Positions 1 through 64,000 of a DNA stretch of 64,000 nt are shown here, piece by piece. Positions within the stretch are counted from its first letter, which is position 1. Every line of letters begins with the position of its first letter. The notes under the pieces were generated by a model that saw nothing but the letters and a program-made list of their open reading frames with translations, had not been told where the DNA came from and searched no databases. The position numbers were made by a program, and so were the translations under genes. This stretch comes from [Phialemoniopsis] sp. UDSM-2020 (Eukaryota; Ascomycota; Sordariomycetes; Thyridiales; Thyridiaceae): NCBI GenBank assembly GCA_018873225.1, contig JAEILZ010000008.1, positions 1,860,001-1,924,000 on the forward strand, in the 5' to 3' direction.

Positions 1-733
1 GATATGGGTGTTGTTCATGTGTCGGCCTGAGGCCGATGGTTGAAGGAATTATGTCTGGTGTCAGCACAAGGGCGCGCCTTGAGTGAGACTGGAGGAAGGC
101 GACGGATGAATCAATTGACTTGGGGCAACGAGGAAGTTTATCCAAAAAAATGAATAAATCACAACCCCAATTGTTTCTAAAGAAACGTAGAAAAGGGAAT
201 CGAATGGGCTATTGCGGCTGTTCTCGGGACCAGGTGGTATGCGACTCAGCTCGAGGATGTTTGTATGCAAAGGAGAGGAATTGACAAGTAGCAGTGTTCC
301 AAGGATCGGTCTAAAGAATCACGGAGAACGCGTGGTGATCTCGGGTGTATGGCCTACTGCACTTTGACTCATCCAGGACCTGGCACGTAGAATCGCGAAG
401 TCACATGTATTCCTACGCCTTTGGGAGTTTTGGGAGGGGTCAGGACTAAATGCCCATCCGAACGTCATTAGCTCTTACAGATCGACACCGACGGCCAACT
501 AAGGTGGTTTCGTGAAGCAAAGTTCAAGCGAGTTCCAGGCAGACACGGCGTCCAAGTGCGGGGATCGCGCCGAGCTTATTTGGGGGAGTTGGCTTCAGCT
601 CCGGGAAAAGTTGGGGCATCTCAGCCCGATACATATTCACGAAAGACTGCATATTGGTAGATATTCAAGTACATGGGAAAAGGCTATATGCTATAACATG
701 TCCAGCCAGTCAATCAAAATCTATACGGACCCA
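1..733. other. left-edge intergenic region
   Basis: I see no coding region I can support here. Open frames in this stretch lack ATG starts, splice signals or family resemblance. The right part is the 3' flank of the acyltransferase gene that ends at 734. Confidence 0.5.
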
Positions 734-2185
734 TCAGACAAGATCATTTCCATTGGGCAACTTCTCACACTCGTGGCTGTTATCCAAGCAGATCGTCTCC
801 AACTTCCTCGCCGCTCCGATGATAGGCAAGTCGACCAGGCGCCAAAAGATGTCGGCAACCCAAACCACCACGGGTGTCAGATAGAGCAGTCCGGCCAGCC
901 AACAGAGCATCCGCTGGTTCGGACCTTCGATCCCGATCATTCCTCTCAGACCCTTGTTGAGAACCTCCGGCCGGTAGTCAGCGGTTCCCGGATCTCCCTG
1001 AGCCGGTGCCGCCGCAGTCCCAAGAACGGATTTCTGAAATAGGTCCAGAACCGGCCCATGGACAATGTAAAAGGCGTAGCTCGTCCGGCCAAGGTATTGT
1101 GGTAGGCTCCCTTCCAGACGCCTGCGGATTGCCGGCAGGTCACCGCAGGACCATACCACTCCAATGGCACTCAGAGCAAAATAGAATTTCTGCGGCGCTA
1201 GCTTGTCCTGCTCCGGTGAGAATGAATCGGGCGTGTGTTGGAGGAGATACCGGATGCCTGGGGTGTTCTCTCCCTGCCAATTTGGCCACCCGCCGATGAA
1301 ACCGGCCGCCGTAAAGATACACACATGAAGCAGACTCCGCATGACCCGGAAGGCTGTTGCTGCTGGGTTTACCGGCTCCTCGAATCCCTCCAGATTCTTC
1401 CTGTTCTTGTATTGTCCCAAATGTAGCTCGGCGAGGAACATGCCACCAACAAACTCAAAGGCGGCCCATTTCCCCGCCCAGAGGAAGTATAGCAGCAGGG
1501 CAAAGACGATTGATTGCCGAACGAATGGTCTCAATCTGCACAACGCCAGGATGATCACGAACAGAAGCATGGAATGGGCGAACTCGATTGGTATCGTCCA
1601 CAGGTGTATGTCGTAGCCTGGCCGCAGGTCCTTGTCCCAGGACCAGGGCCAGGTGATGCCTCGCAGCACAACCTGGAACCAGTCGTACATTTGTTCCGAA
1701 ATCGTCGGTAGAGGGTTATACAGCCAGCCTAGCTGCATCATTGTCGTAATGAGGAAGGTTGAGACGATACAGGGTCCGAACAGGCGGATCGGTCGTCGGA
1801 ACGCCGAGGAGGAGACCGTCGTGAAGCATTTCTGCTGGTCCCGCGACTGGATAGCCTGGAGAGGCCGATATGACAGAACGAAACCGGAAATAATAAAGAA
1901 TATATGGACCATGGGCCTGCCGGAATATATAAGTCGAAAAAAGGGTAGCTGTATAAGCGAGGATATTTCGGGCTCGCGGTTCTGCCCGTAGGGTGGAATG
2001 AAGTAGCCATGGTTCAGCTCTGTGTAATGGCATATATAGACAACAAAGGATGCAATACCTCGCAGACCGTCAAGGTAGGAGGTTGGATGCGTCTTCCGCT
2101 TCACCTTCTTGTCGGCCGATGCGAGGTTAGCAATGAAGCTGGGTAGCAACAAAGTAAGTGCGCTGTGCACACGTTGAGAGATCAT
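734..2185 (-). CDS. acyltransferase 3 family membrane protein
   Basis: A single uninterrupted frame encodes about 483 residues, read from the first in-frame ATG at 2185; the frame is open further upstream to 2212 but only from a GTG. Near residues 39-55 is the acyltransferase-3 signature (YLDGLRGIASFVV followed by a conserved His, about residue 53). It is followed by many hydrophobic segments, including one with SGRPMVHIFFIISGFVLSY, the usual second motif of the OafA/YrhL-type family. Known members are polytopic membrane enzymes that move acyl groups to sugars, peptides or secondary metabolites. The substrate cannot be told from sequence and no biosynthetic genes sit beside it. A TATATAAA stretch lies near 2270-2277, about 85 nt upstream of the start. 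Family assignment is firm; function is open. Confidence 0.85.
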   Translation of the reverse strand: MISQRVHSALTLLLPSFIANLASADKKVKRKTHPTSYLDGLRGIASFVVYICHYTELNHGYFIPPYGQNREPEISSLIQLPFFRLIYSGRPMVHIFFIISGFVLSYRPLQAIQSRDQQKCFTTVSSSAFRRPIRLFGPCIVSTFLITTMMQLGWLYNPLPTISEQMYDWFQVVLRGITWPWSWDKDLRPGYDIHLWTIPIEFAHSMLLFVIILALCRLRPFVRQSIVFALLLYFLWAGKWAAFEFVGGMFLAELHLGQYKNRKNLEGFEEPVNPAATAFRVMRSLLHVCIFTAAGFIGGWPNWQGENTPGIRYLLQHTPDSFSPEQDKLAPQKFYFALSAIGVVWSCGDLPAIRRRLEGSLPQYLGRTSYAFYIVHGPVLDLFQKSVLGTAAAPAQGDPGTADYRPEVLNKGLRGMIGIEGPNQRMLCWLAGLLYLTPVVVWVADIFWRLVDLPIIGAARKLETICLDNSHECEKLPNGNDLV

Positions 2186-3838
2186 AGCTCCACTAAGACG
2201 ATACACTATCACAGAGCATGTCTAGAAGAAAGCACGTAAAAGTTTGGGCAGTGTCGGGACAGTATTTAGTATATAAACGACCCGGGCAGACAACTGGTTG
2301 ACAACAGGTCATGCTACAAGATCTACAATCGGGAGCATGAACGTTGTTTAATAACATGGAATAATGCTCGTCTACAATTTCACTGGTCCTCCAGGAATAT
2401 TCTCCATGTTTATTGCGTAGTTATCTCCCCCTTGATAACAAACTCCTCGCAAGTTGTAACCTCGACATACAAAATTATTATGTCCTTAAAGATGACCATG
2501 ACCAGGGTTCAAGTTTTGGCCTTTCCAGGGAGGAATGATGACAGATTTGGCACAAGCATGGGAAATGAGCCATATGCAACGTCGAGTCTGCAAGATTCGA
2601 GTCCTTGCCTGGCCACCTAGCCGTGCTCGAGGGCCATGCCATGGGCCGTAGCAGATGCGCCGGGGCCGGGAGTGGGTCACCGGCCCGCGGTCTTGGCACA
2701 CTTCATGGTTCATGATCGCCGATCCGATGGTAACTCTCCAAGTTAAGGCACATTTTACTCACCGCCGGCGAGACGCAGGATCGCCAAGACCCGACAATAG
2801 GAGAATCATAATCCTGTTCATTTGCCGCGCCCACATGAGATAATAGCATTTGTATCGCGCGGTCCCTGTCGCAGAGTGCCGTGTTGCAAACACGGCATTC
2901 TGCAGAAGCGCTGATCGAGGGCGAGGACGTTTGACGCCGCAACACGACCTGTATCAGCCCGTGTCGGGGCAACTTTGCAGATAAAACCACGACACGTCAT
3001 TTTTGTTTGTTTCTGGCACGAACTCGAGTTATGATCTATCAATCATACCGAAGTTGACTTCAACCAAACATGGCCTAAGTCCGGTTCGTTGTCATTCTTA
3101 GCTGCACTGCAGTAGTACTGCCATTTGATCACGTAGGCCTTGATAGAGTAAGTAGTGACATGGAGGTACAGAAATCATTGGATTATCACCATCTTTATTA
3201 GCAAGGATGACTCCTAAAGCAGTAATTTGAAAAGGGTGCAGCCAAGCGCGAAGTCTTGGAAATTTTCTGCTGTATCTAGGTTGCATTGTCCGACAACTAC
3301 AAGTTCTCTCGTTTGTGTCATCTCAAAATTTCACACGATCCTTTTCTGTTTAACTCTCCATCGAACGGTCACAACAGTTATGATAGTCTTGCTACCAGCT
3401 ACTCCATGTATTAGGCAAGACAAAACAAATTACTCAGCTAAGTATACCTTGGAGCAGCTAAGAAAGAGAAAAGGAGACCTAATCAATAAGTTGAGATACT
3501 ACCTTTCGACGATTCTCGACTGCCTCGTACCCATTGCGGCCAGGCTTCACAACCCTTCATGGGAAGATACGGTACAGTGATCCAGTGGCGCAGCCTCCCA
3601 ACACAATTGGCGCTGGATGGACGTGTTCAGAAAATTTGCGGTGGTTTTGAGCACATAGAGAAATTACACAAAGTATCTCGAATATCTGGAAAATTTTGAT
3701 GAATTCAAAAAGAAAAGTCTTCCCTTCCAAACGCCGCAGTGACTCGTCCTTCATTATAGCAAACCCTGCAAAGCGTACAAGTCAACCCTCAGCATCCAAG
3801 GCCACCGTCCACCACCGACCGTCTACAAAGGAAGAACA
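2186..3838. other. intergenic region, no gene supported
   Basis: This is about 1.65 kb of AT-richer sequence between the acyltransferase and the small secreted protein, and so holds two promoters. Open frames such as 3227-3580 (+) show no domain, no splice logic and no secretion signal. I found no RNA gene or repeat. Confidence 0.5.
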
Positions 3839-4276
3839 ATGAAGATTCCATCCCCCGCAACTCTCCGGCGCGCGCTGTCCCCAGCGGCCCTGCTGCTCGC
3901 GGCCCTGGTTCTCGCCCTAGCCCTCCTCCCCACCGCCGATGCCTACAACTCGTGCATCTACACCGAGGGCCGCAAGCACCGCAACTGGGCCCTCACCGTG
4001 TCGGACGGCGTCTCGCCCTGCCCGCTGTCGACGTCGAACCGCGACTGCGGCCTGACCTTCCACGCCCGCGTCAAGGCCGAGTGCGGCCGCCACATCACCG
4101 AGTGGAAGTGCCGGTGCCTCGGCTTCCCGGACAGGAAGGACAAGAAGGCCCCGCTGCCGACTACCCCCGGCGCCGTCAGCTTCGCCTTCCGGTCCACGCC
4201 CAGGTGCAGCGTTGCACATGTCGAGAGGGCTTTCTCGTGGTCCGTAACGGACAATGCAACCATCACTTGTGTTTGA
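3839..4276 (+). CDS. small cysteine-rich secreted protein, effector-like
   Basis: This intronless 145-residue frame starts at a well-placed ATG. Residues 1-35 form a signal peptide: a basic start, a long Ala/Leu core, then TADA before Tyr36. The mature part of about 110 residues has eight cysteines, two of them in a W-K-C-R-C motif, and ends C-V, which suggests four disulphide bonds. One N-glycosylation sequon (NAT) lies near the C terminus. Third codon positions are strongly G/C, unlike the AT-rich flanks, which supports real coding. I do not recognise the fold. Size, secretion signal and cysteine content fit fungal secreted effector or defence proteins, but that role is an inference. Confidence 0.75.
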   Translation: MKIPSPATLRRALSPAALLLAALVLALALLPTADAYNSCIYTEGRKHRNWALTVSDGVSPCPLSTSNRDCGLTFHARVKAECGRHITEWKCRCLGFPDRKDKKAPLPTTPGAVSFAFRSTPRCSVAHVERAFSWSVTDNATITCV

Positions 4277-4553
4277 GACGACGTTGGGGCAAGAAAATGA
4301 GCGCTACCGGGCCGTCCGAGGGGGGATACTAGTTTATATCCTCTTTGAACTTTGAAGTCGCGTGTTGGAGAAGACCAAAAGGGGTTGCCATTCGCAGAGT
4401 TGGAAAATCATGTCGTACCTATGCCATAGGCCTCTGAGAGTTTTGAAAATTCATTTGGATTCTGATCTTCGTAATTGGGTATCATTCCGTGCTCCCTATG
4501 CTTATGCAATCCTCGCCTCTATGCAATGCCGTCCGTCTCCGGCAATTCCCTTC

Positions 4554-5525
4554 TCACCGCACGCCTTTGGTAGGCCCCTGCTCTTTTCTAGCCTCGAGCT
4601 CGATATAAGGTGGCATATTCGTGTCTCCCCTAGCCGCAAACCACATCATCAGCTCCGGCTGCGGGACAATCTTTGCCGCGCCGGGCTGTGACGGTGCCCC
4701 GGGTGCAGCACCGACCCCGGCATCCTGCATCTCTTCGTCTTCGTCCTCATCCTCGTCCTCATCTTCCTCGTCGCTCTCCTCATCTAGATTTCTCCTCAGT
4801 CCCGTGCGCACGTTCTCGACGCCCCTCTCCCGCTCCTCTGCGGTGTACACGTCGTTGCCTTCCTCCGTGACGTACTGCGTCACCCGCTCCACGCACACGT
4901 CGCGTGCGCTCGCCCATACCTCCCCGAGACCCACGGGCTCCCGCGGCGCGCCCTCGTCGTCCTCGCTGTCGTCCTCGTCGTCGTCATCATCCTCATCGCT
5001 GTCGTAGTTGTTGCCCCGGCCCCGGTTACCACCAGCGCCGGCACCGCCGCCGGATCGCCCGGCGAAGCTGTCCGGGCCGATACCGGCGGCCAAGGCGGCA
5101 GTCCGGGCCTCATCGACCGCGTTCTCGACGTCGGGCTCGAGCTTCTTGCGCAGCAGCTGCATGAGGATATTCTCCTGCGTGCGGCCCGGGTAGTTGGTGG
5201 AGGGGTGGACGGCGACGCGCTGGAAGAGGTCCGAGTGCTGGGAGTAGACCTCGAGGAGGGAGGCCATGTTTTGCTGCAGGATGTAGGCGGAGGCTTGTAG
5301 TGATGAGCTATGGCAGTAGAAGCGGGACTTGTCAGCTTTGTCGACGGATTTTGGACATTTGAGGCAGGCATCGCGAGGCAAGACGGCTACTCACGGATTG
5401 GGCAGTGGGTTGCTGTTGTAGATGTCATTCTTCAAGCTTGCGATGCTGTTGGTCAGCTGGGAGAGGCGGCCGCGCGTCAACTCGAGGGCTTTGAGCTCCT
5501 CCTGGGTGAGATTCAACGAAGCCAT
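4554..5525 (-). CDS. MED8: Mediator complex subunit 8
   Basis: Exons are 5395-5525 and 4554-5307, with an intron starting GTGAG and ending TAG, giving 294 residues. The N terminus (MASLNLTQEELKALELTRGR then LSQLTNSIASL) and the segment LQASAYILQQNMASLLEVY are the conserved Med8 helices. These form part of the Mediator head module that contacts RNA polymerase II and TBP in the nucleus. The first exon is short and is missed if only long frames are considered: the long frame alone would start inside the intron. The second half contains two Asp/Glu-rich tracts separated by a predicted helical segment, and a short C-terminal conserved patch (PELMMWFAARGD). The acidic tracts are low-complexity and likely disordered. 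Confidence 0.92.
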
Positions 5526-6179
5526 GGTTGCGGGCAGCAGAGATTGTACAGCGCCTCGACGAAAGATGCAGCTTTGTCAAGTTCAAATGTCGAAAGAGAG
5601 AAAGAGTGGTGGTTGAGCTATGGTTTGGGGCTCATGCGCTAAGTGTGCTTGGGTGTGTGGGGCCTGCCGCACCTCACCAATCGCCCCAATCGCCCCTTGC
5701 TTTAGCTTGGTGCATGTCTAACAGGGATGCCAACGACAGCTGTTGTTTCCCACGATTCAACGCCGTTTTGCAGTAGATTTCTCAAAGATCAGATCAAAGC
5801 ATTTTATTTATGCCATTGCACTTTTTCAAATACTAGCTAGCTAAAGTGTGGGTGCCCATCTACAGGATGGTCAAGAGAAAGGAAGATCGCTTGGCTCCAA
5901 TTCTACATTCTAAGCAACGCCAAGCCATGTAAACGCCATTGTAATACAGATGCCCTCGCCAAGATACAAAGAGAAAAACCATAAAATGGTAGCCGCATCC
6001 CTTTCTCGCAGAGCAAGAAACGGTGCTCCGTGCAGTGTTCAAGCCTTAGCTTGACCTGCGCTGGCGAATAAATTCTGCGGCCAGCATCATTCATAAATAC
6101 GTGATCTCATCCCGGAGAAACTCTTGGGTTGCAAAAAGTTTATGCTGTATGTGTTGCAAAGGAGCACGAAATGTCGTGT
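5526..6179. other. intergenic region between Med8 and choline sulfatase
   Basis: This holds the upstream region of Med8 (right of 5525) and the 3' flank of the choline sulfatase gene. No open frame here resembles a protein and I see no RNA gene. Confidence 0.5.
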
Positions 6180-8149
6180 CTACTCCCCATGGGATCCTGC
6201 TTGGTCGACAGTAACGGTCCTTGTGGGATTGCCGTACTTGTCAACCGGAGGGTAACGAGCCATGCGCTCAAGGTCATCAAGATCCATGTGTGAACGGATG
6301 TACCTACTCCATGGTTAGCTCTTCTGCGCTCGAGTGGAACATCGAGCAATGTTACTTACTTCTCGCGACCATCGTCGATAGGGTCAAAGTCCCAGCTGGT
6401 GAACTTGCCTTGCTTCAAGGCAGACCATACAAGGCGTCGCTTGCGCTGGGAGATCAGAACCTCCTGTGTGATAGCGTCGAAGTCCCAGCGCGCGTAAGCC
6501 TCTTCCTCGAAAGCACGTAGAACGGCCTCCGTCTCCTGATCCTCTACAGAGAGGGTTTGCTTCTTCTGAAGGACCTTGACAAGATCCACGAGCTCCGAAG
6601 GATCGTTCTTCAGATTGTAGAGCTGCGAACCATCGGCTGGGCAGATGATGTACTTCCAGGGCCCGCGACGAATCATCATCATAGGGCTGACAGTGCCCTC
6701 GCCCGTGTACTCGGCAATCACAGTATCGTGACCCTCTTCTCCCTTGAGGTGGGGCAGAAGTGAAAGTCCATCCAGAGGCAGACCAGGCATGGGCTTGGTG
6801 CCAGCAAGATCGCAAAGAGTTGGGAGAATGTCAAGGGTCGAGACATTTTGAGAAACGCGATGAGGTTGGAATTGCTGGGGGTGGTGAATCAACATGGGTA
6901 CGCGCACTGAGGACTCAAAGTACGACATTTTGTACCTGGTTCCATTGTTAACTAAGAACTCTTGCTGCTTTGCAATGAGATGGGGTTACTCACCAGAGGC
7001 CGCGCTCGCCAAGCATGTCTCCGTGGTCACCGCTGAAGACGATGATAGTATCGTCCGAGAGACCGCACGCCTCAATGGTAGAGAGAAGACGGCCGATGCA
7101 GTCATCGACGTAGCTGACAGCACCGTAGTATGCCCGCTTGGCACGCTTGATCTGGTCATCGGTAAAGTCCTGGTCCCAAAGGTCGCAGACCTTGAGAAGA
7201 CGCTTGCTGTGAGGGTCCTGCTCCTCCTTCGGGATTCGCACTTTGGGGAGGTCGATGTCTACGCCCTCATAGAGATCCCAGTACTTCTTTTCAATAGTGT
7301 AAGGGTCATGGGGATGGGTAAGAGAGACCTGTTGGGGGAGGAAAAGTGCTGTTAGCCAAAAGGTTTATGGTGATAAAAGCACTTACTGGCTTGAATCCTT
7401 GTTCCAAGCTAGTGGATCGGTTTCGATCGTGTGTCCAGACGCATTCGTCTCTACATGTTTTTTGTACATACCGTCAAAGAGAAAGGCCGGGCATTGGGAC
7501 CCTGTCGGACGTGATCATACAGGAACTGGGTGGATTTGTACATGACCTCCTCGTCGTAGTCGAGCTGGTTGCTGCGAACGCAGGTGCCGGCCTGGAGGAT
7601 GGAGCTGGCGTTGTGGTACCACTCGAGGCGGGTGTCGGGCTCATCCCAGTTGACAACCCATCCAAAGTCGCCCGGATAGATGTCACTGGTCAACCTGGTC
7701 TCGTATCCGTGGAGCTGGTCGCCAATAAAGTGCATCTTACCAGCCAGGGCAGTGTGATAACCTCGCATGCGCAGGTAGTGAGCATAGGTTGGGACGTCGC
7801 TCTCAATGGAGGCGGCGTTGTCAAAGGCCCTGATCTTCATGGGGAGCTGGCCCGAAACCATGCTCATCCGCGAGGGGGCGCAAAGAGGGGAAGGGCAGTA
7901 GGCCGAGTCAAACTGGACGGACTTGGCTGCTAGAGCATCGAGGTTAGGAGTGAGGATCTGAGATTCAGCATTGTACATCTTGAGTTGGGGAGCAGCAAGC
8001 TGATCCGCCATGATGTAAAGAATATTTGGCATTTTGTTGAAGTTGCTCTTGACAGGAGGAACACCCGGACTTCTGGTCTCTGAAGAAGCTGCCGCCGCCG
8101 CCGTAGCCTCGAAAGGAGAAGGGGGAAGAGAGTTGAGATCGGGAGCCAT
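6180..8149 (-). CDS. choline sulfatase
   Basis: Four exons (7472-8149, 6994-7328, 6360-6935, 6180-6303) join to 570 residues; introns have GTATGT, GTGAGT and GTAAGT donors. The enzyme hydrolyses choline-O-sulfate to choline and sulfate, giving sulfur and the glycine-betaine precursor. Evidence includes the sulfatase C-x-P-S-R site (CAPSR, Cys90, the residue matured to formylglycine), the metal-site motif around MADQ (Asp49), GKMHF-GDQLHG, the choline-sulfatase-specific stretch around SDIYPGDFGW, THPHDPY, and SGDHGDMLGERGLW spanning the third exon junction. This pattern matches BetC-type choline sulfatases rather than arylsulfatases. About 38 N-terminal residues precede the catalytic domain, and no signal peptide is evident, so it is probably cytosolic. 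Exon 4 is short and supplies the C-terminal tail. Confidence 0.92.
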
Positions 8150-10174
8150 GATTGTTGAATGTGACCAGTGGGAAAGACTCAAAAAGAAAAGGCAAGACTG
8201 GAAAACCCCAAAGCCCCTGAGCTCGAGATAGAACAGATCAAGATTCCTAAGAGAGATGACAGAGAAGAGTCCCAGCAGTTGGAGAAACAAGAGACAAAGA
8301 AAGGGAGTAAGAGGGAAACAGGCAATCGTCTAGGTGTGCAGGTAGACGAAAGCCAGAGTGTAAGCGGGAGGAGAGAAATTGAGAAATAACCGCAACAGCG
8401 TTGTCCCCACGGTCAACAGGATTGGGAATTTCCCCAGATGAATCAGACAGACAACAAGGAGAGCCTCCGCACAATTCCAGTACAAAACAACCGTAGTTCC
8501 GATCTATGAGACAATACCCGGAGCTTATTTGGAGCAGTTTGTAAGATACAACGTCACGGTATAGAACCGCTAATGAGCCTTTGGTGGACAACGCGATAGT
8601 CATGAAGGATGGTGCAATCGACGTTAGATGGGGCCCTCGCGCCTTTTGTACCTGGGCAGCAAAGGGCAGGCCGGACGAGACACGGCCTCCACGGGCCAGG
8701 TCGCCCCAGGTCGAGACTGGCGCAAGACTGGCAAACAGTCACGAGCTCAGTCGCTGGTTCGGACGCTAGCACAAGCTGATTTCGCCATCAGCACATCTTT
8801 TTGCGCAACCGGATAGGCCGTCACACCCAGACTAGCCTTTATCAAGGTCTGTGGAGCATCAATGCCGGGGCGGTGAAGGCCGTCCAACGCCGTCTTAGGC
8901 TCGCTTCAGATGATTATTTTTTTTTTCTCACGTCTCCTGGGTGGATTCGAAAAGGACCCCTGTGGAACGCCGCAGGATCTCTGATAAGAACCCCGCGGAC
9001 GCAACACTGGCTGCCGGATGGGGGAAGGCTTGACAGGAAGACCCCGACACTAAGGTCAGGCACCTTTGTTGCTTGCACTGCTCTAACGAGATTTGACTAA
9101 TAGGTACCACCGCCAGCGCAAAAGCCAAGCCAAAAAGTCAAGTCGCAAATCGCGATGGGTAAAAACCACACACAAGGAAACAATTTCCCCCCAGTAAGAT
9201 TTGTGGCGGGCCGGGCGAAAAGGCTGCGCACCGATCAGATGATCGGCTTTGACTCCGTGTCTCATTGTCGTTGTGCGCAACGATATCAAAAATTGATGAT
9301 CAGACCCGGACGGGGCATTCACCCGTCCTTTGGACAGGCGGTCACGGACGCAACCCGACAACAGACATCAAGCCAGGCATGCGGCATGCTTATCTCTTCC
9401 TCCACATGTCGCTCTTGACTCGCTGCACCGCACTCAAGCAGCTGCGATCATGTCGAACCCTTACGTAAGTAGACGCCTGAGAGCTGACACGTGCTCGGAT
9501 TTGTCCACCTTCGAGGTGCAACTCTCGAGTGCTTGTGTAGATCTTGGCAAGGGATGTACGTTGTAAGAGACCGAGGCGGGGGATGGATATAAACCCAACT
9601 AGGCACGATGCATCTTTATGATTGGAAGGGCTGCGGCCTACTCCGCAGGAACAATGCAGCATCCCCTGCCAGTGACCCCGGACCCATCGGCTTCCCAGCC
9701 GCCGTCGTAGTCAAATTCCGACGCGCCCGCATCCCAAGGTCACACGCCGTGCACATCGTTCTTTTGATAAGAGCCCGGCACTCGGGCATCACGCGATTGG
9801 ATGGCTTGGATACCTACTGTCCAGCGCACAACCCCGCTCCTCGCGACAAGGAGGCAGGGAGCAGTCAAGGCAGTCTTGTTGTCTTGTCTGTTCATCTTTC
9901 GTCCACACTTGGTTCCCGTTGCACTAGGTAGCCATTTGCCATTGACTCTCCCTTCAGAGGCATGTGCCACACCTCTACGCTAGGCGCTTCAATCTCGATC
10001 TGAAGAATGGAAATCACATATGAGAAGTGAGTCCTGTGCATGACGAACGGCCGTGCCAAGAACAGTGTACTTTGATATCTTAGCCAGTGGATATTAATTA
10101 AGTATTACATAGGGTTATGATGTGACAGAGCCGCGTGTCCGATCAGCGGTAGATCAAATCCCACCATTAACCCT
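8150..10174. other. intergenic region, about 2 kb
   Basis: This contains the choline sulfatase promoter and 5' leader (adjacent to 8149) and the 3' flank of the MPDU1-like gene. It has purine-rich and poly-T runs (for example near 8915). No protein-coding frame with family resemblance was found. A short ATG followed by a GTAAGT at about 9450-9470 looks like a first mini-exon but no continuing reading frame was found. Confidence 0.45.
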
Positions 10175-11055
10175 CTACTGCTTCTTGGCGGGGATCTTCT
10201 TGACCGCAGGTGCAGGGCTGTTCCAGTAGTACACCATCTGGGCGGCGAGGACAACGTTGAGGGCAAAGCCAGCCACGAAGCCGTAGAGGATCAGCTTGTC
10301 ATCCACCTCCTGGAGGGTCGTGAAGATGCGCGAGAGCGATCCAACAAGGTAGTTGAAGACCTGCAGCAGAACCCCATCAGTCAGCTCCGTTCTCGGTCAC
10401 AATTCGAGCTGTCTAGTGCAAAGCACGGTGTAGGAAGCGAGTATTTGTCACAACTTACAGCAAAAGCACTCAACTGGCCTGTCGATCCTTCCTGCCAGAT
10501 AGCAAGGATTTGGGGAATCTTGCTCGCGACGCCCAGAACACCAGCACCAGCCTGGAGGTAGGCCAGGGTGGGCATGTCGACCACATTCTCCGAGAAGAGC
10601 GAGTAAGCTCCAGCCGCAAGAGCGGCGACGAACAAGGCGGCGCCGCTGGCCTTGCCGCTGTAGTTGAGCACCAGGAGCGTGATGATGACGTTCTGCGCCG
10701 TCATGAAGACCGTCTCTCCGAAGGTGCTGAAGGGGAAGCCATTGCGCACGCTGTACGACAGGGTGATGAGCATGGCCGTCGTCTCAAGGAGGTACGAGAG
10801 GAAAGACACGCCGGAAGCCGACTTCGAGTTGATGAGCTTGAGAATCTGCGGAACCTTGACGACCGCCGACGCGGCGACGATGCCGATACCCAAGCCCTTG
10901 GAGACGGCAAACTTGATGCATTCGGTGTTGCTTTCGTCAATGTCAAGAATCAGGGCCTTGTAGCACGTCTCGCCAATGATGGAGACGCCCAGGTCCCGAA
11001 CGGGACCCGGCAGGTTGTGCGTGACTGGTTGGAGAGCAGATCGTAGAGCATCCAT
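10175..11055 (-). CDS. MPDU1-like PQ-loop membrane protein
   Basis: Exons 10459-11055 and 10175-10360 are joined across a phase-0 intron (GTAAGT..GCAG) to give 260 residues. It is a polytopic membrane protein with two PQ-loop motifs, VVKVPQ (Pro69-Gln70) and ASKIPQ (Pro181-Gln182), arranged as in mannose-P-dolichol utilization defect 1 proteins. In animals that protein is needed for use of dolichol-linked mannose and glucose donors in the ER for N-glycosylation, C-mannosylation and GPI assembly. The transport step it performs is unresolved. The second exon supplies the last helices and a short Lys-rich C-terminal tail (KKIPAKKQ) that resembles an ER-retention KKxx-type end. Orthology is inferred from the motifs and length. 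Confidence 0.88.
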
Positions 11056-11510
11056 CTTGTTTGACGCGGTTTTGGCTGATTTGACACGTTAAGAAGAACC
11101 GTGTCCTGAATACGAAAAGACGCGATGGTTTTCAGGGGACTAGCACCGGGTCCGGGGCGCTCACGTAAGCATCCCTGGGAACACAGAGACCACATGGTGC
11201 ATTTCCAGACCAGGTAACTAACATGCCAGCGGGGCTTTCCCAGTTCATTCATTCATCTCAAGCTCTCTCGCAAGAGCAATTCTTTGTTGCTTCTCACTCT
11301 ATCTTGTTTGTCGCGCAAATGCAATGCAATCCTGACCGTTTTGTTAATTGTACATGGTCTCTGAAAAACTTCAGAGCGTCGCGCCATCGGATAAAACGCA
11401 AATCCTACCCCGTATGTCACGTAACGCAAGAAATCACAACGTCCAAGCCTGCCCGTTCCCCGTGTTGATTCCCCAACCTTTGCGCCATTTCCCAGGGCAC
11501 TTTTTGCTCC
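11056..11510. other. intergenic region between MPDU1-like and chromodomain genes
   Basis: Both flanking genes read leftward, so this stretch is the promoter of the MPDU1-like gene plus the terminator region of the chromodomain gene. Nothing else is recognised. Confidence 0.5.
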
Positions 11511-12604
11511 TTATTCGGCCTTCTTCTGGCGAGGCCCCCTAGTCTTCTTGTTGCTCGCCTCGAACTTTCGGAGGAGGTCTGCACAGCCGGCCAAATTACG
11601 CTTCGGCTCCCAGGTGTTCTCCTTGTCAGAATAGCCCTTCCACTTGACGAGGTACATGTGCTCGCTGCTATCAGCGTCAATGCCCGAGTCGACAATGGAC
11701 TCGACCTCCCATGCATCCGCATCCTCTTCTTGCTCCTTGCGAGGCCGGCCACGTTGCCCTTTGGTCTTGGTGGCGGGTTGGGCCTTGACCTGAGGCACCA
11801 GATTAGTGAAATGTACGGAGTAGGCAGTGGGATCTAGCTACTTACGCTCTTCTGTTTCGCCGGGGCAAGGTTCTTCTTGGCATCTGCCGCGGCTTTCCGG
11901 GCAGAGACAGGGCGAGACGCTGGCGGCCGACCACGAGCGGCGCGTTTAGCCGGGGGAGCAGCAGCTGCAGGCTTGTCGTCGTCGTTGTCTGCTGCCTTGC
12001 GCTTTCGAGGGCTGGATGCAGCCGGGGCAGCCTGGGTTTGCTTGCCCTTTGCTGCAGAGCGCGGGGTCCTGCCTTTGCTGGCAGCACTCGGTGTCTTTGA
12101 TGAAGCAGTCGCGCCTCTAGTCGGCGTACCGTTGCGTGACGCGGACGCTGAGAGCGACGGGCGGCCGCGCTTTCTCGGGCCTGTTGCAGGCGCGTCTAGC
12201 TCCATGGGCGCAACTGGGGCGACAGGACCAGCGCCGCTCGCCATCTCCTCGTCCAGCCGCACGACTGTGGGCTCCTTTGATTCAGAGGGAGCAACTTCGT
12301 CGTCTGAGCCGACGTCTGGAAGGATAAGGCCAGCTCCCTCCGATGAAGGCAGCGGTTGGTCTTCGCTAAAATAATATTAACGCGCGCTCGCTTGTCAGAA
12401 GACGAAAGAAGGTTAAGTGGATGGGAGAGGGCCCATATTGACCAAAAGATCGAAGTAAAGCTAATCAATATGGGTGCCACTTGGGTTTAATTCAACACAT
12501 AGCCTTGTGTGCGATGAAACTTACACTGGTGGTGATGAGGGCGCCTCAGCTTGCTCTCCACGACCGAAGAACACACTCCGTGCGGGCAACAGGGCATCCA
12601 TCAT
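11511..12604 (-). CDS. chromodomain protein with AT-hook-like motifs
   Basis: Three exons (12525-12604, 11846-12365, 11511-11789) give 292 residues. The C-terminal part (about residues 226-278) is a chromodomain: WEVESIVDSG, then YLVKWKGYSDKENTWEP and a terminal helix LLRKFEA. The likely methyl-lysine cage residues are Trp227, Trp250 and Tyr253. The middle is basic and disordered, rich in Lys/Ala/Pro, with three GRP-core AT-hook-like motifs (KRGRPS, RGRPPA, RGRPRK). There is no chromoshadow domain, so it is not a full HP1. It is probably a nuclear histone-methyl reader with DNA-binding tails. The first exon codes only 26 residues plus a split codon. Confidence 0.8.
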
Positions 12605-13340
12605 GGTGGCTGAAATTTAAATTGAGGAAACCGTGAACGTGTATGGTGTCGGCAGGGGGGACAAATAAGATTTAAGTGATCGCAACCAAAATTGGTTGTG
12701 CAGTCACTGATAATCGCGCTGATGGAAAGCGTAGGACAATGCGCTTATGATTCGGCGCGTGATGAGCGCAACAACTCTACGTTGTGCCTTGACTGCCTGG
12801 TGATGAGCGCTGGATTGTTTTTTCTTTGCACTTAAAAGATTGACCACGAAAGACGAGAAAGTGCAGCTCTCCTTATCATCAAAAAAAGGAACGGTTTCAA
12901 GTGAATTGACGAATTATTCCCTGAGGTTGAAGCCGGGTGGATTGTAGTTGCGTTTGCGCTGACCCAAAACGCGACTCGATCAATTGAATTGATGCATTGG
13001 CATGGGTCCAAATTGCGATGACAGGGTGGGGAGAAGCTTAGTCAGTCACAAAGCGATGATGAGCACTAACAGATTCCTTAGCAGCACCCTCATCAAAATG
13101 ATAGCATTCCCAGTCATGATCATCTCCCAGAGCTACACGACCTTAAGACCTATTATCCCAGTATCTGAGGCGAATTCTCTCCGTTGAACACCTTTGTAGG
13201 TATTCTCTCCTGGGGTCTCTACTTTACCCAAGTGGTGCAACCTCATTCACGGAGTAGGTAAGCCACCTTGGCCACATGCGGGCACCTTTGAAATCATCAG
13301 ATGACAAGAGTCGACCATGCGGTAGCTCATCGAGAGTCCC
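12605..13340. other. intergenic region between chromodomain gene and ric-8
   Basis: This is the chromodomain gene promoter plus the ric-8 3' flank. It is AT-rich with no supported gene. Confidence 0.5.
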
Positions 13341-14990
13341 TCAGTCCAACTCTTCGACCCTATCCTTGTCGTCGATATCCGCGAACCGTCCCTCCCGGAA
13401 TGCTTGCTCCACCGGATTCTGGATATCCACTATGCCTGTCTTTTTGAGTCTGCGCCGGCGATTAGCAGAGGCGTTGAATTTATAACTAGGGCAGAACAAA
13501 GAGCACTCACCGTTCAAACAAGACGAAGAGCCGTTCTGCTTCTCTCTCTTTCTCTTCTTCAGTCATTTCAGGTTCGTCCACGGACTTCTCCGAGTTGAGG
13601 AACTGCCCTGTCACTGGATTCACGGCCCGCTCGCCAGTTCGAGCACCTTCTGCAGCTTGTGACTGGCCCATATCTTCGGGGATTGGCAGCTTCTTGTCGA
13701 ATAGAATGCCTGATGCAAAACCGTAGCCGATGTTCTCCACCAGTTTGGAGGGCTCACTGTCAGATAGACCGAAAAGCAAGTCCGAAATGGCTTTCCGTAG
13801 AGTTGGAGCAAGTGGGTTCGATAGATTCTTCAGGAGTTTGGCCGAAACGTTGTCGCCTTGTCCCAATACATCCTGGCGATCGCCTTCCGATGGAAGGAGT
13901 TTGCTTTTCATGACCTGCGAGACTTCCTCAGGCGCCCTGGCATGTATTCGAAAGACTACCGAGACGAGAGGGCTCACGGTTGCCTCTAGCTCATGGTCTG
14001 GATAATGTTTTAAAGACAGCTCAAGGAGCTCAATCAGCCTTGCCGCGACTGAGCTGGGTTCTTGATCGGAAAAAATTGAGGATTGCAAGTCTGTGCTCTC
14101 GAGGTCGAGGTTCAGCAATGCGTTGATGAATGGGCCCATTGGCGCTTCCAATGGGCTGGGCCTAGGAATGTTATGCTTCCGGAGAAGCACAAGAAGATGG
14201 GGAATGGTAGCAGTAAAAGCCGTAGACTTGGTGTGGCAGAGATGAGACAAGTTGAACAGCAATCTCGTTATCTCCGTCAGTGACATGACTTGCATAGGAT
14301 TCGCCAACGCCGCATTGTCCTGCGCCGAGACAGCTTGAGCGTGCTTGGCAAGTCGTTGGACTATGTTGTCGGCGATGTGATACTCGTCAATGAGTTTGGG
14401 AAGCTTGGGCTTGTAGCTGACCACGTAAGTGGAGAGCAAGATGACTCTACTGGCCAAGAATTCATCATCCCAGCTGTCACTCCCCAGCTTGTCGCAGGCT
14501 TTGGACTCAACTCCCAAGTCGACATACGTCTGCCGCGCACTGGGGACCAGCAGCATGGCGTTTGCGAGGCATTTCAATGCATTCTGTGAGGTGGTACTTG
14601 AAGGGCTGTCCAAGCCAATGTTTGTGAGCGTTTCAATGCCCTGGGTTGGTGGTCAGCCTATTTAGTTGGGCCATGGAGGAATCTTAGCTCGTACATCTTT
14701 AGAAAAGATTGGATCTGCGTTTCGAGGGTCCCGCCCGTATATTTTGAGTTCTTCTAGTACGGCATCTCTCTCTACATCATGTAAGCTGCGTGTTTTATGC
14801 GACAGGGCAGTCAAGGGTACTGACCGTCAGAGGTAAGGCAAGGCTTTGCGAAGTCCGCCTTGAGTTTGTTCAGGAGAGTGGTGACAGCTTCCAGCTTCGC
14901 TGCACAGAGATTAGCATGGAAGACGTCTTTCAGTATGTTCCTTTACCAACCTGCGCCCTGTAATTGTCCTGGGGATGCGTGCAGGCTCAT
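13341..14990 (-). CDS. ric8: RIC-8 (synembryn) guanine nucleotide exchange factor and G-alpha chaperone
   Basis: Five exons (14951-14990, 14825-14899, 14695-14771, 13511-14640, 13341-13449) join to 476 residues. The body is an armadillo/HEAT-like helical protein with the RIC-8 pattern: SQNALKCLANAMLLVPSAR near the start, SLTEITRLLFNLSH, and near the end NPVTGQFLNSEK followed by an acidic TEEEKEREAERLFVLFERLK helix. RIC-8 acts in the cytosol and at the membrane as exchange factor and folding chaperone for G-alpha subunits, and in filamentous fungi it supports growth and development. Exons 2 and 3 are only 75 and 77 nt. The first intron uses a GTTGGT donor, which is the least certain junction. 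Otherwise frame and family agreement are good. Confidence 0.88.
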
Positions 14991-15687
14991 CTCGTGTATG
15001 TGTATAGGATGTATCCTCACAAAGTCTCCTCCCAAGGTGGGGGCCAAGTAGATCTCAATAGCCTGGATCGCAAGGTCTCTCTCCTAGGTGACGATGTCCT
15101 AGGCTACTTCCGGCTGACAAGGCGTATCTCTTCCGGATGGCTCGCTGACTACAGTTGACTGGAGCTTGATGATTGCCCCACTAGGAATAGGAGATGATTT
15201 GGAGTCGTCGGAGCCTGGAGCTCCCGCCAAAAGTGTGGGGTTGTAGGTCCCGGACCGGCGCTAGCCACACGTGTGACGGGCGTTGGACGCGCCCAAGGGC
15301 GAAAGTTTAAGTGGTGAAAAATCGAGAAAACCCATCAAGACCCCTGTAAAATGAGGCTGGTAAGACGCGACCATCTCGCGCTGGCGCGTCGGAGCCATCT
15401 CACCCCTTGTCCAAGCTTGCCGGTGTCGCCTTACGACAAGATTTCCTCAACCCAGCGGATTTCTCTTTGCATTTGATTGTCGCATTGATATTGTATTGAC
15501 ATTTATCGACTACGGAGAGGTCTTCAAAGGGTACTGTCCTCGATTTGACCTTTCGGATCATCATCTCATCAGCTTTTGGGACGGCACACCATCCACCACC
15601 CATATGACCGCGAAGTATTGACTCTGGTTTGCAACGTGTGCGGTGTGCACACCCTGCAGTACGGGTGGTTAAGGCTGGCTCGTAGCC
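14991..15687. other. divergent promoter between ric-8 and rif1
   Basis: This is a bidirectional upstream region of about 0.7 kb. No coding frame here is supported. The part near 15688 is likely the rif1 5' leader. Confidence 0.5.
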
Positions 15688-18600
15688 ATGGGCTCGACTG
15701 CTCCTGCCTCGAATCTTCTCGAGAATCTTCCCGCGAGGCCGCCGACACCGCCACGAGAAACGCACCATGAAAACGAGAAGGCCTTGAAGCAGGCATTGCT
15801 CTGCAACACGACCGAATCAAGACGTAGCCTTCACACACCACCCAACGTCTTCACACCATCCTCGACTGCCAGCGATAGCTCCAGGAGGAAGAAGGTCGTG
15901 TTCTCTGCACAGGCAGAATACAAGGAGGCCCCGGTCTTCTTAGACGGCAATACAACACAGCAGCATCCCACACCCGTGTCGGTTCTCCCACCCAGTGCTT
16001 CGAAACAGCCGGGGAAATCGATCTTGAAGGTTGCCTACGCCCCGAGCCCGCTACAGGCGACTCATGCTTTTGGCCTCAACGGCGAGTCGATGAACCAGGC
16101 GAACATCGTCACGATGTTGGACTCGACTATCAGGCAGCTTGCCGGAAAGGACCGCGACTCGAAGCTAGATGCATATATGATGCTAGGACGAGCACTCAAG
16201 AACTCCAACAATCTTCCGGATCGGATAGCATTGCAAGACAAGATGAGTTTGTTCATGCAATTTATCCAGCGCGATATGACCTCCAAGACGCCAACTGGAA
16301 GCCTCGATTCGACCCTGATCAACCATGCGCTGAACCTGCTGAGCACATTCCTGCATTTTCCTGCCATTGCTTCTACCCTTTCCAACGACTTTGGCATCTT
16401 TGTCATCGACCACTGCATCCGGTCCTTTGAAGATTCGTCGATCCCCAAGGATGTCGTCCGCCATTTGATGCAAGCGGTGGCCTACCAGAACTTTTCTCCA
16501 AAAGTCATGACTTCGGACCGGGTCGGCAGAATGGTAGTGGCGCTTCACAAGATCGAAGAGCGCATCAAGGGCAAGAGCATTGTCATGTCTCGCCTTCATA
16601 TCTACCGTAGGTTAGTCAAGCAGTGCAGGCAACTGATGGTTGCGCACTCTGACTGGCTACTCGACCTATTCACCGATATGTTGAGCAGTATGAAGGAGAT
16701 ACGATCATGCGCCATCTCGCTAGGACTCGAGGCTGCCTTCGCCATAGGAAGGGAAAAGCAGATGACTCGCAGAGTAATGGAGGTCTTTCAGCTGACCCTG
16801 GAAGAGAAGACATACATCGAGTTCTATGCAGAGAGGCTGAAGGCGATGCTGAAGGAAAAACACGAATCTGCAGCTGTGCCCCAGGTCTGGAGCGTTGTGA
16901 TACTCTTCCTCCGAGGTCCGGATAAATGGGAGTTCTTTGGAAGCTGGCTCCGCATCATTCAAGATTGCTTCAACATCAGCGACTACCATACAAAGAACGA
17001 GGCTAACTATGCTTGGAATCGTCTTGTGTACTGCTTGCATACCGAGGATCGATCGCTTTCCAAGATGATCTCGACATTGGCCCAGCCCTTGGTGGCCCAG
17101 CTCCGGCGGAAAGGTACAGGAAAACAATCGGAGGATCTACGGAGAACCGTTCTCGGTGGGATCTGCAACCTGTTCTACTATGCTTTCAAGCCGACAACCA
17201 ACCTCACCCACATCGACACATACTGGGACAATGCAGTCAGGCCTTTGATGAAGCAGTTGATCGAGCTGCGCCCTGAGGAAGGCAGAGAATATCATAACCA
17301 GGCCTGCGCGATCTTGACAGGCCTGTTTGACTGTTCAACGCCTCGTCGGTGGAGAGAGGAGCATGTTGCTGAGAACCCCTTGGTCCAGCCTGAGGAGCTT
17401 CCTGCAATTGATGCCAAGTGGCTACGACGAAACTCCAAGCGAGTCTTCGCCTTGATCGAACCACTTTTCGAGAGGAGTTTCCTCGATCTATCTACCTCTC
17501 GAAGCACCACGCACAAGCTTTGGCGAACGCTCATCGGCGCTGTGGCCTCCGCGGCTTCCAAGGAGATCAAGGTGTCTCTCGACACCGCCACCTTCGTCGG
17601 CCATGCCTTTGGCCTTTTGATGAGGATCTGGACGAAAGGCCTGTCACAGGCCAGTGAGATCCACGATGGCCAGGGCCTTCAATTTTTGACAAGTATGAGA
17701 GAGTATGTTCTCGTCATGGTGGAGGCTCTCGGCATCTTGCCCTTCACCGAAAAACAACTATCTATGAAACAGGATAGCTTCATTCCTGTCGCCACCCCTT
17801 CACATCGCTCTGGTAAAGGGGAGGGCGTCCCACGTTCACCCCTGCAACACCTACACTCGATCCTCTTCACCCTACCTCCCGGAATCACAGATGGAGAAGA
17901 TTTCGCCGACTTCACCAAATCTGTGTTCGCGCCCTTCTTTGCCGCAAAGAACAGCAAAGGACAGTCGAACATGGCCCATGAGATGCTCCAATCCATGCCT
18001 ATGGATGCCCTCAGCCCGTACGGTCCATGGCTTGCAGCTTCGGAGAAGATTGCAGCAGGTCTTGAATCTAGTCAGCACAGTAACCAGACTGTCACCTCAA
18101 GCAACGATGTGTTGATTGGTCACGAGTATCGGGACGTGGTCCGCGTCCTGGAAAGGGGACTTCGCTCTACACCTAATCTTCCCTGGATCCACTGGCAAGT
18201 CTTATGCGCGACGCTTTGCGATCGTGTCAGAGACGAAACCGGCGACGCTGGGCTCGCAATCGTTGTTATTGAGCCTTTGGCCAAGGTGATCCTTGACATC
18301 AGCGGTCAGATGTCACCTATCTCAATTCGAGCTGTGATCGAGCTGCTTTCAGTAGCTACGCAACCAAGAGATCGCCAGGCCGTGGAAGCGGCTCGCCGGA
18401 GGGTCTGGGGGACGGTGATCGCAGGTTCTCGATCAAGCTCATTCGACCCATTTGATGCCTTTTATAAGGCAGTCAACAACACCCTAGTCCATCTGTACAC
18501 CGGGTTTAACCAATACGACCACGCCGAGGTTGTAGTACCAGCCTTGACAGAAATGAGCTCCTTCCTCGACAGATGCAACTCTCAAACCATGATGGAGACA

Positions 18601-20987
18601 ATGATCGCATTGCAGGATGGTCTCGCTCCCTGGATCAAGGACGAACAGGCCCAGCTCAACAGCCGTCAATCTTCCACGGCAGCCGAAGCGGTACTTACTT
18701 TTCCCTCCTCGCCGCCCCTTCACATCACTAACAATGTATTCTTTAGGCAAAATCCTTGTGCGACAAAGTCTGCAACCTTCTTGGCAATGTGGAGAGGCCC
18801 GATATGATTGCCCTTAATGACCTCGAGCCTCTGCTCTGTGCTGCATTTGAAAGTAAACACCGACACGTTGTCAATGTCATCTCGACCGCTTGGAATCGCA
18901 TTTTCGATCATGTCGAAGAGATCAACTATCCCGCGACCTTGAAAAACGTCCTGCTAGCTCGCCGATCTGTCATTGATCTTGTCTTGCCAGGCTTGGAAGT
19001 ATCCAGTGCAGAGTCTCCTGCCCAGCATCAATCTTTCATTGATTCGCAAGACGATCTCATCGCTCTTGACAGTTCTGCAAAGTCTAGCAAGCTTACTCCT
19101 CGCCCTGCTTCGTCCCACCGCTCTCATTCACCGCTCCCAGTCACTCTTAGCCTTCCAGCAAAACAAAAGAAGCAGAAGGCAGCTACCAGATCCAAAACGC
19201 CGAAACGTACTGCAGCACCCAAGTTGCGCCACGATGACTCGCAAATCCAGTTTGCAGCGATCGAAACCTCACCGCTCGAGGCCCATGTCGAATCGCAGTT
19301 GTTGACAGACCGGCAAAAGGAAGTACGGGAGCGACAGCAAGAAAATGCGGTCTTGTTCCCGGAGATTCGATCAAGCCCAAATGCGAAATTACCTACGCCT
19401 TCTCACATTACATCCTCGGGACCCCCCAGGCAAGAGCCTTCCCCTGAACCACCTCGCGCTGCCACGCCTGAAGGCGAGGGCGGATTTGATGATTTCATCA
19501 CTTCAACGCCAACACCCCGACGTGGTCAGCCCGTGCCGCTACCTGAGGGCGATCCGCCCTCCTCTCCGCCGGAACCGCGACGCTATCCTCTGCTTCCTGA
19601 GATCGAGACCCGATCCAACAGCGCTAGTCTTATGGATGAATGGCAATTTTCATCTTCTCCCATATCCGGCTCACCGGCGGTGACCACGAACAGAGCTTCA
19701 GAGCAGCGAGTTCGGCACTTTGCCAAACACATGGTAGACGCTATGGACGTCGACCAGGCTGAAGAGGAAGACTCGGACCTCCCGCCTGGTGTGATGGACG
19801 AAAATTCTGTTCTCGACGAGTTGCCAACGATCAAGCAGCCGATCTTCAAATCACCTGTAGCACAGAGATTCCACAGTATCCCTCCTACCACCCCGACGAG
19901 ATTTCTCCGTTCCAGAGCAGGCCAAGACACTCCGAGATCCGGCAGTGATATCTTCGTTGATGCACCCACTAGTCCTTTGGCATCCTCACCCAGGACTCGG
20001 CGAGATCCGGGCAAGAGCAGGAGTCAGCAGAACCTGGATACCAATACTCAAATGGGTGATCAATCCTTTGTTGTCAGCGAAGGCGATGAGAGGAGCATGC
20101 TCAGACTGGTCGTTGAACTGGATCCGCGTGACGCGCCCTCACCTTCCAGATACATGAAATCCTCTGACTCGCCAGCCAAACCAACGACAAAGATTGCCTC
20201 GCCTGTCCTTGACTGTATCACTGTTGGTGGATCAAAACAGGGGCGTGGCCGCTCATCAAAGAAGGACAAGGCCGATCGTACGATCCCGTCTACTCCAGCC
20301 GAGGAGGCGCCTGTGGATGAAGCGCCCAAGGAGAAGTCTGTATCGGCCGAACCAACTCTTGATGAAGATGTCGAGGCCATGGCTTCTCAAGCAAGCAATC
20401 GCTCGAGCCAAAGGAAACGCAAGCGATCTTCTAAATCACAAGAAAGCAGTGGCAAGAAGAAGCGGAGCCGTCGTCGCACCGGCTCTCAGCCTGATTCGCA
20501 AGAGGTGCCCGACAGCCAAGTTGCCGATCTCAAGCAAGGCGAGCTCGCAGAGGAGGCTTCTCAGACGTCAATGGCCCTTGGGAACGAGTCTATGGATGTG
20601 GATCCCGTTAATGACGACCAGCAACTCCAGTCTCAGATCACAAGTGAGCATGAGGCGCATAGCCAGAGGAGCAATGCAGGGGATGATGTCGATTTATCAG
20701 TGCTCGCTGCCGTCGACACGGCCATTGTCGACAGCAAGATCGACGAGGAGGTAGTTCAAGCAGTTATTGGTGAGCCCGCGAAGGTCACCAGAGAGCAGAG
20801 TGTGGAACCTTCTGAGACGACAGAAGAGCAGAAGGGCAAGTTTGAACAGATCATGTCAGCGCTACGTAATGGCCTAGTTGCGCTGCGCTCGGCCACGTTA
20901 TCGAGAGCCGAGGTTTCGGAGGTGGAAGATATGTGCATGGATGTGAAGAGAGAACTGTACGAAGCTGAAAGGAGGGGGAGGGACTGA
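15688..20987 (+). CDS. rif1: Rif1-like telomere and replication-timing protein
   Basis: Exons 15688-18690 and 18747-20987 with a 56-nt intron (GTACTT..TTTAG) give 1747 residues. The N terminus carries protein phosphatase 1 docking elements in the order known for Rif1 proteins: an RVxF-type site KVVF (residues 69-72) and a SILK motif (111-114). A large alpha-helical Rif1 N-terminal repeat domain follows (from about residue 130 through the first exon). The second exon is mostly disordered, with many Ser/Thr-Pro sites, Lys-rich patches (KKKRSRRR) and a short helical C terminus. Known Rif1 recruits PP1 to oppose DDK at origins, limits telomere elongation and channels double-strand-break repair. 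Assignment rests on the PP1 motifs, the helical repeat and the size. Confidence 0.88.
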
Positions 20988-21485
20988 TCGGTTCATGTAC
21001 GGTAACGGTATCATATTGGGGCGCATAGGGCCGACTGGCTGTACGGCATGGGGGTTGGGTTTCACTTAATACTGAGAGCTAGACCCTGTCAGAATGCACA
21101 AATGAACAACAATTCATCACATTAAAACGACTTGTGCATGGTGGACGACAAGTCGAAGGTAGCCTTTAATTAAAGGTATGTCCTCATCGCTTAATCAACG
21201 CCGTCCAATGATGGTCATGTAGCTCTCCTAGATGCTGAGCAGCTAATAAGGCCCTCTAGATTCTATAACAAAACCAATGTGCTTTAATCCTGTGTATCAA
21301 GACACAAATACCTCATCTTCTGACGTAGCTGACTTCGTTTGGGGGTGACCATAGCCTACAGGTAGTTGCTTCTTCCCGTACAATGGTCCTTGCCGCAGCT
21401 TGTGATAGAATGGCGCTTTCCCATGGGTTCTGAAACGATATCTCCGACAATTATCCTACTTCTTTCAATCTAAACCTACCATGGC
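20988..21485. other. convergent 3' flanks of rif1 and the HYPK-like gene
   Basis: About 0.5 kb of AT-rich sequence where the two genes converge. No gene seen. Confidence 0.5.
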
Positions 21486-21967
21486 TCAGAAGTTGGGTGT
21501 AATGAACGCTCGCATCGCCTTGACCGCATCTCCGTCGTGTTGCTTAAGCAGCTCGGTCGCCTTGGCCTTTGTCAACTCTAGCTGGTCGACCTGTTGTCCC
21601 CCCGACAGCTCGGTCAGTAAATTCGATCTTATAATCACATCTTGCCTCCCGGGACTCAAGGGAGACATGACATCGGGCTGTCTCTTACCAGTAGCGCTAC
21701 ATCACCGGCGTCCACCTTGACTTTCTTGAGGTCCTTCTTGCTCTCGTCCTGCTTGGCGCCGCCGAGCTTGTTCATGGCCTTGCGGGCGGCCTCCTGGTCG
21801 ACGTTGTTGGCGTCGTCGTCGCCGCGCGGGGTGGCGTCGAGCGCAGAGAGGGCGGCGGCGGCCTTGCGGTCCTCGGCCGACTTGGCTGCGGTGGCGGGCA
21901 CATCTTCCTCGACGTCGCCGGTCGTGGCGCCCTCGACGACGTTGGGTGGTTGCCTCTCCTCTGCCAT
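21486..21967 (-). CDS. HYPK-like UBA protein, NatA regulator
   Basis: Exons 21689-21967 and 21486-21590 join across a phase-0 intron (GTAAGA..ACAG) to 127 residues. The N-terminal two-thirds is charged and Ala-rich. The C-terminal part, split by the intron (VKVDAGDVALL then VDQLELTKAKATELLKQH and DGDAVKAMRAFI), is the UBA-type helical bundle shared by HYPK and the alpha subunit of the nascent polypeptide-associated complex. HYPK binds the ribosome-associated NatA N-terminal acetyltransferase (Naa15-Naa10) and dampens its activity. The protein is too short and lacks the NAC beta-barrel, so it is not NAC-alpha itself. It shares a divergent promoter with the DAHP synthase gene. Confidence 0.85.
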
Positions 21968-22550
21968 GGTCTATCGAGAGCTGAGTTGAGCGTATGCAAG
22001 GTTTTTAGTCGTATGTGTGTGGATAGAAGCCGATATAGTGGATGTTCCAGCTACTGCTTGTTGTCAAATAAGCTTGAATGAGCTCGAGATATTCGGCAAG
22101 CTTAATGATTGACCGTGGGTTCAAAAAATTAGCGGGGGTGGGGACGGGCGAGACAGCTGGAGCTTGGGAGCCAAACTAGTACAAGTTGCAAGTTACAGCG
22201 GAGGCTTCCGCTGTACCTGCAGGCAGAGCCTGACGCATCGGTTTCCAGCGGCACACTCGAGCCATTGACGCCTATGATTGGCCTGTGGTTTTTTTTCTTA
22301 TACAGAGTCAGTTCCGGGTTTCTTTGACTCAGACTGGCCAGACCAGACATGTGTCATCAGAGCAACCACATCCATCATCTCACGTTTTGAGCCAGCTGGG
22401 ATTCCTTTGTCACTCTATCTCATTTACTTGAATTTGGCATTGCAGCAGGGTCTCCGATTTCCTCAAAAGCCGGTACATGTGATCTCATCACCTTGAGCAC
22501 ATACCAACAGTGACTTATACCCGTGAGCGACATATTCTTGGTCCTTGACC
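21968..22550. other. divergent promoter, HYPK-like and DAHP synthase genes
   Basis: A bidirectional region of about 0.6 kb containing a perfect TGACTCA element at 22325-22331 (listed separately). No coding frame is supported. Confidence 0.55.
22325..22331 (+). promoter_or_regulatory. Gcn4/CPC1-type element TGACTCA
   Basis: A perfect palindromic TGACTCA lies about 220 nt upstream of the DAHP synthase start codon. This is the established binding site of the bZIP activator Gcn4/CPC1 (general amino-acid control). Its place before an aromatic amino-acid gene supports function, but a 7-mer can also occur by chance. Confidence 0.6.
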
Positions 22551-24008
22551 ATGGCTCCGTCAAATCAAGCCACAGCAGACACTTGGGCACCGGACTCGTG
22601 GAGGTCAAAACCAATCAAGCAATGTCCCGACTATCCGGATAAGAAAGCTCTAGAGAAGGCAACCAACGAGCTCAAGAGGCTTCCGCCTATCGTACACCCG
22701 CGAGAGATTGTACGACTGCGGCAACATCTCCGCGATGTGGCCAGGGGAGAGGCTTTCCTGCTCCAGGGCGGTGACTGCGCCGAGCTCTTTGACTACTGTG
22801 AGCAGGGCGCGATCGAGTCCAAGATTAAACTTTTACTGCAGATGAGTCTGGTTCTCATCTGGGGAGCCAATCGCAAGGTTATCAGGATAGGGCGCATGGC
22901 GGGCCAGTATGCCAAGCCGAGGTCGAGTCCCTTTGAGAAGGTGGATGGCAAGGAGGTCCCTTCATTCAGGGGCGACATCCTGAATGGCTTTGCCCTTGAT
23001 GAGAGGGAGCTGGATCCCAACAGGATGGTCAGGGCATACCACCACTCAGCAGCAACGCTCAACTTCATCCGTGCAGCCCTTGGTTCTGGCATCGCCGACC
23101 TGCACCGGCCTCTGGACTGGGGCCTGGGCCACGTTCGAGACCCGGCCCTCAAGGCAAAGTACTCAGAGGCCGTCCAGTTCCTGACCGACATGCTGCGCTT
23201 CATGCACACCATCGGCGCCGACAAGAGCGACAAGCTCGACACGGTCGACCTATTCACCAGCCACGAGGGCCTCCTCCTCGAGTACGAGCAGTCCATGACC
23301 CGCCTGCTCGACAACCCGCTGCACGTGCCCTCATCGCCCGCCACGGCCACCGGGGACGACATCGACGCCGCCCAGCGCCAGAGCCCCAAGAAGTACTACA
23401 ACACGTCGGCCCACTTCCTCTGGATCGGCGACCGCACGCGGCAGATCGACGGCGCCCACGTCGAGTACTTCCGCGGCGTCGCCAACCCGCTCGGCGTGAA
23501 AGTCGGCCCCACCACGCCCGCGGCGGACCTGCTCGCCATCCTGCGCGCCCTCAACCCGGACCGCGAACCGGGCCGCGTCACGCTCATCACGCGCTACGGC
23601 GCCGACCGCGTCCGCGAGCTGCTCCCGGGCCACATCCGCGCCGTCGAGGACTCCGAGTACCGCCGGTGCGTCGTCTGGCAGTGCGACCCGATGCACGGCA
23701 ACACGCGGTCGACGGCCGGCGGCATCAAGACGCGCCGCTTCGGCGACATCTTCACCGAGCTGCGCGAGACGCTCGCCGTGCACCGCGAGCAGGGGAGCTA
23801 CCTCGGCGGCGTGCACCTCGAGCTCACGGGCGACGCCGTGACCGAGTGCACGGGCGGCAGCGAGGGGCTCGCCGACGACGACCTGTCGACAAACTACACG
23901 AGCTTCTGCGACCCGCGGCTCAACGAGAAGCAGGCGCTGGAGCTGGCCTTCCTGATTGCGGACCACTACAGGGCCGAGGAGAAGAAGGAGGTCCAGGTTT
24001 CGGCATAA
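22551..24008 (+). CDS. class II (plant-type) 3-deoxy-D-arabino-heptulosonate-7-phosphate synthase
   Basis: An intronless frame of 485 residues from the ATG at 22551. The enzyme condenses phosphoenolpyruvate and erythrose-4-phosphate, the first step of the shikimate pathway to Phe, Tyr and Trp. The class II pattern is clear: PPIVHPREIVRLR, LLQGGDCAE (Cys76, the expected metal ligand), IGRMAGQYAKPRSSP, then WIGDRTRQ-DGAHVEYFRG, ITRYGADRVRELLP, VVWQCDPMHGNT and HLELTGDAVTEC. Start choice: the frame is open two codons earlier, but only from a TTG. The 3' half is very GC-rich. A Gcn4/CPC1 element sits upstream, consistent with amino-acid control. Expected in the cytosol; no targeting signal is visible. 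Confidence 0.95.
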   Translation: MAPSNQATADTWAPDSWRSKPIKQCPDYPDKKALEKATNELKRLPPIVHPREIVRLRQHLRDVARGEAFLLQGGDCAELFDYCEQGAIESKIKLLLQMSLVLIWGANRKVIRIGRMAGQYAKPRSSPFEKVDGKEVPSFRGDILNGFALDERELDPNRMVRAYHHSAATLNFIRAALGSGIADLHRPLDWGLGHVRDPALKAKYSEAVQFLTDMLRFMHTIGADKSDKLDTVDLFTSHEGLLLEYEQSMTRLLDNPLHVPSSPATATGDDIDAAQRQSPKKYYNTSAHFLWIGDRTRQIDGAHVEYFRGVANPLGVKVGPTTPAADLLAILRALNPDREPGRVTLITRYGADRVRELLPGHIRAVEDSEYRRCVVWQCDPMHGNTRSTAGGIKTRRFGDIFTELRETLAVHREQGSYLGGVHLELTGDAVTECTGGSEGLADDDLSTNYTSFCDPRLNEKQALELAFLIADHYRAEEKKEVQVSA

Positions 24009-24465
24009 GTCACGCATGATGTGGAATTCGGATTGTCGGATAGTGATTTTGCATTCTATTTATTCAAAAAAGCGCGCTGTTCTTTTTGCTATATACTCCG
24101 AACACATGTTGGGGAGGAAGATACATGTCATGTGGATCAAAAGAGGTCGAAATGGCAGATAAAAATGGCCAGCTATCGGCCGGTGGTTCACTCAGTAAAT
24201 TGACATTTATCTTTTTGTTTCTGAGAAACCTCTCGCTCCTGCAATGGCAGTCGACGCGAGGATCATGATTGCCGCGAGGTATCAGCAAAGGTTTGTTGTA
24301 GAGACTGTGCTATATCAACCCTTTTTTTTCAAGATCATAACTTCATTTCGTTCTTGGTCTTTCCACACTAGCATCTTCTTGCCCACTTTCTCTCTACATG
24401 CATCCATGCCATCTCTCTCAGATCCTCGACGGCATCCTCCCGGCTTCAACCGCGCCGCCATCCAG
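24009..24465. other. convergent 3' flanks
   Basis: AT-rich tail-to-tail region between the DAHP synthase (+) and the epimerase (-), with A/T runs. No gene seen. Confidence 0.5.
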
Positions 24466-25616
24466 TCAGTGCGGAATGATGGTCTGCGCGCACTCAAAGG
24501 CGTCGTTGGGCTCGAGCACCTGCCAGCCCTTGACGGAGCCGGCCTCGACGCAGACCATGTTCTTGTAGCCGTCATCGGGGCCAAAGTCGGCCATGCCGGC
24601 CGCCTTGTTCTTCCAGGGGTTCCAGACGACCACGTCGCTGAGGTTATCCCGCACGACGTCGAAGCGCTTCTTGCCGCCCTCGACGATGCTGACGGGCTCC
24701 CGGGGCGGGTTGACGGGCGTGTACACACGGTCCGTCTCGCCGGTGAAGGACACGTTGGCCGACTGTGTCTTGGCCGCGAGGCCCTCCGTCTTGTCGAGGT
24801 AGCCGGCCTTGTCGAGACCCGTGACCTCGGTCTTGGTAATGTCCTGTGTAAGTCACATATGTTAGTCAACGCGACCTTCTCGGGTTGAATGGTGGAGGTA
24901 GAAGAAACATACGTCAATGCCAAAGTAAGTGTGGAACAGGACCTGGAAGTCGAAAGGCTTGTCGTCCTCGTTGGTCACGACCAGGCTGGTGGTGAGGCTG
25001 TTGTAGCTCAGGGTGACGCTGTAGATGAGGCCAAAGGCATGAGGCCACAGCTTGCGCGTCTCGGGGCTCAGGTTGCCCGACGACAGGCCGAAGTCGAGCT
25101 TGACTGACAGGTCGGCGGTGGCGACTGCCTCTGACGACTGGCCTCGCGACGACTGGAAGACCTCGGACGACTCGGACGTCGACTTGCCGAGGAACTCCCA
25201 GCGAGAGGTCCGGGCAAAGCCGTGCTGGGGTAGCTTTTCGGTGGCCGGGTGGTCGGGGGGCGAAGGGCCAAAGACCTACATAGACGAAGAGGCGGCATGG
25301 TTAGCTCCGGAGCTGTATACAAAGGTCCGAAGCTCGGCGGAAGAAGAGCGCAACTTACAGGGAAGACAAGGGGGATGCCACCGCGTATCGCCTTGGAGCC
25401 GTCGAGCTTGCTCGACTCGCTCAGCCACAGGAGCTCCTTTCCGCTGCTGTCTTTCCAGCTGAGGACAGTGGCACCGTATAGGTGGACCTCGACGCTCTGT
25501 CCGGTGGGCAGGACAGCTGTGACGCGCGAGTTGTTGTGCGAGATGCTGACCTGGGCCTGGGGGTTGAGGCCAGGCGTGCTGGTCAAGGCGCTGGGCTTAT
25601 TCGGGCGGTCGACCAT
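24466..25616 (-). CDS. glucose-6-phosphate 1-epimerase
   Basis: Exons 25359-25616, 24913-25275 and 24466-24843, both introns phase 0, give 332 residues. The fold is the aldose-1-epimerase-like beta-sandwich (YeaD/YMR099C group). The enzyme interconverts alpha and beta anomers of glucose-6-phosphate in the cytosol. Visible signatures are LYGATVLSWK, RGGIPLVFPVFG across the first junction, LPQHGFAR (His104, expected catalytic acid), FHTYFGI, VVWNPW and NMVCVEAG (Glu307, expected catalytic base). Length is about right for fungal members (around 300-330). The first exon junction falls inside the conserved VFPVFGP stretch, which fixes the splice. Confidence 0.93.
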
Positions 25617-26702
25617 TTTGTCTGAGTTTTGTAGAGTTTGGTGGGCAAGGAGAGGTTATTGAAGCTGTGAATGCTGCAGTCGTTATGTCACAAAGTCGCA
25701 GGCGCGGGGTATATGCTTGCTATGCTGGCCGATAAGAGACCGATGAGGGGTTATCAAGGTCAGGTTATGGACAGAGAACCAAGTGTTTAGAGTTTGCAAA
25801 GCTGGTCAAATGGCTTGCGAGATGCTTCAGGTGGATATGAAGAACAGTGAGGGAAAGCAAACAGGGAAAAGAAAAGCAATGCCTGTCACGAGTAGGATAG
25901 ACGTTGAGTATGATGGAAACATCGAACCCCACACACAGGCTGGGCGAGATGGAGCGGAGCACCAACACGGCGGGGTGGGTGGCTTTGGGTCATCTTGCAC
26001 TAGGCGTCAGGAGCTGCATCAGAGCACCACCAACGTGCCAACCCAGTGGGGGGGGGCATGCTATGAAGAGCCAGTCACACACACTCCCTCTCTCTTCCAG
26101 ATGGAGTTCTATTTCAAGAGCTCTGCAACACTCTCAGCACACACCAACATCCACGCTTATCTGCCTTGGGCACTAGATTCCGTCTTTAGTGGCCCTCGGA
26201 CGGATCATGGCGAATCCATTCGTGGCATTGCTTTTCTCTCTGTAGGTGCGACGCTGCCAGTCACACACTTTTCTGAAACACTCGACGACCAGGACTACCC
26301 AGGCAGCTGGATGGGGAGACTAGGAGGACTTGGGATGATCAAGCAACACGGCCCTCGCCTCCTGTCAGTGCGCGCTCCAACATCGCCACGTGCCAAACAA
26401 CGTCAAAGCTCACGTCACGTACATCAGTGCAGTATCATTGATCCAAGTACTCAGGTAGTACTAGATAGTTTGCGCTACTGCGGGTAGCCCTGTCTTCGTA
26501 AGACCATCCTGGCAACTGTAATAATCGGTATACAGGAACGGGAACCGTTCAATCCTTCAACGCCATGGCCGTTATATTTCCAGGCCAGTCTCCTTCAGGC
26601 AAGCGAGTGAATGCCGTCGTCATCCACAAAGAAATGCATCTCGCCGTATTACCTCCAAACGCCAAGTCTGTCCGTTTCCCAAAACAAATGTAGTTGTGTT
26701 CC
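25617..26702. other. intergenic region with an uninterpreted open frame
   Basis: This is the upstream region of the epimerase gene and the 3' flank of the BRCT gene. A plus-strand frame 25783-26487 is open for 234 codons but begins at GTG, has no recognisable domain and no splice-supported extension; I treat it as chance. No RNA gene seen. Confidence 0.45.
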
Positions 26703-29700
26703 CTATTTCCAAGCCCTGGCAAGCGGGCTCCCGATCTTGGGAGCATGCTGCAGGCTCTTCCGCCTGGCGGCCATCAATCTCATCATCACACCCTGATCCT
26801 TCTCAGGTGATAGAATGCCCTCGCCCATCTGCTGGTATTTGCTGGACTTGGGAGGGCAGGTCCGCATCATGAGCTCCTCCTGAGCTGCCGCCAGTGACTC
26901 GTCATCGTCAAACTCCGACGGGGTATCAGGCGTAACATTTGCCGCAAACCGGGCAATGGTCTCCGGAGCAGGTGTCTTGGGCACGGGCGTCAGCATACCC
27001 GACATGTCCCATTCTGCGTCTTCGTCTTCCCCGTCGGCGTCCTTGTCCTGCGGGCTCGTGTCATCCTCTGGAGTACGCATCCAGAGACCACTGTCTCGTC
27101 GGCTAGCTGGAGTGCTCGGCGCGGTCTGGCTTTCTCGCGGCTGGGAGGGTTGGCTACCCTTCATGGGTGTCGACGCCAACATGCCGTTGAGACTTGCAAG
27201 CGCCTTGGGCTCCATGCTCTTACGGCGACGGGCACCACCTCGTGGTACGAGGTCAGTATCAATATAGTACGGGGCCTCGTCTAGCCACTGGTTCTCACGC
27301 TCGCAACTATACAGGATGATTAGTACATGCGTATGATCTAAGGGATACATCAAACGAGACTTACTCAAGAACCCAGCTGACGCCAACACACTGCACAACG
27401 CCACCGCTCTCACGAACCTTCTCCATGGTTCGCTTGCCACCGTCCTTGTAGACAACGTGAGTGATACCGATCCTGGACATGCTGCTGCCGCTTCCGTCCT
27501 TGGGAGGCGGGCTGCTGGGGTTCCAGGGCCAAGACTTGACGCATTTGGCCCCCATCTGGGTCAGGAGCTCGACGAAAATGCCACTGGCATCGGCGCCCTC
27601 ACTTGTGTGAACGTCGACAAAGACGACTGCACCACGCAATAAAGCTGGGTTGACATCTCGCTTAGGGGTCGTGGCTGGTGTGCCCGCAACTGACCAAGCA
27701 GCCTCGGATTTTGATGGCGTCTCTGGCGGCACAGAACCGGCACGCTGGCTCTGCTCCTCCTCATGCTCGGCGAGGGCCGCTTCAAAGCTGTTTCGTTGGC
27801 GCTCCTTCTTCGTCGGGGAGTAGGAGATAACAGTGGCACTCCTAGTGAGCCCGCCTGTTGGTCGATTGGTGGACATGGGCAGTCGTGAAATGCTGTGGCT
27901 GCGTTTCCTGATGACTGGGCGCGGCGTGGAATCATCGGCCGGCTTGAGCGGGACCTTGGAGACAGTGTGGAATTCCCGAGTCGTGGTGGGACGCTTGGGG
28001 GTCCTCGCGGGCACGCCGGGCGAGGCCTTCCCGAGGAGAGTAGGATCAATGGGAATAGAGTTCTCGTCGCCGTATTCCTGGCTGGCGTCCGAGATACTAT
28101 CATCATACTGGTCCTCAACCAGTTCTCCCAGGCGATCGGGCTCCATGAGTGACATCTCGTTTGCCTCGGCAGCAAGAGCCATGTCCTCCTCTGTAGGAGT
28201 GATCTCCTCAAAGACGGGAGACTCGACGCCTTCGCCAAAGTCCTGCTCCAGGGGCATTACAGTGTCGTCATTGCAGTCCGTGTCAGGTCGCACAGACATC
28301 TCATCGTCGAAGTAAGTCGATCTTGCTGGGGACTCCTCAAGCAAAGACACCTCACCCCGGTTGATGCTGACAGTAGTCTCGGGTTTTGCGTCAAGTGTCT
28401 TCCCAGAGTCGACCTGGTATCCGGTCTTGAGTGGGCTGCTTGCCTTCCAGCCACTGAGTTGGTCGGCCAAAGGTGTGAAGCCGAAGTTGGTAGTTCTTCG
28501 CTTGATGGTGCTACCACCAGAAAGCTTGCTAGCGGTGCCATTGCTCTTAGGTGTGCGCGAGCTTCCAGCAGGACAGGGAGTAGCCGGAACTCCAAAGAGG
28601 GACGCAGCACTACGGCGAACCTTGCAGGACGTCTCGTCGTCCGATTCTGAGTCGGCCTCATGATACGGATCCAAGTCCTTCTCACGCAGACCAAAGGTTG
28701 CAAGCGTTGCTTGACCAGGTAGAGGCTCTTCAGAAGCAGCATCTGGCACGGAAACAGTGGCCAGATCATCAATCTCCATTGGGTCGCCCAGATCTTTGAC
28801 CAGGTCGTCGGCAACATCGTTTTCAGCAATGCTGTTCGTCTCCGCAATTGCTGACACGGCCAGCAACGTGTCCTTCAGTGCAGGGTCTGCATGCCGCGGG
28901 AGAACTGCAGACAGTCTGCCTGGGAATTCGAGGTTGGTAGGAGACTTCAAGACATGTGTCTCCTCTGTCATGACCAGGGCCACTCCAAACTCTGCTTCAG
29001 CGGGCAAGCTCTCCATCTCGCTGATGAAGGGGTCCTCGGGTAGGGAGGAAGCAAGCAAGGTAGACTGTGGAACGGGAGAATGGTCGAGGATCTCGGACTG
29101 CTGCCTCTTAGGTGAGGCAAGAGACTTTGCCGGCGAGAAGGGCCTCTTGGCGGGTGACCCAAGCAATGACATCTTGAAGGCCGAGCCTGGCTTGATGTCG
29201 GCAGAACTTCCAGGCTGAGACGATTTGATGGGGGATTGAGGGCGCTTGGCCGGAGATTGCAGAAGAGAGGCCTTGAAGGGCACCGCGCTGGCTTTCTGCG
29301 TGCCATCTGCATTTGGGGGCTCCAAGCTGGCTGCGGCTGGGCCAAGGCGTCGAGCAGGCGACCTCATATTATCCTTGCATGGTGAGGGTGGAGGCCTGCG
29401 AGCAGGGCTCCCGAGGATGATAGATTGAAGCTCTCGAGTAGTGCTACCGGCCTCCGTCCGCTCAGGGGAGTGAGGTTCGACGGGCCTGGGCTCTGCTCTA
29501 GCGCTTGCTGGTGGCTTGACGGGGCTCTTTAGTAGCGGCTTGTAAGGCGTCTTGTCCATGACGCCCAACTCGTCGTCCGAGTCGGTGTCTCTGGAGACCG
29601 CCACCTGGGTAACCTTCTTGGGACTCAGCGGGGTAGCAGGCTTTTCGTCCGTGGCGTCCTTGTTTTTGGCTGTCCGGGTGGTACGGGCCGTCCTAGTAGT

Positions 29701-30330
29701 TGCAACGCCACGGCGTACGGGCTTTGCTTTTAGGCCAGCAGCGGCGTCAGAAGTCGCCGCAGCGGACTTGGATCTTGACGTAGCTGGCGGGATGATGTTC
29801 TCCTTCTCTGGCTCTTCGAACTTTACAGTCTTCTTGACGGTGGTAGACTTGGTCGCAGTGCCACTGCGGGCTCTAGTCGTTTTCTTGACAGGCTCAGCAG
29901 CAGACTCGTTCTCTGGCTCAGACTTCTTTGCTCTCACAGTCCTGGTTGCCTTGACCGGTTCTGATTTTGGCGGTTCGGGTGCTACCTTCTTAGCTGGGCG
30001 GCCCCGCGTTGCTCGGACTGGCGCCGAGGCTGGCTTCGGTTCTGGATTGGATGGCTCCTCGACAGCAACCTTCTTTGGGCGTCCTCTTGTGGGTCTTGTT
30101 GCCTTCATGGTTGTTTGCTGAGGTTCGGTGTCTAGTTCGTCGTGATCATCATCGTCTTGGTCCATGTCCTCGGATCTGAGTTTCCGCTTTGTTGAGGTAG
30201 TGGCTGTGCGGGTGTTCTTTGCCTTGGTTGCGGCAGTGACAATCTTTGTTGTCCTCGCAGAAGTCGTGTCAGTGACCTTTGCAGCTGCCCTGGCACGGGT
30301 CATTCGCTTTGGCGGCGATTGAGGGTCCAT
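26703..30330 (-). CDS. large AT-hook and BRCT domain nuclear protein
   Basis: Exons 27365-30330 and 26703-27306 (intron GTAAGT..ATAG) give 1189 residues. The first 250 residues are Lys/Arg/Thr/Ala-rich with at least two AT-hooks (TRGRPKKV, TRGRPAKKV). About residues 260-400 hold a repeat of S-P-A-K/R-R-P units (LGSPARRP, LQSPAKRP, LGSPAKRP), which are CDK-type sites. A BRCT-like domain spans about 893-1005 (GAVVFVDVHT, a Gly-Ala turn, ITHVVYKDGG, VVQCVGVSWVL, ending in PYYID) and is crossed by the intron. An acidic, Ser/Thr-Pro-rich tail follows. It is presumably a chromatin-bound DNA-damage or mitotic factor. I cannot assign it to a named family. Confidence 0.82.
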
Positions 30331-32813
30331 CTTGACTGGCTGATGAACGCGTCTTGTCGGGGTAGTTGCGAGCTTGTGCGGTAAGGTTTAAAAGAGATGT
30401 CGGCAAGAAGAAATCATTGAATGTAAAAAAAGACAATGCCCAAAGGAAAGCTATGTCGATATTTACAATGCTTACTTACGGTTCGGAATATTTGGTCGTT
30501 GGTCGTGGGTGCATGTGGTTGTTCTGGAAGGTGTGAGGTCGAGCTCCAGGTCAGGGTCCCCGGGTCGTAATAAACAGGCGTCGTTGCTCGGCAACCACGC
30601 GACGCCTCTTCACCTTGACAGCTCCACCACCACCACAACCTACCTAGGTAGGTAGCCCGACGTCATCCCCAGTGTTCGCCTTGTCCAGAATTGGACGACG
30701 TCAACAGTAAACAATCTACCAAGATAGACCTGATTTGCATGCAAGGGGAATCATGGCCATTATTGCGGGCTCAAGCATCGCCGCAATTCTGTCGTTCAAG
30801 AGGAGCACATGATGTTTTAGTTGACTCGTACTGTTAAGTGCGCAAGAACATGCAAGTTACCAGTCGTCGTGAAAAGAGGCCTAGGTAGCATCAACTCGAA
30901 CATGCACTAGATTGTGGTCACGTTCTCTGCAAGCCACTGACGATGAGTCGTCAAGGCATGCAGTCCCTTTGAAATGAGATGGGATGATGCCCTTCAAAGC
31001 CTCGAATAGCTTGTTTTCACACCGCCTCGACTGCTTCTGCGCTCTTCAAGTCCAACTCAAAGTAGAATATGAAAAGCGTCGTAAGGGCACCGTCGTCCAC
31101 AGATAGGTAATTTCCGAAATGCTCCAATTCAACTTTCAATCTTATGAACTTCATAGCAGAGTACTTTCTATCCTACGCTACAGATTGCTTATGCACAAGA
31201 CTTAGTGACGACGAACAAGGCTATACGGAGTAAAGATCCCAGATGTAGATTGTTGTCGACTCGTGGGAGTTCCAAATGTCGATTGAATGATTCTCCCACT
31301 ACCTACCTAGTACATAGAAAGTCACCCTTGCTACCTGGAAAGCGACCAAGAAGCTAGAGCTTCTAGATAATAGCCATCCACATGTGCACGTAGGTGGGTG
31401 GCCAATAATTAGTACTCAGGTATCTTAATTGAAAAATAAAGGGATTATATCACCGGTGGTCACTGTGAAGTCTCATATCTCTATAATTCAAGGTGGAGAG
31501 GCAGGTTGCTGCTACCATAGCACACATTATGAAGGTCTTCAAAGTCTTTCGACAAGTGTCGATGAAGCCCTTGCAGATGTTCACATGGATTGGATTGGAT
31601 TGCTGTTTCTCCTGGGAGGTACCCAGGGACCTGTGTTAACCCAAATGGGTTCGATCATGTCTCTCCCCCGCAAAAGCCGATTCGGTCCCGGCGCCTGCAA
31701 AACGTCGGTGTCTGTCTACAGGGGCGCCAGTCCATTCTTAGCACGCCAAGGCAGAGAGAGGTGCCTACCCGTGCTCAGCCTCTTCGGGATCTTGCAGGGC
31801 ACCGCACACTAGCCAGGAACGCCAGGTCACAAACGGGACCAGCTCCCAGCCCGGCTGTCTTTACTGGTCCAAGGCTCGTACGGAACTACACAGCGTGCGA
31901 CAAGTCCGTACGTACGGCTCTGAAGATCATTGATAGGCGTGGATCGTCTTGACCACGTAGTTTTGGTTTCTGCTGCTGCCTCGTCTCATGAAAAGCATCT
32001 CGGTCTCAGATCAGCATCTGACAAGGCTAGGGCAGGCGGCTGCAAGGTAAGCCCCCAATGGATGATGCTGACCCGCTGACCCTGTTCAAGTTTAACTTTC
32101 TCGATCTGCCATCCCCTTGGGAGGCAGCCAGATAAGTTTAATAGGCGCTGGGCTGACTGTTCCATGTGCATCTCGGGATGCTCGGAGCACGCCGAACCAC
32201 CGCCTCCAAACATGCCCCATTTTTGCTGCTCCGCCCGTATTAACGTATTGCGTCACACCCAACCCTTTAACGGACCTCTGATCTTACCGGCTGCATAGTG
32301 TAGGCGATCAGGTAACAAGACAGGCAATTCGTACGAACTAGCCAGCCAGACGACTGCCAGAGTAGGGGACACCGCAGCCGGGCTATGCCTGTCAGCATCC
32401 CTCACTCGCCCAATCCCCATCTGGCGGATTGACCTGTCAAAATCCACCGCAGTTCAACAAGCTCGCATGCGTAGGATTAACGTGGATCAGATTGTCTCGG
32501 CGGTGCCAGCTCAGCTCATGCCTAGTGTCTATTTATCGGGGCCGTCGACTGCCCGCGAAAACAACACCAAAAGCGGGTGGTCCACCCACACACATTGCCC
32601 GACTTTCCATGCATGTGGAATTTGATGTTTGAGGGAGTCAGCTTTATATCAAAACTCAATCTCCCTCTTGTTACTTTTCTCTCACTCTCTTTCGAGACTG
32701 CTGCATAACCTGCCGTTTCTTTGGGTTCTCGGTAACAAGCACCCGGTTGCTTCCCTTACTTTTTGCGCCAAGCAACGGCGCACGCGACACCAGCAATAAA
32801 ATTCACAGACACA
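30331..32813. other. intergenic region, about 2.5 kb
   Basis: Divergent upstream region of the BRCT gene (-) and phospholipase B gene (+). It contains the perfect palindrome TACCTAGGTA at 30641-30650 and related CCTAGG copies near 30880 and 31305. A TTTATAT element near 32643 lies about 170 nt before the phospholipase start. Open frames at 31429-31952 show nothing recognisable. Confidence 0.5.
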
Positions 32814-34784
32814 ATGTTGGCCCAGGTGCTACTGCCTCTCGCCCTCTGTGGCGCCGGACTAGTCGGGGCTACTCCCCTCTCAGACCAGGCATCGTCTTCG
32901 CACCTGCGGGGAGTCGAGGTCATTGGCATACGAGCGCTGCCGAACTCACCTTCCGGCCGGTATGCGCCGGCCGTCGTCGACTGCCCGGCGGAAAAGCCCA
33001 CCATCCGCAGCGCCGCCTCCCTATCAAAGTCGGAGACGGACTGGCTAAGGTTACGGCGCAACGTGACGGTTGATCCCATGATTGACTTGTTGAAGCGGGC
33101 AAATATTCCCGACTTTGACGCCTCGGCTTACATCCGCCAGGTCGCTGGCGATGCATCTAAGCTGCCCAATATTGCCATTGCCGCCTCGGGTGGAGGCTAC
33201 CGGGCGCTGCTGAACGGCGCCGGCTTCATTGCTGCTGCTGACAGCAGGACGCCCGGGTCCCTTGACAAGGGTGGTATCGGCGGCCTGCTGCAGGCCTCAA
33301 CTTATCTTGCCGGTCTGTCCGGTGGTGGCTGGCTTGTTGGCTCCATTTTCTCCAATAACTTCTCTTCTGTCGTCCAGCTACGTGATGGCAGCGCTGGTTC
33401 GAGCATCTGGAAATTTGATAGATCCATCTTCCAGGGCCCGGCACAGAGCAAAGGCTTTTCGATCCTTAACACGGCGAAGTACTGGGGTAATGTGGCTGAC
33501 GCCGTCTCCACCAAGGATGATGCCGGCTATAACGTTTCCATCACGGATTACTGGGGGCGAGCACTGTCGTACCAGCTCATCAACGATACCGACGGTGGCC
33601 CGGCATATACCTTCTCGTCAATTGCTGAAGCGGACAACTTCAAGCAGGGCCAGACACCCTTCCCTATCCTCGTCGCTGATGGCCGTGCCCCTAACACGCA
33701 GATCATTTCGCTGAACTCAACCGTATTCGAGTTCAACGCGTTTGAGATGGGCTCGTGGGACCCGACCACCTTCGGTTTCGCGCCGACCAAATATTTGGCT
33801 TCCAACTTCTCCAATGGCCAGATCCAGGACAACGGCCACTGCGTGGAAGGCTTCGACCAGGCGGGCTACGTGATGGGCACCTCGAGCTCGCTCTTCAACC
33901 AGTTCCTGCTCCAGGACCTCAGCAGCGTCCCCGACGTGCCCAAGTTCGTCCTCGACGCCGTCACCAAGATTTTCACCGACATTGGCGAGGACAGCAACGA
34001 CATCGCCCAGTACCAGCCGAACCCCTTCCTCGAGTACAACCCCTCGACCAACCCCTCGGCCAAGTCGCAGGAGCTCTCCCTCGTCGACGGCGGTGAGGAC
34101 CTACAGAATATCCCCCTGCACCCGCTCATCCAGCCCATGCGTGGCGTCGACGTCATCTTCGCCATCGACAGCTCCGCCGATGTCAACAACTGGCCCAACG
34201 GCACCGCCCTGCGCGCCTCGTACGACCGCGCCAAGGGCGACATCGCCAACGGCACGCTCTTCCCGCCCGTGCCCGACGAGCACACTTTCATTAACAAGGG
34301 ACTCAACAAGCGCCCGACCTTCTTCGGCTGCGACGTTCGCAACTTCACTCTCAAGAGCGGTCAGGTCGCCCCGCCGCTCGTCGTCTACGTGCCCAACGCG
34401 CCGTACACAGCGCAGACCAACGTGACCACTTTCCAGCCTAGCTACCCTGTGGGGCAGAGCAACGACATCATCCGCAATGGCTACGACTCGGCCACGCAGG
34501 GCAATGCCACCGTCAACGCCGACTGGCCCGTCTGCCTGTCGTGCGCGATCCTGAACCGCAGCTTTGGCAAGACCAACACAACTGTGCCAAAGGCTTGTGC
34601 CGACTGCTTCACAAAGTACTGCTGGGACGGTACGCTCGACACCAAAGATAGTGGCCCGTACTATCCCGACTTTATCATCGGCAACTTCACTTCAAAGGAG
34701 AACGCGGCGATGGGTAGGGCGGCTTCCGGATCGGCGTCAATGATGGCCTTGGCCGTGGGTCTCACAATGTTTATGATGCTGTAG
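32814..34784 (+). CDS. secreted, probably GPI-anchored lysophospholipase / phospholipase B
   Basis: An intronless gene of 656 residues, started at the ATG at 32814 because it opens a clear signal peptide ([20 protein letters not shown]). The catalytic core of the cPLA2/PLB family is complete: SGGGYRA (Arg130), GLSGG-GW with nucleophile Ser169, and [16 protein letters not shown] with the catalytic Asp. Many N-glycosylation sequons and a late group of cysteines fit an extracellular protein. The extreme C terminus ([20 protein letters not shown]) is a small-residue site plus hydrophobic tail, typical of GPI attachment. The enzyme removes acyl chains from phospholipids and lysophospholipids at the cell surface or wall. 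Confidence 0.94.
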
Positions 34785-35511
34785 GATTATCAAGTGTTTC
34801 GATTTGCGGTGGCTATTTGAGATTCTGGATCGGATTTTTTGTGTGCGGATGCGCCACGACCTGATTGCGCGGTATAGGGTAGCTTTCATGAGAAAAGAGT
34901 TGTAATCAGGCCTATATACCATAACCACTAGTACCATTGTGTACTGGTCAGTACTTTTGGCCTAGTGGTTTCTTCTAAAGAGTAACGTTCGAGCCTGGCG
35001 TCAAAATCGGTTATTTCAGGGGTCTTTTAAACTTACGTATTAAACACGGATTTTCAGACAATCTGGACTGTGGCAGTCATTTCCAAGCTCTCTATTTCGT
35101 TGACATGGTTTGTGAGCTTTCCACAACGTCGAATGATGTGTCCTGCAACAGCCGGTCACAAGTGATCTTGATATCATACAACAGGCACACAACGGCTTCC
35201 CTCTTGCGCTGAAAAAGGACACATGATATGCTTTGAATGACGCCATAAGAGGCTCGTCAGAAAATAAACGAGAAAATATGATCGCTTGATGTAACATTGT
35301 GGCCAAAATGTCTTTTGAATCAGGAAACAGATAACAAAAAGGAAATGGCGGCAAACGCTTTCCAACAAGAAAATGCATTCTGGAGACTGGTATCTCGGAC
35401 ATTCATCAAATCAAACATGGTCTATCGCGACCGCTTCAAAAAAACCTGAGGCCGTTCCAACGTTAGGGGTAGTGTAGGGGGTATGTAGGGAGGGTGGTGA
35501 CATGATGCTTG
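34785..35511. other. convergent 3' flanks
   Basis: AT-rich region between the phospholipase B gene (+) and the gene ending at 35512 (-). No supported gene; frames such as 35040-35402 lack any signature. Confidence 0.5.
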
Positions 35512-37288
35512 TCACCGAAACGTATTACGGTAAGGGCCTTCCACCTTGACATCTTTTATTCCTTCCGGCATGGCTCGTAACCACTCGGTCCAACTGTCCA
35601 TGTTTAGGACGTCATCTGTGAGCCGGATCGTGAGATTGACCAGCGGTCCGCTCGAATCCAAGTCTGCGCCGAAAGGCAAGCCTTTCCTAATTGGTGCTAA
35701 TAATATCGAAGGTATCTGCGTGCTTCCCGACATCTGCATGTGCAATGGAGATGGGAAGCTCGTGATTGTTTCCCTTTCAGGATTGCGATCCTGTATTACT
35801 CGAGGGTAAAGCGAAAGGAGTTTGGCGTGCAGCTCAGCGGCGGAAAATGCGCTCATGAATTTCTGATTCGCACGAGTTCGAAGAAGATCAGACACCATCC
35901 GAGTGAAGGTACTGCGATCGAGTAGTCGTACATGATCCTCGCTGGCGGACGCTGCCACCAATTCTAAAACACCTTGTTGCCGAACCATCTTGGATGATGG
36001 GTAGTAAGCGGCATCCATGAGCAACAGCGTGTCAGAACATGCATCTTCTAAGATCTGCTGAATGCCGCTCCATCTAATAGTCGAAGCCGAGTCCTTATTC
36101 TTCGAACTAGAAAGCCCATGTCAGTTAGCACATTAGTCTATCTCCATACATCCATCCGGGAGAAATACCTTGCCAAGACCATCTCTCGGTTGGCGTCCAG
36201 AAAGGTGTGGCCGTTGTAATAGACGATATTCATGACATCGCGTTGGTCACGCTCATCGACGAGCTGGTTGATCTTATTCGACAGCCACCGCCATGGACTC
36301 TTTCCTAAGTCTGCTACCGATGGAATCGCAATGAGTTCTGAAGTATAATGATATTGCTTTTCAAGAACGGTCGCAAGCTCTTTCATGGCATTCCCACTGT
36401 CGGGGTCGACATCTTCGTTCCAATAAAGTAGGAGCGCGTGCGCTGTGTTGTACCGGTTGCGATGGGGGTTGGAAACGATCCTTGAAGCGACCGACTGTAA
36501 ATCGTTCTTGATACTGTCGATACCTGGCAATGCTGCCGACGCGAGCTTTTCTAATCGAGGCCCAGAAGGCAGGGGCGTGCGGATACGGGAGTCGCTAAGC
36601 GGTGCCCTCCCCAAAGGCTGACCAGGCGTCGGCGTTGAATCGACATCCATCTCTGGGGGATCGTGGGTGAACAAACCCTTGACGCCGCCGGGAGCGGGAC
36701 TCAGTGGGTGAACTGCGAAAGGGGCAAGCTCGGGCATAGATGCACTGTGAGATTTATACTTGGTCAGAGCATCCTCCCAGGTCATGTTGTGATGGCTCGG
36801 ATGACACTGCCCGACGTTAGCCTCCCACAGCCAAGAAGCACAACCTCAACACGGGTCGCTGACGGGCCAGGACTCACAGCAACTCTTCTGCGCCGGCAAT
36901 CGGTACATGCGCCGAGCTTCCTGATGAGAGCTGCCTTTTCGCGCTGCTGCGCTGACAGAGGACCAGTGCGCCGCCGACTCGTTCGACGGCTATTGGAGAT
37001 ATCGGCACCATCCTTTACGGAAAATATGCCCTGGCTCGGAAATGTCGGGGAGGAATCAGCGCTATACGATGTGGTGACACTGTCGAGAGATGCCAAGGTC
37101 ACAGCACTCGCATTGGTGGCCGTAGTTGAAGTAGATGATGTAGTGTCCTTCCTCACAGGTGGTGAGGCCGAGGGACTATGACGATCAGGCCTCCCCACAG
37201 ACCCAGGTGACATGGGTCGTTGTTGTCCTTGTCGAAGCTCATCGCTTTTAGCTGGAGGAGCCTCGGAGAGACTGGGTGCTGGATGCAT
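35512..37288 (-). CDS. half-zinc-cluster protein with degenerate caspase-like domain
   Basis: Exons 36878-37288, 36169-36806 and 35512-36106 join to 547 residues (junctions A|C and a split Ser). After about 120 disordered Ser/Thr/Pro residues comes a basic motif C128-x2-C131-x6-C138 followed by HPSHH; this is only the first half of a fungal Zn2Cys6 cluster. Residues about 235-440 follow the pattern of the fungal caspase-hemoglobinase fold: LLLYWNED, then IVYYNGH (His337, position of the catalytic His), W-x2-IQQILEDACSDTLLLMD, and a GVLELVAAS segment. In active relatives the last strand ends D-x-C; here it reads Asp381-Ala-Ala, so the nucleophile is missing. Probably a pseudo-protease with a regulatory role. 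The start is the first in-frame ATG at 37288; an upstream exon is possible. Confidence 0.7.
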
Positions 37289-40200
37289 CCTGTCCTGTGG
37301 GCTCGGGGGGCTTCGAGTCTTCACGCTACCTCATCATCAGAGAACAGTCGCGGCTAGAAGCCCCAATGCGTAGCGGCAGCGCCTTTTTTTTTTCTTTCTC
37401 TTGCAATCCTGTGCCAGCGGTAGATCGACCAGAGTACAGATCCAGAGGACAAGCTATGGCAAGAAGTCGAGAGGTGTGCTCTAGGTCCCGGAGCAGACAG
37501 AAAGACACTCGGTCAGCAACAGCAGGTGGCAAGATGTTGATCAATACTTGGGTGGACGCCGGGTCGGTTTTGCCGTTCTTTTAATAGAATTCGATATTAT
37601 GTTACGATGAGCACAGCCAGGTGGAAGTTCGAGACAAGTCGAACAGAAGGGGAAGACAAGAGCTGCCCAGGTCAAAATAACGCCGAAAAAGTCAAGCTGC
37701 GTGGTTTCACAAAGTCACTTAGTGCCCGTGATTGTACATGATGCCCTAGCAAGGGAAGCATGAAAGGAGGGTACCACAGGCGCGCAAGCGACGAAGGTGT
37801 GAGTGGGAGGAGGAAGAGTGCGTGAATCCCCAATGTAGGTGGTAGTGTGTGTAAGTGGGTGCGAGTCCAAGTCCCAGAGATGGGTATACCTAGGTATGTA
37901 TGTGTTTCGTCCAATGTCAAACGGCCCAGATCGTGTAATTGCTAGCGGCACCCGTCTTAGTGGCGGCGCCGTAGGATCTCTAGCACCGCACAACGGTGGT
38001 ACAGGAGAGACAACCGGTGCTAGGGATCAAGAGCCAAGGGGGCAAGTGGTAGAGGTACCCTTGCTGGTCGCTGAGCGCGCGTATGGGCCCCCGCCGCCGA
38101 TTCGACAGGGTGTGTGATGGGGGTCGAGCGGGTAGGGTCTAGTGTTGGTTGGCGATAGTCTTGAGCCGGTCAAGCAGTTTACGGTTAATAGCAGTCCAGT
38201 TAGGCTTGTATCGCCAGCGCTGGCATGCTGGCTTAGACGCTTTTGCTGACAAGAGAGGGGCGCCGATGGAATTGGGTCCAGGAGATCAGAAACTTAAGAT
38301 TCCGACCAGGAACCCCGGTGAAGAAATCGGAGCGATGCCGGCCCCAAACTGGCCCCAAACGTCGTGAGGAGCTCGGGATCAGAGATGGCACTTTTGGCGA
38401 CTTGTGGGTTGTGGGGGGGGGGAAGAAGAGGGGGGAACAGTGAATATCGGCGAACAAGGCTCCTTTGGTGTTGAACTCGGCAAAATGAAGAGACCAGAGA
38501 ATAAGCAGTAGAAGTTGAACAAAGGCAGACAAAATGAAGTTATACAAATAGTTTTGACAAGTAGTGATAATGATACTATACAAAAAGGACCAAATGGAGG
38601 GGGGAAGGGGAAGGAGGCGTGAGTGGTGGCATACCAAGGCAGGTGAGGAAGTGTAAGTACCTGATCTCTTTTGCCTCGACACGGAAGCCACAACGGGGAG
38701 CGCGAGATGCTCCGGCATGGAAATGGATATGGCCAAGGACCCAGGACATGGATAAGGTAGGTAACGGTTTTTTTATGACCATCGGGAGAGACCAGACAAG
38801 AGACGAGGCATGTACAAGTAAGGTCAGGTAGGTATGGATCTCGACCCGTCCGTCCTTTTTTCCCCCCTACCTATCTGTCTGGTGTCTTTTCTCTCACTCT
38901 CATTTTGGGCAAGTCGTTTTGAGCCGTCACCACGTGGACCCTGTAAGTCGCCTGGGTACCTTCCACAAGAGACGGATCAGAGGCACAGACCGTGGCGACT
39001 CTGCCCCAGAGAATGTAAGTTACCCTTGTTTTTTTCTTCTTGCACCGCTGGCAGAGCAGATCATTGCAGCACCAGGCCAGCCCAGGTACATACACCAGCC
39101 AGGTCAAGGACACCAGTGACAACAACAAGCGGCGACAACAGACAGACGGCATCGTCAACTGCGAAGATCATGACACCCAAAAGGCAAGATTGGGTCGAAA
39201 GAGAAAATAACCAAACCCCCCTCGCTTATGATTCTTCACCTCCTTTAATGTGATTCTTGTCTCACAAGAGGGTGTCGAGACATCCTGAACGAAAGCACCA
39301 GAGAGCCCTGTCCATCACGTCTCTTTTCTAATTTTCCGTTGCCGCGCCCAATCTCGATGCGGAAACGCAGGTTGACGTTCAGCCACAATGCCTGCATGCC
39401 ACGCAAACACCACGCGCTGATACCGAGAGCAGCACTGCTCCGTACATCTATCTTTGCCTGCCCGAAGACCCGACCCGGGGGCGACCCCAGACGAGGACAG
39501 TTGACGGTACACCCAGGCTTTTCCGCTGGCTGCTGCGGCCAGCCTTGTCCTTAGCTGCTCATCCGATAGGTCGTGTCCTGCACGCCTGGCTCTGCCCCCA
39601 GCGACCCCGGCGGCTATCAGCCGTGCTTTGCACGTAGATCTTCGTAAAAGGACGAGATCCCTCCCGTGGCTTTCTTTTGGAGCACCCTGTTCCTCCACAA
39701 ATTCCCACCTTCCTAAGGTATGATGAACAGCAAGGGCATCATCATCTCAAATCTCTCGCTTAAAATGAAGAAGCCACCAAGTGGTCGGACGAGGGTTCGC
39801 CGGGTTTAACCCCGGTCAAGAAGCCCGCATGGTCCGGCAAGATGTTCAGGCTGACCTGTCAGCTTTGTGCCTGACCCTCCCCTCCCCTGCCTGCCCACTG
39901 CCCAAACTTCATCCCGTTCGGTCGGCGGAGACGAAAGCCCAACCTAGACTCTATTTTATCACAGCACGGCTTCGCACCCCTGGCCCTGGGAGCCAACCTG
40001 GGTCGTTTGTGCCCACTGCCCGAGTCTTTACCGAGATGCGCGCAACAAAGACCCAGGGTTGACGTTAACTAGGTGCATCGCACCCTTCTTCGAGTCTCAT
40101 CTCCTGCCTATTCCCTTATTTGTGTGTTCTCAGACGACCTGCGTTGCCACTGGTGCCAAGCGCAAGCCACAGGGAGTATCCGTCCACCGTCACATCCAGT

Positions 40201-43014
40201 GTGTCTTCACATCCCCTTCCGCCCGGTGTGCATCTGAGGTGGCCGCCGTTCGCTCAGGCTACACACCCTGCGACTGACCACTTCCTCCGTGTCTATTCTT
40301 CACCCAGGCCTTTTGTACAACGGTGCCGCTGTCTTGCTCTCGACTCCCCCCACTTCAGATACAACGTGCACGAAAAGAAAATTCACTGAAGGTTACGGCG
40401 GACTGCTGTCTTTTCCCGGACACTCCTCCACCCGCTCCAATGGATGGATGGCATCCGGCATGAAGCTCGGTGGCCCATGGTTCGCACATGCTCTGGTTCC
40501 ATCAGCCGACACTGAGCGTACATACCTAGGTCGACGCATACGACTACTTTGCATACGAAGTACATAGAGGCCCGACATGTACTTGTAATAACCGGGCGGA
40601 CTCTTCCTCTTCAGCTCCCTCGGCCGAGTTTATTTCCCCCACCTCGGCTTGACTCGATTTGGACATCCCACGACGTTGCAAGACAAGGGTACATCTTGAG
40701 CCACCAACGGGACTGACCTACTTGCCCACCTTGGTAGGTCTGAACGACGCCGGTATGGGGCGGCCAAACCTCTATCACCGCAACTTGCCTTCGCTGATTA
40801 CTTGATTGTTTGACAAGTGGGAGATGCTGCAGGCACGCACGGGGGGGGGGGGGGAGCGGGGTCCTGAGATGGGACCTTGATGCTGGTCTCTCCGCTGTTT
40901 TGCTGCTGGGCAAATTTGCAGCTCCATACAAGAAGGCCCGGCCTATCACTCTTCAGATCTACCCGCCCTCAATCTTGTTCGCTTTCTGATCTGTCGCCTG
41001 CGGTAGTCGGGCATGCAACGGTCTGCAAAGATTGTCCCAGTTCAAGACGTCGCGAACGGCCCGACGCGGGTTGGCCCTTTATCTGATCTCATGCACAGAG
41101 CAACTCTCCCCATTGCCCGGCCTAGGTCGGTATCCCTTCCAAGAGATACGCTGCCATGGCATGGGGGAACGAACAGGTACCATTGCTTATGTCGCACATG
41201 AACAATGGAGCCATTAGTCTCGCGCCAGTCCACATTTCTCGTCAGCTCTGTTGTTTGCTTCTTTTCTCCTGCGCATACCTACGTGCGAACGCGCTCGTCC
41301 TTGGAGATCCTCTCACCATGATGTCGGGGAGTCGGGCACGGTACGGTGGGGATTGTTCGAGACTTAGACAAAGGCCGAAGCTCAGGCCAGGCTCGTTCGA
41401 GATTAGCTCTGCTCCGAAACGGGGTCTCACAAATGCGCTGCGGAAGGTTTACGGTCGTTCTTAACACCCCCAAGTCCGAGCCCGCGATCCGACTTGGGGG
41501 AATTCTGTCTTCAGCACCACCCGGGCTGAGCCGCGTGAAATTAACCTTTGACAGCTTGGGGGTGGGTTCGTTACTGGACTTCCCTAGTCCATATGAGGGA
41601 TTTAGATATGAAGAGGCAAGCCAGATAGACACTGCCATGTGGTCCAATGGTGTATGAGTGAGCAACACGGCAGACCGTTGAGCATGCGTGTGAGGGTTTG
41701 CCGCCAGAAGGACGGAGAACCCTAGTATCAAGAAGTGGAAATGTAGCACGCCGGGTGCCGAAAGCCAGGGACTTGCATTGCGCAATCAAGAATCCACCAA
41801 TCTCTGGATTTCAGCGCGGAAAGCTCGTCGAGCTCGCGCACGTTGCAGGAAGACCCATGTCGTCGGGCTGGACATCTAGCCCAACCAGAACGTGCAAGGA
41901 GGGCCAGGGTGAAGAGCAGCCGGCGTGTCCGCCGGTCCCTCAGCCCCAGGTCAAAGCCTGACCGGCCGGGGGCAGAGTTTGTGACGGCTATGGCTATGCA
42001 CGCGACAGCCATACTGCAGCATCTTGCAGAATTAAGTTCTAGTAGAAAACCCCGTAGCCGCCCGAAGAGTTTGATGCCCGTCAGCTTCGGCACATGCCTA
42101 CAGAGACCGAGCTAGATTCTTTCCAGTCACGCCCTCGAAAGGTCTGTTGACTGATCTACAACTTGAAGAATGGAGCTTTCTCTGATCTACAAATTGACCA
42201 CGTCTACAACAGAGCTCTATCTGTGCTCCTAGAATTCGAAGGGACCTTCATCTGCCAAGAATAGATTGGGCATTGCAGTCGAAATAGATCTGGGCCAGCC
42301 TTCAGACGGACTGCAACCGCCATTTTACTGCAGAATATTGTTGAAATCGGACCATCACATCGCAATTTGCCACTGCAATGGTTGAGGATCAGTAAGGCCT
42401 GATGTTCGAGGCCCTACTTATTTGAGCCACACAAGACGGGGCAACTGCAACGGTATCAACCTGCCGGAAGAGGGAAGTCGGTCAGGTCGGCTCCCTGTCA
42501 CTCCCGTTGATCATCTAGAACATCGAAAGATGATGTTGTTCCATACCGCTTTCAAAGCAACTTTGACCTGGAGAAGCGAGAGAGAGTAGGGGCGTCAGTC
42601 CGTATGTGAGCAGATAGGTCAGAGAGGTACGGTTGAAATCACAAGAAGTGTTTCGACCACTGTCATCACGACGGGACCAATCACTTCAGTAAATGAGTTT
42701 CGTTTTCCGCGAACCGACCGCGTGATTCCACACATCGTCGATTAGCCTCCGTTGCTTCGTAGATTGTATTTGGTAGAGTTTCATTCAACGGGCCAGCCGG
42801 CCTGTCAGACCTCGACTTCTTCTATAACAGAAAGCTACCATTGTTCCCGGACCTCGGCGGTAAGCCCAAGTGTCCAGGGACTTTTAGATCGGCTAGAGAC
42901 ATCAGACACCAGACTGTCTGTGTTGAGCCGACATCTTGACATCTGTTCTCCGTTCCTGAGTGCAACTATTCCTTAGCTTATGTATTGAAGCGAGTTTTGC
43001 TGACTCACAGCACA
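37289..43014. other. long gene-poor region
   Basis: About 5.7 kb without a supportable protein gene. Left of about 38.8 kb the minus strand is pyrimidine-rich; right of it the plus strand is pyrimidine-rich up to about 41 kb, with isolated donor-like GTAAGT sequences near 38945 and 39017. This could reflect long untranslated leaders or noncoding transcripts running outward. The stretch holds a perfect TACCTAGGTA palindrome (37887-37896), a near copy at 40523, and a G run near 40840. Open frames here (for example 38233-38736) are low-complexity and I do not call them. Confidence 0.45.
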
Positions 43015-43034
43015 GCGGGCTTAGCTCAGTTGGG

Positions 43035-43088
43035 GTATGTTTAATCACAATGTCCAACATGCCTACCAGGCACTAACCCATTCTACAG
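43035..43088 (+). other. spliceosomal-type intron in the tRNA D-loop
   Basis: 54 nt with donor GTATGT, branch-like GCACTAACC 14-22 nt before the end, and acceptor CTACAG. Excision between positions 20 and 21 restores the normal D-arm AGTTGGGA-GAGC exactly. The length is typical of introns in this genome. Confidence 0.7.
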
Positions 43089-43100
43089 AGAGCGTCAGAC

Positions 43101-43155
43101 GTTAGTACCACCCACACCGCACTACCACCACTACCAAAACTAACCCCACATCTAG
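43101..43155 (+). other. spliceosomal-type intron in the tRNA anticodon loop
   Basis: 55 nt with donor GTTAGT, branch-like AACTAACCC and acceptor CTAG; the interior is rich in CAC/ACC. Excision between C32 and T33 restores the canonical loop start CTGAAG. Its 3' part resembles that of the D-loop insert (both have ACTAACCC shortly before the acceptor). Confidence 0.68.
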
Positions 43156-43209
43156 TGAAGTGAACTTCAATCATCATATCTGAAGGCCGTGTGTTCCACA
43201 CAGACCGCA

Positions 43210-43218
43210 TTTTTTTTT
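43210..43218 (+). terminator. RNA polymerase III T-run terminator
   Basis: Nine consecutive T residues begin right after the discriminator base of the tRNA, with further T runs to about 43246. This is the standard Pol III stop signal. Confidence 0.75.
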
Positions 43219-44929
43219 AAGTTTTTTTTCCTAAAAGTTTTTTTTTATTATTTTCTTTGGTTGTTGTCTCTATCTTCCCTTGCTTCACATCAGCAGAAAT
43301 TGCTTTCTTAGATTAAGATCGTGAACAAGCAAGGACACGCAAACTAGCCGAGTCACCCGAGAGATAACTGACTGTTCTTGTCGTTTCTTCGGAGTTGTGA
43401 ATGGAAGGAAGTTGCCCAGTGCCCTTCATTCGCGAGACGTCATGCTGTGGAAAGTGTCAGGAGTATCATACAGAGATGTCGGCGAATGTCTTCCTCAGCA
43501 AGATCTTCGATGCTGCAGATTGGATACCACCTTCATCCCTTATGTTGTAAGTCTTGCACCAGCCTCATGCTCCTTCATTCCTTGCTTAGGCCAGCCACAA
43601 CTGCCAAGACGCTGCGTAGATGTCCAAGTGTCAATTAGCATGGAAGTAAAGAGGAAGTGCCGTTACGGAAACTGGCATGATCGTAGAGCTATCGTGAAGT
43701 AGTTAGCCTAGGATGAAAGACGGCGGTCTCGGGCTGTCTTCGATAGTTCTCCCGGATACACAGGCTCAAGGCATAACGTACAAATCGACGAGCAACCCTA
43801 GTACTCGGTCGATGGCCTCGAAGCCTCAAAGAATTGCGGCAACTAGAAAGGCCTTCGCGAGGGCCGCCTGTTTTGTCGCTTTCAAGCTTGTTGCCGCGGT
43901 CTACACCAATCGCACAGCACGAGGGAACAGATGCAATTATCGACTCAGGGGCAACAATCTATGTTCTTCAGCTGCCACTTTGGAGGGACCGGCTCAGGTG
44001 ATGCATTGCATCCCCATGTTTCCGAAATCAGCAATACATTAGAGAGCCGGCGATATTCACGAGTTTTGACATATATCTGTTTCAAGTGGACGGCCGAAGC
44101 AGGCACCTCAGCTACTGATCTTCTTGGATATTGAGTCTTGCCGGGCTATCTTTCGCCCCGATCTTCTGCAAAAGTCACTGCCAGTCAGGAACACTTAGTG
44201 CAGATTCCCAAACATCGGCTTCATGTCTTTTGTAGCATCAGTGATGACAGTGGAGGTGTTCTCAATGGTCCGCTCGACGAAACCCTCGCAGCACAGCGGG
44301 CGACTTGGTGCAGGAGGATCGTGCCGGCCACCGGATGACCAGGGTTAAGCCTCTTTACACAACCACTGACAAGAATCAGTATTTTGATGAAGAGGTGACA
44401 AATAAGGCGGAATCAGGAGATTGGCAATGGAGACGGCAGCCGTCCCTGATAGACCTTGTGTGCTGCTACATTCTGGAGCCGTCAGCGTAGGGGAACTGGC
44501 ATCGCTGTTACTATTTTATTCATCATGAGAGGCATTGATTTCCTCCCTAATCACTCGTGCTGAATACATACACATTATGGTTCAACAATACCATACAAGG
44601 CGCACCTAAGAGGCTCTTCGACATGTCCTTCTTGAGCATCGGCGGAAGAAAATGCTCTGCTAACTCTTGTCAACAGGAGCATCTCAGAAGGCGGTCCATC
44701 ATTGACGCAATTCGCACAGCATAGTCAAGACATCGTTGGTATACAACACGTCTGTTGTCTGAAATGGGACGTTCTTAGAAGGATCAAGCCTGAAGACGTC
44801 CTTCTAATTGTTTCCGATGAAAAGGGAGTTAAACATAGTTGGGGATACATTATTTGTTACATACTAATAGCTGAGTGTGTTCTTGAGGAAACCCTGACTG
44901 AGGATGGTTTTGACAGCCTGTTCCGTCTT
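43219..44929. other. gene-poor region right of the tRNA
   Basis: T-rich start, then mixed sequence with only short frames (for example 43397-43702 and 43713-44042) that match nothing I recognise. The right end is the 3' flank of the DUF5519 gene. Confidence 0.45.
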
Positions 44930-45721
44930 TTAGACATCGACCTTGACAGCCGGACCACCCGCGAAAAAGAACTGAACGCAAGCAACCACAAGGCTCTTCC
45001 AAATCACAAACTCCTCGTCGTTCCGGGGAGCATACAACAAGGTGTAGCTCAGGGGCAACATGCCCCTGACGCCGCTCAGGCGGTGCCGCTCGCCCCATCC
45101 CTTTGCCAGGACCGCCTCGGCGTCCGCCAAGCTCAGAACAATGTGCGAGCTGCTCTCGCCATGCGCGTGGCAGATCTCGCCCTTGGTGCGCTTCAGGAAG
45201 CTAGGCACCTTGACGTTGTCCGCGAGGAAGAGCGCCGACGTGCCGATGCCTTCGAGGTTCGAAGGGCTCACCTTGAGCAACCCCGGGTTCAGCGCCGCCA
45301 GATCCCGCAGGTGAGCCTCCATGCGAGCCGCCATCGACGGCGTGCCCATCTGCGTCGTCTGCCGCTGCGGGGCCACGAAGCCCGGCACCGTCGGCCGGGC
45401 CCCGCCCCGCCGCGGGAGCTCCGCCAGGAAGGACTCCCGGGCGTGCGGGCCGAGCGCTGCCTGGTGGCGCGCTTCGCCGTAGGGCTCGAGGCTGGTGGTA
45501 TCGGGCCGGGCGATGAGCTGGAGCAGGCCCTGAATTGCCCAGCCGAAGATGTTGTGAGGTATGCCGCCCTTTCCGAGACCGAGGTAGGCACGGTACGATC
45601 CGGCGGCCCAGGAGAAGAGCGGCGCCGTGCTCAAGGCGCCGATGGCTATCGCCGCGGTGATGTACGGTTGCGCGCGGGCTTGAGCCGTAAGGCGGTTCGC
45701 TAGGGAGATTGCTTGATCCAT
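44930..45721 (-). CDS. membrane-anchored DUF5519 (luciferase-like) protein
   Basis: An intronless 263-residue frame from ATG at 45721. Residues about 18-42 form one hydrophobic segment, suggesting an N-terminal membrane anchor. The C-terminal third has the pattern of the DUF5519/Luciferase family: CHAHGESSSHIVLSLADA at about residue 185, KGWGERHRLSG, then LPLSYTLLYAPRNDEE and a final hydrophobic helix. The family name comes from a domain relationship only; no light-producing role is implied, and the function in fungi is unknown. A GC-rich plus-strand frame over the same DNA is a shadow. It is set apart from other genes by the gene-poor block to its left. Confidence 0.75.
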   Translation of the reverse strand: MDQAISLANRLTAQARAQPYITAAIAIGALSTAPLFSWAAGSYRAYLGLGKGGIPHNIFGWAIQGLLQLIARPDTTSLEPYGEARHQAALGPHARESFLAELPRRGGARPTVPGFVAPQRQTTQMGTPSMAARMEAHLRDLAALNPGLLKVSPSNLEGIGTSALFLADNVKVPSFLKRTKGEICHAHGESSSHIVLSLADAEAVLAKGWGERHRLSGVRGMLPLSYTLLYAPRNDEEFVIWKSLVVACVQFFFAGGPAVKVDV

Positions 45722-46502
45722 CTTTCTCAGGGAGAGCTTCGGCGCTTGCTATGTATGATTAGCCCGCCGAGATAGACGTTCCCGTTTATTAAAAGACAGA
45801 CACGATGCTTTGTCGACTCAAACGAGACTTGGAAGTTCAATATTGAGAATCCCAAGTTGTCTTCAAGGTCCACTGCATCCATAAATATGAATTACTGTAA
45901 AGAGATCGGCCGTTTAGATATTTGCTTTCGATGCTGTCAACCATCAGGCCATATATAAGCTGTTGTGGTGCCAACTGCGCCGCATGCCCGGACGAAGCCG
46001 GGAATTTAATGGGGCTCAATTCACCGAACCATATCGCCGGACATCCAAAAAGCCGCTCCGAAACCATGATTATTCGAGGTTCACGTCACTGATATCGTTC
46101 GCCAGCTGACCGCGTTTCCAAGGCGCCTGAATACGCGGCCACTGACGTCCTTATTGCGAAATTGCAAGGCGCGGAATCAGCTGTGCCAGTTCACCGAGCT
46201 ACAAGCCAAATGACAATTACAAGGCGCGAAAGTACTCAGGTTTCAAACGGTTCTCATTTTACTACCTTACGCCCTGTACACATGACATTTGCTCTGTCAA
46301 TAGGAAATGGACATATCAAACCGCCGCGGCCCTGTGTCGCCCAAATCTCTAATATCATTAAAATGCAAACGGCCTGTACTTTCTAATTGAAATCATGAAC
46401 CGAAAGCCGTGTGATGTGGCCAGACGATCTACACAGAAAAGACACAATCAAGAAATCTTCAACCATAACACCTCGTAAGATACGGGAGCCGATGCACCCT
46501 AT
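45722..46502. other. intergenic region
   Basis: Promoter of the DUF5519 gene and 3' flank of the aspartic protease. AT-rich with no supported gene. Confidence 0.5.
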
Positions 46503-47908
46503 TTACAGGGGCTTGGATGCGAAGCCAAGCTGAGTGTTGCCGCCGTGGAAGACGACGAACTGGCTCTTGAGGAAGATGTCGCCGTAGATGGCAAACGGCA
46601 GGTTTCCGACGGGCTGGATGCCGCCGAAGCAGAGCTTGGCCGTCTCGAACGAGTCCGTGTCGGCGGGGGCGAAGTTGATCAGCTCGCCGGGGACGACGGC
46701 CTTGTGTCCGCCAATGGTGACGGTGTAGTCGGGCAGCTCCTCGGTGCAGTCAAAGACGTAGCCACCAGCCGCGGGACTCAACTCGGAGCTCTTGACTTGG
46801 CCATAGTAAGCGGTGACGAGCGCCTCGGGCAGCATGAGAAGGGTGCTGCCCGTGTCGGCGATGGCCTCGTGCGGCTGGTTTACGGTCACGTTGTTGCCGA
46901 TAGAGTAGCTGTCAGTGGTGAACTGCCAGAAGCCATTGGTGCTGTTGACATCGACAAACGTGATGTCGCCCGTGAACTCGGTCTGGTCGATGAAGCCGAA
47001 GTTGTAGTTGCCGGCTACAGAATAATGGAAGTCAGTATAAGCATCGGCATAGAAAGAGTGATCCGGTATGCATTTTTCATACCTTCGGACTTCTTGAGGT
47101 TGGCCGTGAAGAGTGGCATGGCCAGGTCGTCCATGGCATTGCTGAAGAAGGTCTTCTGCGCCGTGGGCTGAACCTGGTTGATGGAGTCGAAGCCCAAGCC
47201 GAGGAGGCCGGAAGAGGCCGTATCATTGGTAAAGGAGGCGGAAACTCGGGAGGCCGACTCAATTGCCTGGTTTTCGACCGTAACTCCACCGATGGTCACG
47301 GTATCCGTGTAAACGGTACCGGACGACTGGCTGCCGTCACCGTAACGGATGCTCCACACCGACCCTTCCATCTCCTTGGCAGTTGAGCTCTTCTCGATCT
47401 CATACAACACCTGGCCGTTGACTTGGGTCTTGGGAGTCTTCGAGCTGAAAACCCATAGATCTGAAGAGCCGGTATCGAAATCCAGCATAAGTCTCTGTGG
47501 CGGTGTGCCGATATCGACAGCCGAAAGATACTCAACGTCGAAAAGCTGAGGGACAGCCGATACCTCGCCCTGGTCCGCGCTGGTGGCGTTGTCTGTCGAG
47601 TTCCAGCCCTGTCCGGAAAAGCCAGGCTGGGCTAGCTTGACTCCAAGCTCCTTCAAGAAGTCTTGGATGGAGCTGAGAATGTCCTCGGGAATGGGAAGAC
47701 CGTACTTGGAGTAGATCTTGGCCATGCTCCTCAGGCCACGGTGGGACATGGAGAAGTCGGGGTTGTGAACCATACCGATCTTGAGGGTCAAACCGCCAAG
47801 GACTGAGATCTCAAGGTCCTTGGGACTCAGCTTCCTTGGCGCGGCAGATACCAGATTGCCGGAAGAAAGAACGGACGCTGCGACAGCAGCGATGCTGAAG
47901 AACTTCAT
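46503..47908 (-). CDS. secreted pepsin-type aspartic protease
   Basis: Exons 47083-47908 and 46503-47014 (intron GTATGA..GTAG) give 445 residues. The start at 47908 opens a signal peptide ([24 protein letters not shown]). A propeptide of about 95 residues follows, then the A1 protease domain. The first catalytic motif is [12 protein letters not shown] (Asp145), the flap region is [17 protein letters not shown], and the second is [13 protein letters not shown] (Asp329). The C-terminal ends with the usual [14 protein letters not shown] and LGFA. No GPI tail is present, so a soluble secreted endopeptidase like aspergillopepsin/endothiapepsin is likely. Two cysteines near the end (FDC, KLCFGG) fit the conserved disulphide. 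Confidence 0.94.
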
Positions 47909-49867
47909 GCTGAATGGATTGAAAGGAACGGACGAGTACCTAGATCGGTAGGGAAACAAGGAATGACGATGCAAAGAGAATGAGAAAACAAAACAGCAGC
48001 CTAGTTCTAGGAAGCAATGGATGGGTTGAAAAAACAAGTGAGTGTAGAAGTGATAAAAGAGTGAGTGAGTGATCGCAACTACGACCACGCGGCAGAGAGA
48101 GTGAATGTGACAAGCTTTTGCCAGCCGAAGGGAAATTCATGCATCGTGCCCGTCTTAAGAGGCCTCTGTCTCGAGGTCGCGGTTGGACGTGGAGGCACGG
48201 GCAGTCCATGGTTCCAGTGTTAGAAGTTCTCGGCGTTTGTCGATCCTGTCCTGCAAAGGCCTGCGACAGGCTGGCGAAGCCGCGGCCCTTTGAGATAAAT
48301 GTGGACAGGCACAGCTGGCTCCAGGTTATTTTGTGGGCGTCGACGAAATTGGAACTGGGGCCAGGGGTCGCAAGATGCCAAAATGGTGCAGATCGATAGA
48401 GGGACAAACGTGCTTGTCAGGCTGTGCAGCAATATGTCTGCAACAAGTCAACCAAGTCAAATGTTGGTGCCAGCAAACCGAACGGACGAACCAACAGTCT
48501 CTGCCTGCCCTTTTGCATCTTGGCGTGCTGAATGCCGGGGCCAGATTGGCTAGGTATATTTCTGAAAGGATATCATCACCGCGTTGGGCAGCTCAACGTA
48601 CTCCGAATTCAGATGGAAGAGATCTCCGGCGCGACCCTGGGCTGGTGGCGCTGCCAAGATGAAACATCCCCGTTGAAACCAAAAGCTTGGTGGTTGCGCC
48701 GCAGGTCCTCCCAGCACGACATGACGCACCACCAGCCTAAATCGACAGCCACATACTGACCTATCGACACTAAGACTCAGCTGTCACGATGACTGTTTGA
48801 CTCAATAGGCCATGGCACATGTCTGGGCACAGGAGAAGGTCCTCAGCTATCGTAAATCAATACATAGCGATCCCAAATTCCATACTGGGGCGGGCGAGGG
48901 GTTCGGAGGGGTCTGTAAAAGAGGAGAGATTGAGATCGCCTGGATATCTGGCCCACCAAATTCGGTTAGGAGTCAAGTTCACCAGTCGCCTTTTGCTACG
49001 GGTTTCACGCCAAGCCACCAATCGATAATCACTGTCGATCAGGGGTAACAACTTCATGCCCCGCCATATGTATTGTACATATGGGGTGCAAGGTGCTCCA
49101 GCACAAATCTCCGTCCCCTACATTGTTACTGAGCATGCTCGGCATGATAATATGCAGTTTATGATCTTCCTCGCGGCAGTTCGTTCGCCCTTGGCGAAAC
49201 CTACCTTGCGACGTCTTGTCAGGTTTTCAACGCAATGCCTCATTGTGATACCAAGGCTCCCTGTGGTAGCAGCATAGTTGCTTCCTCGTTGTGACGATGT
49301 GTCTAAATCGGGACACAGGCATATACTTGGAAGTCAGCAAAGATTGATGGTTTGTGATCAGTCTCTACTAAGGATACTAACAGCCTTCTGTGAACGATTC
49401 ATTTTCAACTGAAGTACTCCGTACGGAGTAGGTAGTGGGATCATACTCTCTGATGCCTGTAAGTGGTATTTAATCTCGAAGAGACACCATCGACGAACCC
49501 GTCACCGACTTGTCTGCTAAACGCGCTATATGCTAAAACACCGACACGCGTATGCTGATCTTGTCAAAATGTGTATATGTTGCCGTACAGTAAAAATTGT
49601 CAAGGCGTTTGCATGTGAATTAGGTGGTTGCTTTACCTAAGCCACCCAGTCTGCCTCGATTAGTCACTGTACATATTGACTTCACATGCAAGCTTTAGGC
49701 AGCGATAAGCTGCGTTATCGTGGAAGTTTCCAGCACGTCAATACCTGTACACCTCCACGTAAAACCGCGCCCAAGCCGAAGGAGCCAACAAGAACATTTC
49801 TCATGAAGAGGAAAGAGGGGGAGAAGAATCATGGACTCTGTCCTCTCAGAGTGATCAGCAAGACAAA
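47909..49867. other. divergent intergenic region, about 2 kb
   Basis: Upstream of both the aspartic protease (-) and the Wss1-like gene (+). Pyrimidine-rich leader sequence on the minus strand next to 47908. Frames such as 48333-48662 have no support. Confidence 0.5.
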
Positions 49868-51193
49868 ATGTACGAACACGACCCCTTGATCCAGTCTTAC
49901 ACGCACTTGAGGAGCTTCCCTCGCGAGAAGGATGCGCTGCACATCTTGCGGAAGGTCGCGTCCCAGGTCAAGCCTATCATGCGTGCCCGTGGATGGCGGG
50001 TTCCAGAGTTGGCAGAATTCTTTCCGGACCAGGAGAATCTTTTAGGTATGACAGACTCGAATGACACCTGTGATTGTCTCCTCTTGCTAATGCCTGGCTT
50101 AGGGCTCAACGTCAACAGAGGTCAAAAGATCCTATTGCGTCTCCGGTACCCTCGAGATCGAACCCTGTTCCTACCTATCGAGCAAATCACCGACACCATG
50201 CTTCACGAACTGTCCCATATTGTACACGGTCCCCACGATGCCCGGTTCCATGCGCTGTGGAACCAATTACGGGATGAACACGAGGGGCTCGTTATGAAAG
50301 GCTACACTGGCGAAGGCTTTCTCTCAGAGGGGCAACGTCTTGGCGGCGGAAGGCAAGTACCCATGCACGAAGCTCGTCGACTGGCACGCGCGGCGGCCGA
50401 GAGGCGACAAAATCTGGGTGCCGGGTCCGGCCGGAAGCTAGGCGGCGCGGGCCTCGTGCCAGGACAGAACATTCGCAAGGTCATCGTTGATGCTGTAGAG
50501 CGCCGCAACACGACGCTGCAGGGATGCGGCAATACCAACCACAATGAACAGGAAATTCGGGCCATCTCAGATACGGCCACTAAGAATGGTTTCCGGACGC
50601 AAGCGGAGGAAGACGCCGCAAACGAGGCGGCCATAGCTCAGGCGCTTTGGGAGCTGGTCCAAGAGGATGAGAAGCGAAAATACGGTAGTGACTATGTCCC
50701 CCCAACCCCGGACCATCCTTCCGGTAGTGGTGGCGGAGCAGTCGTCTCTGCAACGACTGCGACGTCCTTGACCAACAGTCGCGAGAACCGCCATCCATCA
50801 GCGAAGCCAGACGCGCCCGTCAACTCTTCAATGCAACCTCCACCGGAGGGAAGGCCCCTGTCACCAGGGCCGTCGTCTAAAGAGTCAATGTCTGGATGGA
50901 CATGTCAAACTTGCACGCTGCACAACCCGGATAACTTTCTTTGTTGTGATGCCTGTGGGCTAGAGAGACCCGAGGATGTAACCAAGGCAATTGCTAGCCG
51001 TTCTTCAAAGCGTACCAGAACGACAATCGACTTGACCGCATCCCCAGGAAGGTCAGTCCGGGTTCGAAAAGACCCCCCAGTTGCCACGACGCCTCCTCCG
51101 GCTACCTGGAACTGCTCATTCTGTGGGACCACCATGGAACGACAATGGTGGACCTGCTCCTCGTGTGGGAAAATGAAAGAGAGTTCGAAATGA
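49868..51193 (+). CDS. Wss1-like DNA-protein crosslink metalloprotease
   Basis: Exons 49868-50045 and 50103-51193 give 422 residues. The 57-nt intron (GTATGA..GCTAAT..TTAG) is a multiple of three without a stop, so it can be read through by mistake; removal yields LLGLNVNRGQ, the family sequence. The WLM catalytic domain is at about 1-190 with HELSHIVHGPHD (zinc ligands His94, His98, His104; catalytic Glu95). Two zinc fingers of RanBP2 type follow at about 325-349 (WTCQTCTLHN..CCDACG) and 395-415 (WNCSFC..WTCSSC). Between them lies a SUMO-interaction-like TIDLTAS. Wss1/SPRTN proteases cleave proteins covalently trapped on DNA, guided by SUMO and Cdc48. The domain order fits that role. Confidence 0.9.
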   Translation: MYEHDPLIQSYTHLRSFPREKDALHILRKVASQVKPIMRARGWRVPELAEFFPDQENLLGMTDSNDTCDCLLLLMPGLGLNVNRGQKILLRLRYPRDRTLFLPIEQITDTMLHELSHIVHGPHDARFHALWNQLRDEHEGLVMKGYTGEGFLSEGQRLGGGRQVPMHEARRLARAAAERRQNLGAGSGRKLGGAGLVPGQNIRKVIVDAVERRNTTLQGCGNTNHNEQEIRAISDTATKNGFRTQAEEDAANEAAIAQALWELVQEDEKRKYGSDYVPPTPDHPSGSGGGAVVSATTATSLTNSRENRHPSAKPDAPVNSSMQPPPEGRPLSPGPSSKESMSGWTCQTCTLHNPDNFLCCDACGLERPEDVTKAIASRSSKRTRTTIDLTASPGRSVRVRKDPPVATTPPPATWNCSFCGTTMERQWWTCSSCGKMKESSK

Positions 51194-53295
51194 GTCTGCT
51201 ACGATGTTACGATTATTATGATAAAAAAATACCCCTTGCTTTTTGCCCTTTAGAAACTGATGGGCAACCAATCAGCACCAGGTGTAAGTGATAAATTAGG
51301 TTGCTAAATAGAATCCTACCATTCGAAACTAAAACTCTTCCTTGCCATGCACATGTGCTACAAATGTGGGAGTGCGATATCACGATATGAAGCGTTGAGG
51401 GCAAGACGTCAAAATGCTTTCGACTCAAGCTGCACTCAGCCTCCAACGAAGCTATGACGTACATACTGACCCTTGTGTGTAGTAGAGCTCTTGTCCTGGG
51501 TAAGCCTAGCGCTAATGTCGGCGGAGGTAGCGGTGAATGGGAATTCCAAAGCACTTCACAGTTCACTGGGGTCAGAAAACGCATTGAAAGTCCCTGGACC
51601 CAGGATCGCCGATCTAGCCTGACTCTAGACTGGCTTCTACCCGGTCTTGTGGGTGACCATTGGCCACATATTGCTCCTAGGTCCTCACTAAGCTTAGCAC
51701 CGGCTGCTTTGCAGGGCCTCTGGTAAGGGTCCAGCTCTTGCCTTCGCCTTTTCTTTGATTGCGGGTCGCAGGGCCTTGAATAAGACCAGAGCTCAGTGTT
51801 GGTTGGACCGATGTGCTGACTTGCACAACCGTCGCCGTCATCGAGGGTCTTGGCGACCCCCGCGAGTGAGCGGATTCAGCAACAATGCCATCCGTCACTC
51901 GTGTGTTCCCGCTTCGTGCGACCCTAAAACGCCATGGGAGGGGGTTGCAACGCTCCACGACGACTGAAAATCCCCTCGCGACTGGGGTTCTCAACGGCCT
52001 TGTGATTTGTTGTCGGTAGTTGGCAAAGCAGATCATCGCCACCCGGCCGTTCTATCGCCGTCCTATCCGGCCGGGAGGTTGTCCCAGTGCCACTCGGCAT
52101 GCGTGTCTCAACTCATTTCACTTCCAGAACGGGAAAACTGAGACGGGTTGCTTGCAGTAGTCCTGCTAGTCAGGACCCTTGCTGATGTGCAAGAACATCT
52201 CACACACCAACGCCACTGCGGTCCATCCTCACACAGCGTTCGGCGTCTGCATCCCGAAGAAGGGTGTCACGGCGAAAGAGCCTCGAGAAGCTTGAACAAG
52301 TTCGTTTTTGGCCAGCCCTAAAATTGCGGCTATTTCCTCCTTGTGGAGCTGTTGCGGTTGTGTCCCAGGTTTGCATCGTCTGGAGAATGATCAGCAGTGT
52401 TTGCACCATAACGAGCTGCTTCTGGTGGGCCAGCGCAGCATGTCCGGAGTAAGCCCCAGGCCTGGCAAAGTCCAAGGTGTGCTTTTGCCCGGGATGATCG
52501 CTGTGGTTTTTCTGTCTTTTGAGCCCTGCGTAGGAGGCAGGTAGGCGGACACAAGTGTGACGGGTCGCTACGTAAGGCGTGGTCAACCTAAAGGCAGCGT
52601 GGGCAGAGCGGCAAAGAGGTAGCTAGGGTTTTGGGATCTGCAGAGAGGCAAAGAGGTCGCGAGACGGTTGGATTTGTCGCCGCCGTCCTTCGTGCTCGTC
52701 GAAAGAGGAGCCCCGGGCTTTATGACGACATTCCCACTTTGGGAAACTCCTCACTCACGGCCTAGAGTCTCTAGCTCCTGCTCTCCGTCTCTTTAGTGCG
52801 GTTTGCTCGAAGGGTCGACACAGAATTGGCACAACAATGAATGCCATTCATCTCTTTCCACTGTTGACCTGACGGGCTCTCTCGACCTTGTCAATTATTT
52901 CCCTGCTTCAAGAGTATTGCAACTGATTCTGTGGGTGTTGGTTCCCGACTCTGGAATTCATCTTCGCCTGCTCAAGCTCATTTAGACCCGGAGCACACAT
53001 CTCACATTCCTTTTGAGTCGTACAAGCAATACACCAACACATAGCCTCTGGTTTAGGGCCATGTTCTCGAACGGCCTAGACCACCCGCTCCAAAGTCACA
53101 CCTCCACACTCCGCGGCTGTCTATGAGACGGTGTCTCGTTGAGATAGCTCAGTCGAGGTGACCAGCGAACTTCATCCTCGAACAACATCACTCTCCTCTA
53201 CACCCCACTAGGCGACTATCACAGACTCCTCTCAAACGCATATCCACTGGGCTCTTGGGTCCTCATACCTGCTCCATGTGCTTCAAAGCCACGAT
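51194..53295. other. intergenic region, upstream of the histidine kinase
   Basis: About 2.1 kb without a supportable gene. The last several hundred bases are C/T-rich on the plus strand and are probably the histidine-kinase promoter and leader. The kinase frame is open upstream to 53278 but only from a GTG. Confidence 0.5.
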
Positions 53296-56200
53296 ATGTC
53301 ACCCGATGATGCTTCACGCCCGAGAGGCGAACCTGCTGGAAGTCAGCCGACTCAGGTAGCCCCCATGAGCTTGTCAGCATCACAACGAGAACGACAACAG
53401 CGAGCGCCTTCCTTACCACTCGTCACATCCGCCGACTCGACCCATGTTCGACCAAAGAGCCCCATGCCGGCTCATCAGGATGGCGTGCGTTCCCGCATGC
53501 GCGACCGCTTTCTGCGCGAGTCGCCTGCTTTACCACCGACGGCACAGAGGGATCAACCCACGAGTCCGTTCCGCTTACCCATGCCTATGATCAGTCCTGC
53601 GCAGTTGGCCTTCTCAGCCATGCAGTTCTTGCCTGTTCCGCTGCTGGTTTTGAATAGTCTGAAAACGGTTGTACTTGCCAATGAGGCGATGGGACGACTT
53701 TTGGGACTAGTATCGGAGAAAGGGGACGAACAATCAGATGCCACAACCTCGATTTTGGACAGACTGCGCGGTCAATCGCTATCGCAGGTTGGTGTGGACT
53801 TGATCCAGGACGGAAGGCCTGTTTGGGTAACGTGGGAAAACCTCCTGGATTCGCTTGTCATTGAGTTGGGTGCTTCCAAACTAGGAGGCCTGGAGGACGA
53901 TGGCGAGAAAACGCCTCGACCAGACTCTACAAACAGTAAGGCTCAAACATCATCGACCGTCACCCCGAGCACAGTGCTCGACGTGGTGATCACCCGAAAC
54001 GACCTGGGTACGCCTGCGGAATTTCGACCAAAGACAAGAGGTTCCGAATTCCAATCCTACGCGAAGATGCTCATCACCGTTTGGGAGGTCGACGACCAGC
54101 AGACATATTTCACCTTGACCTTCACTCACAGCGACACTTCAGGCCATCAGTCCTTGGCCAAGCCGAAAAAATCGGTAGCTCGATCTAACGTCTTGCAAGC
54201 ATCCGAACGGAAGTCGATACCACACTCAAATTCACCGTCCTTAAGCTCCGGCCAGGGTTCTGTATCACCATCCTACACGATAAGCCCCGGCGCAGTGGCC
54301 GTGTCTTCGAGCCCATTCCCCCCCATGGGACCTCCTGCCAAGTCCGCGTTGTCAAGCACGCCCTCCTTACTCCAGAAAACACTACTCATGAAGGATGCTT
54401 TACTCGACAACACAGAGATGGCTGTCTTCGCCATGTGGAAGGACGGCAGCGTGATGTATCCAAATGCTGCCGCACGGAGGCTTCTCAGAAAGGGCACTAC
54501 TTTCGAGGACTTTCAGAACGGACATGACAGTATTACGAATTGGGAGGTATACGATGAAGACTTCACTAGGATGCTCGAGCCAGAGGAATACCCGATCTCA
54601 GTCTTGTTGCGGACAGAGACACCATTTTCTGGAAGGAGGGTTGGAGTGTACGATCAAAATGGCGAGAAGCGCATTCTTGACATCTTAGGAGAGATCATCC
54701 GGGACGAGAATACTGGGGAGATACTGGCGGGTGTCGTGACTGCTCATGATGTCACCGGTATAACTCAGATGATCACACAAATCAAGGAGGACGACGATGA
54801 GCGATTCGAGCTGATGTGTGAGTCGATGCCACAGTTCGTGTGGACTGCCAACTCGGACGGCAAGGTCGATTTCTTCAACAATCGCTGGTATAACTACACT
54901 GGACTTTCGAAAGAGGCGTCACTCGGCGATGAATGGGTAAGCACGTTTCACCCTGATGATCGTCCAGAAACCTTGGCGAGATGGAACTACTCGTTACGTA
55001 CGGGAGAGCAATACGTGACAGAATATCGGTGTCGAAACAAAGAAGGCGAGTGGAGATGGTTTCTCGGTCGGGCATTGCCTCTGAAAAACAAGGAGACCGG
55101 TGAGGTTGTGAAATGGTTTGGTAAGTCGATCTAGTGAGTGCAAATCGTCATATCCAGGACTAATGTTACGCAGGGACTTGCACTGATGTGCACGAGAACA
55201 TCGAAACGAAGCTGGCAGCGAAAAGATATCGAGAGCAACTCCTCAGCGTCATCGCCCATGCTCATGTCACTATCTTCTCCATCGACATGGAGAGAAAGGT
55301 CACGATGCTTGAAGGTGCTTTGATATGGGATGCAACCGATGAAAACCGAAATTCTGCTGCTCACAACCTGGGCTCCCAGTGGTACATTGGCCAAGGTGTT
55401 GACGAAGTGTTTAACCGCTTGACACCCCAACTCAGACGGGGCGAGCAACCTGGCTTCCTGAAGTCCCTGGATGATGTGCTCGATGGCAAAGTCTCACAGG
55501 ATTTGAAAGAACATTCCATCGGTTGGTCCTTCTATTCGCCTTCTTCGTAGCTCACTGTTAACCTGACTGAACTGATAGACGACCGGTGGTACCGAACCCG
55601 CTTCCTACCAATATATGGCAAGGATAAAAATACGGGGCCTGTCCCCGCCATCGAAGGGGTTATTGGTGTTATCATGGATGTCACGGAACTGAGAAACAAG
55701 GAGGCAGATCTTGTGGTGCAAGAAAGAGAGAAACGACAAGCCATGGCCAGCGAAGCAGCCGCCAAGGAAGCAAGTCGCTTGAAGAGCCAGTTCCTGGCGA
55801 ATGTTGGTAGCCCCTCGACCATATTCCGTGATTAGTGCTGACCTTGTCCAATAGATGTCTCACGAGATTCGAACGCCCATTACTGGCGTGATAGGTATGG
55901 CGGAGCTTCTTCTCGACATGGAACTTGGCCAAGAGCAGCGCGACTTCTCGGAGAACATTTATCGATCGGGGAACGCGCTTCTGACCGTCATCAATGACAT
56001 TCTGGACTTTTCCAAGGTGGAATCTGGGCGACTTGACATTGAGGAAGTTCAATTCTCGCTCCCAGTCATCATTCGCGACGTAAACAAAATGCTGAGCTTT
56101 GCGGCTGAGCGCAAAAACCTGGATTTCCAAGGGTTGATGGCGCCTGAGCTTGCTAGTGACCTTGTTTTATTGGGGGATCCAGGCAGGGTCAGACAGATCA

Positions 56201-57618
56201 TCACGAACCTTCTCACGAACAGCATCAAATTCACCAATCAGGGCCACGTTCGTTTCTCGGTCCTCAAAGAGAAGGAGACCTCTGACACTATCGAGGTCAA
56301 ATTCGTTGTCCAGGATACCGGTATCGGTATTGACGAGGATGTTCGAAAACGGCTTTTCCAGCCTTTCAGTCAGGGTGATGCTTCAACGGCGCGGAAATTT
56401 GGCGGCACTGGCCTGGGCCTGACCATCTGCAAAAACCTACTCGGCCTGATGAATGGCAAGATAGACTTACAGTCAACAGTTGGCTCTGGTACCACGGCAA
56501 CATTCTGGATACCTTTCAACAAGCCACAGGGGGCACAGCATACCAACGTAGTGCAGATTGAACCTCTAGCTGACAGGTTACAATCCGACGTGAGCGTGTC
56601 TTGCAACAGTTCAGAGATCGAACAGCGAATGGGAACGCCGCCAAGCGATTGGTCGCAAAATCCCATGAATGGGACCCAAACATCGCCGGTGCGCAAGCCA
56701 CGATCGGCTGTCACAACCTCGACGCAGCCAAATGAGAACGAGATGTCATCCAAGGACCGCGCCAAGATCCATGTGCTTGTCGTTGAAGACAACGCGATCA
56801 ACCAACAGATTGCAACAAAGACCATCAAGAAGCTAGGCTTCAATGTTACGGCCGCTTGGAACGGCAAGGAAGCCTTGGAATACCTCAAGTCGGCCAAGGA
56901 CGGCGACAAGACCAAGCCAGACATCATCCTGATGGATGTGCAAATGCCCGTGATTGACGGGTATAAGTGCACTCACTTGATTCGACAGCACACGCCATAC
57001 AAGGACTTCATCCAGGATGTCCCCATCGTGGCAATGACTGCCTCTGCAATACAGGGCGACAAGGCCAAATGTGTGAAGGCAGGCATGGATGATTACCTAG
57101 CAAAGCCAGTCAAGAGTCGTACCTTGGAGAAGATGCTGATACACTGGTCCCACACCAAGCGTGTCAACGTTGCGATTCAACATGGCTCGACATCATCGGA
57201 TTGTTCCGATTCTCTGGATATCTGCAGCAACGCTGATATCCCCATCGTGGGCCATGACGACTTCCTGCAGGCGATCAAGGCCACCGCGAGTGGCCTGACC
57301 GAGGGCAGGTTCAATTCGGTCCAGCCTCTACCAACTCCTCGACCTCGAGAGGAACAGTCCTCAGCCGACGGAGTCCACTCAGAGGGATACGGGTTCTTCC
57401 CAGGAGGTTCAGACTTTTCGCGCCCCGTACGGCGGCGGGAGACCGATGAGCAGGCGCTGCATTCACGAGATGACAAGCTCATGGACGCCGCCAGCGGAGG
57501 TGGCGCGGCGCCACATAGCCATTCGGCTTTGAAGGGGCCGACGGCGACTGGTGATCTGACCACTGCAAACGTCGAGAAGCTGCAGCGGCAAGAGTCCATG
57601 CGACGACAGCACTCGTGA
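53296..57618 (+). CDS. multi-PAS hybrid histidine kinase with receiver domain
   Basis: Four exons (53296-55120, 55174-55521, 55579-55802, 55855-57618) give 1386 residues, with no transmembrane segment, so a cytosolic sensor. PAS-like domains are seen at about 104-180, 362-485, 498-615 (MCESMPQFVWTANSDG, ending WRWFLGRALPL) and 628-745. The dimerisation/phospho-acceptor domain begins right after exon 3: FLANMSHEIRTP with His802. The ATPase has NLLTNSIKFT (N box), DTGIGI (G1) and FGGTGLGL (G2). A receiver follows at about 1103-1225 with VVEDNAINQ, phospho-acceptor Asp1160 in ILMDVQMP, and DYLAKPVK. The C-terminal tail is disordered. Output is expected through a histidine phosphotransfer protein. 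Introns 2 and 3 use GTTGGT donors. I do not assign a fungal kinase group. Confidence 0.92.
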
Positions 57619-58226
57619 GGATATGCGAGTCGGAGGTTGGAAGTGATTGCATTGGACCGGCGTTGTTTGATTTTGGGGGGATACACAAGCACAAGCGTGA
57701 CACAAGGGCACATCAAGGGGAGTACACGGCGGGACCCAGCATTTTACAGCATTACTTTTTACTTCACCTTGGGCGTACATACACATGCCAATATCTTCCT
57801 GTGTTTTTTCTATACTTTTCTTTCGAGGCAGGGCGAACAACGGGGCACAACGGTCGGGTTACAAAACATGCAATTTGGCATACGATACCATGATCGGCGT
57901 TTGTTTCTTTCGGGATTATACCACACTGGATTGAGACTTACAAAGGGGAAAAGGGGTTATGATACCACAACGATGGAAGAACACGATAGGTCAAAGAATA
58001 CAACTCAATACTCATACTCATCATTGAGCCATTGCAGTATAGTGTGTTTGTTCATAACGAGCTGCACACCTCTATGTTTGAGAAAACGGAGCTTATCTAA
58101 AATGATTATGCTGCTGAATCTACTTTTTGCGTACCAATCAATAACAATCATGTTAGTGAACCTCTATATAAGCGCCAGATCCCCAAGTATGACAGACACA
58201 AGCTACCCAGCTATCGCCAAGTCATC
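57619..58226. other. convergent 3' flanks
   Basis: Tail-to-tail region between the histidine kinase (+) and the histidine biosynthesis gene (-), AT-rich on the right. No gene; the long frame 57637-58278 is low-complexity flank. Confidence 0.5.
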
Positions 58227-60885
58227 CTATGATGACTTATTCATGTGCTCGAGCCGAATACCCACAGCACGCCTGTGAGCCTCGAGTTGCTCCACCTTGG
58301 CGAGCTGCATCACGGCCTCACCCACATTGCGCAGACCCTCAGCGGTGAGGTTGGAGCTGGTAATGTGCTTGAGGAAGGAGCCCAGATTGACACCGGAATA
58401 TTGCTTGGCGAATCCATAGGTAGCTACAGCGAAGATGTTAGCACATGATCTATCTACGGAGGAGAAGTCGTGACTTACGGAGAGAGTGGTTTACACCAGC
58501 GGAGTAGTCGCCGACGCTCTCGGGTGTCCACTGGCCAATGAAGACGCTACCGGCATTCATGACCTGGTCGACGGCCTTTTCGGCATCCTTGAGTTGGAGG
58601 ATCAAGTGCTCAGGAGCGTACTCGTTGCTGATACGCATGGCCTCCTCGACATCGCGCACCTGGATCGTGACCGAGTGGGCAATGGAGCCGCGGACAATGT
58701 CAACTCGGGGGAGAGCCATAGCTTGCGAGTGGAGCTCATCCTCTATGGTTTGAAGGTGCTTCTCGTCCAAGTCAATGGCAAGGAGAACGACTTGGCTGTC
58801 AACACCGTGCTCGGCTTGAGATAGTAGATCAGACGCGACGAAAGCAGGGTTGGCATCCTTGTCGGCAATGACGAGAACCTCAGAGGGACCGGCCGGCATG
58901 TCAATACCGCAACCGGCATTGGTGTCATTGCTGACGAACATCTTGGCAGCAGTGACGAACTGGTTGCCAGGACCGAGGATCTTGTCGACCTTGGTCACAC
59001 TCTCGGTACCATAGGCCATGGCAGCGACAGCCTGAGCACCGCCAGCGAGAACGATGCTTTCAGCGCCAACTTTGTGGGCTACGTAGACAATCTCCGGGGT
59101 GATGCTGCCGTCTGCGCGGGGAGGCGATGCCAGCACAATCTTCTGGCAGCCTGCAACCATGGCAGGCACACCGAGCATGAGAGCGGTACTGGGCAGCACA
59201 GCGGTACCGCCAGGGACGTACAAGCCAACACGCTCGATTGGCCTTGAGAAACGGCTACAGACGACACCCGGCATGGTCTCGACATTGAGCACCTTCTCAT
59301 CCTTCTGAGCCGCATGGAATTTGCGGATGTTTTCAAAGGAGACATCAATTGCCTTGATGGTCTCAGCCGGTAGTTGCATAAGAGATTCGGGGAAAGGGGC
59401 TTTGAGGACGGGGGATGTCAGGGATGTCGCCTTCTCAAACTTGTGAGTGTAGGCCAACAGACCCTTGTCTCCGTTCTTGCGCACATCGTCGATAATAGGG
59501 GTAATAATCTTCATGATGGCGTCGGAGGACTTCTGAGACGGCCTCTTGAGAACTTCCTCAATCTCGGCGGGCGCCGACTTCGATGAATCGTAGCGCCTCA
59601 TGGTGATGCGCTCGGAACTCTGCGTGGGTGCGGAAGCCGGGGCCGAGGCCGAAGCAGGTGCCTGGGTGGCATTTGTGGGCTTGATTCCCTCCTTCTCAGC
59701 CCATTTGCCCTTTGCATCGCCTTGTCTCCTCTTGACTTTCCAGCTCTTGGCGTCGAGACTCCTCTCGACATCTGCTAGGCTTACACCAGCCGAAACAACC
59801 TTGGCCAGAGCAAAATAGATCAGGTCCGCAGCCTCGAAAGCTATCTCTTCAGGAGTATTCGCGGTGCATAGTTCCTCGGCCTCCTCCATAATCTTGGCCC
59901 TCAACAACTTTTCGTCAGAGAAGAGCCGCGCCGTGTATGACCCTGCAGGGGCGGACTGCTTTCGAGACTGGAGTGTCTGCTCCAGCTTTGGAATTCCCCG
60001 CAGGTTGCCGAAGCAGCCGGATTGCTCGAGGTGGCAGAATCGGTTCTTTTGTTTGACAACAAACTTCAAAGCATCGTTATCGCAGTCCAGACTGATCTTC
60101 AAGAGCTCCTGGGTATCTCCCGAGCTGGCACCTTTGTACCACAAGCCTCGTTTCCTGCTTTGATAGACGCCGGTCTGCGTTCGGAGAGCCTCGGCTACAC
60201 TCTCCTCGCTGCTGTAGACGAGACCTAGCGCGACGCCTGTCTCGTCAGTGACTACTGTCGGGATGAGCTTGTCAGCTCTATCCGACGTCCATGTAGAGGA
60301 CATGATCTTGGCCACAGAGAGCTTGCTAGCATCGTCTTTGTTGGCGGTCAAGCCAGTGGACGGAAGAATCGGCAGTGCGCCACACTGAGCCGTAATAACG
60401 ATAAACTTCTGAAGGTCGGTGCCGGAGGCAGGCTTGATGAAGAGTGATGAGATCTTCTTAGCCTTGCACTTCTCGGCGAACTGGCCATCACCATATTTGG
60501 CAATGTCAAAATCGGTGATGAGAAGGCCGCTCTCGGTTGCGGTATCGAGTTGGGCGGCATCGGTAATGAGCGGAGCAACTCTTGTGCTGTATGATGCGTA
60601 CTCTGATAGCTGCTCGGGCTTGACGAACACTTTGCGAGCACCTGCGTCTAGTAGCGCAACGATGTCATCCTTGGAGTCGAGGCGGGTCACATCAAGGTAG
60701 GGCTCAAACTCCACATTGTGGCGTTTGAGAAAGCTGAAGACTTTCTCGAGGTTGTTATCCGTGACCTCGAGGAAGATACAACCAAGACAGCTCACTTCCT
60801 CTCGAGTGAGGCCCTCCTTCTCCCCGCCCAGTCCCGGAGGAATGGAGACGCTCACGAGGAACGGCTGAGGGAGTGTCGATTCCAT
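58227..60885 (-). CDS. his-3: trifunctional histidine biosynthesis protein (HisI-HisE-HisD)
   Basis: Exons 58479-60885 and 58227-58423 give 867 residues. The ATG at 60885 is chosen because earlier codons of the frame start at TTG. Three activities are fused as in yeast HIS4 and Neurospora his-3. Phosphoribosyl-AMP cyclohydrolase is at about 200-285 (SRKRGLWYKGASSGD, LDCDNDALKFVV), phosphoribosyl-ATP pyrophosphohydrolase at about 300-390 (IMEEAEELC, FEAADLIYFALAKV), and histidinol dehydrogenase from about 425 to the end (VGLYVPGGTAVLPS, GPGNQFV, AGPSEVLVIAD, LLSQAEHGVDSQ). The intron falls inside the conserved NHSLPTYGFAKQYSGV, which fixes the splice. The N-terminal 190 residues are the usual fungal extension. 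A TGAGTCA element lies about 230 nt upstream, fitting cross-pathway control. Expected in the cytosol. Confidence 0.95.
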
Positions 60886-61594
60886 TGGTAGTGTTGCACC
60901 CAATTGGAATGAGGATGGGCTCTAAATTCTGGTATAGGTCTTGTAAGATCGCACTGAGAATACACAACCAGGATGAGTCGACTTTTGTTCAGAATTGGAA
61001 ATGACTATGCTCTGATTCCCTCTGCCTGTATCGGCCGGTAGTGGGGAAAAATAATTCTGCCAGCGCTGGGTCATGCCCCGCCATCCCGAAAAGATAGGGC
61101 GGTGTAACCTGCTGTGAGTCAATCCTTTACATGTAAGCTGTAGTCCAAGCGTCTGGATCGCTGTTCTCCGGATTATCACCGATTCCGGGCTGACCGTAGC
61201 AGCCCGTGCTCAACTCAGTGCTCCACACCGAGTTGACGACCCAGACACTGCTATCGACTCCTACACATTCAACTTATCGAACTCATCCCTGCAATCTCAA
61301 CTGTCGCACTTCAATCAACGGTCTCTCTTTCCACCAAATCAAAGTTCACCACATTTGGTCCCCATCTGCTGAACTGGTAGCGCGCCCTGTCTTCTGTGCT
61401 CGTCGCAGACTGACTATTCAATAAACAATCCTCTTCCGTTCGCATCTTCAAAGCTCTCGATGGCTGATTAGAGGTCACCATTCAAGCTTCCGCTGCCCCC
61501 TCTGAAGCAGTCGCCTATCCCGCCAGGCCGCTCAAGGCCTCCCGAATCTCCTCTTCCCCTTCCGCAGCAGGGCGCGCAGCGATCCAATCGCGAC
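60886..61594. other. divergent promoter, his-3 and TAF9
   Basis: A bidirectional region of about 0.7 kb containing a perfect TGAGTCA at 61115-61121 (listed separately). C/T-rich leader sequence precedes TAF9. No coding frame is supported. Confidence 0.55.
61115..61121 (-). promoter_or_regulatory. Gcn4/CPC1-type element TGAGTCA
   Basis: Perfect TGAGTCA (TGACTCA on the other strand) about 230 nt before the his-3 start codon, a known target class of the Gcn4/CPC1 activator. It is closer to his-3 than to TAF9 (about 475 nt), and a biosynthetic gene is the more likely client. Confidence 0.65.
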
Positions 61595-62476
61595 ATGTCT
61601 GCCGCCGAACCCCAGACCAACGGCGTCGCGCCGGCGCCCTCCTCATCAGCAGGCACCAACAGCCAGACCCTCGTCGGCGCAAGCACACAGGCCACCACCG
61701 GCGCCGCCACCAGCCAGTCCGCAGCAGGACACTCCCAGTCACAACCACCGGCCTCGCAGACCCCAGGCCCGGCCTCGCAGCAGCAATCACAACAGAACCC
61801 ACAACAGCAGCAGCAGCAGCAACAGCAACAGCAACCGTCCAGCGCCCCGAGGCCACGCGACGCGCGCACCCTGGAGCTCCTCCTCACGGCGCAGGGCGTG
61901 ACGTCGTACGAGTCGCGCATACCCCTCCTCCTCCTCGACTTCGCCTACCGGCACACTTCTTCCGTCCTCTCCGACGCGCTGCACCTCGGCGCCGACCCGT
62001 ACGTCACCCACGCCGGCTCCAAGCCCAGCGCATCGTCCGGCGCCGCGGCGGCCGCTCCCGGAGCCGACGCCACCGTCAGCGCGAGCGCCGTCCAGCTGGC
62101 CATCGCGTCCAGGCTGTCGTACCAGTTCCGCGGGGGCGGCGGAGGCGGCGGCGCCTCCAAGGACTGGCTCATGGACGTGGCGCGGGAGCGCAACAAGGTC
62201 GCCCTGCCCAGGGTGGCGGCAACGGAGTGGGGCGTGCGTCTGCCCGGCGAACGGTTTGTGCTTAACGGGCTCAGCTGGGGTCTGAAGGACGAGTGGGCTG
62301 CAGGCGAGGAGTGGAGTGCCGATGAGGAGGACGATGACCAGGCCATGGCTGATGCCATGGAGGGAGTCGAAGGAAATGTGGACGAGGAAGACGTCGGAGG
62401 CGATGGCGTTGAGGGCGGCACCCAGGCTGACGTCTTTGGTGACGCCATGGAGGAGGATGCCGATATGATGGAGTAA
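61595..62476 (+). CDS. TAF9: transcription initiation factor TFIID/SAGA subunit 9
   Basis: An intronless 293-residue frame. The first 85 residues are low-complexity Ser/Ala/Gln/Pro with a run of eleven Gln (CAG/CAA mix). A histone-fold domain then begins: [20 protein letters not shown], then [20 protein letters not shown] and LGADPY, the TAF9 core that pairs with TAF6 in TFIID and SAGA. An Ala/Gly-rich loop (including seven Gly in a row) interrupts the fold before a further conserved helix ([12 protein letters not shown]) and the segment [15 protein letters not shown]. The last 50 residues are strongly acidic. Polymorphism in the Gln and Gly repeats is likely. Confidence 0.93.
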
Positions 62477-62991
62477 GCCTAGCCTGGCTCAGGGAGCATC
62501 AGGACTAGCTATATTTGACCTTCCTTCACATGTAGCTCCACACATTGGGATGTTGAATGAAGGCAACAACCTTTTAGTGGTCTACGACTTATCGAAGGCT
62601 GAGCAGTGGCGGGACGGTATGGTCTCGCAATTCGGCATATCAAAGTTTTGCAACGGTGGGCACCACCGTACCATAGGATTTTTTTCACTCTTTAGAGGCG
62701 TTTAGCGCAAGGCGAAAATGGGTTGTTGTACAATACTTGTGTATCAATTAAGAGAAAACTATGGGCTTCAAAGACGCCTCGCTATGCCAAGCCACCAAAC
62801 TGATACAACACGATGCCAAAAACGCCAGCAGATCTATCTGTCTAAGCATGCTTATGCTTGCCGATGTATGCCAAAGTCTCCCTTGCCCCCATCGTGATAG
62901 TGAGTATGAAAATCGCCTTCTCCTTTCCCTTGTGCATTGACCAGCGTTGTAATCAAAACAATGACCTTGTCCGGCCCGAGAACATCCCTTT
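62477..62991. other. convergent 3' flanks of TAF9 and lipin genes
   Basis: About 0.5 kb, tail-to-tail, AT-rich. No gene recognised. Confidence 0.5.
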
Positions 62992-64000
62992 CTAGGACTT
63001 GACCTTCTTGCCCACCGACAAGTTGTTCAGTCCAGTGATCATCTCGGCATTGACATCTGGAACTGCGACCTCGGGTGACTCATCCTTGGTCTCAACAGCG
63101 TCAGGCTCGTTCACCTCTGCGCTCCCCTCTTCATATGCAAGCTCGTCATCATACACATCCTCTTCGTTATCGGCGTACTCGTCTTCGTCCTCCATCATGG
63201 AGCCGACCATATGTTCGTCGCCTTCATAATACTCGTCCATTGAGCCGCGCGAGATGTAGCTCTCGCCGAGCTCCTCATCAAGCTCCTCGTCCTCGTCTTC
63301 GGCATACTGGCTCTCGTGATCATCGGCCACATCGACATCCTCGGAGTCGCTCGCGGAGAACTCGTCTAGCTCCAGGGGCGTGTCTCGCCAGTACTTGAAG
63401 TCGGTGTAGTCTTCACCTCCGCCCTTCACTAGCGTACTGACAGGGGGGAAGTAGTGGTCAACCACCTCGCCCATGTTGACGTAGCTCAGCTTGAGCTTGT
63501 TAAGACTAAGCAGATCGAGCGACACCTCAGCATTAGAATTGATGGTGAAAATACGGTTGCGGGGCACGTCCACAGTTCGATATGAGATCTGGTCCGTAAG
63601 ACGATTACCGAAGCCAGCATAGAAAGGGTGGTGCTCGGGCCCGTAAAGGTTTCTGATGTCCCGAAGTGTAGCCATCTTGAAGACGTGGGGCTTGCGCAAA
63701 TAGATTTCGCGACGCAGCGCCGCCATTGTTCGGTCAGGGGACAAAATCGTTGGGCCACGCGGTAAGCGGTAGTTATCCTGCTGAATACCCGCAAGGTAGG
63801 CCCGGGTCGTGTCAGCCTGACCGACGGAGCGGCTTGTCAGATACATGATATTGTATCCATTGGCCACGATATCGCTGTAGAGCTTGGCTACTCCAGCATG
63901 CGTCCAATCACGCCCAATCATGTTCAGCACATGGCCTAGAGCGTCCGACTTGGTAATGGTTCCATCGATATCTGAGATGACCACCGGCACTTCGTGCTTC
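62992..64000 (-). CDS. PAH1: lipin/PAH1-type phosphatidate phosphatase, C-terminal part (cut by window edge)
   Basis: The frame is open to the right edge and continues beyond it, so only about the last 335 residues are present; the amphipathic N-terminal lipin domain is outside. The LNS2 catalytic domain is visible: VVISDIDGTITKSDALGHVL with the DxDGT nucleophile motif, IMYLTSRSVGQADTTRAYL, LPRGPTILSPDRTMAALRRE and a FGNRLTDQISYRTVDVP segment. The enzyme dephosphorylates phosphatidic acid to diacylglycerol at the ER/nuclear membrane, controlling triacylglycerol and phospholipid supply. The C-terminal 110 residues are a very acidic Asp/Glu/Tyr-rich tail, usual for fungal PAH1 and thought to aid membrane-phosphatase recognition. 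Confidence 0.93.
   Translation of the reverse strand, partial: KHEVPVVISDIDGTITKSDALGHVLNMIGRDWTHAGVAKLYSDIVANGYNIMYLTSRSVGQADTTRAYLAGIQQDNYRLPRGPTILSPDRTMAALRREIYLRKPHVFKMATLRDIRNLYGPEHHPFYAGFGNRLTDQISYRTVDVPRNRIFTINSNAEVSLDLLSLNKLKLSYVNMGEVVDHYFPPVSTLVKGGGEDYTDFKYWRDTPLELDEFSASDSEDVDVADDHESQYAEDEDEELDEELGESYISRGSMDEYYEGDEHMVGSMMEDEDEYADNEEDVYDDELAYEEGSAEVNEPDAVETKDESPEVAVPDVNAEMITGLNNLSVGKKVKS

Follow-up and report, generated by a model that had tools for sequence, protein, structure and literature searches.

Which splicing machinery would be needed to mature a tRNA gene that carries mRNA-type introns is the question raised by a tRNA-Phe gene at positions 43015-43209 of the window, i.e., of the whole 64,000-nt stretch of DNA that was analysed. 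The gene carries two inserts of the form GT...CTAAC...AG in addition to one intron at position 37/38. In teaching, tRNA splicing and mRNA splicing are kept apart as two machineries, each with substrates of its own. The locus was followed through the window and the genome for its structure, its relatives, the class of its inserts, and the state of its copies.

Structure of the tRNA-Phe gene in the window

The layout of the locus (L001) is given in Table 1. With both inserts taken out, the 5' half, the D arm, the anticodon stem-loop (GAA), and the acceptor strands are those of tRNA-Phe, and the A box lies within exon 1. The inserts read GTATGT...GGCACTAACCC...CTACAG (intron 1) and GTTAGT...AACTAACCC...TCTAG (intron 2). 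Their coordinates, ends, and branch-like motifs had been given exactly to the base in the original prediction, and the window sequence also bears out its claims that removal of both inserts restores the D arm and anticodon loop of tRNA-Phe and that neither lies at the endonuclease site 37/38, which holds an intron of its own. A pattern composed of exon 1, the start of intron 1, and CTAAC matched once in the window versus zero matches in 100 dinucleotide shuffles. The raw window yielded nothing from Rfam at gathering scores and nothing from ARAGORN. The protein of another gene in the window (32763-34784) has its closest match in the sordariomycete Thyridium curvatum (86% identical).

Table 1. 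Positions of the parts of the window tRNA-Phe gene, of a protein-gene intron in the window, and of tRNA loci elsewhere in the genome (C, contig)
Feature	Position	Strand	Details and evidence
Exon 1 of tRNA-Phe	43015..43034	+	5' acceptor strand, 5' strand of D stem, most of D loop; sequence
mRNA-type intron 1, 54 nt, D loop	43035..43088	+	GTATGT...CACTAAC...ACAG; site shared with L002 and L003
Exon 2 of tRNA-Phe, 12 nt	43089..43100	+	End of D arm, 5' anticodon stem; sequence, alignment
mRNA-type intron 2, 55 nt, at 32/33	43101..43155	+	GTTAGT...AACTAAC...CTAG; site shared with L002 and L003
T33, anticodon GAA, base 37 (five bases)	43156..43160	+	Sequence
Ordinary tRNA intron at 37/38, 17 nt	43161..43177	+	Sequence; 17 nt in L002 and L003 too
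3' exon of tRNA-Phe	43178..43209	+	Four T-loop bases missing in the alignment with L002 and L003
Nine-T run, Pol III-type terminator	43210..43218	+	Sequence
Intron of a protein gene (two-component sensor kinase, named by eye), 53 nt	55121..55173	+	GTAAGT...GACTAAT...CAG; motif scan
L002, tRNA-Phe	C1:1203784-1204001		Both inserts at the same two sites, intact T loop
L003, tRNA-Phe	C4:4992723-4992946		Both inserts at the same two sites, intact T loop
L120, tRNA-Cys	C11:402980-403444		Sole GC-AG intron of the set, GCAAGT...AACTAACC...TAG
L143, tRNA-Trp copy	C9:475722-476190		Uninterrupted, decayed
L148, elongator tRNA-Met	C11:577690-578020		Damaged, with an inverted 5' fragment adjoining
L149, tRNA-Pro (AGG)	C8:2737440-2737900		Damaged copies as an inverted pair with related flanks

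The copy in the window is probably a pseudogene or damaged paralogue. In alignment its T loop has four bases fewer than those of L002 and L003, and TTC at 43194-43196 runs straight into the 3' T-stem strand, so that the B box is broken. ARAGORN reported no tRNA in L001 even with both introns removed in silico, and found tRNA-Phe in L002 and L003. The original prediction, which mentioned neither the shortened T loop nor a mismatch of G5 and A68 in the acceptor stem, had built its case on this one odd gene; the two-intron structure is real, but the copy that displays it is probably dead because of the T-loop deletion.

Other tRNA-Phe copies

The genome amounts to 44.18 Mb in 11 contigs, one of which (28.9 kb) has dense tRNA clusters and was on that ground taken to be mitochondrial. 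A check for other tRNA-Phe copies had been proposed together with the prediction, and a DNA search of the genome with the window gene gave four places; both inserts are present in the window copy, L002, and L003 and absent from L004. Exon 1 of the window copy aligned with both L002 and L003, each of which has an A box, a B box, and a T run. Between these two copies, 87 of 90 pre-tRNA columns are equal and all three differences lie inside the 37/38 intron, so that the mature sequences are identical. The mRNA-type introns agree in 34 of 57 (0.60) and 29 of 55 columns (0.53), with a mean identity of 0.457 and a maximum of 0.552 among 300 shuffled intron pairs, and both intron ends and the CTAAC element are among the columns in common. 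Upstream of the genes, 28 of 65 flank columns are equal.

At anticodon-stem pair 28-42, L001 has C-G where L002 and L003 both have T-A; two bases have changed and the pairing is kept. In the acceptor stem of L002 and L003, six of seven bases are paired; the G5/A68 mismatch was seen by eye in L001 and L004 too, i.e., all Phe copies have one. L004 has an altered D stem, GAG at the place of the anticodon, and one extra T-loop base (by eye), and was accepted by ARAGORN as tRNA-Leu(GAG) and rejected by the strict structure scanner. Judged by sequence, L002 and L003 are likely the working Phe genes, and the functional case rests on them, since L001 is probably a dead paralogue. For introner-like introns, recently multiplied as near-identical copies, the look covered the Phe introns: the 231-base query of the Phe search matched Phe loci only. 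The Phe exon-intron pattern had zero matches in viral contigs and genome contigs, collections not known to include any fungi, so that the result is silent on relatives.

Interrupted tRNA genes across the genome

The tRNA gene of the original prediction is not alone in this genome: two more Phe copies have both mRNA-type introns, and altogether 23 interrupted nuclear tRNA genes with 27 introns were found on seven contigs. The 20 genes besides the three Phe copies were drawn from RF00005 matches with long inserts and from places with a B box and T run. Intron removal in silico yielded a tRNA according to ARAGORN in 22 of the 23 genes, L001 being the sole exception, and the strict structure scanner accepted 21, rejecting L001 and L128 (the latter for a 31/39 mismatch, by eye). 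Spliced L131 was named Met by ARAGORN and read as Leu-CAA by the scanner.

Introns in the D loop or at its end, as Phe intron 1, occur in both Lys-CTT genes, Gly-CCC (L105), Gly-TCC, Arg-CCT, Leu-CAG, Leu-CAA, Glu-CTC, and Trp. The remaining sites are 25/26 (Arg-CCG), 26/27 (Pro-AGG, L135), 31/32 (Cys), 32/33, as Phe intron 2 (elongator Met, L126), 33/34 (initiator Met), 34/35 inside the anticodon (Gln-CTG, Ser-GCT, and, by eye, elongator Met L128), and the variable region (Gly-CCC, L098, and three Pro-AGG genes). Ordinary 37/38 introns were located by the scanner in 16 of the 23 genes and by eye in L001 and L128. In pairs of paralogues, the mRNA-type introns diverge outside the splice signals while the exons stay conserved: 74/74 pre-tRNA versus 45/58 mRNA-type intron columns are equal in the Lys-CTT pair, and 90/90 versus 41/56 in the Pro-AGG pair. 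At L014, two initiator tRNA-Met genes are separated by about 280 bases; one has an intron at 33/34 and the other is uninterrupted.

Two further loci with intron-like inserts were left out of the count as damaged, namely L094 (Leu-CAA), where the insert ends in TGG and not in AG (by eye), and L148, which has T-arm substitutions (by eye). Another 58 nuclear loci were accepted by the scanner without such an intron; both this list and that of the 23 genes are incomplete. The RF00005 search of the genome, in which 63 of 930 first-look candidates were scored, missed six Gly-GCC and three Glu-CTC genes that were found by B-box patterns, and absence from it was thus not used as evidence. Anchoring on the B box is blind to introns within the T arm or acceptor strands, and a CGTTC pattern gave 14 matches, none of which resembled a tRNA gene as judged from the match list. 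The tRNA census recognised no nuclear gene for Tyr-GTA, Glu-TTC, or Ala-CGC and is hence incomplete. L115, L117, L096, L121, L124, L104, and L141 are tRNA-like or have a B box and were not counted as interrupted (L117 is included both in the 58 uninterrupted loci and in the 29 ordinary introns used below); by eye, L113 and L146 look like Ile-TAT genes with ordinary introns.

When run on the unspliced genes, ARAGORN reported nothing for L001-L003 and named the initiator Met gene 'Tyr' and the Gln and Ser genes 'Thr'. Standard tRNA finders can thus miss or misname such genes, and similar cases may go unnoticed in other genomes.

Class of the introns

The 27 introns comprise 26 GT-AG and one GC-AG intron of 48-66 nt, and all of them have G at intron position 5 and a YTRAY branch site whose A precedes the 3' end by 10-15 nt. 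Since they were chosen partly by these splice marks, controls matter. The stronger one is the comparison with 29 ordinary 37/38 introns of the same genome (8-54 nt, one site), among which GT/GC-AG ends within a 3-base slide were found in one, a branch site in one, and both in none. Another was a motif-blind deletion scan of 65 B-box places, which used tRNA structure only and tried deletions singly. It found one or more workable deletions at 27 of the 65 places. Counted by locus, GT..AG was the commonest boundary pair (18 of 27, including the tRNA-His locus L049, which was not counted as interrupted), followed by TA..AG (15); counted by single solutions, it fell outside the top 15 pairs, as adjacent deletions are often just as workable. 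As only one deletion was handled per pass, the Phe genes and L135 were unsolved (one solution for L135, without GT-AG); L128 and L094 had no GT-AG solution. The scan gives weak support to a spliceosomal class. GC-AG solutions in L054 and L121 were judged spurious.

As a yardstick, a single intron of a protein gene in the window (Table 1) has the same make-up as the inserts in the tRNA genes; its removal leaves the frame open for about 125 codons further. Group I and group II introns were rejected as a class for the inserts, which are too short at their lengths, and Rfam at gathering score was empty in the window.

Based on their ends, G5, branch sites, lengths, the restoration of the cloverleaf, and the conservation of exons and splice signals, the inserts are very probably spliceosomal (U2-type) introns in working nuclear tRNA genes, which would be removed before the tRNA endonuclease acts. 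Points against this reading are the apparently dead window copy, the acceptor-stem mismatch of all Phe copies, the rejection of L128 and L001 by the strict scanner, the two different names given to spliced L131, and the uninterrupted state of U6, which is likewise a Pol III RNA.

Intact copies and alternative explanations

Twelve in-silico spliced sequences of ten tRNA kinds were used in one search of the genome (42 matches). For Lys-CTT, Arg-CCT, Gly-TCC, and Gly-CCC, split copies only were found. The search returned three split copies and L004 for Phe, three split places (among them the damaged L148) and a lone inverted 5' fragment for elongator Met, and, for Pro-AGG, two unsplit copies (L149, with T loops one and two bases short) beside three split ones. 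Trp is represented by L144 (split) and L143 (unsplit, D stem no longer pairing, by eye), Leu-CAA by L131 (split), L150 (unsplit, ending inside the T arm), and L094, and Arg-CCG by L111 (split) and the 3' relic L151. ARAGORN found no tRNA in L143, L149, L150, or L151. Within this genome search, an incomplete census, no intact uninterrupted copy was found for any of the ten kinds, Phe and elongator Met included. L143 and L004 suggest that intron-free copies exist as relics.

That the interrupted loci are dead pseudogenes which happen to hold introns, with the cell using other, uninterrupted genes, is an improbable reading, even though several observations point its way: L001 lacks four T-loop bases, L148 has its T-arm substitutions, L094 lacks the 3' AG, the uninterrupted Phe-like L004 passes ARAGORN as a tRNA, and intact uninterrupted copies also exist for initiator Met, Gln-CTG, Glu-CTC, Cys, Leu-CAG, and Ser-GCT. 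Yet the uninterrupted copies found for the ten queried kinds are damaged (L004, L143, L149, L150, L151), 22 of the 23 genes are recognisable once their introns are removed, and L002 and L003 have kept an identical mature sequence despite diverged introns and flanks. The strongest argument that spliced products are made comes from tRNA-Phe and elongator tRNA-Met, which have no substitute decoder.

Far less likely still is that the inserts are ectopic tRNA-endonuclease introns of the kind known from a red alga, with coincidental GT-AG ends. The ordinary 37/38 introns in the same genes show that the endonuclease pathway operates, but a complete central helix of the bulge-helix-bulge motif was found in only 1 of the 27 introns, against 0.56 expected from jittered boundaries, so that this class was rejected as not above chance, and the combination of GT/GC-AG ends and branch site separates all 27 from every one of the 29 ordinary introns. 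An assembly artefact or chance resemblance is scarcely credible: the damaged window copy speaks for it and nothing beyond, whereas the introns occur at 23 separate loci on seven contigs and differ from each other, and the aligned Phe, Pro, and elongator Met copies have unrelated flanks.

Decoding by Phe, elongator Met, Trp, Lys-CTT, Pro-AGG, Leu-CAA, Arg-CCT, Arg-CCG, Gly-TCC, and Gly-CCC tRNAs probably runs only via spliceosome-dependent genes, which would couple tRNA supply and translation to pre-mRNA splicing, with the spliceosome acting before the endonuclease. The intact nuclear copies found for these ten kinds each have one or two introns, some of them between anticodon bases.

In several extra tRNA copies the damage falls on the same few bases of the T loop, with small indels in L001, L004, and the two L149 copies, and substitutions in L148 and L151; L150 ends in the T arm. 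Ascertainment accounts for part of this cluster, as the spliced-query search brings up copies that had escaped the B-box patterns, but the damage could be a trace of some agent cutting or inserting within the B box.

Proposed order of processing

Transcription of the interrupted genes would be by Pol III, with the A and B boxes as internal promoters. By eye, most genes with a D-loop intron either have the whole A box upstream of that intron or have it completed by the G with which the intron's GT starts (Glu-CTC L129 is an exception), and none of the introns found lies in the B box, where anchoring on that box could not find any. A kept A box and an intron-free B box suit transcription from internal Pol III promoters; apart from L002 and L003, most of the other genes were found by their B box and T run, and the presence of boxes and terminators is partly selection. 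The spliceosome would then remove the mRNA-type introns first, in the nucleus, since introns from 31/32 to 34/35 disrupt the anticodon stem-loop by which the endonuclease recognises its substrate, after which endonuclease and ligase would take out the 37/38 intron where present. A need, if the gene is functional, for both the spliceosome and the tRNA endonuclease/ligase had been part of the original prediction and is supported by the occurrence of mRNA-type introns off 37/38 beside the normal tRNA intron.

If this is true, the spliceosome can routinely process Pol III pre-tRNAs and two splicing machineries are needed in series. With hosts such as the Phe genes, with their 12-nt internal exon, and the Gln, Ser, and elongator Met genes, with introns inside the anticodon, the genome would offer a natural system for intron gain in noncoding RNAs, for the recognition of very small exons, and for a possible tuning of tRNA supply by splicing.

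Relation to known systems

In fission yeast, the gene for U6 snRNA, a noncoding RNA made by Pol III, has an mRNA-type (spliceosomal) intron (PMC10484740). Here, by contrast, there are many tRNA hosts, with up to two such introns in addition to the tRNA intron, and three full-length U6 matches in the genome mean that its own U6 is uninterrupted. The 18S rDNA of ascomycetes hosts short spliceosomal introns (PMC11889510), which are alike in being short, spliceosomal, located in structural RNA genes, and from the same phylum, but sit in a Pol I-transcribed rRNA host and not in tRNA genes.

Ectopic and multiple tRNA introns have been described for Cyanidioschyzon merolae, the Guillardia nucleomorph, and Archaea, and are ascribed to the tRNA endonuclease and bulge-helix-bulge motifs (PMC3978253, PMC8450103), although many of the Guillardia nucleomorph introns have no defined motif. 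Common to those cases and to the present one are D-loop and other unusual sites and several introns per gene; what differs is that the bulge-helix-bulge motif is not above chance here and spliceosomal signals are present instead. According to the tRNAscan-SE 2.0 paper (PMC8450103), a eukaryotic tRNA gene has at most one intron. Ordinary eukaryotic 37/38 introns occur here alongside mRNA-type ones in the same genes and, unlike these, do not combine GT/GC-AG ends with a branch site in any of the 29 compared. A 2026 review ascribes tRNA splicing to enzymes other than the spliceosome (PMC13149111). The remark in the original prediction that such a tRNA had not been seen described agrees with a search of titles and abstracts in a partial literature collection without preprints, which turned up no description of spliceosomal introns in tRNA genes; we found no precedent for this known intron class in this class of host RNA.

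Other tRNA-like sequences

A repeated element of about 115 nt, not recognisable as a tRNA but marked by a tRNA-like B box and a T run, was encountered in at least six places (L097, L101, L106, L112, L114, L123). L096 and L117, which have no clear anticodon arm, are related; in both, the acceptor strands pair, the D arm reads TGGTGTAA...GG, and a B box is present.
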